Assembly (NCBI GenBank): GCA_944381515.1
Contig: CALWLM010000021.1
Coordinates: forward strand, 1 to 64,000
Source of the DNA: an uncultured Lachnospiraceae bacterium
Lineage (GTDB): Bacteria; Bacillota; Clostridia; Lachnospirales; Lachnospiraceae
Length of the DNA: 64,000 bases
Reading direction: 5' to 3'
The translations under genes and the position numbers were made by a program. The notes below the pieces were generated by a model that was given only the letters and a program-made list of their open reading frames with translations, was not told the DNA's origin and searched no databases. This document shows positions 1 to 64,000 of the stretch, one piece after another (within the stretch, counting starts at the first letter, position 1; each line of letters opens with the position of its first letter).

Positions 1-81
1 AAAAAAATTCCTCCATTTTACATTCCGACATTTATCTTTCACGTTGTCGATAGATGTATTATCTGTAAAATGGAGGAATTT
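1..81 (-). terminator. Long inverted repeat ending in a U-tract, terminator of the TraX-like gene
   Basis: Positions 5-22 and 64-81 are perfect 18-base inverted repeats around a 41-base loop. Read on the minus strand, the second arm runs into seven T residues at the window edge, the form of an intrinsic terminator. It lies 10 bases past the stop of the TraX-like gene. The loop is unusually large but can form an inner hairpin (CGACA at 27-31 with TGTCG at 45-49). Confidence 0.8.
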
Positions 82-90
82 ATACCCGCA

Positions 91-813
91 TCAGGCAAAC
101 TGCTGCACCAGATAGATAATCCACAGATGCACCGGATAAAACCAGTAAAAAGCCCATTTAAGCAGCCGGCTTTTGCGGCCCCGTCTGCCGCTGTAGCAAA
201 GCAGCAGAGGAATTACCAAAAAGACGCCGAAACGCCTGATATAGGACGTATAGGACAGGCTCATTCCGTAGATAAAGGGCTGGAGAAGATACAGGCAGGC
301 CACCGCTGCAAAGGAAACCATCTGCATCCGCACATTGCCGTAAAAAACGCCGAATCCCAGAATCCACAGCACCGCAATATAATTCCAGTTTGCCGAATAG
401 GCAAAAAGACAGCAGCCGGCCACAATAAACAGGCGCAGCCACAGAGGCAGTTCTTTTTTCTCAAAAGCCGCTAACGCTGCCAGTCCGGCAAAAAGCGCCA
501 CCATCACATCGGTAGCCTCCCAAAAACGCCAGAAGTCGTATCCGAAGCATAAATTATAGGGAATATGAGAGATAACCGCCACCAGAAGAAGGCGTCCCAT
601 ATATTTTTTCAGATTTGAGGTGTGATGATACCCTTCTGCAATCAAATAACACATGATCGGCGCCGCCATACGCCCAAGCATACGCAAAATCCAGCGTCCC
701 GCCATATCCTGCGGCATGAAGACAGCCACGCAATGATCCAAAGTCATAGCTGCAATGGCAATGATCTTCAGTTGGTTTCCCGTCAGTTGCAAACCGTGCT
801 TTTTTTCATCCAT
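91..813 (-). CDS. TraX-family integral membrane protein
   Basis: A 240-residue, very hydrophobic protein with about eight predicted membrane segments. The opening (LTGNQLKIIAIAAMTLDH) and the conserved pattern of small residues and His (RMLGRMAAPIMCYLIAEGY) are typical of the TraX family, named for the F-plasmid pilin acetylase. In Firmicutes these are chromosomal proteins of unproven function, possibly acyltransferases. I chose ATG at 813 because a GGTGGGGG ribosome site sits at normal spacing. A GTG at 828 would add five residues but has no such site. A promoter-like TATAAT lies at 893-898. There is no conjugation gene nearby, so a mobile-element role is not supported. Confidence 0.75.
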   Translation of the reverse strand: MDEKKHGLQLTGNQLKIIAIAAMTLDHCVAVFMPQDMAGRWILRMLGRMAAPIMCYLIAEGYHHTSNLKKYMGRLLLVAVISHIPYNLCFGYDFWRFWEATDVMVALFAGLAALAAFEKKELPLWLRLFIVAGCCLFAYSANWNYIAVLWILGFGVFYGNVRMQMVSFAAVACLYLLQPFIYGMSLSYTSYIRRFGVFLVIPLLLCYSGRRGRKSRLLKWAFYWFYPVHLWIIYLVQQFA

Positions 814-830
814 CTTTTGTGCCCCCACCG

Positions 831-869
831 AAATAACGGCAGCCGGAACAGCTCCAGCTGCCGTTATTT
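831..869 (-). promoter_or_regulatory. 13-bp leader hairpin just upstream of the TraX-like gene
   Basis: AAATAACGGCAGC at 831-843 and its perfect complement at 857-869 flank a 13-base loop. The hairpin lies between the likely minus-strand promoter (TATAAT about 893-898, TTAGAC upstream) and the ribosome binding site of the TraX-like gene. It has no U-tract on the minus strand, so it is more likely an mRNA 5' structure than a terminator. Confidence 0.55.
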
Positions 870-1009
870 GGATGTTCTTACTATCTAGAAAAATTATATA
901 GACATTACGCCGCGCTGTCTAATGCCTTTGGTGAATTTTTTGTGAAAAAATATTGAATATTTTTTGATTTTGCTTCCGCAGGCCCCTTCATTACTTCCGC
1001 AGAGACTCT

Positions 1010-2410
1010 TCATCTCTCCGGCGGACGGCTCAGAGTCCCTTCTATCACAAAATTTCCGGTACTCAGATAAGAGCCTGCCCGGTCTCTCGCCGCGAAGTCA
1101 TTAAAATGCCACCACTCCGATTCCAGCGGCGACATACCCGCCCCTTCAAAATAGGAACGGAGAGCCGCCGCAGGCTCGTTCATCCCCGCCGCCAGCTCCC
1201 GGCTGCCCGGTCCTGTGGTGGACGCTGCCGCCATACTCAGCTCGTGCATCTGCGTCGGCATCCGATACTCTTCATAACCTGTCACCTGCAGATATTCAAC
1301 GCCTCCCGTAGTACGCGTCTGGGTTTTTGTCACTTTGACCAGACTGACATCCACCGCTATCCCCCTCTGATGATTGGAGTAGCCGGTGGCAATAAAATAT
1401 CCCATATGCCAGGGCGAGGTATTGACCCCAGCCGCCACCTCCGGGTCCGACTCCGCCAGAGCGCTCAGTCCCTGGATTACCGCCTGCTGTACGAAATAAG
1501 GCCGGTACGCCTCATATATTTTCAGGCTGTTTCCCTGGGCCAGAGCGGCCTGCTGAGCGGCGCAGACCTTTTTGGCCGCCGCATAGAGCATGGGCATCGC
1601 GTATTCATCCCGGTCCAGACGCAGATTATACGCCGCTCCCGGATACAGAGCCTGACCGGTCACGCCCGGTATCTCCTTTCCAGAGCTTCTGTAGAGCGAA
1701 TTGTAAGAATTCGTCGCGTCATATATAATGGAGGGAATCACATCGGGCAGATTGATCATGCAGCAGCCGTGCCAGACCCATCCGGTTCCCCGCTCCGCCT
1801 GCACCTGCCACCATTCTCCCTCCTCCCGAAGGATCAAAAAGGCGTCGCCCGGCTCCAGCTGCGCCACCGCCCCGGCGCCGGCTCCCTCCGCGGAAATCTC
1901 CGCCCACAGCGTCATGGCCACCGGCGCATAACCGGTCGCTCCGTTTACCGGAATCTCCAGCCCGGAGGCCGTCAGTGCCGGGAGCTGACGGTCCAGCCGG
2001 TGGCTCTCGTCCCATTCAGCTGTCAGGCTGCTTTGCCCGCTTGACTCCTCCTTTGTCCCGGCCCCGCCCGATGAGGCGGCCTGCTCTACCGTCTCCTCCT
2101 CAGAGGAAGGCTGTACCGACTCCGACTCCAGCTCCAGCGTCTGCGAATCCCCAAGGCTCTCCGACTCAGAAGGGCCGGCGCTCTTTGCCGTCTCCGCCTC
2201 CTCGGTCTGAGACTGCGGCTCGGGGACTTCCGGCTCCTGCAGCTGCGCGGCCGCTGCCACACCCTGCCCGGCCAGCTCGGACCGGGCAAAACCTGCCGAA
2301 ACGACAAGCCCCGCAAGCAAAAAAATATCCATGCACACAAAGGTCACGCATAATCTGTGCCATTTCCGGTAAGATCTGCCTTTTCTTTTATGCGATTTTA
2401 TGATTCTCAC
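1010..2410 (-). CDS. Membrane-anchored M15-family peptidase (D-Ala-D-Ala dipeptidase/carboxypeptidase-like) with SH3-like domain
   Basis: A 466-residue cell-wall enzyme. After a basic N-terminus it has one membrane segment (about 22-44), then a Glu/Ser/Gln-rich linker (to about 140), an SH3-like stretch around 155-215, and a C-terminal M15 domain. That domain carries AYRPYFVQQA, the zinc motif SNHQRGIAVDVS (S-x-H-x6-D) and the catalytic end EWWHF. This layout matches VanX/VanY-type enzymes that trim D-Ala termini of peptidoglycan, probably outside the membrane. The start is uncertain: the frame opens with GTG at 2410 next to GAGGGGC, which is tight spacing, and the next Met (residue 27) lies inside the membrane segment. 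It follows the DUF362 gene by 13 bases and is probably cotranscribed. Confidence 0.75.
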   Translation of the reverse strand: MRIIKSHKRKGRSYRKWHRLCVTFVCMDIFLLAGLVVSAGFARSELAGQGVAAAAQLQEPEVPEPQSQTEEAETAKSAGPSESESLGDSQTLELESESVQPSSEEETVEQAASSGGAGTKEESSGQSSLTAEWDESHRLDRQLPALTASGLEIPVNGATGYAPVAMTLWAEISAEGAGAGAVAQLEPGDAFLILREEGEWWQVQAERGTGWVWHGCCMINLPDVIPSIIYDATNSYNSLYRSSGKEIPGVTGQALYPGAAYNLRLDRDEYAMPMLYAAAKKVCAAQQAALAQGNSLKIYEAYRPYFVQQAVIQGLSALAESDPEVAAGVNTSPWHMGYFIATGYSNHQRGIAVDVSLVKVTKTQTRTTGGVEYLQVTGYEEYRMPTQMHELSMAAASTTGPGSRELAAGMNEPAAALRSYFEGAGMSPLESEWWHFNDFAARDRAGSYLSTGNFVIEGTLSRPPER

Positions 2411-2423
2411 CGCCCCTCAGCCG

Positions 2424-3308
2424 TCAGTCCAGGGATACAATCTCATATTCCCGGCTGCCCAGGCCATGCTGCGCGGCAGCCTCCACCGTATGAATACCGT
2501 GACGGGAATCCATTCTCTCAATCAGCGCAGCCTTGCCGGGATCGGGAGAATTAACGACCGCATCGTAGCAGGCCTGATCCACGGCCACCGGATCCAGAGA
2601 AGCAAAGATCCCCAGATCTCCCATCTCCGGCTCTGCCGGATGAGAATCACAGTCGCAGTCCACGCTCAGGCGGTTGGCAACATTGATATAAGCCATATTT
2701 TCCGCCCCTTTATAAGCGATAACCGCCTTGCAGGCATCCGCCATAGATTCCAGGAAATGATCCTGGGCGGGCAGATTATCAAAGAGCCTGGCCGCCTCCG
2801 TAGTAACGCCGGCTGTATGAATATTGGTCTTTCCATGGGTAGAGGCGATTCCAATGCTGATGTTTTTCAGCGCGCCGCCGAAGCCTCCCATAGCATGCCC
2901 CTTGAAATGGGACAGCACCAGGATGGAATCATAGTCGGCCAAATGCTCGCCCACAATATCCTTCTCCAGATGAAAACCGCCCTCCACCGGGATATCCATC
3001 TCACCGAATTCATCCATGATATCACAGGGAGCCATGGCCTTGAATCCGTGATCCTCGATGGCCTTCCAATGCTTTTTGGGGTCCTGACGCTGACCGCCGT
3101 AGGCCGTACAGCACTCGATAATCGTGCCGTTGAGCTGCCGCACCAGACTGCCGATCAGTTCCGGATGCAGATAATTATGGCCGCCCGGCTCGCCGGTGGA
3201 AATTTTGACGCCCACCTTTCCTTTCAGCTCTCTTCCCAGGGCCTTATATATACGCACAAGGCTCTCCGGTGTAATATCTCTGGTAAAATAAACCTTTGCC
3301 TTTTCCAT
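2424..3308 (-). CDS. DUF362 domain protein
   Basis: A 294-residue soluble protein of the DUF362 family. Conserved features include KVGVKISTGEPGGHNYLHPE near the start, a central SHFKGHAMGGFGGALKN segment and SLDPVAVDQACYDAV near the end. Family members are often linked to iron-sulfur proteins, but this one lacks an obvious 4Fe-4S ferredoxin domain. The only Cys grouping is around VDCDCDSHPAEPEMGD. No enzymatic function is established that I can apply here. It starts with ATG after a modest AAGG site and probably heads a two-gene unit with the M15 peptidase. Confidence 0.8.
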   Translation of the reverse strand: MEKAKVYFTRDITPESLVRIYKALGRELKGKVGVKISTGEPGGHNYLHPELIGSLVRQLNGTIIECCTAYGGQRQDPKKHWKAIEDHGFKAMAPCDIMDEFGEMDIPVEGGFHLEKDIVGEHLADYDSILVLSHFKGHAMGGFGGALKNISIGIASTHGKTNIHTAGVTTEAARLFDNLPAQDHFLESMADACKAVIAYKGAENMAYINVANRLSVDCDCDSHPAEPEMGDLGIFASLDPVAVDQACYDAVVNSPDPGKAALIERMDSRHGIHTVEAAAQHGLGSREYEIVSLD

Positions 3309-3534
3309 TGCTCAAACCTTCTTTCCTTATTTTGGATATTTGAATCTATCCACATGGATAGTCTAAATCATTGCAGCCAAAATTTAAAATTACTTTTTTG
3401 TATGATGCCCGGATCAATATCTCATCCGCTTCATACTTCCGCCGGAAGCGGCCTGTGCTCCCCGCCCAGTTTTCTGTATGTTTTCCCGTACGATTTCTCG
3501 CCCCAGCCCATGATCAGACTCATGAAAATGTCTC

Positions 3535-3563
3535 TTGACTTTTGGATAGGATTGGCCCATACT
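3535..3563 (+). promoter_or_regulatory. Probable sigma-A promoter of the Gfo/GH20 operon
   Basis: TTGACT (3535-3540) is followed after 17 bases by CATACT (3558-3563). The spacing is ideal and the -35 is good, but the -10 is weak, so an activator may be needed. Confidence 0.45.
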
Positions 3564-3608
3564 CTGTTTTTGTAAGCGCCCTGGAAAAACAAAAAAATAA
3601 ATCCAGCG

Positions 3609-3627
3609 CAAGAAAAAGCCGCCTTCA
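3609..3627 (+). promoter_or_regulatory. Leader hairpin overlapping the ribosome site region of the first Gfo gene
   Basis: GCCGC...GCGGC(GG) forms a short GC hairpin immediately followed by GAGGGAGA and the ATG at 3649. A very similar hairpin precedes the paralogous gene at 9278, so it appears to have been duplicated with the gene or conserved afterwards. Confidence 0.45.
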
Positions 3628-3648
3628 AGCGGCGGGAGGGAGAATATT

Positions 3649-4941
<1,293 letters not shown>

Positions 4942-5056
4942 ATCCCGCCGCCGCTTTCAGCCCGGTTAATCCACCCCTGTCCCGGACATCTCCAATTATG
5001 AAAGATGTCATAAAAACAAATGGAAAAAATGTAAAGTATTGCGATTCAAAACCTCC

Positions 5057-5107
5057 TATAATGAAGTAAGAGGCCCGGCCAAAGCGTAGAGCGTCTATGG
5101 CCGGGCC
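5057..5107 (+). promoter_or_regulatory. TATAAT box followed by a 9-bp GC hairpin at the predicted RNA 5' end
   Basis: TATAAT lies at 5057-5062 with no good -35. Ten bases downstream GGCCCGGCC (5072-5080) pairs with GGCCGGGCC (5099-5107), followed by CTTATTAT. The hairpin could be an attenuator between the first two operon genes, or a 5' stabilising structure on RNA started here. The sequence does not decide between these. Confidence 0.45.
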
Positions 5108-5153
5108 CTTATTATCACAGCATCGTCTGTTTGAATAAAGGAGGATTTCTGTT

Positions 5154-6095
5154 ATGATTCGTGTCGGCGCCGTAAATATTGATACTTCTCATCCCATGGG
5201 CTTCGCCGAAGTAATGGAGACGGGAAACCGGGCCCGCTATGTCGGCGTCTATAATGACTCATTCCGGGACGACCGGGAGGTGGAGGGCTTTATCCAGCGC
5301 TTCAATCTGGAGAAGCGCTGCGACAGTCTGGAAGAGCTGGCTCAGATGTGCGATATCGGCTTTATTCACGGCTGTAACTGGGACGACCACCTGCGCTGCG
5401 CTCTGCCCTTTATCCGGCAGGGAAAGCCCGTCTTTATTGACAAGCCCATCGTCGGCAATTTGTCCGACTGCGAAAAACTCCTTTCCCTTGCGCGGGATGG
5501 CGCCGTTATTCTGGGCGCTTCCAGCGCGCGCTACGCCTATGAAATCCAGCAATTTCTGTCAATCCCTGAGGAAGAACGGGGCCAGATCGTACAGGTCTTT
5601 GGAACAGCCGGCGTAGACGAATTCAATTACGGGGTACATATCGCCGAGGCCCTGGCCGGAATTATGGGCAGCGGCTTTACATCCGTACGCTTTATGGGCC
5701 GCGGTCAGGCCGGCGGAAAATATTCCGAAACCTATTATCTCGAACACACAAGCGGCGCCAGCGCTGTCTTTAACACCTTCACCGGGACCTGGCAGCCTTT
5801 CGTCATCACCATTATGACCACAAAGACCACCTACCATTTTCAGATCGACTCCTCCCGGCTCTATGCCGCCCTGGTAGAACAGATCTGCAATTTCATGGAA
5901 GGCAAGCCTCACATTCTGGCTGGCTGCGAAGAGCTCACAGAATCCATCCGCGTTATGCTGGCAGCGACGGCCTCCCGGGCAGACAACGGGGCCGCAGTAA
6001 CCTTGAACGAACTGCGCGCAGACGGCCCTTCTTATGACGGCGCGGCCTTCTGGTCCGAATACGGAGCTGCTTCCGGTCCGATGTACGCCTGTTAA
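5154..6095 (+). CDS. Gfo/Idh/MocA-like oxidoreductase, short form
   Basis: A 313-residue protein with a Rossmann-like start (MIRVGAVNIDTSHPMGFA) and a DKP motif (VFIDKPIVGNLSDCE) in place of EKP. It is shorter than typical members (330-430) and its nucleotide-binding glycine motif is unusual (GAVNIDTSHP rather than GxGxxG). It may therefore have altered cofactor binding, or act as a partner of the neighbouring oxidoreductases. ATG at 5154 has a perfect AAAGGAGG site. The next gene begins 31 bases downstream, so they are cotranscribed. Confidence 0.75.
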   Translation: MIRVGAVNIDTSHPMGFAEVMETGNRARYVGVYNDSFRDDREVEGFIQRFNLEKRCDSLEELAQMCDIGFIHGCNWDDHLRCALPFIRQGKPVFIDKPIVGNLSDCEKLLSLARDGAVILGASSARYAYEIQQFLSIPEEERGQIVQVFGTAGVDEFNYGVHIAEALAGIMGSGFTSVRFMGRGQAGGKYSETYYLEHTSGASAVFNTFTGTWQPFVITIMTTKTTYHFQIDSSRLYAALVEQICNFMEGKPHILAGCEELTESIRVMLAATASRADNGAAVTLNELRADGPSYDGAAFWSEYGAASGPMYAC

Positions 6096-6126
6096 AAAGG
6101 ATTAAAGAGGATTAAGGAGGACATCC

Positions 6127-7242
6127 ATGAATTTTCAACCGCTGACCGAATACCTGGATACGCTGTCTCAGACGGAAAAGGTTCCCTGTCACAGCTTTGT
6201 CCTCTGTCAGGATCACCAGATCCTGTACCGTCATCTGGCGGGAAATGCAGATGCCAAAGGACAGCCGCTCACCGATCGCCATGTGTTCTGGATCTATTCC
6301 GGCACCAAAATTCTTACGGCTGTAGCTGTCCTGCGGCTGTGGGAGCGGGGACGGCTCCGTCTGAGCGATCCGGTATCCCGCTATCTGCCGGCATACGGCC
6401 GCCTATCCGGCACTCTCAAGATCCACCATCTGCTGACCATGACCGGCGGCCTCTCCTACGATCTGCATACTCCCTCCCTGACCGCCCTGCTTGAGCAAAA
6501 TCCGGAGAGCACAACGCGCCAGGTGGCTGAGGCGATAGCGGAAGAACCTCTGTGCTTCTCTCCCGGATCTCATTTTCTCTACAGCCTGTCCGCCGACGTG
6601 CTGGGGGCAGTCTGTGAGGCTGTCAGCGGTATGGATTTTGCCGATTATCTGGATGAAAATATTTTGATTCCCCTGGGCATGACAAGCTCTTCCATGCATC
6701 CCGGAAAATCCTGGTTTTCCCGCATGGCGGATCAGTATATTTACGATCCGGATACCGAAACAGTCCGGCTCCATCCCGACGGTCTGCGCAACTATCTGGT
6801 TCTGACGCCTCGCTTCGTATCCGGAGGCGCCGGCCTCATCTCCAATCCGGACGACTATATCCGCTTTGCCGATGCCTTGGCCTGCGGCGGAATCTCCCGC
6901 GACGGATACCGTCTTTTGGGAACAGAGGCTTTGCAGCTGCTCTCCCAAAATCATCTGAGCGGACAGGCGCTGCAAGACTATCAGACCTCCCGCCAGACTC
7001 CGGAATACGGTTACGGTTTCTGCGTACGCACCCGTCTATATGAGGGAGAAGACGGCATACCGGCCGGAGAATTTGGCTGGGACGGGGCAGCCGGCTTCTA
7101 TACGGCCATAGACCCGGCGCACCGTATTTCGATGGCCTACGCCCAGCATATCGCCGGGCATACTCCGGCTGTCCGGCGCATTCATCCTTCCCTTTTGCGC
7201 CTTGTATATCAATGTATGGAACTCCGCCATCCGGCGAATTAA
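6127..7242 (+). CDS. Serine hydrolase, beta-lactamase/class C-like family
   Basis: A 371-residue protein of the serine beta-lactamase-like (PF00144) superfamily. The nucleophile motif S-x-x-K is SGTK at 58-61, in the context FWIYSGTKILTAVAVLRLWE. The second motif is YSL in HFLYSLSADVLG, with Leu instead of the usual Asn. No signal peptide is visible, so it probably acts in the cytoplasm. Within this glycan operon it is more likely an esterase or deacylase acting on an acylated glycoside than a beta-lactamase; that is inference. ATG follows AAGGAGGACATCC. Confidence 0.8.
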   Translation: MNFQPLTEYLDTLSQTEKVPCHSFVLCQDHQILYRHLAGNADAKGQPLTDRHVFWIYSGTKILTAVAVLRLWERGRLRLSDPVSRYLPAYGRLSGTLKIHHLLTMTGGLSYDLHTPSLTALLEQNPESTTRQVAEAIAEEPLCFSPGSHFLYSLSADVLGAVCEAVSGMDFADYLDENILIPLGMTSSSMHPGKSWFSRMADQYIYDPDTETVRLHPDGLRNYLVLTPRFVSGGAGLISNPDDYIRFADALACGGISRDGYRLLGTEALQLLSQNHLSGQALQDYQTSRQTPEYGYGFCVRTRLYEGEDGIPAGEFGWDGAAGFYTAIDPAHRISMAYAQHIAGHTPAVRRIHPSLLRLVYQCMELRHPAN

Positions 7243-7255
7243 AAGGAGGTATCCA

Positions 7256-9223
7256 ATGAATCATACACAGCACAAAGCATTAAAATTCAGCGGCGATTTT
7301 CCGCCGCTATTCGATCAGGCGATCCGGGAGCTGCAAGAAGATCTGGCTGTCCGCCCCGCCGCCGATGGGGAGGACGGCTACCCTGTCTGCCTGCGGGCCG
7401 GAGACTGTTTAGCCGTTCAGGCAGACCCGGCAGGCGCCGTCGTCACTTACAGCCGCCCCGTAGAGTGCTACCGGGGCCTGTCCCTGCTCTGCTCCCATTT
7501 TGACCGCCTGCCCTTTGCAATCCGGCAGCCGCGCAGCTTTTCTACCCTGGGCATCATGTTCGACGTTTCCCGCAATGCTGTCCTAAGACCGGAGACGCTG
7601 CGCCTCTATCTGCGCAAAATGGCGCTGATGGGCTTTGATCTGGCCATGCTGTACACGGAGGACACTTTTGAACTGCCGGGCTATCCCTATTTCGGCTACC
7701 TGCGAGGACGCTACAGCCAGCAGCAGCTGCGCAGCCTCGACGACTATGCCTTTGCCCTGGGCATTGAGCTCTGCCCCTCCATTCAAACGCTGGCTCACCT
7801 AAACCGCGCTCTGCACTGGCCCGCCATGGAGCATCTGAAGGACACGGAAGAGGTTCTGATGGTCGGCGACGAAAGAGTCTACGAATTTATCGAAGCAATG
7901 CTGCGCGAGGGTTCCCGTCCTTACCGGTCCCGCCGCGTACACATCGGCATGGATGAGGCTCATCTTCTGGGACTGGGCAATTACCTGCGCCGCAATGGCT
8001 ATCAAAATCCTTTCTCCATTATGCAGGCCCACCTAGAGAGGGTAAATGAAATCCTGCGGCGTCTGGGTCTGGAGGCCATGATGTCCAGCGATATGTATTT
8101 CCGCCTGGGCAGTCCCACCGGAGGCTACTATGACAGTCCCGGCATAGACCCGGCCGTAGCCGCCTGCGTACCGCAGGATATTTCCCTGGTGTACTGGGAT
8201 TATTACCATGAGGATGAGTCCGACTATGACCAGATGTTCGAGATGCATCGGTGCCTGGGCGCTCCCGTCGTCTATTCCGGAGGAATTTGGACCTGGATGG
8301 GCCCGGCTCCCCACTATGAGAAAACCATCGCCACCGCCGTCGCCGGCCTTCGCTCGGCCAAAAAAGCCGGTGTCGATTTTGCCCTGGCCACCATGTGGGG
8401 AGATAACGGAGCGGAAACCAATCTTTTCACCGGCCTGTACGGCTTGCAGCTCTGGGCTGAATTCAACTACAGCGGCGATTATGATGAGGAAACCGTCCGC
8501 CGCCGTTTTGCCGATGTCACAGGTGCAAATCCGGACTTCTTTCTCCATCTGACCGACTTCAATCATCTGCCCGGTATAAAGGACTGGTCTGTACGCCCGG
8601 TCAACGCCTCCAAATTCCTGCTGTATCAGGACCCCCTGGTTCCCCTCTTTGAGGCCGACCTAAGCGGCGTGGACGCAGCCTCTCATTATGAACGGCTGGC
8701 CGCGCTCTATGGCAGCTATCGTCAGTCCCTCCAGACCGCAGATTCCGGGACGGACTCCAAGGCGGATGCCCCGGCTCCTCCAGCCGAAGGTTCCTTCCTC
8801 GGCCTCCTACGTCTGATGCTCGCTTTCTATGAGCAGCTGGCCCTAACCCTGGCCGTAAAATGCCGCTGGCATCAGGAAGCGGGAGCAGCTGTCCGGGCAA
8901 ATCTGCGCAAGAAAGCACCCTCTCTTGCCGCGCTGGCCAGAAAAACGGCCGAGGAGCTTACTTCCCTGCGGGATATCTGGTTCTCCTTCTGGAACGCCGC
9001 CAATAAGCCCTACGGCTTTGAGATACTGGACCTGCGCATCAGCGGTATGGCAGGACGCATGGAAACCGCAGCCCGCGCCATGGAAGACTGGGGATGCGGC
9101 CGTATCGAAACCATAGAGCAGCTGGCAGAGACTCCTCTGCCCTACACCGTCCTGTCCGACGGTTCTCTAAAGGGGAGCTATGCCTGGGGAGAAATCGCCT
9201 CCTCCTGCAAGCTGGATCTTTAA
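7256..9223 (+). CDS. GH20-like beta-N-acetylhexosaminidase, cytoplasmic
   Basis: A 655-residue glycosidase. GIMFDVSRNAVL at about 99-110 begins the TIM barrel. HIGMDEAHLLG, with Asp233-Glu234, corresponds to the HxGxDE motif that supplies the catalytic Asp-Glu pair of GH20. YSGGIWTWMG and ATMWGDNGAE later in the barrel also fit. No signal peptide is present, so it would act on imported oligosaccharides. An upstream in-frame Met at 7202 lies inside the previous gene; ATG at 7256 has AAAAGGAGG at ideal spacing and is the likely start. The nagA and nagB genes 13 kb away would complete N-acetylhexosamine catabolism. Substrate specificity remains inferred. Confidence 0.8.
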   Translation: MNHTQHKALKFSGDFPPLFDQAIRELQEDLAVRPAADGEDGYPVCLRAGDCLAVQADPAGAVVTYSRPVECYRGLSLLCSHFDRLPFAIRQPRSFSTLGIMFDVSRNAVLRPETLRLYLRKMALMGFDLAMLYTEDTFELPGYPYFGYLRGRYSQQQLRSLDDYAFALGIELCPSIQTLAHLNRALHWPAMEHLKDTEEVLMVGDERVYEFIEAMLREGSRPYRSRRVHIGMDEAHLLGLGNYLRRNGYQNPFSIMQAHLERVNEILRRLGLEAMMSSDMYFRLGSPTGGYYDSPGIDPAVAACVPQDISLVYWDYYHEDESDYDQMFEMHRCLGAPVVYSGGIWTWMGPAPHYEKTIATAVAGLRSAKKAGVDFALATMWGDNGAETNLFTGLYGLQLWAEFNYSGDYDEETVRRRFADVTGANPDFFLHLTDFNHLPGIKDWSVRPVNASKFLLYQDPLVPLFEADLSGVDAASHYERLAALYGSYRQSLQTADSGTDSKADAPAPPAEGSFLGLLRLMLAFYEQLALTLAVKCRWHQEAGAAVRANLRKKAPSLAALARKTAEELTSLRDIWFSFWNAANKPYGFEILDLRISGMAGRMETAARAMEDWGCGRIETIEQLAETPLPYTVLSDGSLKGSYAWGEIASSCKLDL

Positions 9224-9241
9224 TCATTGAAATGAAATAAC

Positions 9242-9262
9242 AGCCGCCATTTGCAGCGGCGG
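9242..9262 (+). promoter_or_regulatory. Leader hairpin before the second large Gfo paralog
   Basis: GCCGC and GCGGC arms around CATTTGCA lie just before GGAAGGGAGA and the ATG at 9278. The same arrangement precedes the gene at 3649. Confidence 0.45.
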
Positions 9263-9277
9263 AAGGGAGATATTATT

Positions 9278-10570
9278 ATGAATCAGACACCTATTACAAT
9301 GGCTATCTGCGGCTTTGGCAGCCGGGGAAAGGATGCTTACGCATCCTACTCTCATTTTTTCCCGGATCAGATGAAGGTCGTTGCCGTGGCAGATCCGGAC
9401 CCGGAGAAGAGAAGGGCCGCCCAGGAGGAATACGGCGTCTCCCCGGAGCTGTGCTTCCAGACAGGGGAGGAGCTGCTGGCCCGCCCGCAGCTTGCGGACG
9501 TACTGGTTATCGCCACACAAGATTCCCAGCATATCTGCTATGCTGTTCCCGCCCTGCGAAAAGGCTATCATCTGCTGCTGGAAAAACCGATCTCTCCAAG
9601 TCTGGCCGAGTGCCTGCAGCTGAAGGAGGAGGCTCACCGGCAGGGACGCATTGTGATGGTCTGTCATGTGCTGCGCTATACCCAGTTCTATCAAAAGGTT
9701 TATGATCTGCTGCGCCAGAATGCCATCGGGCGCCTGCAAACGCTGGAGGCCACCGAAAATGTGGCTTACTGGCATTATGCCCACAGCTATGTCCGGGGCA
9801 ACTGGCGGCGGAGTGAAGAGAGCAGTCCCCTGATCCTGGCCAAATCCTGTCACGACATGGATATTCTGCGCTGGCTGGCCGGAGCGCCCTGCCTGCGCCT
9901 GTCCTCTTACGGCAGCCTGGACTGGTTCAAGGCTGAAAATGCTCCCGATCCAAAGGCCACGCGCTGCCTGGACGGGTGCAGCTGCAAGGAGACCTGCCCT
10001 TATGACTGCGAGAAAATATACATAACCAATCCCAAAAGCGGCATCCGTTCCATTCATGAGGGCTGGCCCTGCAATGTTCTCGTCAACAATCCCACAGAGG
10101 AGAGTCTCTACGAGGCCATGAAAACCGGCCCTTACGGCCGCTGCGTTTACCGCTGCGACAACGATGTGGCCGACCATCAGACTGTCCAGATGGAATTTGA
10201 AGGCGGCATCACCGCTGCCTTTGTCCTGTCCGCCTTCACGGAAAACTGCTACCGTACCATCCGCGCCACCGGAAGCGCAGGTGAGCTGGAAGGCAATCTG
10301 GAGGAGAATAAGATTTACCTGCGCCTCTTTGGCCAGCCGGAACAGGTTCTGACTCTGGACCCCGTAGACGACCGCTTTGCCGGACACGGCGGAGGAGATT
10401 CCCGTATGGTAGCCGCTCTCTGCCAGCTCCTGCGTGAAGGCGGCGATCAGGCTCTCACCTCCGTTGACGAATCGGTGGAAAGCCATGTAATGGCCATGGC
10501 CGCCGAATATTCACGGCTTCACCACGGTGAAAATGTAGAGCTTGCCGATTTTATCCGCAAAGCAAATTAA
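9278..10570 (+). CDS. Gfo/Idh/MocA-family oxidoreductase with a five-Cys motif (paralog 2)
   Basis: A 430-residue protein, exactly the length of the product of the gene at 3649, and colinear with it throughout. Most residues are identical by eye, including the EKP motif, CHDMD and the cysteine cluster CLDGCSCKETCPYDC. A tandem-type duplication within one operon is likely. Keeping both copies suggests different substrates, such as two sugar anomers or epimers, or a heteromeric enzyme. ATG at 9278 has GGAAGGGAGA. An upstream TTG at 9251 falls within the leader hairpin and is less likely. It is the last gene of the operon. Confidence 0.88.
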   Translation: MNQTPITMAICGFGSRGKDAYASYSHFFPDQMKVVAVADPDPEKRRAAQEEYGVSPELCFQTGEELLARPQLADVLVIATQDSQHICYAVPALRKGYHLLLEKPISPSLAECLQLKEEAHRQGRIVMVCHVLRYTQFYQKVYDLLRQNAIGRLQTLEATENVAYWHYAHSYVRGNWRRSEESSPLILAKSCHDMDILRWLAGAPCLRLSSYGSLDWFKAENAPDPKATRCLDGCSCKETCPYDCEKIYITNPKSGIRSIHEGWPCNVLVNNPTEESLYEAMKTGPYGRCVYRCDNDVADHQTVQMEFEGGITAAFVLSAFTENCYRTIRATGSAGELEGNLEENKIYLRLFGQPEQVLTLDPVDDRFAGHGGGDSRMVAALCQLLREGGDQALTSVDESVESHVMAMAAEYSRLHHGENVELADFIRKAN

Positions 10571-10636
10571 GCCCTCCAATCAAAGAAATATCGTTCATTA
10601 CGGCAAAAAATTCTTGGTTTGCTGCTTTTGAACGCA

Positions 10637-10698
10637 GGAAAGGAGCTATTGCGCCATAGATGATAATTCATCTATTTTGCAGCAGCTCCTTCCTTTAT
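10637..10698. terminator. Bidirectional terminator between convergent operons
   Basis: GGAAAGGAGCT near 10637 pairs with AGCTCCTTCC near 10688. Inside it ATAGATGA and TCATCTAT pair around TAAT. The structure lies between the stop of the Gfo paralog (+) and the stop of the DUF4855 gene (-), and can end both transcripts. The U-tracts are modest. Confidence 0.65.
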
Positions 10699-10776
10699 CC
10701 TGATTCCATTTATTCCGTCTTTATCTTAGCCGTCCTTATCCTAGCCGTCCTTTTCCGGCTTCATTCATCTCAGGCC

Positions 10777-13700
10777 TCATTCATCCCGGCTTTGTCCCGG
10801 CCATCCCTTTTTATTTATAGCCGCAGCCCCCATGAGCGCAAGGCCTCCGGCCAGCGCCAGAATCGCCCAGAATACCGGGCTGTTTACCTCACCAGTTGGC
10901 GTCTGCGATCCAGCGGCAGGCGTCTCGCTGCCCGAAGAGGATGAAGATCCCCCGGAAGGAGGCGTCTGCGGCTTGGTCTCTTCCTCTCCGGCAGCTTCCG
11001 TCGAATCCTCTGTGCCGCTTGCCGGCACATACTGATCCCGGTAGGAATAGCCGCACCGGCTGCAGAGATGAAGGGTATACCCCTGTTCCGTCTGCGTGGG
11101 CGGAACAACCGTCTCCTCATAAATATGCTCATGTACCACGCCGGCCGCCTGAATCTCATCAAACATCACAAAGGCATAGGTCCCGTCCTCGTCCCGATCC
11201 GCCAGGGCGAACTCCCAGCAGATATAACGGGCCAACACCGGCGTCTCATCCAGATTTACCACATAATATTTCTTGCTCTGCTCCGACGCGCTTCTGGCCG
11301 CACGGGTCAGGGCCTGGTCCGCTGTTGCCGTACCTGCCTCCGTCCAGTTTTCTCCATCTGTGGAAACCAGAAATCTCACCTCGTCCGGAGCAGACACGGA
11401 AGCCGGCAAATAATTGAGAAAATCTATGGAAATTCCGGTCAGCTCATATAACTGGCCCAGATCTGCCGTCAGGCGGTAACCGTCATTCCCCCAGCCCTTA
11501 TTCCATTCGTCCGGATCATAAGCGCCCGTCCAGCCATAGTTGAATCCCACATAGGGACTGCTGTCACGATTGTTATAGGTTCCCGGATAACTGCCGCCGA
11601 AAACTCCATCCGTCAGCAGATCGGTCAGCGAATTTACTGTCGCCAGTCCCGTCTCTCCATTGGCGTTTGGCACTCCGACAAACCCGGCTTCCATCTCATT
11701 TCCATCTATAGTCAGCAAATTCTCTGTAAGCTCACTGGCATCGGTTCCACCGTTGGCGCTTCGTCCCGACACCATCACTTCACCCAAGGCAGCCCAGTTG
11801 TTGCGGCCGTTCTGCAAATACAGATTTTCACTGCGTGCAAAGGTAAAACGCATATAGCGGGTCAGCGTCTCCGAGGGAAGTTCCAGGATAAACGCAGCAT
11901 CCGTTCCATCGCTGGTATTTCCCGCTGTCATCACATAATCTTCCGCCGCCCCCAGATAGGACCAGCTGGTTCCGTCGGCGGAACAGTAAACATTCACTCT
12001 CTCCGGCAGCCCCACGCCGGCCGACATCCATTCATACAGGCTTAAAGCAGCCTTATCCACATAAAACTCCGCCCCCAGATCGACTGTCAGGCTAAATGGA
12101 TCTTCATAGGAGGCATCGTTCCAGCAATAATATCCTTCGTTCCAGCTTCCGCCCTGCTTTCCATCGATCAGTACCGACAGCTCGTTGGCGTTGCCGGAGA
12201 CAACCTGTCTGCCGGAAGAATCTGTAAGAGTCAGCTGTACATCCGCAAGCTCTGTCAGCAGATTATTCTCCATCTCCGGTATCTCGGTCTGCCCCGCAGA
12301 AGGAGCGCCGGAAATAACAAACTCCTCCACGCCTACCCAAGTTTTCAGAACGCCGCCTTCCGCATAATTAATGATCCGCGCCATCACATAATCGGCTGTC
12401 ACATTGTCGGACACCGTCAGCCTGTAGGCATCCTCTGCATCTGCCGTGCCGATCAGCTGCCACTCCTGCCCATCCGCCGACACGTAATACTGTACGGCAT
12501 AAGGCTCATATACTCCGGCGCTCTGCCAGTCATAAAAATACATTTGGAGTGAAGTGATCGCCGATGGCTCGGCAAGCTTTGCCGTAATCTCCGTGGGAGA
12601 CGGAAAGCTGTTATTATTGAGCTGCAGCACATTGGTACCCCATTGCGCTTGGTCCCCGTAGACTCCATCGCTGAGAAGATACAGCTGGCTGTCCAGCGCA
12701 GACGTATCCGCCGCGCTGCGGAACTTTAAAGAGACCTGGGAGGTCTGCAGCAGATTATCTCCATAGACCGGGCTGCCGCTTATATACTGATAGGTCAAAT
12801 CATAAATATAGCGATAACCGGCATAGGAACCCTGCCCTTCACACAGGCGAGCCAGATCCCAGGTGCCCCAATACCATGCCTGCACGCCCTCCTGATATCC
12901 CTTGGAGGCGCCGGTGGTCAGATACTGTATGAAGGTGTCCGTATAACCGGGGGTATTCATCCCCATCCACTCCATCTCCACGCCCAGACCATAAAAATAT
13001 GAAAAATCAGCCGCCGTTTCCAGACGCGTCTGCCCATAACCGTAGGCGTTGGGCTGCATGATGGCGTAATCGAAGCCATATTTCTCCCAGTCCTTGTATC
13101 CCGTTGCCGTATAATAAGGAATCCAGTAGGAATACAGTTTTTCATAACCCTTTTCTTGCGCAATATAATCTACCAGCATGTTATAGAGGGTAACACTGTC
13201 TTCGGCCAGAGAATCCTCTACGGGATAGAGAATCTCATTGTAAAAATAAAAACCGCCCAGCGTAATGTTCTTGTAGCCCTTTTCTGCGAACATTTCTGCC
13301 GCTTTCTTCATATACCAATAGTATGCGCTGGCCCTGGCCGTCAGCGTCTGATCCACATTCCCGCCGTTGCCCTCCAGCGTAAAATCGCAATGAACCGTCT
13401 CCTGCGTAACGCCTGTAATAGACAGTGTCCCATCAGCAGCCTTCGTCACATGTACGGTCTCGTCTGCCGTCCCCCAGCCGGCAAAAGAATGAATGGCAGG
13501 ATATACGGCAATCTTGACCGGTACCGTATAGGCATCTGCCTCTGCCTGAGAGATAAGCCCCCTGGCTACCATGCTCTCCTTCACCTCAGCCACTGCCTGT
13601 TCCAGGGCGTCCATGTTTGTAACCTGTCCATCCGGAGTCTGATAATAATAGATATGATTCAGCCAGTCCTCCCAATCCGCTTTGTCCGCATAATTGGTAT

Positions 13701-14892
13701 CGCTGCCGGAGATTATAAACAGTCCTCCGTCACTGGTATTGGCATGGCCCAGTACCGTAATGCTGTCGTAGAGCCAGTCCTGCGGCTCTCCTTCCGTATC
13801 CAGATAAGCCACTGCGGCTTTATATTCATCAACAGTCTTGTAGGTCTCGGTCAGTTCACCATTTACCGTTCCCCAGCCCTGATACGCCAGATATTCGTGA
13901 TGCACCCCGCCGGACTGAGACAGCGTGGCATAGCTCTCTCTGGAAACCTCCTCTTCCAGCAGATCATCCGGATCAAAGGCGTCCGCATTGTCTGAGGGCG
14001 CGGAGGCTCCTCCTGCCAGAATTTCATCGGCGAACACCCACGTTCCCACCGTAAAACGAAGCCGCAGGTAACGGGCGTTGTAATTCAGCCCCGTCAGCCG
14101 ATAATAAAGATGATTGGGTTCCGTCACTGTCAAATCCGGCAGGTCGGCGGCGTCTGCCTCAGCCTGCGCCTGGGTCACCGTTCCCACATGATAATAATCC
14201 GTCCCATTCTCCGACAGATAAAAATCCACGCTGGTCAGCGGATTGATTCCATAATTTCCGCAGACACCGACATGGAGCGCCATCTCCGTCACATGGGAGA
14301 CCTGGCCTAGGTCAATTGTAATATCCCGGCTGTCGCCCCGGTACATATTCACATACAGGGAGCGCAATCCCGCCGGATCATCCCAGCTTCCGGATACCCA
14401 GTCCTCCTCTGCCTTCCGGCCGGAGGCCATCACTCCATCTATCAGTCTGTCCCAGGATGCTTCTTCGATGTCCTTGATATTCCCCTTGCTGGCATCATTA
14501 TTATAATACGGTGTTTCATCACCAATTATATAGGAAGATACGGACGCATTTTCCGTCAGACTTTGTGCCTCTTCGTCCGCAAAAATGCTCGCCGACAGGG
14601 CAGAATGAGCCGGAAGCAGATTGCTCATTTCCGCCAGAGACTCTTCCGCCTCCGCACTGCTCTCGGCCGGGCTGCTCTCCTCCGGCTTTGTCTCCGGACT
14701 GCTCTCGGCCGGGCTGCTCTCCTCCGGTTTTGTCTCCGGGCTACTCTCGGCCGAACTGCTCTCCTGCGTCTCTTCCGCACTGCTCTCAGCCGGGCTGCTC
14801 TCCCCTGCCAGAGCTGTCGTCATTGTCCCCATAACCATGCACAAAGCCAGCAGCAGGGCGATCCAGCGCCTCCGCGGTTTTTTTCTCTTCAT
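10777..14892 (-). CDS. Giant exported DUF4855 protein with several discoidin (F5/8 C-like) domains
   Basis: A 1371-residue cell-surface protein. It has a signal peptide (basic start, hydrophobic segment ending near TALAG), then a Ser/Glu/Pro linker with a 14-residue repeat. The order is then: a discoidin-like domain (about 110-290), a DUF4855 TIM-barrel-like domain (about 320-710, with FYFYNEILYPVED and VEMEWMGMNTPG), and three more discoidin-like domains (to about 1240). The end has a CSRC mini zinc-ribbon motif, a Ser-rich linker and a C-terminal membrane segment with a basic tail, preceded by PTGE, a degenerate sortase-like context. Such proteins are thought to bind and perhaps cleave glycans. 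ATG at 14892 has GGAGGG seven bases upstream. It is the last gene of the ABC transporter operon, suggesting it captures the same glycan. Confidence 0.8.
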   Translation of the reverse strand: MKRKKPRRRWIALLLALCMVMGTMTTALAGESSPAESSAEETQESSSAESSPETKPEESSPAESSPETKPEESSPAESSAEAEESLAEMSNLLPAHSALSASIFADEEAQSLTENASVSSYIIGDETPYYNNDASKGNIKDIEEASWDRLIDGVMASGRKAEEDWVSGSWDDPAGLRSLYVNMYRGDSRDITIDLGQVSHVTEMALHVGVCGNYGINPLTSVDFYLSENGTDYYHVGTVTQAQAEADAADLPDLTVTEPNHLYYRLTGLNYNARYLRLRFTVGTWVFADEILAGGASAPSDNADAFDPDDLLEEEVSRESYATLSQSGGVHHEYLAYQGWGTVNGELTETYKTVDEYKAAVAYLDTEGEPQDWLYDSITVLGHANTSDGGLFIISGSDTNYADKADWEDWLNHIYYYQTPDGQVTNMDALEQAVAEVKESMVARGLISQAEADAYTVPVKIAVYPAIHSFAGWGTADETVHVTKAADGTLSITGVTQETVHCDFTLEGNGGNVDQTLTARASAYYWYMKKAAEMFAEKGYKNITLGGFYFYNEILYPVEDSLAEDSVTLYNMLVDYIAQEKGYEKLYSYWIPYYTATGYKDWEKYGFDYAIMQPNAYGYGQTRLETAADFSYFYGLGVEMEWMGMNTPGYTDTFIQYLTTGASKGYQEGVQAWYWGTWDLARLCEGQGSYAGYRYIYDLTYQYISGSPVYGDNLLQTSQVSLKFRSAADTSALDSQLYLLSDGVYGDQAQWGTNVLQLNNNSFPSPTEITAKLAEPSAITSLQMYFYDWQSAGVYEPYAVQYYVSADGQEWQLIGTADAEDAYRLTVSDNVTADYVMARIINYAEGGVLKTWVGVEEFVISGAPSAGQTEIPEMENNLLTELADVQLTLTDSSGRQVVSGNANELSVLIDGKQGGSWNEGYYCWNDASYEDPFSLTVDLGAEFYVDKAALSLYEWMSAGVGLPERVNVYCSADGTSWSYLGAAEDYVMTAGNTSDGTDAAFILELPSETLTRYMRFTFARSENLYLQNGRNNWAALGEVMVSGRSANGGTDASELTENLLTIDGNEMEAGFVGVPNANGETGLATVNSLTDLLTDGVFGGSYPGTYNNRDSSPYVGFNYGWTGAYDPDEWNKGWGNDGYRLTADLGQLYELTGISIDFLNYLPASVSAPDEVRFLVSTDGENWTEAGTATADQALTRAARSASEQSKKYYVVNLDETPVLARYICWEFALADRDEDGTYAFVMFDEIQAAGVVHEHIYEETVVPPTQTEQGYTLHLCSRCGYSYRDQYVPASGTEDSTEAAGEEETKPQTPPSGGSSSSSGSETPAAGSQTPTGEVNSPVFWAILALAGGLALMGAAAINKKGWPGQSRDE
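14660..14743 (-). repeat. Two 42-bp tandem repeats in the DUF4855 linker
   Basis: Units 14660-14701 and 14702-14743 match at 39 of 42 positions, and a degraded third copy follows. They encode a 14-residue Pro/Glu/Ser linker unit, so copy number can change without a frameshift. Confidence 0.75.
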
Positions 14893-14914
14893 AAAACAAC
14901 CCTCCATTTACGTT

Positions 14915-15553
14915 TTACAATACTCCCCAGGTTTTTAAGATATGTACGGCAAGCAAAGCCTGTCCCTTTTCAGTAGGATGAACACCGTCATACAGCAGAC
15001 TGCTTTCCCGGCAATGCGTGCGAATTACCTCCTCCGTCAAAATTCCCTGCATCGGCAGATACCAGTCTGCATACTTCTGCGCCAGGCGGCACACCGCCAG
15101 CCGCTTTGGGTCCAGATCCTCATGCCACTGCCAGCGGTCAGCCGGCTCATGAAGCAGGAACGGTTCGATCATCATAATGCGGCAATTGGGCAGATCCCCT
15201 CGGATACGGCCCAGAAGCTGAGCATATCTCGCCTCAAAGATCTCCGCCGACGTCGGATCATTTCGGTCATATCGCCGCCAGGTGTCGTTGACGCCGATCA
15301 GAATGCTGATCACATCCGGTCTCAGCGCCAGTACGTCCTCCTCGTAGCGTTCCAATAAATCCCCCACCCGGTTTCCAGATACGCCGCGATTTATAAAGAG
15401 GACCTCTTCTCCAAAAAGAGCGCGGTACACTCCGGCCACCCGTGCCGCATAGCCATGCCCCAGGTCCCCTGCATCCTCTTTAACGCGAAACCAGTCTGTA
15501 ATACTGTCTCCATAAAACAGCACCCGGCTTCCCGGTGCAAACGGTTCTTTCAC
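14915..15553 (-). CDS. SGNH/GDSL-family hydrolase (esterase)
   Basis: A 212-residue enzyme with all four SGNH blocks: VLFYGDSITDW (Ser17), the Gly in GVSGNR, the Asn in IGVNDTW, and Asp/His in DGVHPTEKG. No signal peptide is visible, so it is probably cytoplasmic. It likely removes acetyl or similar esters from sugars delivered by the adjacent ABC transporter. The start is GTG at 15553, about 20 bases after the permease stop, with a GGCGGGG-type site upstream. It lies between the permease and the DUF4855 gene in one operon. Confidence 0.85.
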   Translation of the reverse strand: MKEPFAPGSRVLFYGDSITDWFRVKEDAGDLGHGYAARVAGVYRALFGEEVLFINRGVSGNRVGDLLERYEEDVLALRPDVISILIGVNDTWRRYDRNDPTSAEIFEARYAQLLGRIRGDLPNCRIMMIEPFLLHEPADRWQWHEDLDPKRLAVCRLAQKYADWYLPMQGILTEEVIRTHCRESSLLYDGVHPTEKGQALLAVHILKTWGVL

Positions 15554-15574
15554 TATTCTGCACCCCGCCTTTCC

Positions 15575-16447
15575 TCACTTTAATCCCGACGTTGTCTGAA
15601 TACCATTCAGGAACGCATTCTGACACAGGAAAAAGATCACGATCAAAGGAAGTGTAAAAATCGTGCTGGCTGCCATCAAAAGCGTCCATTCCGGGTTAGC
15701 AGACTGCCGGAACATCTGCAGACCAATAGACAATGTGTATTTTGAACTGGACTGCAAGTACAAAAGGGGACCATTCAGGTCATTCCATCCGGCAATAAAT
15801 ACCAGAACAGCGATGGTTGTCAGAATCGATTTACACATCGGATATACGATATAATACAAAATCTTGATGTCGCTGGCCCCATCGATACGGGCGGCTTCCA
15901 TGATGCTGCTGGGCAGAGACTTCATAAACTGCCGGATCAGATAGATGTAATAGGCGCTTCCAAAAAAGCTGGGCAGAATCAGAGGAACAAAGGTATCCAC
16001 CAATCCCAGCCTGGACCAGATCGTATACATGGGGATCTGTGTGACCTGCCAGGGAATCATCATCGTCGCCAAAATCACGGGAAAGATGTATTTCGGACCC
16101 TTCCACGGAATTTTCGTCAGCGAATAGGCCACCATAGGGCAGGAGAACAGAACGCCAATTACCGGACAGATCGACAATATCAGGGTGTTTTTGATGTATT
16201 TCAGCAAATCCATTCGCTCGAATACCCTGACAAAATTGTCCCATACAACCGGATTGGGAACCCACTGCGGGGGAACCGAAAACACATAGGCTTCGGATTT
16301 CAGAGCCGTGCAGACCATCCAGTACAGCGGAAGGAGGAAAATAAAACTGCAAAACAACAGCATGACTATTCCAAACCCGTGTGAAACCCGGCCATGGAGT
16401 CTGCGCCGGCTGTAATAATTCCTTTTTACCGTAGCTGCTTTACTCAT
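15575..16447 (-). CDS. Carbohydrate ABC transporter permease, MalG/UgpE type
   Basis: A 290-residue inner-membrane protein with six predicted membrane segments and the EAA loop typical of binding-protein-dependent permeases (EAARIDGASDIKI). It resembles the CUT1-family second permease (MalG, UgpE, AraQ). It pairs with the permease that ends 12 bases upstream and with the lipoprotein at 17507. No ATPase gene is present in the operon, so a shared MsmX-type ATPase encoded elsewhere is expected, as is usual for CUT1 systems of Firmicutes. Confidence 0.9.
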   Translation of the reverse strand: MSKAATVKRNYYSRRRLHGRVSHGFGIVMLLFCSFIFLLPLYWMVCTALKSEAYVFSVPPQWVPNPVVWDNFVRVFERMDLLKYIKNTLILSICPVIGVLFSCPMVAYSLTKIPWKGPKYIFPVILATMMIPWQVTQIPMYTIWSRLGLVDTFVPLILPSFFGSAYYIYLIRQFMKSLPSSIMEAARIDGASDIKILYYIVYPMCKSILTTIAVLVFIAGWNDLNGPLLYLQSSSKYTLSIGLQMFRQSANPEWTLLMAASTIFTLPLIVIFFLCQNAFLNGIQTTSGLK

Positions 16448-16459
16448 TTTCCTACCTCC

Positions 16460-17425
16460 TCACTCCACATCGTAGTTGACCATGCGCTTGGATATCCGCA
16501 GCATCAGGGCCGTAGCCAGCATAATGATGACGAACAGCAAAATAGCCATGGCGCAGGCATAACCCATTTTATAAAACAGGAATGACTGCCGGTACAGATA
16601 CAGACAGTAAAACAGCATGGAATTGCTGGGGCCTCCGCCTACGGCTCCCGCCGTATCCGTAAGACTGGCAAATACATAGGCTTGGCTGAAATACTGGAAC
16701 CGGGAAATCATTCCCATCAAAAGGTTAAATTCCACCGTGGGAGATATATAGGGCAGAGTAATGCGGAAAAATTTGGTCAGACCGCCGGCTCCATCCATCT
16801 CAGCTGCCTCATACAGAGAGGCCGGAACGGACCTGAGCGCCGCCAGGAAAATTATCATGGCGCTGCCGCAGCGCCAGGTATCCATGATAATCAAAGATAC
16901 CTTGGTCCATTTGGGATCGTTAAGCCAGTACGGCCCATCTATGCCGAACAGATTGAGAATCTGATTAATCAATCCGTAGTTTCCGTTCAACACCCACATA
17001 AACAGCATGGCGCTGGCCACCACCGGCACCAGCGTCGGCAGATAAAAAATAGTACGGAACACCGGCAGGCCAAACACCTTCTTCTGATTCAGCAAAAGAG
17101 CCAGGCAAAGGGCGACGATCAGTTCCGCAGGCGTTCCAATAATCACCATGTAAAGTGTATTTCTCAGAGAAAGCCAAACATAGGAGTCCTGAAACATGTC
17201 GATATAATTTTTCAGTCCCACCCATGTCGGTGAAGTGAACAGATTGTAGTCCGTAAAGCTGTAATAAAATGCCAAAAGAATCGGAATCGTGGTAAAACAG
17301 ATAAAACCGATCAGCCAGGGGGATGCAAACAACATACCGGTGCGGAAAAATTTCCGTTCTCTTTTGGTAGCAGAAATTGTTTTTGCAGATTTTACAATAG
17401 CCTTTTCTTTCTTGTTATGCCTCAT
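16460..17425 (-). CDS. Carbohydrate ABC transporter permease, MalF/UgpA type
   Basis: A 321-residue permease with about six membrane segments and the EAA motif (LYEAAEMDGAGGLTKFFRIT). It is the first permease of a CUT1 system. I chose ATG at 17425 (MRHNKKEKAI) because GGAAGGGAA lies just upstream. A longer frame to 17497 has no site and runs into the intercistronic hairpin. The basic N-terminus before the first membrane segment is normal for the family. Confidence 0.9.
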   Translation of the reverse strand: MRHNKKEKAIVKSAKTISATKRERKFFRTGMLFASPWLIGFICFTTIPILLAFYYSFTDYNLFTSPTWVGLKNYIDMFQDSYVWLSLRNTLYMVIIGTPAELIVALCLALLLNQKKVFGLPVFRTIFYLPTLVPVVASAMLFMWVLNGNYGLINQILNLFGIDGPYWLNDPKWTKVSLIIMDTWRCGSAMIIFLAALRSVPASLYEAAEMDGAGGLTKFFRITLPYISPTVEFNLLMGMISRFQYFSQAYVFASLTDTAGAVGGGPSNSMLFYCLYLYRQSFLFYKMGYACAMAILLFVIIMLATALMLRISKRMVNYDVE

Positions 17426-17450
17426 ATTTTCCCTTCCATCTACAAAAGTA

Positions 17451-17481
17451 CAGGGAGAACCACCTGTAGCAGCTCTCCCTG
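17451..17481 (-). other. Intercistronic hairpin after the binding-protein gene
   Basis: CAGGGAGA (17451-17458) pairs with TCTCCCTG (17474-17481) between the binding-protein stop and the permease start. There is no strong U-tract. Such hairpins commonly stabilise the upstream mRNA or partly terminate, giving more binding protein than permease. Confidence 0.5.
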
Positions 17482-17506
17482 CGGGGCGAAATGTCACATG
17501 AAACGT

Positions 17507-18865
17507 TTACTGTGCTGCTGCTTCAACCTCAGCCTGCACATTGGCAACCGCTGTATCCAGATCTAATTCGCCTGACAGATACTGAGACATGTGAGTAGAG
17601 ATAGCTGCCAGATACTCCGACACATAACCACTCATCGGGAAGGACTGAAGCTCAACCGTCATCAGCGTATTAGCGGCATCCTTTACCACCTGCGGCACAT
17701 CCATCGCTGCCAGAGCTTCCAGGGAGCTGTAGCGAGGCATATAGAATCCCATATTGCCGGTGCCCTCAGCCAGGTAAGCCATGGACTCGGCGGAGCTCAG
17801 ATAAGAAAGAACCTCCCAGGCAGCATCCGCATGAGCCGTCTTGGCATTGATCTCATAAACGCCGGCAGTCAGCATGGAATTGCCGGGAACTGCGGCAAAG
17901 GCCCAGTCGGTGCCGTACTCATAACCGGCCTCTGCACCATTGGCCAGAAGATCGCCCAGACCGCTGTCTGCCTGGAAGCGCATAGCGCACGCACCGGACA
18001 GAACGGGATCGGTGGCCGTAGCACGGGTGGAGTACCAGTCAGAGCCCCATGCAGAGACTGCGGTGTATCCGCCCTGATAATCAATAAGTTCCTTCTGAAG
18101 GGAGTACGCCTCACGGATACCCTCGTTATCAAAAGCCGGATTGCCTTCCGCATCCTCCCACTGTGCCTCTACCATTGCCGGCCACAGCACATCGTCCTGC
18201 CAGGGGAAGATCGGGGACAGGCCCATCTGCGTGGTGCCGCCCACATCATAGCAGTCCTTTGCGCACTGGATCAGATCTTCAACCGTGGTAGGGAATTCCG
18301 ACCAGCCGGCTGTCTCCAGTACAGAAGGATTATACAGAACATAAGTCGTGGAAGCAGACAGAGGAATGGAGTAAATGCTGTCGCCCACCTTGCACAGTTC
18401 CCAGACGGCGTCCAGAATATCATCCTTCTCAAAGCTCTCGTCGTTTTCCACATAGGAGGTCAGATCAAGGATAGCTCCGTTAGCTGCCAGAGGGGAAGCA
18501 TACTGCCAGTACATCTGGAAAATATCCGGCGTTCCCTCGGAAGCGATGGCTGTCACGATGTTGTCGTAGGTCTTGCCCAGTGTAACCTCGATCTGAATAT
18601 CGTCGTGGGTGGCATTGAACTCCTCCGCCAGTTTCAGCAGGCGGGGACCCTGTGTGGTCTCATCCTCATCCTCTGCATACATGGACCAGACGGTAACGGT
18701 GGTCACCTCGCCGGTGCTTCCTTCTGTCTGCGTGTCGTCTCCCGCGGCCTCTGTCGCTGCCGTCCCGCCGCCTGCGGCCGCCGTTGTCTCAGTGCTGTCG
18801 CCGCTGCATCCGGCCAATGATAACACCATAGCCAGAGCCGCAATCAATGCTACTAATCTCTTCAT
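17507..18865 (-). CDS. Sugar ABC transporter substrate-binding lipoprotein
   Basis: A 452-residue exported lipoprotein. The signal peptide ends with lipobox LSLAGC (Cys20), followed by a Thr/Ala/Gly/Glu linker, then a typical family-1 extracellular solute-binding fold (VTVWSMYAEDEDE, TLGKTYDNIVTAIASEGTPDI). Mature length fits CUT1 binding proteins. It heads the operon of two permeases, SGNH hydrolase and DUF4855 protein, so the ligand is probably an oligosaccharide released at the surface. ATG has AAGGAGGATAAGAA upstream. Confidence 0.9.
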   Translation of the reverse strand: MKRLVALIAALAMVLSLAGCSGDSTETTAAAGGGTAATEAAGDDTQTEGSTGEVTTVTVWSMYAEDEDETTQGPRLLKLAEEFNATHDDIQIEVTLGKTYDNIVTAIASEGTPDIFQMYWQYASPLAANGAILDLTSYVENDESFEKDDILDAVWELCKVGDSIYSIPLSASTTYVLYNPSVLETAGWSEFPTTVEDLIQCAKDCYDVGGTTQMGLSPIFPWQDDVLWPAMVEAQWEDAEGNPAFDNEGIREAYSLQKELIDYQGGYTAVSAWGSDWYSTRATATDPVLSGACAMRFQADSGLGDLLANGAEAGYEYGTDWAFAAVPGNSMLTAGVYEINAKTAHADAAWEVLSYLSSAESMAYLAEGTGNMGFYMPRYSSLEALAAMDVPQVVKDAANTLMTVELQSFPMSGYVSEYLAAISTHMSQYLSGELDLDTAVANVQAEVEAAAQ

Positions 18866-19164
18866 TTCTTATCCTCCTTTTTTATTTCATACATGCATCC
18901 ACCATCGTTATGCACATATTTATCTGCTTTGTGCCTTTATTTTAATCCTTTTTCTAAATTAGTTCTTTACATATTGTACAGAATCTTTTGTCTTTTTTTC
19001 CGTTTCTTTGTGAAAAACACCCCAGCGTCTTCCATTATCCCATATGTTTATCGTCAAAATGATAACAGACAGTGATTTTAGTTTTTGCTTGCCTTTGCCT
19101 CACAAATGTGATATCGTGGATGGAAAATCCCAGATATCCACTCTTCAGGAAGGAGATTCTCGAC

Positions 19165-19959
19165 ATGAAAAAAAAGAATTACAGCCAGCTCAATTATGAG
19201 CAGGAACTTGCCAGAAAGGAACGGGCAGAAAAAAAAGCGGCAAAAGCGGGAAAAAGTGAGCTGCCGGAAAAAGAACCGCCCTACGGTTTCTGGCGCTGCG
19301 TTCTTCTGCCAAACATTCCCAATCTTCTCTTAAACAATCTGTGGTTCGTCCTGTTCAGTCTTCCTGCCCTGTTCTGCCTCGGAGCCTTCCTGATGGTGGG
19401 GGGACTTATTTTCATCCTCGGACTTCTCCTGTCCATGGCGCTCGTGGGACCGGCCATGGCCTCGCTGTATCACCGCTGTTATGAATACACGCGGCAGGTT
19501 CCCAAGCTGGTACGCGAGCCTTTTATGACCTTCTTTCGCCGTGAATTCCGCCAGGGCGCGGCCTGCGGGCTGGTGCTGGGCATTCTCTGGATTCTTCTCG
19601 CCTTTTACAGCCTGGTTGGCCAGAGCCAGACGGAGACGCAGCCGGCAGTCTACTACACGATTGTTTTCTTATGCCTCTTTCTCGTCAGCTATTATACCAT
19701 AACCGTTATGGCACAGGTATCACAATTTGATCTTCCTACAAAAGCGATTCTGAAAAACGGCGTAATCCTCCTGGCTGCCTGCGGCTGGCGCGGCGTCGTT
19801 CCCGCCCTCCTCCAGACGGCCTACGTCCTCATTGCCGTTGCCTGGCCCTCCACCGGCCTGCTCTTATTTTTCCTGGCTGTACCCGGTATAATTTTTGCCG
19901 CAGCCACTCATCTTTTGTGGCCCAGGCTCAGTCAGATTCTCCTTACCTCCCAGGAATGA
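19165..19959 (+). CDS. YesL/DUF624-like membrane protein
   Basis: A 264-residue protein with a charged Lys/Glu-rich N-terminus (about 45 residues), then about five membrane segments, starting near NNLWFVLFSLPALF. The arrangement resembles YesL (DUF624) proteins, which in Firmicutes lie beside sugar ABC transporters and YesMN regulators and whose role is unproven. Its position divergent from the CUT1 operon fits this. I chose ATG at 19165 because GGAAGGAG precedes it; an upstream in-frame ATG at 19072 lacks a site. Confidence 0.75.
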   Translation: MKKKNYSQLNYEQELARKERAEKKAAKAGKSELPEKEPPYGFWRCVLLPNIPNLLLNNLWFVLFSLPALFCLGAFLMVGGLIFILGLLLSMALVGPAMASLYHRCYEYTRQVPKLVREPFMTFFRREFRQGAACGLVLGILWILLAFYSLVGQSQTETQPAVYYTIVFLCLFLVSYYTITVMAQVSQFDLPTKAILKNGVILLAACGWRGVVPALLQTAYVLIAVAWPSTGLLLFFLAVPGIIFAAATHLLWPRLSQILLTSQE

Positions 19960-20140
19960 ACTTTTGCACGATCCTTCTTCCCACTTTCTTTGCAATTTAT
20001 CTTTGTGCAAATTGCAAATTGTTTTGAAAATATGCCAAAGAAGCTTCCGAAAAACCGTGCTATACTACTGGAAAAGCAGCGGACAAAAAACCGTCTCGCC
20101 TGCCAAATGCACACAAGTTTGAGGAAAGGATCGTGAATTT

Positions 20141-21124
20141 ATGAAAATTGCCATGCTCTTGGATCAACAGATCCGTCCACAGGTGATGGACGAGGAAACC
20201 TGCCGCCTCTTTCAGTCGGCCGGAACGGTAGTGTGGAATCAGACCACAGAAAATGACCCGGAAAATGCGCGCAGGCTGCTGGAGGGCGCGGATATCGCAG
20301 TGACCAGCTGGGGAAGTCCGGCTCTTACCGCCGAGCTTCTGGATACCGCCCCCGATCTGAAACTGGTGCTGCATGCGGCCGGCAGCGTAAAATCTGTGGC
20401 CACAGACGAAATGTACCGGAGGGGAATCCAGATCGTCTCCTCCGCCTGCGTTCTCAGCAGCGGCGTATCGGAAACAGCCCTGGGGCTCACCATCGCCGCC
20501 TGCAAGAATTTCTTTGCTCTCAATCAGGAAATCCGACAGGGCGGATGGTCCCACACAGGCATAACCGACCTGTACAACATTACCGTCGGCATTGTCAGCA
20601 TGGGGATTGCCGGGAGCCATTTTGCAGAGCTTCTGCAAAACTTCTCCGTCCATGTTATCGCCTATGATCCTTATGTCTCGCAGGAACAGATGGCCGCTCT
20701 GGGCGCAGAAAAAGTAAGCTTCGAGGAGCTGCTGCGCCGAAGCGACGTGGTAAGCCTTCATGCCCCCACCGGCGACGCCACCTACCACATGATCAATCAA
20801 GAGACTCTCAGCCAGATGAAAGACGGCGCCATTCTGATCAATACGGCCCGCGGTTCCCTTATCGACGAGGCCGCCCTCATCAGCGCCCTGCAAAACGGCA
20901 AGCTTAAAGCCGCCTGTCTGGACGTCACCGACCCGGAGCCCCCGGCACAGGACAGCCCGCTGCGCTCTCTGCCCAACTGCATCCTGACTCCTCATCTGGC
21001 CGGTCAGGCCGGCAACGGACTGTGCAAGATCGGAATGCACTGCTATGAGCAGATGCAGCATTTTCTGGCCGGCGTCCCTATGACGGGACAGGTCAGTCAG
21101 GCAATGCTCAGCCGAATTGCCTGA
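20141..21124 (+). CDS. D-isomer-specific 2-hydroxyacid dehydrogenase
   Basis: A 327-residue NAD-dependent dehydrogenase. It has the NAD-binding segment around ITVGIVSMGIAGSHFAELL, a conserved Arg in ILINTARGSLIDE, the acidic pair in LDVTDPEPP and the catalytic His in LTPHLAG. It probably interconverts a 2-oxoacid and a D-2-hydroxyacid, perhaps a sugar-acid derivative. The following enolase-superfamily gene starts 13 bases after its stop, so the two form a pair that may handle one acid sugar. ATG is preceded by GAGGAAAGGATCG. Confidence 0.88.
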   Translation: MKIAMLLDQQIRPQVMDEETCRLFQSAGTVVWNQTTENDPENARRLLEGADIAVTSWGSPALTAELLDTAPDLKLVLHAAGSVKSVATDEMYRRGIQIVSSACVLSSGVSETALGLTIAACKNFFALNQEIRQGGWSHTGITDLYNITVGIVSMGIAGSHFAELLQNFSVHVIAYDPYVSQEQMAALGAEKVSFEELLRRSDVVSLHAPTGDATYHMINQETLSQMKDGAILINTARGSLIDEAALISALQNGKLKAACLDVTDPEPPAQDSPLRSLPNCILTPHLAGQAGNGLCKIGMHCYEQMQHFLAGVPMTGQVSQAMLSRIA

Positions 21125-21137
21125 GAGGAGAGGGACG

Positions 21138-22424
21138 ATGAGCCATATTGTTCTTACACGAAACGCCATGCGAAGGGAGCCCCTCAAACGTCCCTTCGGC
21201 TTTAAGGGAGGGGCTTTGAGCCAGCTGTGGCAGACTGCCTGCCTGATCGAGGATGACGAAGGAACACGCGGTCTGGGGCTGGGCGTACAGAGCGTGCTGT
21301 GGAGCGACGCTACTCTGTCGGCTCAGCTGGGCCAGGAGAAGGGCAACCGGCTGATGTTCTCCCTGACCCAATATGCCCTCTCCCTCCTAAAAGGGCGGGA
21401 GCTTTGCCGGCCCGACCTCATGACCGGCCAGCTGATCCCGGCCGTATGGGATTATGGCAGGAGCCATGGTTTTCCCTCCATGCGTCTGACCTTTGTACTT
21501 AACGCGCTGACGCCGGTGGACTGGGCGCTGTGGCAGCTCTACGCCAGAAAGACCGGCTGCCTGCACTTTGAGAGGCTCGTTTCGCCTCTGACCCAAAGTC
21601 TCAGCGCCAGGCAGCAGATTCTGGGAAATATTCCGCTGATTTCCTACGATACCACCGAGGAGGAGATTCGCGCTCTGGCAGACCAGGGTATCTTTCTGTA
21701 CAAGATCAAGATCGGTTCCGCTCCGGCAGGGCCAGCGGACCTGGACGCCATGCTGCGGTGGGATATTGCCAGACTGAAGCAGGTTCACAGCCTGGTCGGA
21801 GACCGTGTCACCCCTTACACCGACTGCGGATACCCCCTCTATTATCTGGATGCCAACGGGCGCTACGACACCATTGACCGGATAATGGCTCTCCTCGACG
21901 CCCTGGACCACGATGGCATCCTGGAGCGCGTCCTCCTTCTGGAGGAGCCTGTGCCGGAGGAGCATCTCCAGGATGTCTCCCGTCTTCCGGTACGGGTAGC
22001 CGGAGATGAAAGCGCCCACAGCCATACCGACGCCATCCATCTGATGGACGACTATGGTTACAGCGCCATAGCCTTAAAGCCTATTGCCAAGACCCTCTCC
22101 ATAACCCTGCAGATCTGCGAGGAAGCAGCCAAAAGACAGATTCCCTGTTTCTGCGCCGACCTGACGGTAAATCCGGCCATGGTGGAATACAGCAAAAATA
22201 TCGCCGCCCGCCTGTCTCCCCTGCCCGGTCTGAAAGCCGGCGTACTGGAAAGCAACGGGGCGCAGAATTACCAGAACTGGGAAGAAATGAAGAAATTAAA
22301 TCCGGCCCAGGGATACCCCTGGGCCGAAGCCGATAACAGTCTGTATCATTTGGACGACAGCTACTATGCCTGCGACGGCGGTATCTGGCTGCCCTATACA
22401 GAATATGAAAGCTGGCTGTCCTGA
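21138..22424 (+). CDS. Enolase-superfamily enzyme (mandelate racemase/muconate lactonizing-like)
   Basis: A 428-residue protein with the two-domain enolase-superfamily layout. The catalytic Lys region is LYKIKIGS (K-x-K) at about 195. Metal-ligand positions are YTDCGYPL (Asp, replacing the common DxN), LLLEEPVPEE and AGDESAH. It would abstract a proton next to a carboxylate, giving dehydration or epimerisation of an acid sugar. Substrate is unknown. ATG at 21138 follows GAGGAGAGGGACG; a longer frame starting at 21117 overlaps the dehydrogenase and is less likely. Confidence 0.82.
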   Translation: MSHIVLTRNAMRREPLKRPFGFKGGALSQLWQTACLIEDDEGTRGLGLGVQSVLWSDATLSAQLGQEKGNRLMFSLTQYALSLLKGRELCRPDLMTGQLIPAVWDYGRSHGFPSMRLTFVLNALTPVDWALWQLYARKTGCLHFERLVSPLTQSLSARQQILGNIPLISYDTTEEEIRALADQGIFLYKIKIGSAPAGPADLDAMLRWDIARLKQVHSLVGDRVTPYTDCGYPLYYLDANGRYDTIDRIMALLDALDHDGILERVLLLEEPVPEEHLQDVSRLPVRVAGDESAHSHTDAIHLMDDYGYSAIALKPIAKTLSITLQICEEAAKRQIPCFCADLTVNPAMVEYSKNIAARLSPLPGLKAGVLESNGAQNYQNWEEMKKLNPAQGYPWAEADNSLYHLDDSYYACDGGIWLPYTEYESWLS

Positions 22425-22432
22425 TTTTCAGC

Positions 22433-23194
22433 CTAGACAAGCAGTGAGGAGCTGTCCTGGTCCAGATACAGTACTGCCCCCGGATGGCGGCGCAGCACAG
22501 AGGCCGGACAGCTCTCGTTCACCGGCCCCATACAGGCCTCCCGTACCGCCTGCGCCTTGGACGCAGCCGGCACGACGCAGAACATATACCGAGCCGCGCA
22601 CAGAGCCGGTATCGTCAGGGTCACCGCGTGGGTCGGCACCTGATCGAGCCTTTCAAAGCAGCCGTCATGCACCTGCTGCATGCGGCACACCGAATCAAGC
22701 TCCACCACCTTCACCAGCCTGCCATCTGCAAAGTCGGCAACCGGCGGATCGTTAAAGGCGATATGTCCGTTTTCGCCGATTCCCAGACAGACAATGTCCA
22801 CAGGATAGCGCCGCAGCAAATTGCTGTAATTTTCGCAGATCTCCTCCGGCGTCTTGCCGGCATCCCGCAGATAGTATCGTTCTCTCATATCCACCCGCTC
22901 AAACAAGGCTCTGTCCAGAAAATTGCCGAAGCACTGGCTGGCCTCCCGGTCCAGCCCGCAGTATTCATCCATGTGAAAAGCGCGGACTCTGTTCCAGGGA
23001 ATGTCCGGATTGCTCCTAAGCGCCTCCAGCATTTCATTCTGCGAGGGAGCGGCGGCAAAAATCATATTGCAATCTTCCTTTTCCTCCAGAATCCGGCTAA
23101 TTGAAGCAGCAGCGTCCGCCGCAGCCGCCCGTCCCATCTCCAGACGGCTGTCATAGATCTGCACCCTCAGCTGATCATACTTTTCCTCTCTCAT
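22433..23194 (-). CDS. nagB: Glucosamine-6-phosphate deaminase family protein
   Basis: A 253-residue enzyme expected to convert glucosamine-6-phosphate to fructose-6-phosphate and ammonia. Conserved motifs are AFHMDEYCGL and GIGENGHIAFNDPP, containing the active-site Asp and His, and PTHAVTLTIPALCAA near the end. It resembles the NagB-like branch common in sugar operons rather than the allosteric Escherichia coli form. ATG at 23194 has GGAGGAAAA. It overlaps the end of nagA by 20 bases, so translation is probably coupled. Confidence 0.85.
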   Translation of the reverse strand: MREEKYDQLRVQIYDSRLEMGRAAAADAAASISRILEEKEDCNMIFAAAPSQNEMLEALRSNPDIPWNRVRAFHMDEYCGLDREASQCFGNFLDRALFERVDMRERYYLRDAGKTPEEICENYSNLLRRYPVDIVCLGIGENGHIAFNDPPVADFADGRLVKVVELDSVCRMQQVHDGCFERLDQVPTHAVTLTIPALCAARYMFCVVPAASKAQAVREACMGPVNESCPASVLRRHPGAVLYLDQDSSSLLV

Positions 23195-24392
23195 TTTTCC
23201 TCCTGTCCCGGTACGCTTCATTCTCCCAGCGCACCTTCCCATCTGTCAATACCATGCAAATGTTGATATCCTCATCAAAAAGAATCAGATCCGCCGCCCG
23301 GCCGCTTGCCACCCGTCCCGTAACTTTGTCCAGTCCCATAATACGGGCCGGCGTCTCCGTCAGCATCTTCACCGTATCTGCAAGGGTCGCCCCGCCCAGA
23401 CGCATCATCGTGCGCGCCAGCCGGTCCGTGGTGCATATACTTCCCGCAAAAGCCTTACGGTCCGGCATTTTGGCCACGCCATCCTCCACAATGACTCTCT
23501 GCCCCTTGGACAGGCTTCCCAGTATACTCTCCCCTTCCCTCTGTCCAGCCGCACGCATGGCGTCCGTCACCAGCGCCAGCCGGTCCGGCCCGATGAAGCG
23601 ATAGGCCATCTGCAAAAGCTCCGGCGGAAGATGACAGCCGTCGGCAATCACCTCACTGGTCAGCTCCGGCAGCACATAGGCGCTCTCCACTATGCCGCCG
23701 CGGCGAAAGCCTCCCTGCCTGGTTACAGTGGACATGGCAGAGTACAAATGGGTGACATGCGTAAAGCCGTGCCCCATCGCTTCTTTGACCTGTGCATAGA
23801 CGGCGTCGCTGTGGCCGATGGATCCCAGCACCCCATGGTTTTGCAGATAGTCTCCCATGGCCAGGGCGCCCGGAAGCTCCGGCGCCACAGTCCAGCGCAG
23901 GATTCCCGGACACAGCTCGATCAGCTCCTCATACTCCTCCGGCACGGGCCCCCGTATGTAAGCCGGGTCCTGCGCCCCGCTCTGCGCGGGAGCCAGATAA
24001 GGCCCCTCCATATGCAGGCCCAGCAGTCTGGCCCCATCTCCCAGCTGGTCCCTGCACGCATTGTACATTCTGGCAGCCCCAAGCATCTCCTCCATTGTGG
24101 CTGCCAGCGTCGTCGCCACGATTCCGGTGGTTCCATGCCGCAGATGCAGCCGGCGCACGCCGTCCCACGCCTCCCGCGTTCCGTCCATAAAGTCATGTCC
24201 GCCTCCTCCGTGGACATGAATGTCAATGAATCCATGGGAGAGATACAGCCCGGAGGCGTCGATCTCTTCTTCAGCAGCCCAGCCTTTGCCGGGCGGCAGC
24301 AGATTTGAAACCTTCCCGTCCTGAATAAACAGGTCGCAGCAGGTAATTCTGCCGTCCTGTACCAGCCTGGCATTCCGTATAACGGTATTCAT
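23175..24392 (-). CDS. nagA: N-acetylglucosamine-6-phosphate deacetylase
   Basis: A 405-residue amidohydrolase-fold enzyme that deacetylates N-acetylglucosamine-6-phosphate. It has HGFIDIHVHGGGG (HxH metal motif at about 59-61), GLHMEGPYLAP with the catalytic metal-binding Glu, GSIGHSDAVY, and LVTDAMRAAG with the catalytic Asp. ATG at 24392 is preceded by GGGGGTGG. It is the fourth gene of an AraC-led operon and feeds nagB directly. The source of the sugar could be the GH20-like enzyme at 7256. Confidence 0.92.
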   Translation of the reverse strand: MNTVIRNARLVQDGRITCCDLFIQDGKVSNLLPPGKGWAAEEEIDASGLYLSHGFIDIHVHGGGGHDFMDGTREAWDGVRRLHLRHGTTGIVATTLAATMEEMLGAARMYNACRDQLGDGARLLGLHMEGPYLAPAQSGAQDPAYIRGPVPEEYEELIELCPGILRWTVAPELPGALAMGDYLQNHGVLGSIGHSDAVYAQVKEAMGHGFTHVTHLYSAMSTVTRQGGFRRGGIVESAYVLPELTSEVIADGCHLPPELLQMAYRFIGPDRLALVTDAMRAAGQREGESILGSLSKGQRVIVEDGVAKMPDRKAFAGSICTTDRLARTMMRLGGATLADTVKMLTETPARIMGLDKVTGRVASGRAADLILFDEDINICMVLTDGKVRWENEAYRDRRKNERGKV

Positions 24393-24441
24393 ATAATTTC
24401 CACCCCCGCCTTCCATACCTGATCTATTTTTTGCTCCGGCC

Positions 24442-25308
24442 TCAAACCGAAATGCCGGCCTGGGTCAGCAATTCCTTCAATGCCTCCGCGCTCTCCGCCG
24501 TCGCTTCCCAGCCTCCGGCGGTAAAGCCCGCTCCCTGGGGACGGCGCAGCTGTTCCTCCGACAATTCGGCGTTTTTGCGGTAATGAGTTTCCAGAGAGAG
24601 CCAGCCGTCGTATCCGTCAGCCCGCAGCCTTGCAAAAAGCGCCGGATAATCCACCAGCCCTGTCCCCACCTTCACGCACTCCGGCTTTCCGTCCTGCAAT
24701 ATGGCGTCTTTGATATGAATATGGCCCAGATAAGGAGCTATGGCCTCATAGCCTTCCGGATAGGGCCTCTCCCCCAGCGGATCATAGATATCGTTTCCGG
24801 GATCGTAGATTGCTCCGAACAGATTCCCATCCAGCAGACCCAGCAGGCCTGCCAGCGCTCCATGGTTGGTGGTATTGACGCTGGGATCTGCCTCCAGTAA
24901 CAGTCTCTTGCCCCACTGCCGCAAAATCCTGGCCGGCTCTTCATAAAAGGGCGCCAGCTGTCCGGCGGGAGCGCAGCCGCCCTCCTGCCAGAAAGAAAAG
25001 CCTCGTATCACCGGGCACTCCAAAATATCCGCCGCAGCGCACAGCCGTTTCAGCTTTTCCCATTCCTCCCGCACCGCTTTCTCATCCAGCCGGCTGCACT
25101 TATAAAAAGAGCCTGCAATACTGCACGCGCAGAGTCCCTCCCCGTCCAGCCGCCGCTTCATCTCAAGCAGGGTCTCTTTCTCTAGCTGGTCCACCGCCAG
25201 ATTCTCAATGCTGCGAAGCTCCAGCCCCTGCAATCCATATTTTCCGGCAAAGGCCACCGCCTCCTCAAAGCTCTGGGTGGCCTCGTCGGTTATAAAACTC
25301 AGTCTCAT
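24442..25308 (-). CDS. Sugar phosphate isomerase/epimerase (xylose isomerase-like TIM barrel)
   Basis: A 288-residue AP-endonuclease-2/xylose-isomerase-type barrel. Typical elements are GLQGLELRSIEN near the start, LLLEADPSVNTTNHG in the middle, and YLGHIHIKDA and WLSLETHYRK towards the end, carrying likely metal-binding Glu, Asp and His. Proteins of this family next to Gfo/Idh/MocA dehydrogenases often act on inositol or 3-keto sugars. Here the Gfo gene lies 52 bases upstream and nagA 49 bases downstream. The substrate is unknown. Confidence 0.83.
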   Translation of the reverse strand: MRLSFITDEATQSFEEAVAFAGKYGLQGLELRSIENLAVDQLEKETLLEMKRRLDGEGLCACSIAGSFYKCSRLDEKAVREEWEKLKRLCAAADILECPVIRGFSFWQEGGCAPAGQLAPFYEEPARILRQWGKRLLLEADPSVNTTNHGALAGLLGLLDGNLFGAIYDPGNDIYDPLGERPYPEGYEAIAPYLGHIHIKDAILQDGKPECVKVGTGLVDYPALFARLRADGYDGWLSLETHYRKNAELSEEQLRRPQGAGFTAGGWEATAESAEALKELLTQAGISV

Positions 25309-25360
25309 ATATATTCCTGCCTTTTGATAATACAGGCATCAAAGAATATTTAGCCTGCCA

Positions 25361-26392
25361 TCATGCAAACTTAATAATCTTTCCCGTCCTGGTAGATTCA
25401 TAGATGGAGCAGATCACCTGCACCGCCTTATCCGCCTTCCACGGCGGAATAATCGGCTCCCTGTCTTCCTTTACAGCCTGGGCGATATCCCGAAGCAGGC
25501 AGATATGCCCGTAAATACCGATATCCACAGCGCTCTTGGCTCCGCCTACCCTCTCGCCCAGCTCCGGACAGGGGGGCGCGTCCTGCTCGTCAATAAAGCT
25601 CCACTGGCGGATTCCTTCATCGTCAAAGACAATGCTGCCCTTTTCTCCATGTATGGCAAAGGTGGTGGAAAAGCCGGGATAAGCGGTGGTGGCTCCTTCG
25701 ATCACACACAGGGTCCCCTTCTTCATCCGCAGCACGGCCGCCGCCGTATCCTCCACCGGAATCTGACGGGACAGTGTATCCGCTCTTCCATAGAGGGTGT
25801 CGATTTCATCATCCAGCATCCAGAGAATCAGGTCCACTCCATGGACGCCCTGATTCATCAGAGCTCCGCCGCCGTCCAGTTCCCAGGTCCCGCGCCAGCC
25901 GGCGCTGTCGTAATAGGCCTGATCCCTGTAATATTTCAGCTGTGCTTCCGCCAGACAGATCCGCCCCAGCCGGCCCGAGGCTATGATATCGCGCACAGCG
26001 ATCGCCACCGGCATCATTCGCCGCTGGAAGATGCACTGCATCTTGGTATGGTTCTTCTTCACCGTCTCGATGATCGAAGCGATCTTCTCCGGCGTAATCT
26101 CCATAGGCTTTTCGCAGACGATAGCCTTGCCTGCCTCCGACGCGGCAATGCAGATTTCCCCGTGGATTCCGCTGGGCACGCAGACGCAGACGATATCTAC
26201 CTGCGGATCTGCAAGAACCTCGCGATAGTCGTAATAGACCCTGGGCACATTGTGGTCCTTGGCATACTGGTCGGCCTTCTCCCGGATAATGTCACAGCAG
26301 GCATAAAGGCGGCAGTCCTCCTCTGCCAACGCCTCCAGCGCCTTTGCATGTGTAAATGCAATTACTCCGCAGCCAATCACCGCAAAATTCAT
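25361..26392 (-). CDS. Gfo/Idh/MocA-family oxidoreductase
   Basis: A 343-residue enzyme with the Rossmann motif FAVIGCGVIAFTHAKAL and EKP in AIVCEKPMEITPE. GGGALMNQGVHGVDL carries the conserved catalytic-site His. Length is standard for the family. ATG at 26392 is preceded by AGGAGGAAGAGAA. With the TIM-barrel isomerase downstream it forms a dehydrogenase/isomerase pair reminiscent of inositol or 3-keto-glycoside pathways; that assignment is inference. Confidence 0.88.
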   Translation of the reverse strand: MNFAVIGCGVIAFTHAKALEALAEEDCRLYACCDIIREKADQYAKDHNVPRVYYDYREVLADPQVDIVCVCVPSGIHGEICIAASEAGKAIVCEKPMEITPEKIASIIETVKKNHTKMQCIFQRRMMPVAIAVRDIIASGRLGRICLAEAQLKYYRDQAYYDSAGWRGTWELDGGGALMNQGVHGVDLILWMLDDEIDTLYGRADTLSRQIPVEDTAAAVLRMKKGTLCVIEGATTAYPGFSTTFAIHGEKGSIVFDDEGIRQWSFIDEQDAPPCPELGERVGGAKSAVDIGIYGHICLLRDIAQAVKEDREPIIPPWKADKAVQVICSIYESTRTGKIIKFA

Positions 26393-26433
26393 TTCTCTTC
26401 CTCCTGTGAAAAATGGCACTGTGAATAAGGTTT

Positions 26434-27267
26434 TTAAAAGGTGTAAAAACGGTTCCCCGAATTTCTCATCCGGTATTCCAGAGGGGAACAGTGTTCCTTT
26501 TCTTTGAAAAAGCGGCTGAAATAATGAATGGTCTGAAAGCCCACCAGCTCGGATATCTCCGATATACTGATATTGGTCTCTACCAGAAGCTCTTTGGCTT
26601 TTGCCAGCCGCAGCTGAATAATATAGCGCAGCGGCGTCGTCCCGTAGGTCTTCTTGAATGCCTGCGTCAAAGAGGTCTTGTTGCTGCGGGCCACCTGAGA
26701 AAGGGTGTCCAGGGTAATATTGTGGATATAGTTTTCCTGTATGTAGCTCTCCACTCCCGCAATATCAATATTTCCCCGCTGCGCCGCCGCGCCGCTTTCC
26801 GGCTCCGGCAGAGCGGACAAAGCCTGCCTCTCCTGCGTCTGCGTCCGCAGAATCATCAGCAAAATCATCCACAGATAGCAGGAGATGGTCCACATATAAA
26901 AGGGCAGCTTTTTCTCGCTCTCCGCCATTATCCGGTTAAAATAATATTTGGCGGTCTGCACATCCTCCAGATGCTTTTGTACCGGCAGCTCCCAGAGCTT
27001 TTGGAACAGTCCCGCCTCGTTTACGTCAAATTTAACGTCGTAGAGCCGCAGAGTCCCCTTCTTTTCCTCCCGGGGCCGAATCCCATGAAAGGTCTGGGGA
27101 CGAAACAGGAGGACGTCTCCGGCCCCCGCCTCCAGAGTTTCCTCCCCCGCCTGTACGATGGCCTCTCCCTCCGATACCACCACCAGCTGAAAAAAGGTAT
27201 GCTCATGAAGCTTGTTTTCCCAATCCTGCGAATACTTTCCGCACCATAAGATATCATATCCGTTCAA
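26434..27267 (-). CDS. AraC-family transcriptional regulator (cupin sensor)
   Basis: About 277 residues. The N-terminal half is a cupin-like sugar-binding domain (NKLHEHTFFQLVVVSEGEA, then FRPQTFHG). The C-terminal third has two AraC helix-turn-helix units (LDTLSQVARSNKTSLTQAF and ISISEISELVGFQTIHYFSR). It heads the operon with the Gfo oxidoreductase, isomerase, nagA and nagB, and probably controls it. Start codon choice is uncertain: GTG at 27276 touches the AAGGAG site, while TTG at 27267 has eight-base spacing, so I prefer the latter. Confidence 0.85.
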   Translation of the reverse strand: MNGYDILWCGKYSQDWENKLHEHTFFQLVVVSEGEAIVQAGEETLEAGAGDVLLFRPQTFHGIRPREEKKGTLRLYDVKFDVNEAGLFQKLWELPVQKHLEDVQTAKYYFNRIMAESEKKLPFYMWTISCYLWMILLMILRTQTQERQALSALPEPESGAAAQRGNIDIAGVESYIQENYIHNITLDTLSQVARSNKTSLTQAFKKTYGTTPLRYIIQLRLAKAKELLVETNISISEISELVGFQTIHYFSRFFKEKEHCSPLEYRMRNSGNRFYTF

Positions 27268-27439
27268 AGACAACACTCCTTCGGCTCTTTATAAACAGCT
27301 TACAGCCTTATTATGAGACATGAAGACAGATAAAAAAAGGAATATCGTCCACAAAACCTGTCATTTATGCTAAAATAGTCCTGTCTCGTGCAGACAGCAT
27401 TAAGGATAGACTCAGACAGAATCAGCAGGAGGATTGACA

Positions 27440-28408
27440 ATGGATTACAGACAGGCTCCCACATTTATGGAAAAAGCACAGATGTTTGACAAATGCGATT
27501 TCTGCAAAATTTTTGAAGCCACGGACAAACACCCCACAGGGCATATTCCCCACTATCACGATTATACGCAGATCTGGTATGTCCGCCGGGGCTGCTGTGA
27601 GCATTGGCTGGAGGGGAAAAAATATGAAATGGCCAGAGGAAACGTATTTGTTCTGCCCCCTTCCCTGGCACATATGACCCAGTTTCAAAAGGATTCCGCC
27701 ATCATTTGCTGCGAATTCGATTTAAATCAGCTTTTTGGCGAACAAAAAGGAGCAGACACCCCTTCCATATCGCTTCCGGTGCAATCTGCTCTGAATATTA
27801 TTTCTTTTAATCTTTTCTTTTCACAGAACGACAAGGTAAAGTCCAATTTCGTCCTCTCTCCCATGGCGGAGCAGGAAGTAGGCGCACGGATGAAAACGCT
27901 CCTCCGCGAATACGAAGAGGAGCGGGTATACTATCAGGAATTTCTGCGGGTGGAGATCCAGGGGCTTTTGCTGCTCCTTGCCCGGGAATTTCATCAATCG
28001 CCCATCCATGACGCCTCGGTGGAGATCTATAATCAAAATAAGGCAATGATGGAAAAGGCTATCGAATATATTGACGAACATTATGCAGAACAGCTGACCC
28101 TGGAACAGGTCTGCCGCCTGTCCACCCTGTCCAAGACCTATTTCTGCTACCTGTTCAAGCTGATGACCCAGCAGACCTTTGTGGAGTATATGCTGAATCT
28201 GCGCATTCGCCATGCCTCGGCGCTTTTGGAGAACAGTTCTCTGTCCATCACCACCATCGGAGGCATGGTGGGTTTTAACGACTCCACCCACTTTTCCCGA
28301 ACCTTTCATCGTCTGGTGGGCATGTCGCCCCGCAGCTACCGCTCGCTGAAACGAGGTTCCGGCGCAGAGGACAGCTCCACCGGCAGTCCTAAAGAGGCGG
28401 AGCGGTAG
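27440..28408 (+). CDS. AraC-family transcriptional regulator
   Basis: A 322-residue regulator, divergent from the previous AraC gene. It has a cupin-like N-terminus (GHIPHYHDYTQIWYVRRG, FVLPPSLAHM) and a C-terminal AraC domain (LTLEQVCRLSTLSKTYFCYLF, then LSITTIGGMVGFNDSTHFSR). ATG at 27440 has AGGAGG seven bases upstream; a TTG two codons earlier is less likely. Its last 73 bases overlap, in opposite orientation, the 3' end of the Gfo gene at 28336. The target is not clear. The adjacent AraC-led operon or the uxu operon are candidates. Confidence 0.86.
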   Translation: MDYRQAPTFMEKAQMFDKCDFCKIFEATDKHPTGHIPHYHDYTQIWYVRRGCCEHWLEGKKYEMARGNVFVLPPSLAHMTQFQKDSAIICCEFDLNQLFGEQKGADTPSISLPVQSALNIISFNLFFSQNDKVKSNFVLSPMAEQEVGARMKTLLREYEEERVYYQEFLRVEIQGLLLLLAREFHQSPIHDASVEIYNQNKAMMEKAIEYIDEHYAEQLTLEQVCRLSTLSKTYFCYLFKLMTQQTFVEYMLNLRIRHASALLENSSLSITTIGGMVGFNDSTHFSRTFHRLVGMSPRSYRSLKRGSGAEDSSTGSPKEAER

Positions 28409-29400
28409 GCTCCCAGCACCAGCTCCACAGCCTTCCTGCCCTCCCGGCCGTCCACTAGAAGGGGCGTCCCGTCAAGAATGGAAGAGACCAGATCCGCCAC
28501 CTGGCATATATGCCCCTGCGTATCAAGCTCTGCGGCGTTTCGGTGGGAGGCTCCGGCCTTTTGCTCCTCTGTTTTCGGCTGCTTGGCCGGTGCGCTTCCG
28601 CCATCCTCCATTTCCAGCCGGACGATCCGGTCTTCCTCCAGGGTCAGAGTACCCTTATCGCCGCACAGCTCTATCCTTCTGGGATAACCGGGATATACGC
28701 TGGTAGCTGCCTCGATCACCCCCAGAGCGCCGTTTTCAAACTGCAAAACGGCGCTCAGCGTGTCTTCGGTCTCAATCCGGCGGCTCAGCGTAGCCGAACA
28801 GGCATACACGCTTGACACCGGACCGGCAATGTATTGAACCAGGTCGACGCCGTGTATTCCCTGATTCATCAGGGCCCCGCCACCGTCCATATCCCAGGTT
28901 CCGCGCCAGGGGCTGGCGTCGTAGTATTCCTGGCTCCGATAATACTTCATATAAAGCCCCACGCTGACCAGCCGCCCCAGAGCGCCCTCGCCCACCAGCC
29001 GCTTTGCCCGGGCCACATCCGGCGAGAAGCGCAGCTGACTGACCACGCAGACCTTTCGGTTGTATTTCTCTCCCGCCTCAATAAGACGGTCGCAGTCGTC
29101 CAGCGTGAGGGCCATGGGCTTTTCGATCAGCACATGCTTTCCGTGCTCCAGCGCCTCCAGGGCAATCCGGGCATGCAGGCCGCTGGGAACGCAGATCGAC
29201 ACGGCCGATACTTGCTCATCCTCCCATATCTCCCGAAACGAAGAATAGCACCTCGTTCCGGTTTCCGCCGCCATCCGGCCGGCAGAAGCATAATCCTCAG
29301 CATAAACGCCTACTAACCGGGCCCTCTCCACCGCCCGAACGGCCGCCGCATGATAACGGGAAATCATCCCGCAGCCAATGATCGCAAATCCAACTTTCAT
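28336..29400 (-). CDS. Gfo/Idh/MocA-family oxidoreductase, last gene of the glucuronate operon
   Basis: A 354-residue enzyme with Rossmann motif FAIIGCGMISRYHAAAVRA, EKP in VLIEKPMALTLDD, and GGGALMNQGIHGVDL. It is clearly related to the protein at 25361. It lies 39 bases after kdgK on the same strand, so it probably belongs to the uxu operon and may oxidise a uronate or a glycoside of it. The C-terminal 24 codons run under the end of the convergent AraC gene with no terminator between them. ATG follows GAGGGGC. Confidence 0.86.
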   Translation of the reverse strand: MKVGFAIIGCGMISRYHAAAVRAVERARLVGVYAEDYASAGRMAAETGTRCYSSFREIWEDEQVSAVSICVPSGLHARIALEALEHGKHVLIEKPMALTLDDCDRLIEAGEKYNRKVCVVSQLRFSPDVARAKRLVGEGALGRLVSVGLYMKYYRSQEYYDASPWRGTWDMDGGGALMNQGIHGVDLVQYIAGPVSSVYACSATLSRRIETEDTLSAVLQFENGALGVIEAATSVYPGYPRRIELCGDKGTLTLEEDRIVRLEMEDGGSAPAKQPKTEEQKAGASHRNAAELDTQGHICQVADLVSSILDGTPLLVDGREGRKAVELVLGAYRSASLGLPVELSSAPEPRFSER

Positions 29401-29439
29401 ATGCCCCTCACACTTCCTTTCCGCTTATCTCTGTATCCG

Positions 29440-30465
29440 TTATCGCTGCACCCGTCCGGAAGCGTCTCCCCCAGCCAGGGCGCGTACCTCCGCCTCCGAT
29501 ACCATATTGAAGTCTCCTTCGACGGAATGCTTCAGGCAGGAGGCCGCCACGGCAAACTCCAGCGCCCCCTGAGGACTCTCCCCGTTTAACAAGGCGGCGA
29601 TCAGGCCGGCGGCAAAGCTGTCTCCCCCGCCCACACGGTCGACAATATGCACGCCGTATTTCTTGCTGAAACAACTCTCCTTCCCGCTGCGAAGCATGGC
29701 CGACCAGTTGTTGTCGCTGGCCGACAGAGATTCTCGCAGGGTGATTGCCACCTGGCGAAATCCAAAGCGTTCCTCCAGCTGCCTGGCCACATCCTCATAA
29801 CCGGCCCGGCTCACCGTCCCTGCCGTCACATCCGTGCCGGCCGCCCGGATGCCGAAGACATCCGCCGCATCCTCCTCATTGGCAATGCAGACGTCCACAT
29901 ACCGGCACAGTTCTCCCATGACCTGCTCCGCCTTTTCACGGCTCCACAGCTTCTTGCGGTAATTGAGGTCACAGGAAACGGTGATTCCCATCTCCTTGGC
30001 CGTCCGGCAGGCTTCCAGGCAGATATCTGCCGGCCCGTCTCCCAGCGCCGGCGTGATACCGGTGAAATGAAACCAGTCCGCCCCTTTCAGGATTTCCTTC
30101 CAGTCAAAATCCTCCGGCGAGGACTCTGCAAAGGAAGAGCCCGCTCTGTCATAGATAACCTTGGAGGGGCGCTGGGAGGCTCCCTTTTCCAGATAATAAA
30201 TCCCCAGCCGGTTTCCGCCCCGCGCGATATAAGAAGTGTCCACCCCGAAGCGGCGCAGCGAATTGAGGGCCGCCTGACCGATCTCATGGGCAGGGAGTTT
30301 TGTCACAAAAGCGGCGTCCAGACCAAAATTGGCCAGGGATACGGCCACATTGGCCTCCCCTCCTCCATAGGTTGCCCCCAGACGGTCCGCCTGTACAAAA
30401 CGGTAATATCCCTCCGGCGCCAGCCGCAGCATAATCTCGCCAAACGTCACCACTCTTCCCTTCAT
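29440..30465 (-). CDS. kdgK: 2-keto-3-deoxygluconate kinase (PfkB family)
   Basis: A 341-residue sugar kinase. Key features are the N-terminal GYYRFVQADRLGATYGGGEAN substrate loop and the C-terminal VDRVGGGDSFAAGL, where Asp is the catalytic base and GGGD forms the anion hole. It phosphorylates 2-keto-3-deoxygluconate to KDPG, the substrate of Eda. Its ATG overlaps the stop of eda as ATGA, so the two are translationally coupled. AAAGGAG lies upstream inside eda. Confidence 0.92.
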   Translation of the reverse strand: MKGRVVTFGEIMLRLAPEGYYRFVQADRLGATYGGGEANVAVSLANFGLDAAFVTKLPAHEIGQAALNSLRRFGVDTSYIARGGNRLGIYYLEKGASQRPSKVIYDRAGSSFAESSPEDFDWKEILKGADWFHFTGITPALGDGPADICLEACRTAKEMGITVSCDLNYRKKLWSREKAEQVMGELCRYVDVCIANEEDAADVFGIRAAGTDVTAGTVSRAGYEDVARQLEERFGFRQVAITLRESLSASDNNWSAMLRSGKESCFSKKYGVHIVDRVGGGDSFAAGLIAALLNGESPQGALEFAVAASCLKHSVEGDFNMVSEAEVRALAGGDASGRVQR

Positions 30466-31133
30466 CCTGCGCTCCTTTCTGCTCTCGTTCCCCGGCACCT
30501 TGCCACAAGCTGCACGGCCTCCCGGGTCAACTGGCGAATCCTGTCAAAATCGCCTGCCGCAATTAAATCTCCTTTTACCATCCAGCTGCCGCCGCAGGCC
30601 AGCACCCGGTCAAAGGCCAGATACTCCTCCACGTTGCCCGCATGGATTCCGCCGGTGGGCATAAAGCGCACATCCCGGTACGGGGCGGCCAGAGCCCGGA
30701 TAAAACGGATTCCGCCGGCAGCCTCCGCCGGGAAAAACTTCACCGTCCGAAGCCCCCGCTCCATGGCCTGCTCGATCTCCCCCGGCGTCATGCAGCCCGG
30801 AATCATGGGATAGTTCTGTCCCAGGCAGTAATCCAGCAGCTTTACATTAAGGCCGGGACTCACCAGAAAGGCCGCTCCCGCCTCCATGGCCTGATCCGCC
30901 TGCCGGGGCGTGAGGACGGTTCCGGCTCCCACCAGCATATGAGGAAACTCCCTTTTCAGGACAGCGATCGCCTCCGCCGCAGCCTCCGTGCGAAAGGTCA
31001 CCTCCGCACAGGGCAGGCCGCCATCGCAGAGAGCCTCTCCCAGCCGGGGAGCGTCCTCTGCCCGGTCGATCACCACCACCGGTACAATCCCGATTGTTCC
31101 AATTCTATCCAAAATCTCATTCATGGCATCCAT
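30462..31133 (-). CDS. eda: KDPG/KHG aldolase
   Basis: A 223-residue class I aldolase cleaving 2-keto-3-deoxy-6-phosphogluconate to pyruvate and glyceraldehyde-3-phosphate. The Schiff-base Lys132 is in TVKFFPAEAAGG. Glu44 and Thr are in AEVTFRTEAA, and LVGAGTVLTP and FMPTGGI are also conserved. The start is inside the end of uxaC: ATG at 31133 has AGGGAG at seven-base spacing, better than the ATG two codons earlier, which touches the site. Coupled to kdgK downstream by ATGA. Confidence 0.92.
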   Translation of the reverse strand: MDAMNEILDRIGTIGIVPVVVIDRAEDAPRLGEALCDGGLPCAEVTFRTEAAAEAIAVLKREFPHMLVGAGTVLTPRQADQAMEAGAAFLVSPGLNVKLLDYCLGQNYPMIPGCMTPGEIEQAMERGLRTVKFFPAEAAGGIRFIRALAAPYRDVRFMPTGGIHAGNVEEYLAFDRVLACGGSWMVKGDLIAAGDFDRIRQLTREAVQLVARCRGTRAERSAG

Positions 31134-32559
31134 GTACATTCTCCCTTCCCCCTGCCGTCTCCTCCAGAGAAAACCCGAAATATCGAACGGCATTGTTATA
31201 GCAGATATCCTGCACCAGTCTGCCCAGATACGCCTCATCCCCCGGACACTCGCCCGCTTCGGCCCACTGACCGATCAGGCCGCAGAGCAGCCTGCGGAAA
31301 TACTCATGGCGCACGTAGGAGAGAAAGCTGCGGGAATCCGTCAGCATTCCGATGAAGTTCCCCAAAAGCCCCTGGCTGGCCAGCCCGGTCAGATGATCCC
31401 TTATCCCCCGGATATGATCGTTAAACCACCAGGCGCTTCCATGCTGGATGGAGGCCTCCCCCTGAAAGCTGCCGATCACGCTGTCAATCCCGGCATTCTC
31501 TCCGGGCAGCAGGCTGTACAGCACCAGCTTGCCAAGGGCGCCTGACTGGCTAATCCTATCCAGAAGCTGCGCCAGCTCATGGTTCTGCGTTCCCGATCCC
31601 ATGCAGTCAAAGCCCGTATCCGCGCCCAAAAGACGGCTCCGTCTGCTGTCCGCTCCTCGCAGGCAGCCGTAATGCAGCTGCATAACCCAGCCTCTGCGGA
31701 CGCAGATATCGCTCAAAAGCAGGATAAAGGCCGACTGAATCTTTTCCCGATCACCGGGCAATAGCCCTCCTCCGGCCGATACCCGGGCAAATATTTTTTC
31801 CAGCTCCTCCTCGCCGGCCGGTACAAAGCAGGCGCGGTCTACACTCAGGTCGGCCGTGCGGCAGCCGGCCCGGTCAAAATAGTCCGCCCGCTTCTCCAAG
31901 GCCCTTTTCAGGGCGGCGAAACTGTCGATCTTACTCTCGGCCGCCTCGCCCAGACGCAGCAGATAAGAGGCAAAGTCTTCCTTCTCCCAGCTCATGGCTG
32001 CATCGGGCCGAAAGGCCGGCAGCACCTGTACCGAAAAGCTCTCGTCCTCCCGGATCAGCCTGTGCCAGCGCAGATCGTCCGCCGGATCGTCCGTGGTACA
32101 TAACAGGGTAACGCCAGAGCGGCTTATCAGGCTTCGGGCGCTGATCTGCTGCTGTTCCAGCTTTTCGCTGCACAGCCGCCAGACCTCTCCGGCCGTATGA
32201 CGGTTCAATATTCCGTCATAGCCAAAATACCGGCGCAGCTCCAGATGACTCCAGTGATAGAGCGGATTGCCCACCGCCCGCTCCAGCGTCCCGGCCCACT
32301 GCGCAAACTTTTCCTCTCCCGGCGCGTCTCCTGTGATAAAACGCTCCTCCACTCCGGCCGCCCGCATCAGCCGCCATTTGTAGTGGTCTCCCGACAGCCA
32401 CAGTTCGGCCATATCTGTAAAGCGGCGGTCCTGGGCAATCTCCTGCACGCTCAGATGGCAGTGATAGTCCACGATCGGCATAGGCTGCGCATAACGATGA
32501 TAAAGCCTGCGGGCCATGTCCGTATCCAGCAAAAAATCGTCGCCTAAAAATTCCTTCAT
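31117..32559 (-). CDS. uxaC: Glucuronate isomerase
   Basis: A 480-residue enzyme converting D-glucuronate to D-fructuronate (also galacturonate to tagaturonate). Family landmarks are FLGDDFLLDTDMARRLYH at the start, PIVDYHCHLS (metal-binding HxH), WRLMRAAGV, GNPLYHWSHLELRRYFG and LGNFIGMLTDSRSFLSYVRH. The length is usual. ATG at 32559 overlaps the uxuB stop as ATGA; a long upstream extension of the frame reads through uxuB and is not real. This is the isomerase entry point of the operon. Confidence 0.93.
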   Translation of the reverse strand: MKEFLGDDFLLDTDMARRLYHRYAQPMPIVDYHCHLSVQEIAQDRRFTDMAELWLSGDHYKWRLMRAAGVEERFITGDAPGEEKFAQWAGTLERAVGNPLYHWSHLELRRYFGYDGILNRHTAGEVWRLCSEKLEQQQISARSLISRSGVTLLCTTDDPADDLRWHRLIREDESFSVQVLPAFRPDAAMSWEKEDFASYLLRLGEAAESKIDSFAALKRALEKRADYFDRAGCRTADLSVDRACFVPAGEEELEKIFARVSAGGGLLPGDREKIQSAFILLLSDICVRRGWVMQLHYGCLRGADSRRSRLLGADTGFDCMGSGTQNHELAQLLDRISQSGALGKLVLYSLLPGENAGIDSVIGSFQGEASIQHGSAWWFNDHIRGIRDHLTGLASQGLLGNFIGMLTDSRSFLSYVRHEYFRRLLCGLIGQWAEAGECPGDEAYLGRLVQDICYNNAVRYFGFSLEETAGGRENVHGCHE

Positions 32560-34190
32560 TTCTCCGCCTCCGCTTTCACTCCCGTATATTTTTCCAGAGT
32601 ACGGCGCACCGCTCCCGGGCCTGCCTTCAGCTCGGACAGATAGCCGCAGACCTTCTGCGCAAGCCCGGCCTCGTACAGATCCACCCCAAAGATATCGCTG
32701 CGGCGGCAGACAGGACCGACAATAGCCTCCACATCCTGCTCCTCTCCCAGCCGCAGCTGCGATGCAGCCGGACGCAGCTCCTCCAGCAGAGGGTCTGGGC
32801 TCAGAGTAAATTCCCTTCCCTCGTCGTCCACCGCCATCAGATAGCGCAGCCAGCCGGCCAGAGCCAGGGGAATCCACGTAAGCTTCGCGGCCGCCCCCTG
32901 TCCCAGCCTCTCGTAGGCCCGGATTGTCTCGCCGAAGCGGACAGCCAGCTTCTGCGAAGTATCCGTAGCGATACGCTGGGGCGTATCCGGCAGAAAGGGA
33001 TTGGGCAGTCTATCTTCTATAACTGTGTCGATAAATTCCCTGGGATTCAAAATCCCCGGATCGACTACCATGGGCAGGCCCTCCAGATAACCGATTCCCC
33101 GAATCAGCCGCACCAGCGTCTCATCCTTCATCTCCTCAGAGATCCGCTCATAGCCCAGCAGGCAGCCATATACCGCCAGAGCCGTATGCAGAGGATTGAG
33201 GCAGGTACACACCTTCATGCGCTCCGTCTTTTCCACCGTCTCCCGGTCGGCAAAGAGGAAACCGGCCCGCTCAAGCTGCGGACGTCCTGCGGGAAATTTA
33301 TCCTCTATAACCAGATATTCGCACTCCTCCGCATTGACAAAGGCGGAAGCGTAGGTGCCCCGCGCCGTTACAATCCGGTCCATGCCCTCCACTCCGTCTG
33401 CCTTCAGAATATCCCGCACCGCTTCGTCGGGACGGGGCGTGATCTTGTCGATCATGGTCCAGGGAAAGCTGACCTTGGTCTCGTCATTGAGATAGGAGAC
33501 AAAGCCCTTCTGCACAAGCCCCTTCTCCTCCCAGCCCTGGGCCAGTACAAGGACAGCCTCCTTTAACCGGTCCCCATTGTGAGAGCAGTTGTCCATGCTC
33601 ACCAGCGCCACCGGCTTTTCCCCGGCGCAGTAACGGGTGTAGAGAAGACTGGCCACCTTGCCCATATAGCTTAAGGGCTGGCCCGGTCCGGCCTCAATAT
33701 CGGCCTTCACCGCTCCTTGCAGCTCTCCCTGTCCGTCCCGGAGCTGATATCCTTTCTCCGTGATCGTAAAAGAAGCCAACTGCAAAGAATCCCCGGCAAA
33801 AATCCGGCGCAGCCGTTCAAAATCTTCCGGCCGGTCCGCATTTGCCGCCAGCGCCTCGGCTATACTGCCAATCACCGTCTTGGCCACGGTCCCGTCGGAA
33901 CGCAGGGTAGCCAAAATCGTCAGATTGTCATGGGGCGCATAGACGGCGCGTATAATCTCATCGTCAAAGCCCTCGGCCACCACGATTCCCCGGTCCAGCG
34001 CCCCTTCATTCAGGAGCCGCTGCACCGCATGAGCCTGGTAGGCGCGAAAGATATTGCCGGCTCCAAAATGCACCCAAAAAGGCTCTTCCCAGGTCCGCCG
34101 CAGCATCTCCTCCCGATCAAAAAGAGGAAGCTCATAGCCGGCCTCCTCCCAGGCCTGCCGGTCTTTTAGTCCCTGTGTGTTTAACTGCAT
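32556..34190 (-). CDS. uxuB: Fructuronate reductase (mannitol dehydrogenase family)
   Basis: A 544-residue long-chain polyol dehydrogenase. VHFGAGNIFRAYQA at the N-terminus is the NAD-binding segment. VSMDNCSHNGDRL and VCTCLNPLHTALAVYG, carrying the Asn and His of the active site, are family signatures. In this operon it reduces D-fructuronate to D-mannonate. ATG at 34190 has AGGAGGAGACAG; the start is 12 bases after the uxuA stop. The protein is somewhat longer than the E. coli enzyme, as usual in Clostridia. Confidence 0.9.
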   Translation of the reverse strand: MQLNTQGLKDRQAWEEAGYELPLFDREEMLRRTWEEPFWVHFGAGNIFRAYQAHAVQRLLNEGALDRGIVVAEGFDDEIIRAVYAPHDNLTILATLRSDGTVAKTVIGSIAEALAANADRPEDFERLRRIFAGDSLQLASFTITEKGYQLRDGQGELQGAVKADIEAGPGQPLSYMGKVASLLYTRYCAGEKPVALVSMDNCSHNGDRLKEAVLVLAQGWEEKGLVQKGFVSYLNDETKVSFPWTMIDKITPRPDEAVRDILKADGVEGMDRIVTARGTYASAFVNAEECEYLVIEDKFPAGRPQLERAGFLFADRETVEKTERMKVCTCLNPLHTALAVYGCLLGYERISEEMKDETLVRLIRGIGYLEGLPMVVDPGILNPREFIDTVIEDRLPNPFLPDTPQRIATDTSQKLAVRFGETIRAYERLGQGAAAKLTWIPLALAGWLRYLMAVDDEGREFTLSPDPLLEELRPAASQLRLGEEQDVEAIVGPVCRRSDIFGVDLYEAGLAQKVCGYLSELKAGPGAVRRTLEKYTGVKAEAEK

Positions 34191-34201
34191 CTGTCTCCTC
34201 C

Positions 34202-35275
34202 TCATCCCTTTCTGTGCTGCTTGTCAATGGCCTCCCACAGCCCGTTGATATAGGCCGCTCCCAGAGCTCTGTCGTAGAGGCCGTATCCCGGCATGGCCTT
34301 TTCCCCCCAGATCATTCTCCCGTGATCCGGGCGAATCGGCCCGGCAAAACCGATCTCATACAGAGCCTTTACAATCTCGTACATGTCAAAGCTTCCGTCC
34401 GACGACAGATGGGCCGCCTCCTCGAAGTTATCCGGCGAATGGAATTTCAGATTCCGCACATGGGCAAAATGGATGCGCCCTTTGAGCGAGCGAATCATAT
34501 CCGGCAGGTCGTTCTCCAGATTCGTCCCATAGGAGCCGGAGCAGAAGGTCACGCCGTTGTGGGGATTGTCCACCATCTTCATCATCCGGAGAATGTTCTC
34601 CTTGTTGATTATAATCCGGGGCAGGCCAAAGACGCTCCAGGCCGGATCATCCGGATGAATCGCCATATTGATATCGTAGGCGTCGCAGACCGGCATGATC
34701 CGCTCCAGAAAATATTTCAGATTGGCAAAAAGGGCCTCGTCGTCCACATCCCGGTACAGCTCAAACAGCTCCTTTACATGAGCCATCCGCTCCGGTTCCC
34801 AGCCCGGCATAACCGATCCGTTCATGTCTCCCTCAATGGAGGCAAACATCTTCTCCGGGTCCAGAGCATCCACCGCCGCCTGGGTGTAGGCCAGCACCGT
34901 CGAACCGTCGGCCCGGACCCTGGCAAGCTCCGTTCGGGTCCAATCAAAAACCGGCATAAAATTGTAGCAGACCATGTGAATGTCTTCCTCGCCCAGATTT
35001 TTGAGCGTCTCGATGTAGTTGTCAATATAGCGGTCCCGATCCTCGCTGCCGGTCTTGATGGCATCGTGTACGTTGACGCTCTCGATGCCGGATATGCGAA
35101 GGCCGGCCTCCTCCACCTCCCGTTTTCTATCGCGAATCTTTTCTCTGCTCCACACGTCTCCCGGAGCCGTATCGTACAATGTCGTAATAACGCCGGTCAC
35201 GCCGGGAATCTGTCGGATCTGGCTGAGAGTCACCGTATCGTACCCCGGGCCAAACCACCGCAATGTCATCTCCAT
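34202..35275 (-). CDS. uxuA: Mannonate dehydratase
   Basis: A 357-residue TIM-barrel enzyme that dehydrates D-mannonate to 2-keto-3-deoxygluconate. Conserved segments are MTLRWFGPGYDTV, HMVCYNFMPVFDWTRTEL, NMAIHPDDPAW, FCSGSYGTNLENDL, HFAHVRNLK and IRPDHGRMIWGE, which hold metal-binding Cys, His and Asp residues. ATG at 35275 follows AAGGAGG at normal spacing. It is the first gene of the hexuronate operon, divergent from an AraC regulator. Confidence 0.93.
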   Translation of the reverse strand: MEMTLRWFGPGYDTVTLSQIRQIPGVTGVITTLYDTAPGDVWSREKIRDRKREVEEAGLRISGIESVNVHDAIKTGSEDRDRYIDNYIETLKNLGEEDIHMVCYNFMPVFDWTRTELARVRADGSTVLAYTQAAVDALDPEKMFASIEGDMNGSVMPGWEPERMAHVKELFELYRDVDDEALFANLKYFLERIMPVCDAYDINMAIHPDDPAWSVFGLPRIIINKENILRMMKMVDNPHNGVTFCSGSYGTNLENDLPDMIRSLKGRIHFAHVRNLKFHSPDNFEEAAHLSSDGSFDMYEIVKALYEIGFAGPIRPDHGRMIWGEKAMPGYGLYDRALGAAYINGLWEAIDKQHRKG

Positions 35276-35334
35276 ATTTCCGCCTCCTTCGCAGGTATAT
35301 GGCAATTTTAACAAAAAACGCCCTCCCCAATCAA

Positions 35335-35384
35335 TTGATACGGTTGTTGTATACATTGTAAAACTTGCTATTTCCGGTTAAAAT
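35335..35384. promoter_or_regulatory. Overlapping divergent promoters of the uxu operon and its AraC gene
   Basis: Plus strand (AraC gene): TTGTAA 35356-35361, 17-base spacer, TAAAAT 35379-35384. Minus strand (uxuA): TTTACA 35357-35362, 16-base spacer, TATCAA 35335-35340. The two -35 elements occupy nearly the same bases, so the polymerases compete, and one regulator could switch both. Confidence 0.55.
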
Positions 35385-35441
35385 AGAAACAAAAAGCAGG
35401 CACAAAACAGGACCGAACCAAAAAAGCCCAGCCCGCGGGAT

Positions 35442-35500
35442 AAAGGGAAGAGGAAAAGGAAAAGGAAGAGAGAGAAAGAGAAAAAGGGAAAGGGAGAGAA
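35442..35500 (+). other. 59-base all-purine tract in the leader of the AraC gene
   Basis: Every base from 35442 to 35500 is A or G. It contains several GGAAGAG, AGAGAGA and GGGAAAGGG blocks and ends at the ribosome site (AGGGAGAGAA) of the gene at 35503. The strand bias is extreme for this genome. It offers many Shine-Dalgarno-like sites and could form a triplex in DNA. Confidence 0.8.
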
Positions 35501-35502
35501 CG

Positions 35503-36423
35503 ATGAAAAAACGCTACCGCACCGACTTTCAGACCCGTCAGTATATGCTGTCGCGGGATTATGAGATTTTCTATTACAGCGACCGAAACCTGGGAGAGGT
35601 GGCTCTCCATTTTCATGATTACTATGAATTCTACTTTTTTCTCGAGGGAGACGTCAGCATCCAGCTGGGAGATACCCAGTGCCGGGTAAACCCCGGCGAT
35701 TTTCTGCTGGTTCCGCCGGGCCTTCTGCACCGCCCCATTATACACAGTCCCGCCGCCCCCTACCGGCGTTTTGTCTTCTGGATCAGCCAGCAATACTGCG
35801 ACAGTCTCCAAGCCCTCTCCTCAGACTACCTGTATCTGATGCAGCACGTAAAGGAGAGCCGTTCTTTTCTCTACTCCTTTGACACCGCCACCTTCAACGG
35901 CATACAGGCCAGGCTCTTCCGGCTGATCGACGAGACCCAGTCCAACCGCTACGGCAAGGAGGCCCAGTGCCTGCTCTGTGTAAACGAGCTGATCCTCCAC
36001 TTAAACCGCCTGATCTACGACCGTCTCCATGGAAGCGGAAGGGGACCGGCCGTCTCTCTGGCCGGGCAGCTGACAGCCTACATTGAGAACCATCTGGACG
36101 AGGATCTGTCTCTGGATCATCTGGCCGAAGTTTTCTACGTCAGCAAATATCATATTTCCCACGCTTTCAAGGATAGCTTTGGCATCTCCCTGCATCAGTA
36201 TATCACCAAAAAAAGGCTGGCCCAGTGCCGCGAGGCTTTGCTGAGCCAGCCGTCTATTACCGACGTCTATCAGTCCTTTGGTTTTGGAGATTACTCCAGC
36301 TTTTACCGGGCCTTCCGCAAGGAATACGGCATATCGCCCAAGGATTTCTGCGACAGTCTGACCGTCCGCCCTTCATCCCGTCATGATTCGGATTCATCCA
36401 CGGGAATCCAGAGATCCCGGTAA
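35503..36423 (+). CDS. AraC-family regulator, probable controller of the uxu operon
   Basis: A 306-residue protein with a cupin-like N-terminus (LHFHDYYEFYFFLEGDVS, NPGDFLLVPPGLLHRP) and a C-terminal AraC domain (LSLDHLAEVFYVSKYHISHAF, then SITDVYQSFGFGDYSSFYRAF, GISPKDF). ATG at 35503 is preceded by AGGGAGAGAACG. An upstream frame through the purine tract would add 46 Arg/Lys-rich residues and is unlikely. Its divergent placement next to uxuA suggests that it senses a hexuronate or a pathway intermediate. Confidence 0.86.
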   Translation: MKKRYRTDFQTRQYMLSRDYEIFYYSDRNLGEVALHFHDYYEFYFFLEGDVSIQLGDTQCRVNPGDFLLVPPGLLHRPIIHSPAAPYRRFVFWISQQYCDSLQALSSDYLYLMQHVKESRSFLYSFDTATFNGIQARLFRLIDETQSNRYGKEAQCLLCVNELILHLNRLIYDRLHGSGRGPAVSLAGQLTAYIENHLDEDLSLDHLAEVFYVSKYHISHAFKDSFGISLHQYITKKRLAQCREALLSQPSITDVYQSFGFGDYSSFYRAFRKEYGISPKDFCDSLTVRPSSRHDSDSSTGIQRSR

Positions 36424-36450
36424 TATTTTACCGTTTGTCCGAGCCTGCTG

Positions 36451-38379
36451 TTATTCGCCCAGAGCATAGGCCGCGGCGCCCGCGCCGGCAATAATACCGG
36501 AATCGGTGCACAGAAGCTGTGCGTCGCCGGAAACGTAAACCTGGTTGAAATACTTGCCGTTGATCAGCTCGCCGGCAGCGTACAGGCCCTCGATGGGCGT
36601 ACCCTCGGTGGAAAGCACCTGGTTGTCATCGTTGGTCTTCAGGCCGCCGATGGTACCCATGGTGATGGTCTTGATGCTGACCGCATAGTAAGGGCCGTCT
36701 CCGATGGGGATCAGGGTCGTCTGGCCCAGATCCTCGTCCACGCCGTTTGCGCACATCTCGTTGTAGCGCTCCACCTGAGCCACCAGATTCTCTGCATCCA
36801 TGCCGGTGATCTCAGCCAGCTCCTCCAGAGTATCTGCCTTGTAGACATTCACATTGTCCACCCGGTCATTGTCCTCGATGAACTGGATGCCGTTTTCAAA
36901 GCCCTCGGCAGTAAAGATCGAGAAGATCTCGCCGGTTCTCTCCATGGCATCGGCAAAAGCGATGGAACGGGGACCATAGAGGGCGTTGACATTGAGAATA
37001 CGGGTGCCCTCGCCATCCACTACAAAGTAATTGGCATAATTGATCAGACCGTTTAAGGTATCCGGGAAATAGGTGGAATATCCGCCCACATCCACGCCGA
37101 TGGCCAGATCCATCCACCAGCCGTCCTCATAAACGTCGGCGCCCAGAGCCTCCGCCATGGTGATGCCGTCGCCGGTATCTGTCATAGCCGCCGTGGTATA
37201 AGGAATTACCCACTCGCTGGGGAAATCCGGGCAGAAGCGGGCCATCATTTCCTGGCTGGCAGCCCAGCCGCCGCAGGAAAGTACAACAGCCTTCGCATTG
37301 ACCGTCAGAGTGGAGCCGTCCTCTCTCTCGCAGAGCACACCGGTGATATTGCCTGCTTCGTCGGTCAGAATCTCCACAGCGGGAGAATTATAATAGATGG
37401 AAAAGCCGTCCTGGCTCTCCAGCCAATCCATACCTGCTACGATGTGATCCGCTCCTCCTGCCTCGCCGTCAAAAGCGCTGGTCCGGGTAGCCGGATAATG
37501 CCATACCAGGAAATCACCGCCAAAGCCGTCAGGACCTGCAATGCCCACACCGTGATCCTCCAGGAACTGAATATCGGAGGCTGATCTCTCGATCATGGCC
37601 CGAACAGCTTCATGGTCCGTCTCATCTGTCTTCACAGACTGATTGGTGCAGGACTCGAAATACTCCATATATCCGTCCACATCCAGATCGTAGCCTACAG
37701 CCTGCTGCTGAGCCGTGCCCACACCGGTGATAAAGCCGCCGGAATATTTGGACGAGCCGCCGGCCGCGCCAGCCTTCTCCACAGCCACTACCGTAGCTCC
37801 CTCATCCAGCGCGCTCATGGAGGCCGTCACACCGGCCAGACCCATGCCGACCACCACCACATCGGCGGTAACTTCCTCATCCTGAGGAGTCTCCGCAACG
37901 GCTTCCTTTAAAAGATCCATATTGCCGCCGGCCTGCTCGCAGGCATCGGTGACAGCGTTAATCACCGCGCGGCTGGTAAAGGTAGCCGAAGAGACCACGT
38001 CCACCGCCAGAGACTGGGTGTCCAGGATCTCCTGCGGGATCTGCCCCAAAGCAGCGTCGGCGATATTGCGGGTCTCGCCATGCTCTACAATCTGAATATC
38101 TGTAATCTCCGTATCGCTGAAGGTGACCTCCACCTTCACCGTGCTGCGAATGCCCTCGGCCTCAGCCGTATAGGTACCCGCCGTAAAATGCTGTCCATCC
38201 GCAGCGCCCTGCGTCGCCTCCTCGGTGGCGGCATCGGTCTGAGCCTCCGTCTGCGCTGCCTGGGTCTCCCCTGCCGTCTCCGTACCGCCTTGGCTGCAGC
38301 CGGTCAGGGAAAGGATCAGAATCAGGCTCAGCAAAAGAGCCGTTATTCTTCTCACTTCTCTCTTCATTCCTCTTCTCAT
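36451..38379 (-). CDS. Exported FMN/FAD flavoprotein reductase lipoprotein (fumarate/urocanate reductase-like)
   Basis: A 642-residue lipoprotein with lipobox LSLTGC (Cys28). A Gln/Thr/Glu linker leads to an FMN-binding domain (about 60-150) with VDVVSSATFTS, where Thr133 in the SSAT motif matches the ApbE-attached FMN threonine site. From about 172 comes an FAD-dependent reductase domain with VVVVGMGLAGVTAS and GGSSKYSGGF, ending in GLYAAGELING and GIIAGAGAAAYALGE. Related enzymes reduce fumarate, urocanate or other alpha,beta-unsaturated acids outside the cell as terminal electron acceptors. The acceptor here cannot be read from sequence. No heme-binding CxxCH is present. ATG follows GAGGAGGAGAAC. 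Confidence 0.87.
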   Translation of the reverse strand: MRRGMKREVRRITALLLSLILILSLTGCSQGGTETAGETQAAQTEAQTDAATEEATQGAADGQHFTAGTYTAEAEGIRSTVKVEVTFSDTEITDIQIVEHGETRNIADAALGQIPQEILDTQSLAVDVVSSATFTSRAVINAVTDACEQAGGNMDLLKEAVAETPQDEEVTADVVVVGMGLAGVTASMSALDEGATVVAVEKAGAAGGSSKYSGGFITGVGTAQQQAVGYDLDVDGYMEYFESCTNQSVKTDETDHEAVRAMIERSASDIQFLEDHGVGIAGPDGFGGDFLVWHYPATRTSAFDGEAGGADHIVAGMDWLESQDGFSIYYNSPAVEILTDEAGNITGVLCEREDGSTLTVNAKAVVLSCGGWAASQEMMARFCPDFPSEWVIPYTTAAMTDTGDGITMAEALGADVYEDGWWMDLAIGVDVGGYSTYFPDTLNGLINYANYFVVDGEGTRILNVNALYGPRSIAFADAMERTGEIFSIFTAEGFENGIQFIEDNDRVDNVNVYKADTLEELAEITGMDAENLVAQVERYNEMCANGVDEDLGQTTLIPIGDGPYYAVSIKTITMGTIGGLKTNDDNQVLSTEGTPIEGLYAAGELINGKYFNQVYVSGDAQLLCTDSGIIAGAGAAAYALGE

Positions 38380-38434
38380 GTTCTCCTCCTCATGATTCTT
38401 CCGACTCTGTCTGTCCAGAGTCTCTGTGATACGC

Positions 38435-38457
38435 TTAACATTATAAACGTATGTTAA
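38435..38457. promoter_or_regulatory. LysR-type operator over the reductase promoter
   Basis: TTAACAT (38435-38441) and ATGTTAA (38451-38457) form a perfect dyad of the T-N11-A class. It overlaps a minus-strand TATAAT (complement at 38440-38445) of the reductase gene. The adjacent LysR regulator is the obvious binder. Confidence 0.6.
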
Positions 38458-38489
38458 TCATTTTTCTAACAACTTTTTTTCACAAAATC

Positions 38490-38518
38490 TTAACTTTTTT
38501 TCTCTCCTTATGTATAAT
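38490..38518 (+). promoter_or_regulatory. Promoter of the LysR gene
   Basis: TTAACT (38490-38495), 17 bases, TATAAT (38513-38518). Strong match and ideal spacing, 25 bases before the ATG. Confidence 0.6.
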
Positions 38519-38542
38519 GGAGGGACAGGAGGAATACTACTT

Positions 38543-39439
38543 ATGGAATTTCGCAATCTTTACTATTTTCTCCAGGTCTGCGATGACAAAAGCTTCTCCG
38601 CCGCCGCGGCCAGACTCTACATCACACAGCAGGCCCTCTCCAAAAGCGTCAAGGCTCTGGAAAAAGAGCTGGGCAGCGAGCTTTTTGAAAAAAACGGGAA
38701 CAGCATCCAGCTGACCACCTACGGAAAGGCCATCTATCCTATCTGCCGCGATATGGTGCGTAATTTTGAGGCCGGCATCAAAAAGATTCGCTCCGTCACT
38801 CCCGATGGAGCCTCTCCCGTTCGCCTCACCACCGCCTATCAGGCTGCCGATACCCTGTCCTTTACACTGATCGAGGACTTCCACCGCGAGCACGCCGGTA
38901 TCCGCATTCACTGCGACGCCCTGCCGGATTTACCGGCGGAAAAGGCCGTCCTCGACGGAGAGGCGGATTTTGTGCTGGGCATCGGCATTCCGCAGCCCCG
39001 CATTCAGTTCGACAGCCGCCTCATCCGCGCGCTCCCTCTGTGTATCATGGTTGGCCCCGGCCATCCCCTCTACCCCCGGGAAATACTGCGCATGTCCGAT
39101 CTGGACGGGCTTACGCTGCACTGCGCCGGTCCTCAGTTCAAGACCTATCATCTGCTGCAAAAAAAGGCCGCGGATGCCGGAATCACACTCCATCTGATTC
39201 CCACCAGCGGCCATCTTTATACTACCTATCAAAATGTATTCGCCCGGGGCCGGGCTGTCATCGGCATCTACGGAAGCCAGGGCGAGCCGGAATTAGCGGA
39301 TGCACGCCAGATTCCCTTTGAAGATCCGGATTTGAACTGGGACATATACTTTTCCTGCCGCCAGGATTACCAGCGCTCTCCCGCCGAGGATGTCTTCTTT
39401 AATTATATCCTCAGCTTTGCCGGGAAGGAAAACTCTTAG
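38543..39439 (+). CDS. LysR-family transcriptional regulator
   Basis: A 298-residue regulator. The winged-helix N-terminus is MEFRNLYYFLQVCDDKSF..., with the typical ITQQALSKSVKALEKELG recognition region, followed by a periplasmic-binding-type effector domain. It is divergent from the exported flavoprotein reductase and probably activates it in response to the electron acceptor. ATG at 38543 is preceded by AGGAGGAATACTACTT, slightly long spacing. Its stop codon lies in the loop of its own terminator. Confidence 0.9.
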   Translation: MEFRNLYYFLQVCDDKSFSAAAARLYITQQALSKSVKALEKELGSELFEKNGNSIQLTTYGKAIYPICRDMVRNFEAGIKKIRSVTPDGASPVRLTTAYQAADTLSFTLIEDFHREHAGIRIHCDALPDLPAEKAVLDGEADFVLGIGIPQPRIQFDSRLIRALPLCIMVGPGHPLYPREILRMSDLDGLTLHCAGPQFKTYHLLQKKAADAGITLHLIPTSGHLYTTYQNVFARGRAVIGIYGSQGEPELADARQIPFEDPDLNWDIYFSCRQDYQRSPAEDVFFNYILSFAGKENS

Positions 39440-39456
39440 TTTCCTTCCCGTTTTTT
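39421..39456 (+). terminator. Intrinsic terminator of the LysR gene
   Basis: CGGGAAGGAAA (39421-39431) pairs perfectly with TTTCCTTCCCG (39440-39450), followed by TTTTTT. The 11-bp stem includes the last codons of the gene; the TAG stop is in the loop. Confidence 0.9.
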
Positions 39457-39502
39457 CTTCTTAATTTTCCTTCTTAGTTTTCCTTCTCAGTTCTCCTTCT
39501 TA
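39457..39502. repeat. 13-bp tandem repeat across the stop codon of the BASS gene
   Basis: Units CTTCTTAATTTTC (39457), CTTCTTAGTTTTC (39470), CTTCTCAGTTCTC (39483) and a partial fourth at 39496. The minus-strand stop codon of the BASS transporter (39487-39489) lies in the third unit. Confidence 0.75.
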
Positions 39503-40434
39503 TCCGACCACCGTCTGTAGATGTTGGCCAGGATCGCTCCGGATATATTATGCCATACGGAGAAAATAGCTCCCGGCACCGTAGCCATAGCCAGATCCGG
39601 AAATGCCGTACCCGCCAGAGAAGTAGCCAGGCCGGAATTCTGCATTCCTACCTCAATCGAAAGAGCCTTGGTCTTGGCCACATTCAGATGCAGAAGCCTG
39701 CCCACGCCAAAGCCGCAGGCATAACCCAGCAGATTATGCAAAATCACCACGGCAAATACCACTGCGCCGGTGGTCATGATTTTTTCAGCGTTATGAGATA
39801 CCACGGAGGCTACAATCAGGCAGATCGCGATAACAGATACGCAGGGCAGAATCTTTACCAGCTTCTGGGTAAACTTTCCGAACAGCTTATTGATTAAGAA
39901 GCCCAGAGCAATCGGAACGATTACCACCTGAACAATGGAGATAAACATGCTCACGATGTCCACTGTAACGGTAGTCCGCAGCAGCAGATAGGTAATGGCC
40001 GGGGTTAAAAAGGGCGCCAGCAGAGTGTTCACGCTGGTCATACCCACAGAAAGAGCCACATCGCCGTTGGACAGATAAGTGATTACATTGCTGGAGGTGC
40101 CGCCGGGACAGGTTCCTACCAGAATTACTCCGGCCAGAAGCGCCGCATCCAGGCCGAATATCTTTCCCAGGAGCCAGGCCAGCAGCGGCATAATGGTAAA
40201 CTGAGATATGCAGCCGATAATAATATCCTTCGGACGGGTAAACACCAGCCGAAAGTCCTCCAGCTTAAGCGTCAGGCCCATGCCGAACATTACGATCATC
40301 AGCAGATAATTAACCCAGCTGGTCTGAATCCAAAGAGACGTCCCTGGAGCAAACAACGCCAAAGCTGCGACAATCAGTACAATAATAGCCATATACTTTC
40401 CAAAAAAGTCGCTGATTTTTTCCAATACCTTCAT
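39487..40434 (-). CDS. BASS-family transporter (bile acid:sodium symporter/PanS-like)
   Basis: A 315-residue membrane protein with about nine or ten segments. Family signatures are FGMGLTLKLEDF, LVGTCPGGTSSNVITYL in the first crossing helix and LSIEVGMQNSGLATSLA in the second. The BASS superfamily includes bile acid importers but also bacterial transporters of pantoate or ketopantoate and plant carriers of pyruvate and 2-oxoacids, so a bile acid substrate should not be assumed. A T-box leader upstream indicates control by amino acid supply. ATG at 40434 has GGAGGAGAAAGAGT. Confidence 0.87.
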   Translation of the reverse strand: MKVLEKISDFFGKYMAIIVLIVAALALFAPGTSLWIQTSWVNYLLMIVMFGMGLTLKLEDFRLVFTRPKDIIIGCISQFTIMPLLAWLLGKIFGLDAALLAGVILVGTCPGGTSSNVITYLSNGDVALSVGMTSVNTLLAPFLTPAITYLLLRTTVTVDIVSMFISIVQVVIVPIALGFLINKLFGKFTQKLVKILPCVSVIAICLIVASVVSHNAEKIMTTGAVVFAVVILHNLLGYACGFGVGRLLHLNVAKTKALSIEVGMQNSGLATSLAGTAFPDLAMATVPGAIFSVWHNISGAILANIYRRWSDKKEN

Positions 40435-40518
40435 ACTCTTTCTCCTCCATGGTAAATAAATTAAGAGGCAGACACAGCCTTTCAGCCCGCATACCCATAA
40501 TCCCCTGTCTGTTACGAC

Positions 40519-40802
40519 AAAAAGACCTTTGTCTCATCAAGAGACAAAGGTCTTTACTCCTCTGCGGTACCACTCTTATTGCCGGCAGGGCCGGCCGCTC
40601 GTTCACATATCATGCAATATGGGATAAGATAACGATTATCAACCGTTCAGACTTACTGGATATTATCCATCATCAATCGTTCAGCCCGAAAGCTCAGAGG
40701 GGATCTTCACCGAATACTCCGATTGCCTCGCACCGCCCGGCAATTCTCTGAATCTTCGTATTTCGGCTACTCTTCCTCGTCAGCGCCGTGTCTGTTTCTT
40801 TA
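40519..40802 (-). ncRNA. T-box riboswitch upstream of the BASS transporter, probable Ile specifier
   Basis: On the minus strand the leader contains AGAGTGGTACCGCAGAG (core at 40564-40573), the T-box signature that binds the uncharged tRNA end. A perfect 15-bp terminator (40521-40535 with 40541-40555) and a U-tract follow at once. The 5' part shows Stem I features: GAAGAGTA, a CAGAGA bulge, a GGGCGGTGCGA terminal loop on an ATTGCC/GGCAAT stem, and GTGAAGATCCCCTCTGAGC. In the usual GAA-N-XXX layout the specifier is ATC (complement of 40702-40704), that is isoleucine. A GAT reading (Asp) is possible but less likely. Confidence 0.88.
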
Positions 40803-40808
40803 TGTGCT

Positions 40809-40837
40809 ACTTTACCACGGTGAAGAGCTTTTGTCAA
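40809..40837 (-). promoter_or_regulatory. Promoter of the T-box/BASS transcript
   Basis: On the minus strand TTGACA (40832-40837), 17 bases, TAAAGT (40809-40814) with an extended TG. It starts RNA about seven bases before the T-box leader. Confidence 0.75.
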
Positions 40838-40897
40838 GAAAGAATCCACCTCCTGCGCCATTTTTTGTATTCTTTTCCACCATTTTGGCCCGCCTGT

Positions 40898-41527
40898 CTA
40901 CTCCTCGATTTCTGCCTCTCTGCGATACTGTCTGACCCTGCGATGATACAGCGTCAAAGGAACCAGGCTGAGTATTCCGGCTGCCATGAAAACAATGGTT
41001 TCTGTACCAAAGCCTTCTCGCAGCCCAAACCAGGCGCCAAAGGCCAGGCACATTGCAGCCATATATATCCATACCCTTCGCAGCACCGCTGCATACGCCG
41101 CCCGGTCCTCACCGGTGGAGTGCAGCTCAAACGGGCCTTCTTTTCTTTGGCGTCCCACAATCATAATTTCTTTATTATAGGAACCGGGGCTTGTGGTGAT
41201 CTGTCCTTTTCCGCTGCCGTATGGCCGCCAGCGAACCTTTCCAATGGAGCAGCTCAAATTAATATTCTTATAAAAGACCTCATACCCCATTTCCCGCAGG
41301 AAGCTGCGGTAATCCTTGCTTTTGTTCCAGTCCAGATGTCCAACAAATTCAATTCGATATTCGTAAGCTTCCGGTTCACAGGATTCAAACTCATAAACCA
41401 GTCTGCCGGCCCGTACAAGACGCCAGCCTTCTTTGGCCATATGATTGAGCCATCTCTCCTGACAGTCCAAAAAACCGGCAAAATACCGCACCTTTTTTCT
41501 TCTGATTTTCTCTTTCTTCTGCTCCAT
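40898..41527 (-). CDS. DUF2812 domain membrane protein
   Basis: A 209-residue protein. The N-terminal soluble part (about 1-125, RYFAGFLDCQERWLNHMAKEGW, RIEFVGHLDWNKSKDYRSFL) is typical of DUF2812, followed by two C-terminal membrane segments (about 150-195). DUF2812 proteins are regularly encoded after PadR regulators and are thought to work with them in envelope-stress or drug responses, but the mechanism is unknown. Here it follows the PadR gene by 85 bases on the same strand. The gap contains three degenerate copies of CCGCTCTTATGATC. Confidence 0.82.
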   Translation of the reverse strand: MEQKKEKIRRKKVRYFAGFLDCQERWLNHMAKEGWRLVRAGRLVYEFESCEPEAYEYRIEFVGHLDWNKSKDYRSFLREMGYEVFYKNINLSCSIGKVRWRPYGSGKGQITTSPGSYNKEIMIVGRQRKEGPFELHSTGEDRAAYAAVLRRVWIYMAAMCLAFGAWFGLREGFGTETIVFMAAGILSLVPLTLYHRRVRQYRREAEIEE

Positions 41528-41612
41528 CCGGCATATCTCCTCTCTCCGCTCTTATGATACTCTCAATCTTGTGATCTTTCCGCTCTTATGATTTTCCGCG
41601 CTTGCGATCTTT

Positions 41613-41981
41613 TCATTGCTTTTTTTCGGTCTTTCCTCCCGGCTCCTGGCTCTCCGGCTCTTGCCCGCCTGCAATAATCTGTTCTGCCAGCGCCGTCAAT
41701 TCCCGCAGCCTGGCAAGTTCCTTTTCTGCAATCGTTCGGCCCTGGCAAGTAATCACGTACCGTCTTCTGCGCTCGTCATCCTCCCCCGCCGGCTGAATCC
41801 ACCCCTTTTGGGTCAGGGTGTTTAACGCCCCATAGAGAGAGCCTGCGCCCAGTACCAGCCTCCCTCCTGTCTTTTCCTCCACAAACTGCATCACAGCATA
41901 GCCATGCCGCGGCTCATAGAGAGCCAGCAAAATAAAAAAAGTCACCTCTGTCAGCGCTCCTGAACGTGCGTTATCCCGCAT
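41613..41981 (-). CDS. PadR-family transcriptional regulator
   Basis: A 122-residue winged-helix repressor. TEVTFFILLALYEPRHGYAVMQFVEEKTGG is the start of the PadR fold (helices 1-3), GAGSLYGALNTLTQKGWI is the recognition and wing region, and the C-terminal helix ends in a Gln/Glu/Lys tail. It likely represses its own two-gene operon with DUF2812. The promoter upstream contains two perfect 15-bp operator arms. The start context is weak (GAGGGGCGG upstream). Confidence 0.88.
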   Translation of the reverse strand: MRDNARSGALTEVTFFILLALYEPRHGYAVMQFVEEKTGGRLVLGAGSLYGALNTLTQKGWIQPAGEDDERRRRYVITCQGRTIAEKELARLRELTALAEQIIAGGQEPESQEPGGKTEKKQ

Positions 41982-42002
41982 CCTTCACCGCCCCTCCGTT
42001 CT

Positions 42003-42062
42003 CATTTATTACGTTTACTGTAATATTCTTTGCCTTCTTTATATCACTAAACGTAATAAATG
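42003..42062 (-). promoter_or_regulatory. PadR promoter with a perfect 15-bp inverted repeat operator
   Basis: CATTTATTACGTTTA (42003-42017) and its exact complement (42048-42062) are separated by 30 bases. On the minus strand the promoter is TTGACA (about 42061-42066), 17 bases, TATAAA (about 42038-42043). One arm therefore lies between -35 and -10 and the other about 20-35 bases downstream of the start. This is a convincing autorepression site. Confidence 0.75.
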
Positions 42063-42152
42063 TCAACTGCCTTCCCAGCTATTCTTTCCGGCTCCTTTCT
42101 CAGCCTTCACTCCTCCGATCATCCCTCCCGGATTAGCGTCCGCTAACTCCGC

Positions 42153-42181
42153 TTGACCACGCCGCAAAACCGCTGTATAAT
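42153..42181 (+). promoter_or_regulatory. Promoter of the COG0523 gene pair
   Basis: TTGACC (42153-42158), 17 bases, TATAAT (42176-42181). The start of RNA would be near 42188, about 110 bases before the first ATG. No clear Zur or other metal operator could be recognised by eye. Confidence 0.65.
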
Positions 42182-42296
42182 AAATTCCGCACAAAGCGCT
42201 GTTTATCGTGTTTATCGACCGTTTCGGCGTCATCCGGCCCTGTCAGGCTGCCTGCGCCGCAGTGATATATTTTTATTCCAGATAGGAGGACAAATC

Positions 42297-43481
42297 ATGA
42301 CAAAGATCGACATAGTCTCCGGTTTCCTGGGGGCAGGCAAAACTACTCTGATTAAAAAGCTGATCGCCGAAGCTTATTCCGGCGAAAAGCTGGTGTTAAT
42401 CGAAAATGAATTTGGCGAAATTGGTATCGACGGCGGCTTTTTAAAGGACGCCGGTATCCAGATCACCGAAATGAATTCCGGCTGCATCTGCTGCTCCCTG
42501 GTAGGCGACTTCGGCGCCGCCTTAAAAAAGGTGCTGGATCAGTTTCATCCGGACCGTATTCTGATCGAGCCTTCCGGCGTAGGTAAGCTTTCGGACGTAA
42601 TCCGTGCCGTACAGGGTGTGCAGCAGGATGCTCCCTTGGAATTGAACAGCTTTGTCACCGTAGTGGACGCTACCAAATGCAAGCTCTATATGAAGAACTT
42701 CGGCGAATTCTTCAACAACCAGGTGGAGAGCGCCGGCGCCATTATTTTGAGCCGCACCCAGAAACTCTCTCAGGATAAACTGGAAGCCTGCGTGGCCATG
42801 CTGCGGGAGCACAATCCCAAGGCTCCCATTATCACCACCCCCTGGGATCAATTAAGCGGCAGTCAGATTCGTCAGACTATGGAAAAGGACCAGGACCTGG
42901 CGGCAGAGCTTCTCCAGGAGCTGAAAGACAGCCATGAGCATGATCATGAACATGAACACCATCACCATGACGGAGAGTGCGGCTGCGGCCATCATCATGA
43001 AGGCGAGGAGCATGACCATGAACATGAGCACTGCCATGACCACGAGCATCACCATGAGCATGAACACTGCCATGACCATGAGCACGAGCATGAACACGAA
43101 CATCATCATGAGCACCATCATGAGCACGGCGAAGCCTGCACCTGCGGCTGCCATGACCACGAGCATCATCATGACCACGACCATCACGGCCACCATCATG
43201 CCGACGAAGTATTTACCAGCTGGGGCGTCGAGACTCCGCACCAGTATGAAAAGGACGAGCTGGAGACCATTCTTAAGGAACTGTCGGAGGGAAACACCTA
43301 CGGTACGGTTCTGCGGGCCAAAGGCATGCTGCCCACCTCCGAAGGAACCTGGCTGTACTTTGACCTGACGCCCGGCGAATATGAAATCCGGGAGGGAAGT
43401 CCGGACTATACCGGCCGTCTCTGCGTCATTGGCGCCGATCTCAGGGAAGATGCCCTCAGGGAAGCCTTCCATCTGGCCTAA
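42297..43481 (+). CDS. COG0523 (CobW/YeiR-like) metallochaperone GTPase with a giant His-rich insert
   Basis: A 394-residue G3E GTPase. The P-loop is GFLGAGKTT (9-17). IENEFGEIGID is switch-like, and the metal-binding CxCC motif is GCICCS (Cys63, Cys65, Cys66). Residues about 210-305 are an insertion with roughly 45 histidines, mixed with Glu, Asp and a few CxC pairs. The C-terminal CobW_C domain begins near EVFTSWGVETPH. Such proteins deliver or store zinc, cobalt or nickel. The His tract suggests storage or buffering of metal. ATG at 42297 follows TAGGAGGACAAATC. Confidence 0.9.
   Translation: MTKIDIVSGFLGAGKTTLIKKLIAEAYSGEKLVLIENEFGEIGIDGGFLKDAGIQITEMNSGCICCSLVGDFGAALKKVLDQFHPDRILIEPSGVGKLSDVIRAVQGVQQDAPLELNSFVTVVDATKCKLYMKNFGEFFNNQVESAGAIILSRTQKLSQDKLEACVAMLREHNPKAPIITTPWDQLSGSQIRQTMEKDQDLAAELLQELKDSHEHDHEHEHHHHDGECGCGHHHEGEEHDHEHEHCHDHEHHHEHEHCHDHEHEHEHEHHHEHHHEHGEACTCGCHDHEHHHDHDHHGHHHADEVFTSWGVETPHQYEKDELETILKELSEGNTYGTVLRAKGMLPTSEGTWLYFDLTPGEYEIREGSPDYTGRLCVIGADLREDALREAFHLA
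42930..43203 (+). repeat. CAT-GAG/CAT-GAC hexamer-like repeat encoding the His tract
   Basis: The DNA of the His-rich insert is a long run of degenerate CATGAG, CATGAC and CACGAG units in frame. It is prone to slippage, so tract length probably varies between strains. Confidence 0.8.
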
Positions 43482-43505
43482 ATCACAGAGAAAGGAAATT
43501 CTGAT

Positions 43506-44453
43506 ATGCAGAATACAGGCATACCTATTTATCTGATCAATGGTTTTCTGGAAGGCGGCAAAACCGAATTTATCCGCTTTACCATGCAGCAGGAGTACTT
43601 CAACGACGGCGAAAAAACTCTGCTCATCGTCTGCGAAGAAGGTGAAGAGGAATATGAGCCCGCTACGCTGGCCAAGCTCCACTCTGTAATGGTGACATTG
43701 GACAGTGAGAAAGATCTGACCCCCGAATTTCTTCGGGAAATGAAGAAAAAATATCGTCCAGACCGGGTTATTATCGAGTACAACGGCATGTGGCGCATGA
43801 GTACTCTGACGGAGATGAAGCTGCCGTTCGGTTATGAGTTGTACCAGATCATCTCCATTTTTGATGCTTCCACCTTCCAGCTGTATCTAAACAACATGAA
43901 ATCCCTGGTGGTGGATATGGTGTCGCTGGCCGACATGATTGTTTTCAACCGCTGTACCACCGATATGCCGCTGTCCATGTTTAAGCGGAGCATCCGGGCC
44001 GTCAACCGGGCCGGCGAGGTGATTTTCGAGGACGGTAAGGGCGAGCTGGTTCAGTTCGAGGAGGAGCTCCCCTACGACGTAAACGCTCCTATTATCGACA
44101 TTGCCGAGGATGATTTCGGCATCTGGTACGTAGATGCGCTGGATCATCCGGACCGCTACGATGGCAAAACGGTACGCTTCAAGGCGCGGACTCTGCGCAC
44201 GCCGGCCTTCCCCAAGGGCAGCTTTCTGCCGGGCCGCAACGCCATGACCTGCTGCGCCGACGATGTGGCCTTCATCGGCTTTCTGTGCTACTATGAACAG
44301 GCCAGCCAGATCAAGAGCCGTCAGTGGGTAACGGTCACCGCCAGACTTCGCTGGCAGTACTGCGAGGCCTATCAGGACGAGGGGCCCGTACTGTACGCCG
44401 CCTCCGTGGAAGACGCCCAGCCGGCCAAAGAGGATCTGGTATATTTTAATTAA
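43506..44453 (+). CDS. GTPase-like protein: CobW-type N-terminus joined to a TIGR03943-like C-terminus
   Basis: A 315-residue protein. The N-terminal part has a P-loop (GFLEGGKTEF) and CEEGEEEYEP but lacks the CxCC metal motif of the neighbouring COG0523 protein. The C-terminal part (about 190-315), with TCCADDVAFIGFLCYYEQA and WVTVTARL, resembles TIGR03943/DUF1980 proteins, which normally pair with a membrane permease in metal homeostasis loci. No permease is found here. It starts 24 bases after the first GTPase gene, so the two are cotranscribed and may work together in metal delivery. Confidence 0.72.
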   Translation: MQNTGIPIYLINGFLEGGKTEFIRFTMQQEYFNDGEKTLLIVCEEGEEEYEPATLAKLHSVMVTLDSEKDLTPEFLREMKKKYRPDRVIIEYNGMWRMSTLTEMKLPFGYELYQIISIFDASTFQLYLNNMKSLVVDMVSLADMIVFNRCTTDMPLSMFKRSIRAVNRAGEVIFEDGKGELVQFEEELPYDVNAPIIDIAEDDFGIWYVDALDHPDRYDGKTVRFKARTLRTPAFPKGSFLPGRNAMTCCADDVAFIGFLCYYEQASQIKSRQWVTVTARLRWQYCEAYQDEGPVLYAASVEDAQPAKEDLVYFN

Positions 44454-44507
44454 CCTTGGATTAACTCTTTCGGCGCCTGATTTCAAAAATATAACAGCCA
44501 AGATAAG

Positions 44508-44558
44508 AAAAGATACCGGCGCGTTCTACGTAATTTTACGTATGCGCCGGTATCTTTT
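44508..44558. terminator. Strong bidirectional terminator
   Basis: AAAAGATACCGGCGC (44508-44522) pairs perfectly with 44544-44558. The loop holds an inner TACGTAATTTTACGTA hairpin. A-rich and T-rich flanks on the two sides make it work for the COG0523 operon (+) and for the minus-strand genes. Confidence 0.88.
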
Positions 44559-44611
44559 AACTTTAATTGTTTTTGATAACACTTTATATACTTGCCTGCG
44601 AAATAGCATTA

Positions 44612-44771
44612 TCACAGGCGATCGATCTGACCGGAGCAGATATCCTGAATATGTTCCTTTATCTTATCTTCCGGCCAATTCCACCATTTCATTTCCAGCA
44701 GTTTCGATATCACATCATCCGGAAACCGTCTGCGGATCGTTTGTGCGGGGATATACCCGATCTGCGTTCAT
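44612..44771 (-). pseudogene. Remnant of a CatB/Vat-type O-acetyltransferase with internal deletion
   Basis: On the minus strand AAGGAG and ATG (44769-44771) begin MNADRVYPRTNDPQTV, like the N-terminus of CatB-related acetyltransferases. A different frame then reads RRRFPDDVISKLLEMKWW followed by NWPEDKIKEHIQDICSG and a stop at 44612. This second part is the family's C-terminal tail, which is known for a WWxW-like segment. The middle (about 150 residues including the hexapeptide-repeat fold) is missing, and the frame changes near the shared CCGCAGACGG sequence. It is dead. It lies directly after the Ntn hydrolase stop. Confidence 0.68.
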
Positions 44772-45496
44772 ATCCTAATCTCTCCTTTCTCACAGGGCCT
44801 AAAAAACCTATATTTTTTGACTTCCTCGAAGTGATTATTTTCCGCATAATAAACGGTCTGCTCCTTTAAAGAGTAAACAAACGAAACTCTGGTAGCCCAG
44901 CGTCCCTCCTGCCTCACGCTTTGAAGGACCGAAAACGCGTCTTCAACCGTAAAGCAGTCCCCGTATTCCTTTAAAAGCCGCTCCGCCCTTTCATAACGAT
45001 CATCCCCCGGCACGATAAATGGACGGGTGCTTTCCGGAGCAAGCAGAGAATAATTGGTCATTAACGAGTATCTCCCGGTATCTTCGCGGCTGCCCAAACC
45101 AGGTTCGATAATCAGGGTGCGTCCCCGGCAGTCGGACAGTACCGCCTGCATGGAGGCATCCGCCGCATAGACAATTTTCCTGGTCTTCAAAATTCGCAGT
45201 ACGTCATCGAAGCAGAGCCGCGCCTGAATAAATTGTTCTGTCAGATCGGCAATGGTCATGCAGGCATCGGCGTTCTCATATGCTCCGGCCGGATTTCCAT
45301 GAACATATAACAGCGTTCCAACATTCCCATTCCGATTAACCCCATGATAGGAATGACGCAGTCCATCCGAACGCAAAATACCGATGTAAAAACGATCTTC
45401 TTCTTTTATAATCCGATGATTCCATACGTCCAGGTCAATATCAAAATTGAAGCCGGTAACGATATTGTCACCCCGATAAACAAATCGAGTGCACAT
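44768..45496 (-). CDS. Small N-terminal-Cys (Ntn) hydrolase, choloylglycine hydrolase/acyltransferase-like
   Basis: A 242-residue protein starting MCTRFVYRGDN. Cys2 would become the N-terminal nucleophile after Met removal, as in choloylglycine hydrolases, penicillin V acylase and C45 acyltransferases. Asp19 (TGFNFD), the Asn in LMTNYSLL and the late Arg in RWATRVSFVYSLKEQTVYY match conserved positions of the fold. It is shorter than bile salt hydrolases (about 320), so bile acid activity should not be assumed. Other amides such as acyl-homoserine lactones, N-acyl amino acids or penicillin-like substrates are possible. ATG at 45496 follows GAAAGGAGAGGCTT; longer upstream frames cross a terminator. 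Confidence 0.68.
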   Translation of the reverse strand: MCTRFVYRGDNIVTGFNFDIDLDVWNHRIIKEEDRFYIGILRSDGLRHSYHGVNRNGNVGTLLYVHGNPAGAYENADACMTIADLTEQFIQARLCFDDVLRILKTRKIVYAADASMQAVLSDCRGRTLIIEPGLGSREDTGRYSLMTNYSLLAPESTRPFIVPGDDRYERAERLLKEYGDCFTVEDAFSVLQSVRQEGRWATRVSFVYSLKEQTVYYAENNHFEEVKKYRFFRPCEKGEIRI

Positions 45497-45592
45497 AAGC
45501 CTCTCCTTTCTTTCCTGCCATGTTTTTATATTGTACTGCCGCCGCATTCTTTTTTCTATCCACCGAATACTGCCGAACCAATCTGTATCTGT

Positions 45593-45622
45593 ACAAAAAC
45601 AGGGGCTGCCATGCAGCCCCTG
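45593..45622 (-). terminator. Intrinsic terminator after the CD3324-like gene
   Basis: A perfect 10-bp GC stem (45600-45609 with 45613-45622) with a 3-base loop, followed on the minus strand by TTTTTGT. It separates the small regulator from the Ntn hydrolase gene. Confidence 0.88.
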
Positions 45623-45626
45623 ACGC

Positions 45627-45890
45627 TTATTTCTGATAAATAATTTTCCGTATAGCATAAATGGACAGGCAGTATTTTTCGGCCAGATACTCCATAGACG
45701 CGCCATCCCGGTATTCCTGTATAATTTTACAGTTCCGCCGCTGTAACTCCTGCCGGTAACCGGATACCTCTCCCCAGCGTTTTTTCTGCTGCCGGTCGGC
45801 CGGGATATAAATATACGCCCCCTGCACATAACTTTGCAGTTCTTTGACCAGCGCGTCGGGAAGAAGATCTTTTGCATTGATATATTTCAT
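45627..45890 (-). CDS. Small CD3324-like protein with Mor-type helix-turn-helix
   Basis: An 87-residue protein. KYINAKDLLPDALVKELQSYVQG and IPADRQQKKRWGE at the front match CD3324-type proteins. The C-terminal half (RNCKIIQEYRDGASMEYLAEKYCLSIYAIRKII) is a helix-turn-helix like that of the Mor/C-type activators. Probably a DNA-binding regulator of unknown target. ATG at 45890 has GGAGGAGGCTCGC. A leader with competing hairpins lies upstream. Confidence 0.75.
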   Translation of the reverse strand: MKYINAKDLLPDALVKELQSYVQGAYIYIPADRQQKKRWGEVSGYRQELQRRNCKIIQEYRDGASMEYLAEKYCLSIYAIRKIIYQK

Positions 45891-45923
45891 GCGAGCCTCC
45901 TCCTTGAAATTGATTTTCAAGCA

Positions 45924-45996
45924 GCAAAGCCAGCATATCTGTCTGCGACACCAATTACTCCATGCAAACGTCGCAATTCACTGGCTTTGCATGGAG
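45924..45996 (-). promoter_or_regulatory. Leader with two mutually exclusive hairpins before the CD3324-like gene
   Basis: GCAAAGCCAG (45924-45933) pairs with CTGGCTTTGC (45981-45990), and CTCCATGCAAA (45958-45968) pairs with TTTGCATGGAG (45986-45996). The right arms overlap by five bases, so only one can form. Transcribed on the minus strand just before the ribosome site, this could act as a switch. Confidence 0.5.
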
Positions 45997-46127
45997 CCGC
46001 ACTTCGTTAATTTTCGTCATGAATACCACTTCTTTCTGTTATAGATGTTTTCATCATATCATGTAAAACCATATAACTCAACGATCTTTTTGTATGCTGC
46101 GGCAAGTGGAAACTCCGGCGGTTTTAT

Positions 46128-46135
46128 GCTATACT
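46128..46135 (+). promoter_or_regulatory. Extended -10 promoter of the MFS gene
   Basis: TGC followed by TATACT (46130-46135), 34 bases before the MFS ATG. There is no clear -35, as is common with an extended -10. Confidence 0.5.
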
Positions 46136-46168
46136 GGTCTAACATTGCTTTCAAGATAGGATACTTTC

Positions 46169-47467
46169 ATGAATAATTTCAAACGCTACGTTATTTTATG
46201 GCTGAGTCAAAGCATGTCTCAGCTGGGCAGCTCCATGACGGCCTTCGCCCTGGTATTATGGACCTATGAACAGACCCATTCTGCTCTTTCCGTTTCCATT
46301 ATGTCCTTCTGCAACTATCTGCCATATGTTTTGCTCAGTATAGCCGCCGGCAGTTTTATTGACGCCCACAGCAAAAAAGCCATTATGCTTGTTTCCGACA
46401 GCGCGGCGGCTGCGACCTCGCTGGTTCTTCTGTTTCTCCAGCAGGGACAGAGCCTCTCCACATGGCACATTTATCTCATAAACGCAGTTATCGGAATAAC
46501 GACAGCCTTCCAGCAGCCGGCTTCCCAAATTGCAGCCGCCCGGCTTGTTCCCAGGGAAAAGCTGTCCAATGTCAGCGGTATGAATTCCTTCTCCAACAAT
46601 CTGGTGCTGGTATTCAGTCCCATGCTTGCCTCCGTACTTTTCGCGGCAGGCGGCCTGTCTCTCATTTTGCTGATCGATCTGCTGAGCTTTGCGGCCGCTT
46701 TCTGCGTACTGCTGTTCTTCATACACATACCGGAACAGGTCCCGGCAGAAATAGCCGGCTCCCCCCTGGCAGGGTTCAAAACCGGCCTTCATTTTGTACT
46801 GGAAAAAAGAGGGCTCCTCTACATCATGCTGACATTGGCTCTGCTCAATTTCTTCTCCCGATTGACCTACGAAAACATCCTGTCTCCCATGATTCTGGCC
46901 AGAGGCAACGGAGACAGCATGGTCCTGGGAACGGTAAATGCCTTCATGGGCATAGGCGGCATTGCGGGCGGCCTGTTTGTCACCTTCAAAAAAGCCAGCA
47001 AAAAGAACGCCGACATGATTTATCGGGCTGCCGCCCTGTCCTTTTTATGCGGGGATTTGCTTATGGCAGTTGGAAATAATGTGTACTGGTGGTCTCTTGC
47101 CGCCTTCGCCGCCAGCTTTCCCATTCCCTTTATTATGGCCGGTCAGAATATGATCCTCTACAGAACCGTCCCGGAAAACATACAGGGAAGAGTATTTGCC
47201 GTGAGAAACGCTCTCCAATACAGCACCATACCCATCGGAATTCTCTCCGGCGGCCTTTTGGCCGACTACGTATTTGAGCCCTTCATCGCTTCCGGCACGG
47301 CTCCCGCCGTATTTCTGGGGAAAATCGTGGGAAACGGAGCCGGAAGCGGTATGGCTGCCATGTTTTTGTGTACGGGAGCCTGCGGCTTTCTCATGAGTAT
47401 TGCAGCTCTTTTTAATCGGGAAATTCGAAAGCTCAATTTTTCCACCGCAGCAGAAGAGCAGAGCTGA
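46169..47467 (+). CDS. MFS transporter, drug-efflux type
   Basis: A 432-residue protein with twelve predicted membrane segments. The layout RYVILWLSQSMSQLGSSMTAFAL, the A-loop region SFIDAHSKKAIMLVSD and the conserved RLVPREKLSNVSGMNSF resemble MFS exporters of the enterobactin/macrolide-efflux group in Firmicutes. Substrate unknown. The 3' end overlaps the convergent metal ATPase gene by 35 bases. ATG is preceded by a weak AGATAGGAT. Confidence 0.86.
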   Translation: MNNFKRYVILWLSQSMSQLGSSMTAFALVLWTYEQTHSALSVSIMSFCNYLPYVLLSIAAGSFIDAHSKKAIMLVSDSAAAATSLVLLFLQQGQSLSTWHIYLINAVIGITTAFQQPASQIAAARLVPREKLSNVSGMNSFSNNLVLVFSPMLASVLFAAGGLSLILLIDLLSFAAAFCVLLFFIHIPEQVPAEIAGSPLAGFKTGLHFVLEKRGLLYIMLTLALLNFFSRLTYENILSPMILARGNGDSMVLGTVNAFMGIGGIAGGLFVTFKKASKKNADMIYRAAALSFLCGDLLMAVGNNVYWWSLAAFAASFPIPFIMAGQNMILYRTVPENIQGRVFAVRNALQYSTIPIGILSGGLLADYVFEPFIASGTAPAVFLGKIVGNGAGSGMAAMFLCTGACGFLMSIAALFNREIRKLNFSTAAEEQS

Positions 47468-49301
47468 CAATCACCAGTACCGAACCGGCATTATGTACCA
47501 GAGCTCCCGTCACAGGATTCAGCACGTCCATGACAGCCAGAATAATGGCGATCACATTCAGCGTCATGGAAAAAGTCAGGTTGCGGCGTATGGTGGCCAT
47601 CATCCTCCTGGACAAACGCAGCAGATGAGGCAGGCGGCGGATTTCATCATTAACCAGAACAATGTCCGCCGCATCCACGGCAATATCGCTGCCTACTCCT
47701 CCCATGGCGATTCCCACATAGGCCTTTTTGAGCGCCGGCGCGTCGTTGATGCCATCTCCTATCATACAGATTTTCTGCCCCTGCTCCTCACCTTCGCCGA
47801 TAAAGCGCAGCTTGTCCTCCGGCAGACAGCCGGCCCGATATACTTCAATTCCCAGCTCTCCGGCAATATGCCGGGCTGCATTTTCGTGATCGCCGGTCAA
47901 AAGCACCGGCGCGATTCCCAGTTCTTTAATCTGAGCGATCGTCCCCGCAGCCGTCTCTCTTACTGTGTCCTCCAGGGCAATAAAGCCTGCCAGTCTCCCG
48001 TCTGCGGCCAGCCAGATCACCGTGCTGCCTTCATCCAAAAAATGACCGCCCTCCCGGAGCCGCTCCTCTTTCACTTCAATATTATGGTCCTGCAAAAGCT
48101 CCACATTGCCGGCCAAAATCTTATGCCCCTCCACCGAGGCTGAAATGCCGCGGCCCGGAAGCATCTGAAAATCCTCCGCCTCCCCCGCCTGCCCCCAGGA
48201 CTCTTCATAGCAGCGCACAATCGCCTTTCCCAACGGATGTTCTGACCGTTTTTCCGCGCTGGCCGCATACCAGTAAAGCGTATGCGTATCTGCCTCCGTC
48301 TCTCCATCAAAACTTCGCACCGCCTTTACGCCGGGTCTACCATAGGTCAGCGTTCCGGTCTTATCAAAGGTAATCTGACAGACGTCGGCCAGCCGCTCCA
48401 GGGCATCGCCCTCCCGTACCAGGAATCCATACCGGGCAGCATTTCCAATGGCCGCCATAACAGCCGTAGGCGTGGCCAGTACCAGTGCACAGGGGCAAAA
48501 TACCACCAGGATGGTCACTGCCCGAATCAAATCGCCTGTTGCAAATCCTGTAATCACTGCGGCAGCCAGAGCAATTACCACAACCCAGGTGGCAAAACGA
48601 TCCGCAAAACCGACTATCTTCGCTTTGCCGGCATCGGCCGACTGCACCAGGCGGACCATTCTCTGCAGCGAGCTGTCCTCTCCTACCTTGTCGGCTATCA
48701 TATCAAAGGAGCCGAAGCGATTCACCGTACCGCTCATCACCTCGTCTCCTTCCTCTTTATCCACCGGCAGGGATTCTCCTGTCATCACCGACTGATCCAC
48801 CGAGGTATGTCCGGAGCAGATATGACCGTCCACGGGAATCGTCTCCCCAGGCAGCACCCGCAGCACATCTCCCCGCATCACCGCTTCCGCCTGTATAATT
48901 TCCTCTCTCCCGTCTGTCAGGCGCCGGGCGCTCCTCGGCGTTAAATGCACCAGCTTTTCAATGCCGGCTCTGGTCCGCCGTACTGTCAGCCCCTCCAGAA
49001 GCCCTCCCAACTGCATGATAAAAGCAACCTCACCCGCCGCAAAGTCTTCCCCGATCATCACCGAGGCAATAAGGGCGATGGACACCAGCACATCCGCCTT
49101 GATATCAAAGGCCGTCACCAGCCCTATTATGGCTTCCAGGATGATCGGCGCTCCGCACAAAACAATCGCAACCCACGCCAGGTCAAAGGGCAGCGGCGAA
49201 AAGTGAAATATACTCCCCAGCAGAGATACAGCGGATACAAGCAGAAATATTACATCTCGCTTCATCCCTCCCCATTCCAGCAGCTCCTCCAGCTTTTTCA
49301 T
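47433..49301 (-). CDS. P1B-type heavy-metal ATPase
   Basis: A 622-residue metal exporter. It lacks an N-terminal metal-binding (HMA) domain. Motifs are TGESLPVDK (actuator), the membrane CPC (VFCPCALVLATP), DKTGTLT (phosphorylated Asp), SEHPLGKAI (HP) and GDGINDAP. The last membrane pair ends in NPVTGALVHNAGSVLVIVSS, closer to the Zn/Cd-type ATPases than to typical CopA. The promoter holds two CsoR-type operators, which instead points to copper; the substrate is therefore open. ATG is preceded by AAGGAACGGAAAAGAGA. Confidence 0.9.
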   Translation of the reverse strand: MKKLEELLEWGGMKRDVIFLLVSAVSLLGSIFHFSPLPFDLAWVAIVLCGAPIILEAIIGLVTAFDIKADVLVSIALIASVMIGEDFAAGEVAFIMQLGGLLEGLTVRRTRAGIEKLVHLTPRSARRLTDGREEIIQAEAVMRGDVLRVLPGETIPVDGHICSGHTSVDQSVMTGESLPVDKEEGDEVMSGTVNRFGSFDMIADKVGEDSSLQRMVRLVQSADAGKAKIVGFADRFATWVVVIALAAAVITGFATGDLIRAVTILVVFCPCALVLATPTAVMAAIGNAARYGFLVREGDALERLADVCQITFDKTGTLTYGRPGVKAVRSFDGETEADTHTLYWYAASAEKRSEHPLGKAIVRCYEESWGQAGEAEDFQMLPGRGISASVEGHKILAGNVELLQDHNIEVKEERLREGGHFLDEGSTVIWLAADGRLAGFIALEDTVRETAAGTIAQIKELGIAPVLLTGDHENAARHIAGELGIEVYRAGCLPEDKLRFIGEGEEQGQKICMIGDGINDAPALKKAYVGIAMGGVGSDIAVDAADIVLVNDEIRRLPHLLRLSRRMMATIRRNLTFSMTLNVIAIILAVMDVLNPVTGALVHNAGSVLVIVSSALLLRWKN

Positions 49302-49386
49302 TCTCTTTTCCGTTCCTTTCCGAGCCTTTCTGATACAGGCCTTTTACTGATACATCATTTCTTGATAACTGCTGATGCAGACTTTT

Positions 49387-49438
49387 TATACCCCCATGGG
49401 TATAGTCCCATTATACCCACGGGGGTATATGCTTGTCA
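49387..49438 (-). promoter_or_regulatory. Metal ATPase promoter with two tandem CsoR operators
   Basis: Two 18-bp palindromes TATACCC-N4-GGGTATA lie at 49387-49404 and 49412-49429, 25 bp centre to centre. The minus-strand promoter TTGACA (49433-49438), 18 bases, TATAAT (49409-49414) encloses the upstream operator in its spacer, and the second sits over the RNA start. This is typical of CsoR/RcnR-family repression relieved by metal. Confidence 0.85.
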
Positions 49439-49696
49439 AGAATCCCCTTCTCCCTTTTCCATTCTATTTTTCTCATTTCGCTTTTGCTCCGCCTCATAAG
49501 GCCGCCCAGGCAGGATCAAAACACCTCATGAGAAATCGAAAAAACGCCAAAAAAGTCTTGACCGATTGTTACTATCGGATATTATAATCGGTTACAGAAA
49601 CTGGTAGATTCTATCGGATTACAACAGAGGCTTTCAAGGCTTCTGCCGATTTAATCACTTGTCAACTGCTGCAAAACAAAAAAGGAGAATACGAAT
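49439..49696 (+). other. Upstream region of the broken alcohol dehydrogenase
   Basis: No gene. A likely promoter is TTGACC near 49558, 16 bases, TATTAT. The following 60 bases contain four ATCGG boxes (one inverted), with CTATCGGAT repeated near 49572 and 49613, which could be an operator array for an unknown regulator. Confidence 0.4.
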
Positions 49697-50745
49697 ATGC
49701 AGGAATTTACTTTTACCCACCCCACAAAAGTCTATTTTGGCGAAGGAGCCGCCGCCAAGGCTTTAAAGCAGGAGCTTCCCGCCGTCGGCAAAACAATTCT
49801 GCTGGCCTATGGCGGAGGTTCCGTCAAAAAAAGCGGCGTATACGATGAACTGAAAAATATCCTTTTACAGGCAGGCAAGGAGATTGTGGACTTTTCAGGG
49901 ATTATGCCAAATCCCACCTATGCCAAGGTACAGGAAGGCGCCCGGCTGGCCAAGGAACGTCATGTGGATTTCATATTGGCGGTCGGAGGCGGCAGCGTCA
50001 TCGACTGCTGCAAGGTCGTTTCCGTACAGGCTGCGGCCGAGGAGGACATCTGGCGCATGGAATACGAGCAGGGAAAATTCCCCACGACAGGTATCCCCAT
50101 GGGCGCGGTTGTGACCGCCTCCGGTACGGGAGCCGAGATGAACTCCGGCACCGTTATTACGCATGAGGAAAAGCTGTGGAAAGGCCCGATCCTGGGCATC
50201 GCCCCTTCCTTGGAAACTCTGACCAGGATAATGTCTCCGACGACGTGGCCCTGGCCATTATGAAAAATACCGTTGTAAATATGCGGCATCTGCTAAAGGA
50301 TATCAACGATATGCAGGCCCGGGGCAATCTGATGTGGGACTCCGCCATGGCGGAAAACGGCGTTTTGAAGGTTGGCCGTCTGACAGATTTCCAGGCCCAT
50401 CAAATCGAACACCAGCTGGGTGCTTATACAGACTGCAATCACGGACAGGGACTGGCTGTAATTCATCCGGCATACTACCGTCACATTCTGAAAGATGCAG
50501 AAGAAAAATTCACCCGATTTGCCAAAACAGTTTTTGACAGAGATACGGCCGAGGAGGGTTTGGAGGCTCTCACCGCCTTTATCGAAGAATGCGGCCTGCC
50601 CACAAAGCTTGGCCAGCTGAAGTCAAAGGTTGAAATCACGCCCCAGCTGCTTCGTCAGGTGGCCGATACCTGCAATATTATCAAGTGCAATCCCAGAGAA
50701 TTGAGCCGAGAGGAAATCTACAAAATCCTCTGCGAATGCCTGTAA
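49697..50745 (+). pseudogene. Iron-containing alcohol dehydrogenase, broken by an internal deletion and frameshift
   Basis: Frame one (49697 to about 50212) reads a normal BdhA-type N-terminus: FTHPTKVYFGEG, the NAD motif AVGGGSVIDCCK, VVTASGTGAEMNSG. Frame two (about 50222-50745) reads the C-terminus from DNVSDDVALAIMKN to the stop, with the metal-binding HQIEHQLGAYTDCNHG. About 35-40 codons between them, which in the family carry the first Asp/His iron ligands, are missing, and the reading frame shifts. Total length is about 350 codons against 385-390 in the family. It cannot make an active enzyme unless this is a sequencing error. The ribosome site AAAGGAGAATACG is intact. Confidence 0.88.
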
Positions 50746-50787
50746 AAAGAATGCCTGTAAAAAATCCGCTCGCATGAAGAAATAAAC

Positions 50788-50849
50788 GGCGCGCCCTGCG
50801 TTCCAGAAAGATTGGAAATCCTCCAATCCCTCTGACCGCAGGGCGCGCC
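50788..50849. other. Nested GC-rich hairpin between the dehydrogenase remnant and csoR
   Basis: A perfect 13-bp stem (GGCGCGCCCTGCG, 50788-50800, with 50837-50849) encloses a second hairpin (ATTGGA/TCCAAT, 50811-50827). No T-run. Probably a terminator for convergent genes or an RNA structural element. Confidence 0.6.
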
Positions 50850-50887
50850 TCCGTACAATTTATCCGTCTTAATATAGCTGCAATCAC

Positions 50888-51163
50888 TCATACCATATTT
50901 GCAAATCGTTCCACCGCCTTGGTAAAACTGGCGATGGTCTGGTCGGCATCTCCATGTTCAATCCCATCGCGGACACAGTGATTAATATGTCCCTCCAGGA
51001 CTACCCGCCCCACCGAATGCAGGGCCGACTTGGCCGCGTTGATCTGCGCCAGAATATCCTCGCAGGGCACATCCTCGTCCACCATACGATCGATGGCCTG
51101 TACCTGACCGATAATTTTTTTCAGTCTGCGGTGAAGATTGTCCGCATCCATACACTGTCTCAC
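50888..51163 (-). CDS. csoR: CsoR-family metal-sensing repressor
   Basis: A 91-residue all-helical repressor. The opening DNLHRRLKKIIGQVQAIDRMV is the family signature. Metal ligands fit the copper-type C-H-C pattern: Cys34 (DVPCED), His59 and Cys63 (EGHINHC). It probably binds the TATACCC-N4-GGGTATA operators before the ATPase gene at 49301, 1.5 kb away. I prefer GTG at 51163, seven bases after GGAGG; the longer frame upstream is unlikely. Its own promoter lacks the operator. Confidence 0.87.
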   Translation of the reverse strand: MRQCMDADNLHRRLKKIIGQVQAIDRMVDEDVPCEDILAQINAAKSALHSVGRVVLEGHINHCVRDGIEHGDADQTIASFTKAVERFANMV

Positions 51164-51227
51164 TGCTCTACCTCCTGCTATCTGCCTGCCGCTTTCCTTT
51201 CTCCGGCTGCCGCCTTTTGTCTCTCTC

Positions 51228-51257
51228 ATTATCGGCCAGTCCTGCTTTTTTGTCAAG
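51228..51257 (-). promoter_or_regulatory. Promoter of csoR
   Basis: Minus strand TTGACA (51252-51257), 18 bases, GATAAT (51228-51233). A GC hairpin at 51269-51299 separates it from the end of the phosphomutase gene. Confidence 0.6.
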
Positions 51258-51328
51258 ACAACGCAGAGAGGGCGCCGCGCTTTTTACGCGTCGCCCTCCC
51301 ACAGCCAACCATCCGGCCGCAGACATTT

Positions 51329-52750
51329 TCAGCCGTCAATGCCAAAATGCCGCATCCAGCGGCCGCACATGCTGACCGCCTCCTCCCGCAGAGGCATCTC
51401 GCAGAAAATGCGCAGCAGCGGTTCTGTCCCCGAGAAGCGGGCGATAATCCATCCGCCATTTTTGAAGTACACCTTGCAGCCGTCCAGGTAGGATACATGG
51501 TCCACCTCATAGGGCGACATATCCGGCAGCTCCCGCTCCGTAAAGAGCCGGTGCATCAGCTCTTCCTTCACCTGTTTGGTGAAATGGCAGGAATACTCTT
51601 CCATATAGCTCTGGCCGCACTCCGCCGTCACCATGGCCATCAGCTCCGACAGCTTCTTTCCCGTCACTGCCAGCATTTCAACCAGCAGCGAAGCAGCATA
51701 GACACCGTCTTTTCCATTAATATGACCGGCTACCGTAAGTCCTCCGGAGGACTCTCCTCCCAGAATGGCTCCCGTTTCCTTCATTTTGGCCGATATATAT
51801 TTAAAGCCCACCGGCACCTCATAGCAGGTCTGTCCGCAGGCAGCGGCCAGCCGGTCCAGACGATGGGTGGTGGCAATGTTGCGCACCACAGGGCCGTCCC
51901 ATTTCCGATACCGCAGCAGATAATAGTAGAGAAGCAGCAGGATGTCATTGGGATGGAGATAACGTCCCGTGTCGTCGATAACGCCCAGCCGGTCCGCGTC
52001 GCCGTCGGTAGCAATGCCCAGATCCAGATGGCGGTCCAACACAGAGTTTTTCAAAAGGCCCAGGGTATCCTCCGAGGGAGCAGGCATCCGCCCGCCAAAA
52101 AGAGTATCATGCTCCCGGTGAATCACCGTCAGATCGCAGCGTCCTGAGATCAGAATCGTACTCAGAGCCGTCTCGCTGACCCCGTACATAGGGTCCAGAG
52201 CAATCCTCAGATGGGCATTTTTGATGGCCTCCATATTGACCTTTTCCATGATATCGTCTATGTATTCGTTCATGGGATAAAACTCCTGGACCAGTCCCTT
52301 CTCGACCGCCTGCGGATAATCGATTCTGCGAATCTCCTCCGGCTTCACCGCGGCGATATATCTCTCGATATCCGCAGTCTGCTCTTCGTCGGCATCCCGG
52401 CCTCCGGCCGTAAAAACCTTGATTCCGTTGTACAGCGCCGGGTTGTGACTGGCCGTCACCATCATTCCATAGGGATAGCCATGCTTCATCACATAAAACA
52501 TAATCAGAGGCGTAGGGACCGAGCGATTGACAAAGTGACAGATAATCCCCTCTGCCGTCAGTACCTCGCAGGCCCACATTACCGTCTCCTTGGACAAGAA
52601 ACGGCGATCGTAGCCGATGACGATCCCCTGATCGTCCACTCCCTCGGCCTTCATCTTCTCTGCCATGGCCTTGGCCAAAATGCAGATATTTTCTCTGGTA
52701 AAGTCGTCTCCTATGATGGCTCTCCAGCCTCCGGTTCCAAATTTAATCAT
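51329..52750 (-). CDS. Phosphoglucomutase/phosphomannomutase family enzyme
   Basis: A 473-residue alpha-D-phosphohexomutase. The phospho-Ser is Ser101 in TASHNP. Metal-binding TDGDADR and sugar-binding GGESSGG follow, and the phosphate-binding RFSGTEPLLRI is near the C-terminus. It interconverts hexose 1- and 6-phosphates. It follows the HAD phosphatase gene on the same strand and is probably part of the ABC transporter operon, or transcribed from it through a hairpin at 52780-52833. ATG follows AGGAGAAAGGGTAT. Confidence 0.92.
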   Translation of the reverse strand: MIKFGTGGWRAIIGDDFTRENICILAKAMAEKMKAEGVDDQGIVIGYDRRFLSKETVMWACEVLTAEGIICHFVNRSVPTPLIMFYVMKHGYPYGMMVTASHNPALYNGIKVFTAGGRDADEEQTADIERYIAAVKPEEIRRIDYPQAVEKGLVQEFYPMNEYIDDIMEKVNMEAIKNAHLRIALDPMYGVSETALSTILISGRCDLTVIHREHDTLFGGRMPAPSEDTLGLLKNSVLDRHLDLGIATDGDADRLGVIDDTGRYLHPNDILLLLYYYLLRYRKWDGPVVRNIATTHRLDRLAAACGQTCYEVPVGFKYISAKMKETGAILGGESSGGLTVAGHINGKDGVYAASLLVEMLAVTGKKLSELMAMVTAECGQSYMEEYSCHFTKQVKEELMHRLFTERELPDMSPYEVDHVSYLDGCKVYFKNGGWIIARFSGTEPLLRIFCEMPLREEAVSMCGRWMRHFGIDG

Positions 52751-52779
52751 ATACCCTTTCTCCTGTTCTGATATATAAA

Positions 52780-52833
52780 CTGGCCGGCGGTACAGGCCCT
52801 GCCCCAGGCAGACTGCCTTTCCCCGCCGGCCAG
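52780..52833 (-). other. Nested hairpin between the HAD and phosphomutase genes
   Basis: CTGGCCGGCGG (52780-52790) pairs with CCGCCGGCCAG (52823-52833) and encloses AGGCA/TGCCT. There is no U-tract on the minus strand. It may attenuate or process the operon mRNA between these genes. Confidence 0.55.
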
Positions 52834-52837
52834 CCCT

Positions 52838-53455
52838 CTACTGCTTTACCGGGACCCCGGCGGCGCCCAGCTCACGGCGCAGCCTTTCCACATCTCCGTC
52901 AAATACGCTGCCTCTCATGCCGGTGCAGAGCGCCCCCTCCACATTGAGAGGAGAATCGTCGATAAAATAACACTCCTCCGGCTTCAGATCATACCTGTCA
53001 TACAGCACTTGGTATATCTCCGCCTGCGGCTTCAAAAGCTTCTCCTCCGCCGAAACCACCAGGCCATCCAAATACTGGCTGCCCGGTATTCTGGGCAGAT
53101 ATTCTCTGAGACGGCGATTGGCATTGCTGAGCAGATAGAGCCGGTAGCCCATACCTTTCAGCTCCTCCATCAGTTCCGCCATTCCCTTTACGGGAATCAG
53201 CGGCCTCTGCCACCAGTGGCAGACCAGCTCCCAGGCCGCCTCATGGAGACGCTCAGGAAGCCTTTTGCATACCGCCTCCGCGGTCTCCTCCTCGGACAGG
53301 GTTCCCCGGTCAAACTGTACCCATTCCACCCGGGCAAAAACCTCTTTCAATAAAAGCTTGGCATCCTCGCCCTCGATTCCCAGACGGCGAATAAACTCCA
53401 CCGGCGTAAAATAAATGAGCACCTGTCCCATATCAAAGACAATGTTTTGAATCAT
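52838..53455 (-). CDS. HAD-superfamily hydrolase, YihX-like (alpha-glucose-1-phosphatase group)
   Basis: A 205-residue HAD phosphatase. Motif I is IVFDMGQVLIYF (Asp8; the second Asp of the usual DxD is Gly, as in the YihX subgroup). Motif II is LLSNAN, motif III the Lys in KLLKPQAEIY and motif IV FIDDSPLNV. YihX itself removes phosphate from alpha-D-glucose-1-phosphate. Its ATG overlaps the stop of the permease gene (TGATG), so it is translationally coupled to the transporter, a strong hint that the imported molecule is a phosphorylated sugar. Confidence 0.85.
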   Translation of the reverse strand: MIQNIVFDMGQVLIYFTPVEFIRRLGIEGEDAKLLLKEVFARVEWVQFDRGTLSEEETAEAVCKRLPERLHEAAWELVCHWWQRPLIPVKGMAELMEELKGMGYRLYLLSNANRRLREYLPRIPGSQYLDGLVVSAEEKLLKPQAEIYQVLYDRYDLKPEECYFIDDSPLNVEGALCTGMRGSVFDGDVERLRRELGAAGVPVKQ

Positions 53456-55394
53456 CAGCCCTGCGCTCCCTTCGCCTCCTGCTTTACAGCCATCTGAGCC
53501 TTGGGCTCGGGGCGCCTCTTGAAATGGGCCATCAGCTTCTCTCTCCTCTTCTTACGCTTATCCCGAAGCTCCAGACGGTCGCCCAAATCCCGTCCGCCGA
53601 CGCCGTAGACCAGATAGAGGATGATACCGGACACGACCATAATAAACACCGTGGAGGCGCAGCGCCGGCCTGAAGCATTGACGTTATAGCCATACATTCC
53701 CTCTTCCTCGCACATACTCTGGATTACCATCGCGTAGGTGGTGCCGTAAGAGCTGGCAAAGGTGGCCGACATATCGTACTCCGTAAAGAGGGCGTTGAAA
53801 TTCAGGGCGAACACGGCCATGACGCTGGGCAAAATAATGGGCAGCTTCACCTTCAGGAAGGTCATCAGCCCGCTGGCCCCCATATTTCTGGCGGCGTCCT
53901 CCAGTTCCTCATCTATCGCATAGAAGGACGCCTTGATCATTCGCAGTGAGAATGGCAGCTTCGTCACCGTGTAGGCCATTACAATCAATATTCGTACATT
54001 TTCAGCATAATAGAGATTCTGATTGCCCACATACCACACCACATCGCTGTTGAAGAATGTACGGTAAGAATAGCAGATCAGAATGGTAGGCAGCAGCCAG
54101 GGGAACAGCAGGCTGTACTCCAGCACCGCCCCTCTCTTTTTGCCGCGGTTCTTGAAGATATAGTTGCAGGCTACCACCACGATAATGCAGGCCAGCAGCG
54201 CTGCGATGGCGGACATAATAAAGCTGAGCTTGATGCCGCCCAGGGTGGCCTCATTGGAAAACAGGCCTGATATCGCTCCCTCCCTGAGCCGGTACGTGCC
54301 TCTGGACGTCAGGTATTCATAGTCCTGGGTTCCAAAGAAATTGATCAGCGTCCAGTTGCTCAGATCCAGCTTTTTCATCCGGATAGCCCCATAGGTCTGG
54401 AACGAGAAAATCACGATCATGACTACGGGAATCATATAGATGATAAAGAGAATATAGGCGTATATATGGGCCAGCACATTGGCCACCGGATTGGTGATCT
54501 TCTGCTTCTGCAGCCTGGCCTTGGTCTTGGAAACAGACAGATAATGCCCCTTTCTCTCATAAGCCGAAAGGATCGTCAAAAGCACGATGGTAAACATGGC
54601 CAGAATAATAGACAGAAGAGCCGCTCTGGCCTGGGGGAATGCCTCATCCGCCGTGGACGAACCGGCCAGACGTACGATCTCCGGGTTGATGGAGTCGTAA
54701 CCCAGCAGAGTAGGCGCCGACATGGCACACAGACCGGTAATGAAAGTCATGACGGTCAGAGAGAACATCGTGGGCAGAAGGGTGGGGAAGACCACCTTCC
54801 ACAGCACCTTAAAGGGCTTGGCGCCCATGTTGCGGGCCGCCTCCACCGTATTGTAATCGATTCCCCGGATGGCATTTCGCAGAAACAGTGCGTGATTGCT
54901 GGTACAGGCGAATGTCATCGTAAAAAGCACCGCATTAAAGCCGGAAAACCAGTTGGGGTTCATATTGGGAAAGGCATTGGTCAGCAGAGTGGTCAAAATG
55001 CCGTCGCTGTCATACAAAAACAGATAACCGGTAACCAGGGCCACGCCGCTGTAAATCATAGTGGTCATGTAGCCCAGCCGCAGGATGCGGGCTCCCTTGA
55101 TGTCAAAATACTCCGTCAGAAGCACAATGGACACACCCACAATGTTGACCGTCACCACCAGACAAACGGCCAGCTTCAGGGAATTGAGCACATAGCGTCC
55201 CATGTTGCCGGCGAAGAAAAAACGTATGACGGCAAGAGGGTCCGTCTCACCCGCTGCATTTTTGGTCGTAAAGATACTGGTCAGCGTATTCAGACAGGGA
55301 ACCAGCATAAAACCGAAAAACAGGTAGGCAAAAAAAGCGACTCCTATCATCCGGACAACGATCTCCGGATTCAGCCGTTTAGCCTTCGCTTTGT

Positions 55395-55398
<4 letters not shown>
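53455..55398 (-). CDS. Double-domain ABC transporter permease (FbpB/AfuB-like)
   Basis: A 647-residue protein with two fused permease domains, about twelve membrane segments. Each domain has an EAA loop: VEAARNMGAKPFK in the first and EDAARNMGASGLM in the second. This fusion is typical of ferric-iron (FbpB) permeases and of the hexose-phosphate permease AfuB of Actinobacillus. The Arg/Lys-rich C-terminus is cytoplasmic. It overlaps the ATPase gene (ATGA) and the HAD gene (TGATG), so all three are coupled. Confidence 0.88.
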
Positions 55399-56432
<1,034 letters not shown>

Positions 56433-56470
56433 ATGCGGCAACTCCTTTTCTATTCCAGTATGGCAAAAGC

Positions 56471-56498
56471 ATGGCGGGCCGAAAATCCGGCCCGCCAT
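56471..56498 (-). other. Intercistronic hairpin after the binding-protein gene
   Basis: An 11-bp stem (ATGGCGGGCCG, 56471-56481, with 56488-56498) between the solute-binding gene and the ATPase gene. It probably protects the upstream mRNA or reduces read-through, as at 17451. Confidence 0.6.
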
Positions 56499-56536
56499 AA
56501 TCGACAAATATCATTTCAGCTTATCGGCCGTACTTG

Positions 56537-57823
56537 TCAGGATGCGGCCTGCGTCAATGTATCCCAGTCAAGGTTATCCCAGTCGGGCTCAGGATTCGGG
56601 CTGTTCATATCGGCCCAATAGAAGCCCAGATTGGTCATGATGTTGGTCCACTCGCTGGAGTGCTCGGCAACGTATTCCGCATAGGTCATGCCAGTTCCTT
56701 CGATCTCGGTCAGCGCGAAATTAGGCAGCGTGTAAATCGAGGGTACTCCATCGGGGTAGAGGATCTCAGCAGCAGCCTGGTTGCAGGGATAGGAATCAAA
56801 CTCCTCGCCCCATGCAGCCTGAACGTCCGCGGAGCCAAACCACTCGGCAAAGGCCATAACAGCCTCCGTCTCTTCCTCGGTACGGCCTTCCTTGTCCAGG
56901 ATGCCAATATACTCAGCTATGTAATAGGTTCCGTCGTCGATCTGCACCAGATTCCAGTTCTCCGGCTCCAGGGTTCCCAGAAGAGGGTTCTCCGAGCTCT
57001 CTGCCGCGGCATCAATGTTGCCGTACAGGGAAGAAGAATAGAAGGTGGATACCTGCACATCGCCGCGGTTCAGTGCATCGAAGCCATAGTTGTCACCGGT
57101 GAATATACCGTTCTGGCAATACTGCCACAGCATCTTCCAGCCGTCCACGGAGATGCCGCCCGCAGGGGACTCGGGATCTACATAAGAATACAGCATGGAA
57201 GCATTGATGTTGGAATTGGTGGTGCCGCCCACCTTGCCCTGACGGTACCAGGTGTAGCCGCAGTCTACGATATCGGACCAGTGCTCGAAATGAAGCTCCT
57301 CGCCGTTCGTGCCCAGCTCATCGTTACGATAGAGCATCAGAATGTTCTGGATAACCAGGCCGTAGGCATATCCGGGATAAGCGTACTCGCCTACCTTGTC
57401 AGCCCAGGAGGGAGTCCATTCCACCAGAGACAGGTTCTCATAAACTCCATTTACCAGCTGGCTCCAGCGGGTCTCATTCAATCCGAAGATCAGGTCGCCA
57501 TCCTTATTTTCATTAGCAGCCTGGATAGCAGCCGTATCGCCGGAAATGACGCTGTTGTCATCCATGGAAATGGTAAATCCTGCATCTCTGGCCTCGTTGA
57601 TCAGCCAGGTAGCTCTCTCCGTGGAATTGGAATTCGAGTAGATGCGAATGGTATAATCGGAATAATCCTTAACCTCCTCGGAATCTCCGCCGGAAGTCTC
57701 CTCAGCGCCGCCTGCGCCGGATGTCTCGCCTCCGCCTGCAGCCGTCTCATCGCCGCCGCCAGAGCAGCCGGCAAGAGAAAGCATCATGGCAAGGGCCAGC
57801 AGTAAAGCAAGAGCCTTTTTCAT
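56537..57823 (-). CDS. ABC transporter substrate-binding lipoprotein (FbpA/AfuA-like)
   Basis: A 428-residue lipoprotein with lipobox LSLAGC (Cys20), a Gly/Glu/Thr linker, and a periplasmic binding fold of the iron/thiamine/sugar-phosphate group (YTIRIYSNSNSTERATW, DGDLIFGLNETRWSQL). No clear Tyr pair for iron can be assigned. Because the operon ends with a phosphatase and a hexose phosphomutase, a phosphorylated sugar is a better guess than iron. ATG is preceded by an AAAAGGA-type site; an unknown promoter lies in the AT-rich stretch upstream. Confidence 0.87.
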   Translation of the reverse strand: MKKALALLLALAMMLSLAGCSGGGDETAAGGGETSGAGGAEETSGGDSEEVKDYSDYTIRIYSNSNSTERATWLINEARDAGFTISMDDNSVISGDTAAIQAANENKDGDLIFGLNETRWSQLVNGVYENLSLVEWTPSWADKVGEYAYPGYAYGLVIQNILMLYRNDELGTNGEELHFEHWSDIVDCGYTWYRQGKVGGTTNSNINASMLYSYVDPESPAGGISVDGWKMLWQYCQNGIFTGDNYGFDALNRGDVQVSTFYSSSLYGNIDAAAESSENPLLGTLEPENWNLVQIDDGTYYIAEYIGILDKEGRTEEETEAVMAFAEWFGSADVQAAWGEEFDSYPCNQAAAEILYPDGVPSIYTLPNFALTEIEGTGMTYAEYVAEHSSEWTNIMTNLGFYWADMNSPNPEPDWDNLDWDTLTQAAS

Positions 57824-58175
57824 ATCCTTTTCTCCTTTTCTTAAAAAGACATTAAGTAGCTATATTTATATTTTAAAGAAATCTTACCCCGGTGAAAACA
57901 GGACAAAACTGCGATTATTGAGGATATTCTGTCGAGAATACCTATAAAATCCTTTTTACGACCGCTTTTTATGTGCATTTCGCCATATAAATCCCCGGTG
58001 TTTTCCTGTTCCCATATTAATTTTTACTCTGATCCTCCGCCCTGCCGGCAGCCGGCGCTGCGGCAAATCTCCGCGACAAATCTGTTTGTACTTTATGTTA
58101 AGATTCGGTATAATGAAAACATACGATAAGGGTACGGCTGTCTGTAAAGCCGATGCCAATCAGGAGGGGATGCGT
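57824..58175. other. Divergent regulatory region between the transporter and its sensor genes
   Basis: No gene in about 350 bases. It is AT-rich near 57840-57890. CCCCGGTG occurs near 57889 and 57997 in direct orientation, a possible regulator box. The plus-strand promoter of the sensor lipoprotein is at 58086-58114. Confidence 0.5.
58086..58114 (+). promoter_or_regulatory. Promoter of the sensor lipoprotein/two-component operon
   Basis: TTGTAC (58086-58091), 17 bases, TATAAT (58109-58114), 60 bases before the gene. Confidence 0.6.
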
Positions 58176-59288
58176 GTGAAAGCTGGGACTGTTAAAGTGC
58201 GGACCGTCAAAACGCGGCGCACCATCAGAAGAATCGCCTGCGGTCTGTTAAGTATGGTCTGCGGTCTGTCTCTTCTGTCCGCCTGCGGCGGTCAGGAGTC
58301 GCCGGCCGATACGCCAAGCGCCCCGGCCGAGGAAATGCAGCTGTCCATCTGCACCTCCCTCTCCCCATCGGTTTACGAGCCCATCGTCCGGGAATTTGAA
58401 GCCCGCACAGGCATATGGGTCACAGTGGAAAACGGCGGCAGTCTGGAGCTTTTGGATCAGATCGCCGCGGCAGACGGCGCCCCCTCCTGGGATTTGCTCC
58501 TGGGCGGCGGTATGGACAGCCTGACGGCCCGCAGCGAACTCTTCGTCCCCTATGAGAGTCCTCTCCTTGACCATGTGAGGGCGGCCTACCTGCCCTCCGA
58601 CAACTGTGAGACTCCTTTTTCCATTGTCCCGCTGGTCTTAATCTACAATCCCAAGCTGGCCCGCATTCACCCTCCCTCCGGCTTTGAAAGCCTGTTGGAT
58701 ACGGCCTGGAAGGGACGGATTGCCTTTGCAGATCCGACTGTCTCCGGCACCAGCTATACGGTGCTTGCGGCCCTTCAGCAGGTACTGCCCGGCGACGACA
58801 CAGAAAACCTGCGCGCCTTTGCAGTCAATCTGGACCGGCAGCTGCTCTCCCATTCCAGCGACGTGATTCGGGAAGTAGCCAACGGCAACTGTTATATCGG
58901 CATGGTGGGAGAGGACGACGCCCTGCGAGCCATGGAGGCCGGCTATGATATTGCCGTCGTCTATCCCGCCGAAGGTACCTGCGCCATTTCCGACGGCGCC
59001 GCCATCCTAAAAGGCTGTGCTCATGAGGAAAACGCCGCCCTTTTTATCGACTTTCTGCTGAGTCTGGATGTACAGAAATATATTGAAAGCGCCTGCCTGC
59101 GCCGCTCCGTCATGGACGGCTCTCTTTCAGACAGTCTGGGGGCGGACAGCCCGACTGCGGACAGCATCCTCCCCGACGACTTTACCGATGACTTTTCTCT
59201 CTTTTCCTACGACATCGCCCTCTCCGCCAGCAGTCAGGAGGATATCCTGCGCTCCTGGAGACAGATCTGGGAGGAGGAAAGCAGATGA
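58176..59288 (+). CDS. Solute-binding sensor lipoprotein (HptA-like)
   Basis: A 370-residue lipoprotein with a basic start, hydrophobic segment, lipobox LLSAC and the ABC binding-protein fold (LSICTSLSPSVYEPIVREFE, PSWDLLLGGGMDSL). It is encoded directly before a histidine kinase, overlapping it by ATGA, and not with a permease. It therefore probably serves as an external sensor, as HptA does for the Staphylococcus aureus HptRS sugar-phosphate system. I prefer GTG at 58176, eight bases after GGAGG; an ATG at 58170 is too close. Confidence 0.8.
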   Translation: MKAGTVKVRTVKTRRTIRRIACGLLSMVCGLSLLSACGGQESPADTPSAPAEEMQLSICTSLSPSVYEPIVREFEARTGIWVTVENGGSLELLDQIAAADGAPSWDLLLGGGMDSLTARSELFVPYESPLLDHVRAAYLPSDNCETPFSIVPLVLIYNPKLARIHPPSGFESLLDTAWKGRIAFADPTVSGTSYTVLAALQQVLPGDDTENLRAFAVNLDRQLLSHSSDVIREVANGNCYIGMVGEDDALRAMEAGYDIAVVYPAEGTCAISDGAAILKGCAHEENAALFIDFLLSLDVQKYIESACLRRSVMDGSLSDSLGADSPTADSILPDDFTDDFSLFSYDIALSASSQEDILRSWRQIWEEESR

Positions 59289-60988
59289 AGAAGTGGATTC
59301 GCCGTTCTTTCCGCAATCGGATTTTTCTCACCGTGCTGCTGGTCACCCTCCTGCCCCTGCTGTTCTGCAATGTGCTGATGATGCAGATGCAGGTGGTTCG
59401 CAGCGAGATCAGTCTGGCGCAGGAAGCCAGAGCGCAGCTCACCGCTCTGGACGGCGCCCTGGATGAACTGTGCCTTTCCTTTGAAGAAATGGCCGATGAG
59501 CTATGCGAAAGCACCGCCGTTCGCAGCGTGCTTCGCCAAAAAAGCGCGGATTCCCGCGTTTTGTATCAGCTGCTGTTTCGAGTCACCGATGAGCTGAGGG
59601 AGTATGCCCGTTTTGATATCTGCGACAGGGAAGGACTGTGCCTTTACACCACAGACGCCACCGTTCCCACCGGGACGCTTTATACCGACTGGGGTATCCT
59701 CTGCGCCGCCTCCGGTTCCGTGGATCTGGTCTTTCGCTCCGGCGAAGGCGACGTGGCTCTCACGGCTGCCCGCGCGGTCCGAAGCCACGATTCGGCTGTT
59801 CTGGGCTATGTGGTGGTCTCCATGTCCCCTGAAAATTTTGATTACCTCTTTCAGGACCTGTACAGCACCACCAGCGACATTATCCTGATGGACCCTTTCT
59901 GGCGGCCGGTGTATCATTCCCAGCCTGCCCAGACGGAAAATGCGGCGGAAAGCCTGCGCCAGCAGCTCTTGGCCGGAGAGCCCCTGACCGGAGCCGGCGG
60001 AGACTACTACTATTATACCTCTCCCCATCAGGAGACCGGTATGTCCTTGATCCTTCAGCAGCCCATGACCTTTACTTCCACGGTAATGCACACCATCTAT
60101 GCAGTCAGCCTTCTGATGGGACTGCTGTGCCTGCTTTTGTGCCTGTGGTGCGCCTGGCTTTTAAGCCGACATCTCTTCCGTCCGATCCGGCAGCTGGACG
60201 AGGCCATGGGCGAGGTACGCAAAGGCAATTTTGACGTTCATCTGGACACCGGACGGGAAGACGAGCTGGGGCGTCTGGCCGACAGCTTCAACCATATGGC
60301 CGATGAATACCAGGCCAACCTCTCCCGTTCCGTGGCCAGGCAGAGAGAGCTCAACGAGACGCAGCTGCGCATGATGCAGGCCCAGCTGAATCCGCATTTT
60401 CTGTACAACACGCTGGACACCATGAAATGGCTGGGCGTCACGAACCATGTCCCGCAGATTGCCGAGCTGGCCTCCGATCTGGCCATTATTCTGCGGGCTG
60501 GCATTTCCGGGGATGAAATCATTACCGTGGAACAGGAGCTGGAGCTCATCGACCGGTATCTGGCCATACAGTCCATTCGGTTTGAGGATCGCTTTACCTG
60601 TGAAATAGATATTCCCGAAGAGTTTCAGAGCTGCCTGATTCCCAAGATGGTTCTGCAGCCCCTGGTGGAAAACGCCATCATCCACGGGGTGGCCGACAAA
60701 AACGACGGCTACATCAAGCTGTGGGCCGAGGAAAAAGAGGGAGACCTGTTTTTATCCGTATCGGACAATGGCTGCGGTATCCCGCCCGAACAGCTGGCCG
60801 ATTTAAACCAGCGCTCCAAAAAGAAGCCCGCAGATCAGGGTTCTCATCTGGGGCTGTTCAACGTAAACAGTATTATACGGCTGCACTTTGGAGAGCCCTA
60901 CGGGCTGTCCGTCCGCTCGCAGCCGGGAGAAGGCTGCTGCGCCACTCTGCGGCTGCCGATACAGAGGAGGAGAGACGAAAATGCTTAA
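59285..60988 (+). CDS. Sensor histidine kinase, YesM/HptS type
   Basis: A 567-residue membrane kinase. Two membrane segments (about 11-33 and 257-280) flank an extracellular sensor domain, then a HAMP domain (RPIRQLDEAMGEVRKGNF), the His-kinase region with the phosphorylated His in QLNPHFLYNTLDTMKW, and an ATPase domain with VENAIIHG (N box) and VSDNGCGIPPEQL (G box). It overlaps the sensor lipoprotein gene by four bases and the response regulator gene by eight, so all three are coupled. Confidence 0.9.
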   Translation: MKKWIRRSFRNRIFLTVLLVTLLPLLFCNVLMMQMQVVRSEISLAQEARAQLTALDGALDELCLSFEEMADELCESTAVRSVLRQKSADSRVLYQLLFRVTDELREYARFDICDREGLCLYTTDATVPTGTLYTDWGILCAASGSVDLVFRSGEGDVALTAARAVRSHDSAVLGYVVVSMSPENFDYLFQDLYSTTSDIILMDPFWRPVYHSQPAQTENAAESLRQQLLAGEPLTGAGGDYYYYTSPHQETGMSLILQQPMTFTSTVMHTIYAVSLLMGLLCLLLCLWCAWLLSRHLFRPIRQLDEAMGEVRKGNFDVHLDTGREDELGRLADSFNHMADEYQANLSRSVARQRELNETQLRMMQAQLNPHFLYNTLDTMKWLGVTNHVPQIAELASDLAIILRAGISGDEIITVEQELELIDRYLAIQSIRFEDRFTCEIDIPEEFQSCLIPKMVLQPLVENAIIHGVADKNDGYIKLWAEEKEGDLFLSVSDNGCGIPPEQLADLNQRSKKKPADQGSHLGLFNVNSIIRLHFGEPYGLSVRSQPGEGCCATLRLPIQRRRDENA

Positions 60989-61727
60989 GGTACTGGTAGT
61001 AGACGACGAATCCGTAGTAAGAAAAGGAATCGTCCTGGGCGTAAACTGGGCCTCCATGGGCTGCATCGTGGCCGGAGAAGCGTCAAACGGCGAGGAGGGA
61101 CTGGCCGCCGTAAAACGCTATAATCCCAACCTGATCATCACCGACGTCAGAATGCCGAAGATGGACGGCCTGCAGATGGTACGGGAGCTGCGGGCTCAGG
61201 GCTGCCGCGCCTATGTAATCATGCTGACCGCCTACAGTGATTTTGAATACGCCCGAAGCGCCCTGCAGCTGGGCGCTGTGGATTACCTGCTCAAGCCCTT
61301 CCGGGATCAGGAGCTGGCCGCCGCCATCGACCGTATACGCCAAAGAGAACAGGAGCAGACCTCCCTGACTCCCGGCGATCTGCTCCCTCTGCCCAAAGGC
61401 AATAAGAGTAAATATGTATTGCAGGCCATGAACTACATCTCCGAACACTATCAGGAGCAGGACATCAGCATTACTCCCATCGCCAGACATCTGGGCGTCA
61501 GCGAGAGCCATCTGAGTCATGTCTTCAAAAAGGAGACCAGCTATACCATCATCGGCTATCTGACCCAGTATCGAATCCATATGGCCATGAATCTGCTGCG
61601 CGACTGCCGCCGCAAGGTCTATGAGGTGGCGGAGATGGTGGGCTACCGTGATGTGGCCTACTTTGGCAGCACCTTCAAAAAGCTGGTGGGTATGAGCCCC
61701 TCCGAGTATCAGGACCGCTGTCGGTAA
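60981..61727 (+). CDS. Response regulator with AraC-type DNA-binding domain (YesN/HptR-like)
   Basis: A 248-residue protein. The receiver domain has VVDDESV (Asp8, Asp9), phosphorylated Asp55 in IITDVRMPKMDG, and Lys105 in YLLKPF. The C-terminal AraC domain has ISITPIARHLGVSESHLSHVF and KVYEVAEMVGYRDVAYFGSTF. It most likely activates the divergent ABC transporter operon. ATG at 60981 follows GGAGGAGAGACGAA within the kinase gene. Its last 19 bases overlap the convergent ECF gene. Confidence 0.9.
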   Translation: MLKVLVVDDESVVRKGIVLGVNWASMGCIVAGEASNGEEGLAAVKRYNPNLIITDVRMPKMDGLQMVRELRAQGCRAYVIMLTAYSDFEYARSALQLGAVDYLLKPFRDQELAAAIDRIRQREQEQTSLTPGDLLPLPKGNKSKYVLQAMNYISEHYQEQDISITPIARHLGVSESHLSHVFKKETSYTIIGYLTQYRIHMAMNLLRDCRRKVYEVAEMVGYRDVAYFGSTFKKLVGMSPSEYQDRCR

Positions 61728-62233
61728 CGGCTCTGAATATCGTACAGCACCCTGGCCTTTAGAAGCTTCAGCACCTTCATCAGAGGCCGGTACAGCGCCA
61801 GCGTCAGGGCAAAATTGCCCGCGCAGTGCAGAATGTCAAACATCAGCCCCGACGTCCACCAGGCCAAGGCCGTCCCGATTCCGCCTGCGAACAGATACGG
61901 CAGAGAGCACAGCGCTCCGAAACTCAAGCCGAACAGGCCGTTTACCACAGCCCAGACAAGGACCGAGTCGTTTCTGCGCAGCAGCCGTACAATCAGGTAG
62001 AGCACGGCCCAGACATAGAGGTACATAAACCACCACAGTCCGAAGCCGTAGGTCACTCCCTGGAGAAAGACGTAGGCATAGACAGCCGCCAGCGCTTTGC
62101 GTCCAAATACCAGCGTGTATACCAGCACCAGTATGGAAACCGGTTCAACGTTGGGCAAAAACGCCATCGCAACCTGGCTCACATGCAGGATCGCTCCCAG
62201 CAGCGCCAGTACCGCCAGCTCCTTTACTTTCAC
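61709..62233 (-). CDS. ECF transporter S component, probably for cobalamin or a precursor
   Basis: A 174-residue protein with about five or six membrane segments (ELAVLALLGAILHVSQVAMAFLP, VLVYTLVFGRKALAAVYAYVF) and the profile of energy-coupling-factor S components, which use ATPases and a T unit encoded elsewhere. It starts with GTG one base after the DUF4430 stop and is under the same cobalamin riboswitch, so vitamin B12 or a corrinoid is the likely ligand. It could be related to CbrT/CblT-type components, but I cannot assign a name from sequence alone. Confidence 0.78.
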   Translation of the reverse strand: MKVKELAVLALLGAILHVSQVAMAFLPNVEPVSILVLVYTLVFGRKALAAVYAYVFLQGVTYGFGLWWFMYLYVWAVLYLIVRLLRRNDSVLVWAVVNGLFGLSFGALCSLPYLFAGGIGTALAWWTSGLMFDILHCAGNFALTLALYRPLMKVLKLLKARVLYDIQSRYRQRS

Positions 62234-62234
62234 G

Positions 62235-62642
62235 TCAATATCCTACCGTCAGCGTAATCTCAAAATGGTCCCCATCGGCCACCGGCGTGGTCTCGACGCC
62301 GGTATTGAGCATCTCGCCGTCCTTGGTGAAGCACCACCACTCTTCGTTGGAGCTGTCTGCCGTATAGCCATCCACCGTCTCCACAAACATTCCATACTCA
62401 GAATCGCTGCCCGCAATCAGTCCGGCAGGCTCCAGCACATCCCGCAGGTATTCTGCGTCGGTGTCATAGCTGAACTCTTTGGACTCGCCGTCTTTGTGCA
62501 CCACCTCTACCACGATGCTCTTGTCGCCCTTGTCGGTGGCCGGCCGGGTCGCCATATATACGGCTGCCGCTGCAACCACTGCCACGATCAGCACCAGTAC
62601 TGCCACAAGGCCTTTTTTGTTTTTGTTCTTCTTCTCTTCCAT
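62235..62642 (-). CDS. DUF4430 membrane-anchored protein (transcobalamin-like), probable corrinoid capture
   Basis: A 135-residue protein: a Lys/Asn-rich cytoplasmic start, one membrane segment (about 11-32), and an exposed DUF4430 domain (SIVVEVVHKDGESKEFSYDT, EEWWCFTKDGEMLNTG). DUF4430 resembles the C-terminal beta domain of transcobalamins and intrinsic factor. It has no lipobox, so it is anchored by the N-terminal helix. The cobalamin riboswitch upstream supports a role in binding corrinoid for the ECF component next to it. ATG follows GGAGGATCAAT. Confidence 0.8.
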   Translation of the reverse strand: MEEKKNKNKKGLVAVLVLIVAVVAAAAVYMATRPATDKGDKSIVVEVVHKDGESKEFSYDTDAEYLRDVLEPAGLIAGSDSEYGMFVETVDGYTADSSNEEWWCFTKDGEMLNTGVETTPVADGDHFEITLTVGY

Positions 62643-62713
62643 ATTGATCCTCCTTTTGCTCCTTATGCGGGCTCCTGTCATAAATGGAAACGGCTGCCCG
62701 CGCAGCCGCAGCC

Positions 62714-62754
62714 AAAAATAAAACCCTTCCGGCGTGAGAACACACAAGAAGGGT
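62714..62754 (-). terminator. Riboswitch-controlled intrinsic terminator
   Basis: On the minus strand ACCCTTC (62748-62754) pairs with GAAGGGT (62723-62729), followed by TTTATTTTT. It lies between the cobalamin aptamer and the DUF4430 gene and is the likely off-switch when cobalamin is bound. Confidence 0.8.
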
Positions 62755-62844
62755 CTGTATATTGCAACGGAAAGGAAAGCCGCCGCAGCCGGCCGCCTGC
62801 CTTCCATATTACAATCGCCAATTACCCGTGGTGTTGTACAGCAA

Positions 62845-62995
62845 ACGGCAGGCAGGTCTTCTGGCTCAAGGCTCTTTGCCAACCGCCGTCTTCCCGGTTT
62901 CCCAGTGACTTGCAGGCGGTCCGCTCCCCTTTTACAGCGACGGGTTCGCACAGGCTTTTCACCTGTTTCCCTTTTCATCCCGGGCCTTTTTTATA
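62845..62995 (-). ncRNA. Cobalamin riboswitch
   Basis: On the minus strand this leader shows the cobalamin aptamer features: GGGAAACAGGTGAAAAGCCTGTGCG near its 5' part, the B12 box (CAAGTCACTGG), and the end motif GAGCCAGAAGACCTGCC. The order and spacing match the family. It controls DUF4430 and the ECF S component through the terminator downstream. Confidence 0.9.
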
Positions 62996-63018
62996 TCTCC
63001 CGGAAACCTTGCCGTTTT

Positions 63019-63042
63019 TTAATTTTATGGTTTTATGGTTTT
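63019..63042 (-). repeat. Short TTTTATGG tandem repeat
   Basis: Two to three copies of TTTTATGG lie just after the foldase gene stop and before the cobalamin riboswitch. AT-rich spacer of unknown role, possibly part of the riboswitch promoter. Confidence 0.4.
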
Positions 63043-63055
63043 ATTCCAAGTATGC

Positions 63056-64000
63056 TTACTGAGCCGCTGTGGTCTCAGCCGCAGTCTCGGCCTGTGCGGA
63101 GGTTTCCTCTGCGGTCTCTCCCACAGTCTCCTCAGCCGTTTCTGCTGCGCTTCCTTCGGTTCCGGCCTCGGTCTCCTCTGCGGACTCCGTACCGGCAGCC
63201 GTAGTCTCAGCGCCGCTCTCCGTCTCGGCAACGGTCTCTGCAACATACAGCGTATCCATAGGCACGGCGTTCCAGATATCGTCGTCCACCGTAAACTCTG
63301 CGGAATCCGTCTGCCACTGGCTGTACGTCTCCTCAAAGACAGCCGCCTGAGCCTCGCTGATCATGGTCTGTCTCTGAGACTCGGTGGCATCCTCATCCAT
63401 CTCCGCATCCAGATACATTACATACCAGCCGCTGCCGTCCACATGGAACAGCTCTACATCTCCCTCGGCCATGGACAGAGCGTGAGCGCCAAGGCTTCCC
63501 TCATCGAAGGTATCGCCGGTATAATAGGTAACCGTAGCTGCCGTCAGCCCCTGGTTCTCAGCGGCCTCCGACAGAGTGCTGCCGTTTCTCACATCATCAT
63601 AAATGGTCTGCGCCACCGCCTTGGGGGAAGGACTCGTGGTCTCCTCTCCATCGGCCTGAGTCTCCGCCTGGGTCTCTTCCTCCGAAGAGCTGGTGGAATC
63701 CGAGACCAGTACGTAAGAAGCGCCCACGCAGCGGGCCTCCTCATCGGAGATATCGGTATCTGCCGCAGCAACTACCGCCTCCCATACGCGGTTGGCCAGG
63801 GCATTCTTCTCCAGGATCGCAATCATGCGGTCTCTGGTCAGATTGAGGGCAGAAAGAAGATTTTCATCAACCTGGGAAAGATTGTTGTCCGCCGTCTCCT
63901 CCACCTTGGCGATATCCTCATCGCTCAGGGAGACGCCCAGCTCCTCGGCATGATCGCAGAGGATATAGGTCTGGCGCAGAACGGTCATGACCGCTTCCTT
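63056..64000 (-). CDS. Peptidyl-prolyl isomerase/foldase-like protein (PrsA/SurA type), partial
   Basis: The frame is open to the window edge, so the 5' end, including any signal peptide, is outside. The visible 314 codons have a helical chaperone-like segment (EELGVSLSDEDIAKVEETADNN, LTRDRMIAILEKNALANRVWE), then a weak parvulin-like region (ASYVLVSD to VDGSGWYVMYLDA). A 60-residue Ala/Glu/Thr low-complexity tail ends the protein. The parvulin domain is divergent and interrupted by a Ser/Glu/Thr loop, so isomerase activity is uncertain. Probably an extracellular foldase. Confidence 0.7.
   Translation of the reverse strand, partial: KEAVMTVLRQTYILCDHAEELGVSLSDEDIAKVEETADNNLSQVDENLLSALNLTRDRMIAILEKNALANRVWEAVVAAADTDISDEEARCVGASYVLVSDSTSSSEEETQAETQADGEETTSPSPKAVAQTIYDDVRNGSTLSEAAENQGLTAATVTYYTGDTFDEGSLGAHALSMAEGDVELFHVDGSGWYVMYLDAEMDEDATESQRQTMISEAQAAVFEETYSQWQTDSAEFTVDDDIWNAVPMDTLYVAETVAETESGAETTAAGTESAEETEAGTEGSAAETAEETVGETAEETSAQAETAAETTAAQ

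Follow-up and report, generated by a model that had tools for sequence, protein, structure and literature searches.

A DUF4430 protein encoded next to a CbrT-type ECF S component is a probable transcobalamin-like corrinoid catcher

To characterise a predicted B12-uptake locus, we analysed a 64,000-nucleotide stretch of an uncultured Lachnospiraceae bacterium (GenBank assembly GCA_944381515.1, contig CALWLM010000021.1, positions 1 to 64,000; henceforth the window). Close to its end lies a cobalamin riboswitch followed by an intrinsic terminator, a gene for a DUF4430 protein and a gene for an ECF S component, and all four elements are encoded on the minus strand (Table 1). The aptamer is full-length (model positions 1–189 complete in the cmscan alignment), it passes the curated gathering score of RF00174 (31.5 bits), and it is the only cobalamin riboswitch found in the 2.9 Mb assembly. 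The terminator consists of a stem at approximately 62756–62721 with a T tract after it, and its predicted folding energy of −21.3 kcal/mol (z −3.71) was equalled by none of 200 shuffled sequences. A Shine-Dalgarno sequence (AGGAGG) precedes the ATG of the DUF4430 gene at 62642, and exactly one base separates the end of its stop codon (62235) from the GTG of the S component gene (62233). We also considered a longer open reading frame of 247 amino acids, starting at 62978, as the DUF4430 gene and rejected it because its start falls within the aptamer. The aptamer with its terminator and the one-base spacing of the two genes had both been proposed in a first-pass annotation made from the sequence alone, and both were borne out; the span given there, 61709–62995, holds both genes and the terminator, but the aptamer begins 32 bases upstream of 62995 and the strand is the minus strand.

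Table 1. Coordinates of the riboswitch, the terminator and the gene pair within the window.
Feature	Position	Strand	Evidence
Cobalamin riboswitch aptamer RF00174	62834..63027	-	cmscan 120.9 bits, E 8.5e-30
Intrinsic terminator, interrupted stem then TTTTATTTTT	62714..62756	-	RNA fold
DUF4430 protein gene, 135 aa	62235..62642	-	ATG start, PF14478
CbrT-like ECF S component gene, 174 aa	61709..62233	-	GTG start, 6FNP match

Several other features surround this unit. The S component gene is convergent with a gene for an AraC-type response regulator, and their 3′ ends overlap by 19 bases. The neighbouring segment (53455–61727) encodes an iron-type ABC transporter on the minus strand (binding protein, ATPase and fused permease), after which a second binding protein, a histidine kinase and the AraC-type response regulator follow on the plus strand. 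Directly upstream of the riboswitch (63056–64000, minus strand, running past the window) is a gene for a secreted SurA/PrsA-type lipoprotein whose C-terminal tail is of low complexity and rich in Glu, Thr and Ala. Further away, at 40537–40792 on the minus strand, we found a T-box leader (114.3 bits).

Searches of Pfam and NCBIfam gave no match for the S component, and for this reason we placed it by sequence search against the PDB. The only match reported by phmmer at E values up to 10 was CbrT (6FNP chain A; E 1.7e-14), in an alignment that spans residues 3–159 of the S component with approximately 34% identity. The first-pass annotation had allowed that the ligand pocket might turn out to match another vitamin; at the level of homology, the sole match in the PDB was this cobalamin protein. 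Cobalamin and cobinamide are both nanomolar ligands of CbrT, which, joined to an ECF module, imports them; for the ECF-CbrT transporter of Lactobacillus delbrueckii, B12 transport is documented both in E. coli and in vitro, and no DUF4430 partner was reported (PMC5997447). When 55 S components were placed in a tree, the protein of the window fell on the CbrT side of a branch with 100/100 support, which divides it from S components lacking an adjacent DUF4430 gene. An AlphaFold2 model of the S component, built from a thin alignment of 6 sequences, produced weak Foldseek matches only, several of them to S components; the conserved-motif scan was run with CbrT alone, as the mixed alignment (A1) was too diverse. 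We identify the gene as encoding a CbrT-type ECF S component, for which cobalamin binding and transport are predicted by homology. Within the CbrT side of the tree it belongs to a distinct clade, apart from Lactobacillus CbrT, meaning that its fine specificity among corrinoids (cobalamin, cobinamide or other cobamides) could differ from that of the Lactobacillus protein.

The partner protein begins with a transmembrane anchor (approximately residues 11–30) without a lipobox cysteine, whereas in some lactobacilli its counterpart has a lipobox-like cysteine. The anchor is followed by a single extracytoplasmic, transcobalamin-beta-like domain (approximately residues 38–135) that matches PF14478 (E 2.1e-9; 38.2 bits against a gathering cut-off of 23.8), in agreement with the membrane-anchored DUF4430 protein that had been read from the sequence at first pass. 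Its closest solved structure is a close homologue, RUMGNA_00854 of Ruminococcus gnavus (3u7z; E 1.4e-30, 52–53% identity over 97 aligned residues), which was deposited under the title ‘putative metal binding protein’, with neither a corrinoid nor any other ligand in the title. When a DUF4430 profile built from 13 relatives was run against every sequence in the PDB, we obtained four matches only: 3u7z, haptocorrin (E 9e-6) and two intrinsic factor entries (E 0.002). Sequence similarity to haptocorrin and intrinsic factor is thus detectable, with an identity to mammalian beta domains of only 16–24%.

The structural comparison pointed the same way. The AlphaFold2 model of the DUF4430 protein has a pLDDT of approximately 91 over the domain, and Foldseek matches 3–19 were all cobalamin carriers. 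Against solved cobalamin carriers (transcobalamin, intrinsic factor and haptocorrin), the domain reached VIA Z scores of 13.0–14.4, and the next fold was the ubiquitin-like Urm1 at Z 7.4. The set of high-scoring structures includes the isolated human transcobalamin beta domain, both with and without cyanocobalamin, and the beta domains of human transcobalamin, intrinsic factor and haptocorrin (5np4, 2pmv and 4kki) have the same fold over 94–98 residues (Z 13–14). The modelled domain therefore has the ubiquitin-like beta-domain fold of the transcobalamin family. The alpha/alpha-barrel alpha domain of these carriers was not found in the 135-amino-acid protein, which has one domain only; unlike the human carriers, it is also bacterial, membrane-anchored and paired with an S component. 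A beta domain by itself can be sufficient for binding: CNCbl and cobinamide are both bound by the human transcobalamin beta domain in isolation, which the alpha domain joins only when Cbl is present (PMC5599065). A stepwise order has been described, in which cobalamin first attaches to the beta domain and the alpha domain then closes over it (PMC11107200). In the alignment of DUF4430 domains, residues 76–125, corresponding to the half that anchors the ligand in transcobalamin, were better conserved than residues 40–75 (P 0.003, in a coarse test that is not proof of binding), and W103 was invariant in 31 of 31 sequences. The use of this fold suggests that bacteria, too, catch B12 outside the cell with a transcobalamin-type domain.

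To see how general the pairing is, we examined it at two phylogenetic scales. Among 150 genomes of the same family we detected 44 strong homologues of the S component, and 43 of these had a DUF4430 gene immediately upstream, on the same strand and within 240 bases. The one exception in the family carries a lipoprotein-like gene at the expected place, with a marginal match to the DUF4430 profile (E 0.013). Counted by genome, DUF4430 was present in 41 of the 42 having such an S component versus 32 of the 108 lacking one (Fisher P 1.6e-15, a value that is indicative only, since the genomes are related and do not count as independent). A sample of 398 genomes from the phylum gave 13 CbrT-like loci, the window included, and a DUF4430 gene lay directly upstream at 12 of them, as opposed to 0 of 17 loci with other S components. 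The latter came from profile A1, whose matches across the phylum also include, below about E 1e-21, S components of other kinds; they were used as negative controls, covering only about 1.5 kb on each side, and were excluded from the CbrT-like count. At the remaining locus of the phylum sample, no DUF4430 gene was found near the CbrT-like gene. The pair extends from the Lachnospiraceae to the Lactobacillaceae, Enterococcus and Lactococcus, and it constitutes an old, specific and near-invariant conserved unit. Co-occurrence of DUF4430 with riboswitch-controlled S components had been named at first pass as a way of checking the proposal; the pairing itself held at both scales, and a cobalamin riboswitch preceded the pair at 12 of the 30 loci examined, the window included (11 of 29 others). 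On a megaplasmid of Enterococcus gilvus (locus L077, 2874–5489) the pair sits just downstream of queG, which encodes a B12-dependent enzyme.

Taken with the fold, this near-invariant association makes it probable that the DUF4430 protein is a beta-domain-only, transcobalamin-like corrinoid catcher which serves a CbrT-type ECF importer, the two genes forming a B12-uptake operon. Under the main rival, the protein is an accessory subunit without ligand binding of its own (comparable to CbiN for CbiM) that stabilises or gates the S component and uses its fold as a protein–protein interface only. ECF systems for cobalt and nickel do include small accessory membrane proteins. CbiN and NikN are named in PMC2667541. 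Strict adjacency and translational coupling would suit such a subunit as well as they suit a catcher, and CbrT alone already binds B12 tightly (PMC5997447). However, the other solved members of the DUF4430 fold are B12 carriers, the half of the domain that faces cobalamin in transcobalamin is the better conserved one, and in Lactococcus the DUF4430 gene is the last in an operon with genes for a B12-dependent reductase and an adenosyltransferase, divergent from cbrT, the cobalamin ECF gene. We consequently regard the accessory-subunit explanation as rather unlikely.

The experimentally studied CbrT system provides a close comparison. For the CHARACTERISED transporter ECF-CbrT, the gene order nrdJ-cbrS-cbrT-pduO was reported with the nature of cbrS unstated (PMC5997447). 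We found a contig (L067) with nrdJ, then a gene for a 154-amino-acid secreted DUF4430 protein (E 1.1e-20), cbrT one base later and then pduO, in which cbrT is approximately 98% identical to that of L. delbrueckii. From this order we infer that cbrS is the DUF4430 gene, an identification that draws on synteny in near-identical DNA and not on the subspecies from which 6FNP came. The contig is labelled Faecalicatena absiana and is Lactobacillus-like, probably reflecting contamination of that assembly. Annotated plasmids of Lactobacillus intestinalis and Lactiplantibacillus plantarum likewise carry nrdJ, DUF4430, S component and adenosyltransferase genes together. In L. delbrueckii DSM 20074 (locus L068, approximately 4500–4980), nrdJ and DUF4430 have collapsed upstream of an intact cbrT, such that frameshifts and a deletion connect the start of the nrdJ frame with the 3′ end of DUF4430. 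The L. delbrueckii cluster and the window share the homologous S component, the DUF4430 gene immediately upstream of it (the cbrS position) and a separately encoded EcfAA′T module; by contrast, the unit in the window comprises two genes only, is under a cobalamin riboswitch and has no linked gene for a B12 enzyme.

These observations can be combined into a probable mechanism. When intracellular adenosylcobalamin is low, the riboswitch would relieve termination and allow a message for both genes to be made. The DUF4430 domain, anchored in the membrane by its N-terminus, would be displayed outside the cell and would catch cobalamin or other corrinoids with the same face as the transcobalamin beta domain. 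The S component would then take the corrinoid from, or together with, this domain, forming the other half of a sandwich in the role of the transcobalamin alpha domain, and would dock on a shared EcfT-EcfA-EcfA′ module whose genes lie at another site in the genome. Driven by this module, it would topple and release the corrinoid inside the cell for use by MetH. The first and last steps (the riboswitch, and ECF toppling and release) rest on established families, whereas what we infer is the middle of the scheme: corrinoid binding by DUF4430, its physical contact with the S component and the passing on of the ligand, and the choice of ECF module. The DUF4430 protein is an aid to transport of the ECF-CbrT type and not a strict necessity, because ECF-CbrT transports without it (PMC5997447). 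For the same reason its role would lie in better capture at very low B12, in protection against loss or competitors, or in selection of the corrinoid form, and not in making transport possible.

This modifies the picture drawn at first pass, in which DUF4430 was a surface corrinoid-capture protein and a Gram-positive counterpart of the binding proteins of B12 ABC systems. The capture role is favoured by the fold of a cobalamin-binding beta domain and by the near-invariant co-occurrence, with binding and hand-off being the putative part of it. The parallel with ABC systems fails for obligate delivery in the manner of BtuF: BtuF is likewise an extracytoplasmic corrinoid catcher for an ATP-driven importer, but it is from a different family and is an obligate part of BtuCDF, so the likeness is one of analogy. 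Similarly, BtuG of Bacteroides captures B12 at the surface for an importer in a gut bacterium (PMC6143338), a functional analogy only, as it is a different protein that works with the outer-membrane BtuB. The usual description of ECF systems as needing no extra binding protein, cited at first pass as a contrast, is too simple, given that the partner gene is already in the cluster of the characterised CbrT as ‘cbrS’.

DUF4430 domains also occur in larger operons of same-family genomes. Distant matches to the S component (loci L081–L093) lie in operons that encode a DUF4430 lipoprotein, EcfT, fused or tandem ECF ATPases and an S component, and ahead of these come genes for large surface proteins whose domains include DUF4430, Ig-like or alpha/alpha-toroid ones. 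The toroid domains (squalene-hopene-cyclase C or prenyltransferase) matched above the Pfam cut-off in one protein only and weakly in three others. Such surface proteins, found away from CbrT-like genes, bear on an alternative in which DUF4430 binds a non-corrinoid ligand such as a metal ion or the cell wall and stands next to CbrT for no other reason than co-regulation, a view for which the title of 3u7z could also be cited. Yet besides 3u7z only cobalamin carriers match DUF4430 in sequence, many of the other DUF4430 proteins are themselves in ECF operons, and a cobalamin riboswitch was present at 6 of the 11 scanned loci of the larger operons, which leaves a non-corrinoid ligand very improbable. 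Returning to the corrinoid-catcher reading, an alpha/alpha barrel also forms the alpha domain of transcobalamin, and proteins that combine DUF4430 with a toroid may for this reason be two-domain bacterial carriers. We tentatively raise the possibility of a bacterial transcobalamin system in the Bacillota, with a simple form (a beta-only catcher and a CbrT-type S component) and an elaborate form (a riboswitch-controlled toroid/DUF4430 operon with dedicated EcfT-EcfAA′-S). If true, animal B12 carriers and bacterial ECF importers would share one principle of sandwiching B12.

The riboswitch, CbrT and DUF4430 are each already known, and a comparative-genomics paper of 2009 reportedly predicted CbrT. 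In the open-access literature that we searched, we found no description of what cbrS is, of a partner with the transcobalamin beta fold or of the near-invariant pairing (the 2009 paper may name cbrS). Among open-access papers mentioning DUF4430 we found none that connects it with the import of B12 by bacteria or reports ligand binding by a bacterial DUF4430 protein. In accounts of ECF transporters, capture of the vitamin falls to the membrane S component alone, and a near-invariant partner folded like the B12 carriers of humans would introduce a separate step of capture. It would also give the gene cbrS a function and turn DUF4430 into a named B12-binding family, and direct competition for B12 between gut bacteria and the host proteins intrinsic factor and haptocorrin would become conceivable.

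Finally, we considered what the host would do with the vitamin, using its 2.9 Mb assembly (a 98% complete draft, in which the absence of a gene is not proof). MetH is present and adjoins MetF, whereas MetE and CbiD were not found in this draft, so the host should need imported B12; a PduO-type adenosyltransferase was not found in it either. A group II ECF module (EcfT-EcfA′-EcfA) is encoded on contig 30. No BtuCDF-type importer (FecCD permease with a BtuF-type binding protein) was found at the locus, and the genome's single FecCD gene lies on a different contig, next to genes for a ModE-like regulator and the Fe-S subunit of a molybdenum hydroxylase, which makes this permease more likely to serve molybdate than B12. 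The DUF4430–S component pair is therefore the only recognisable B12 importer of the host and should matter for methionine synthesis. The needs of the host also inform one further alternative, namely that the cargo of the S component is a precursor of B12 or another cobamide (e.g., cobinamide or pseudo-B12) and not cobalamin, with DUF4430 selecting the form. CbrT does transport cobinamide too (PMC5997447), and the separate subclade of the S component would be compatible with such a shift; on the other hand, a genome without CbiD appears to need a ready corrinoid for MetH, and we consider this the least probable of the readings weighed here. The MetH of the host (locus L131, 4500–8595) is a short form of 838 amino acids that stops before the activation domain, and a 225-amino-acid gene product between metH and metF, with no match in Pfam or NCBIfam, may supply the activation-domain function.
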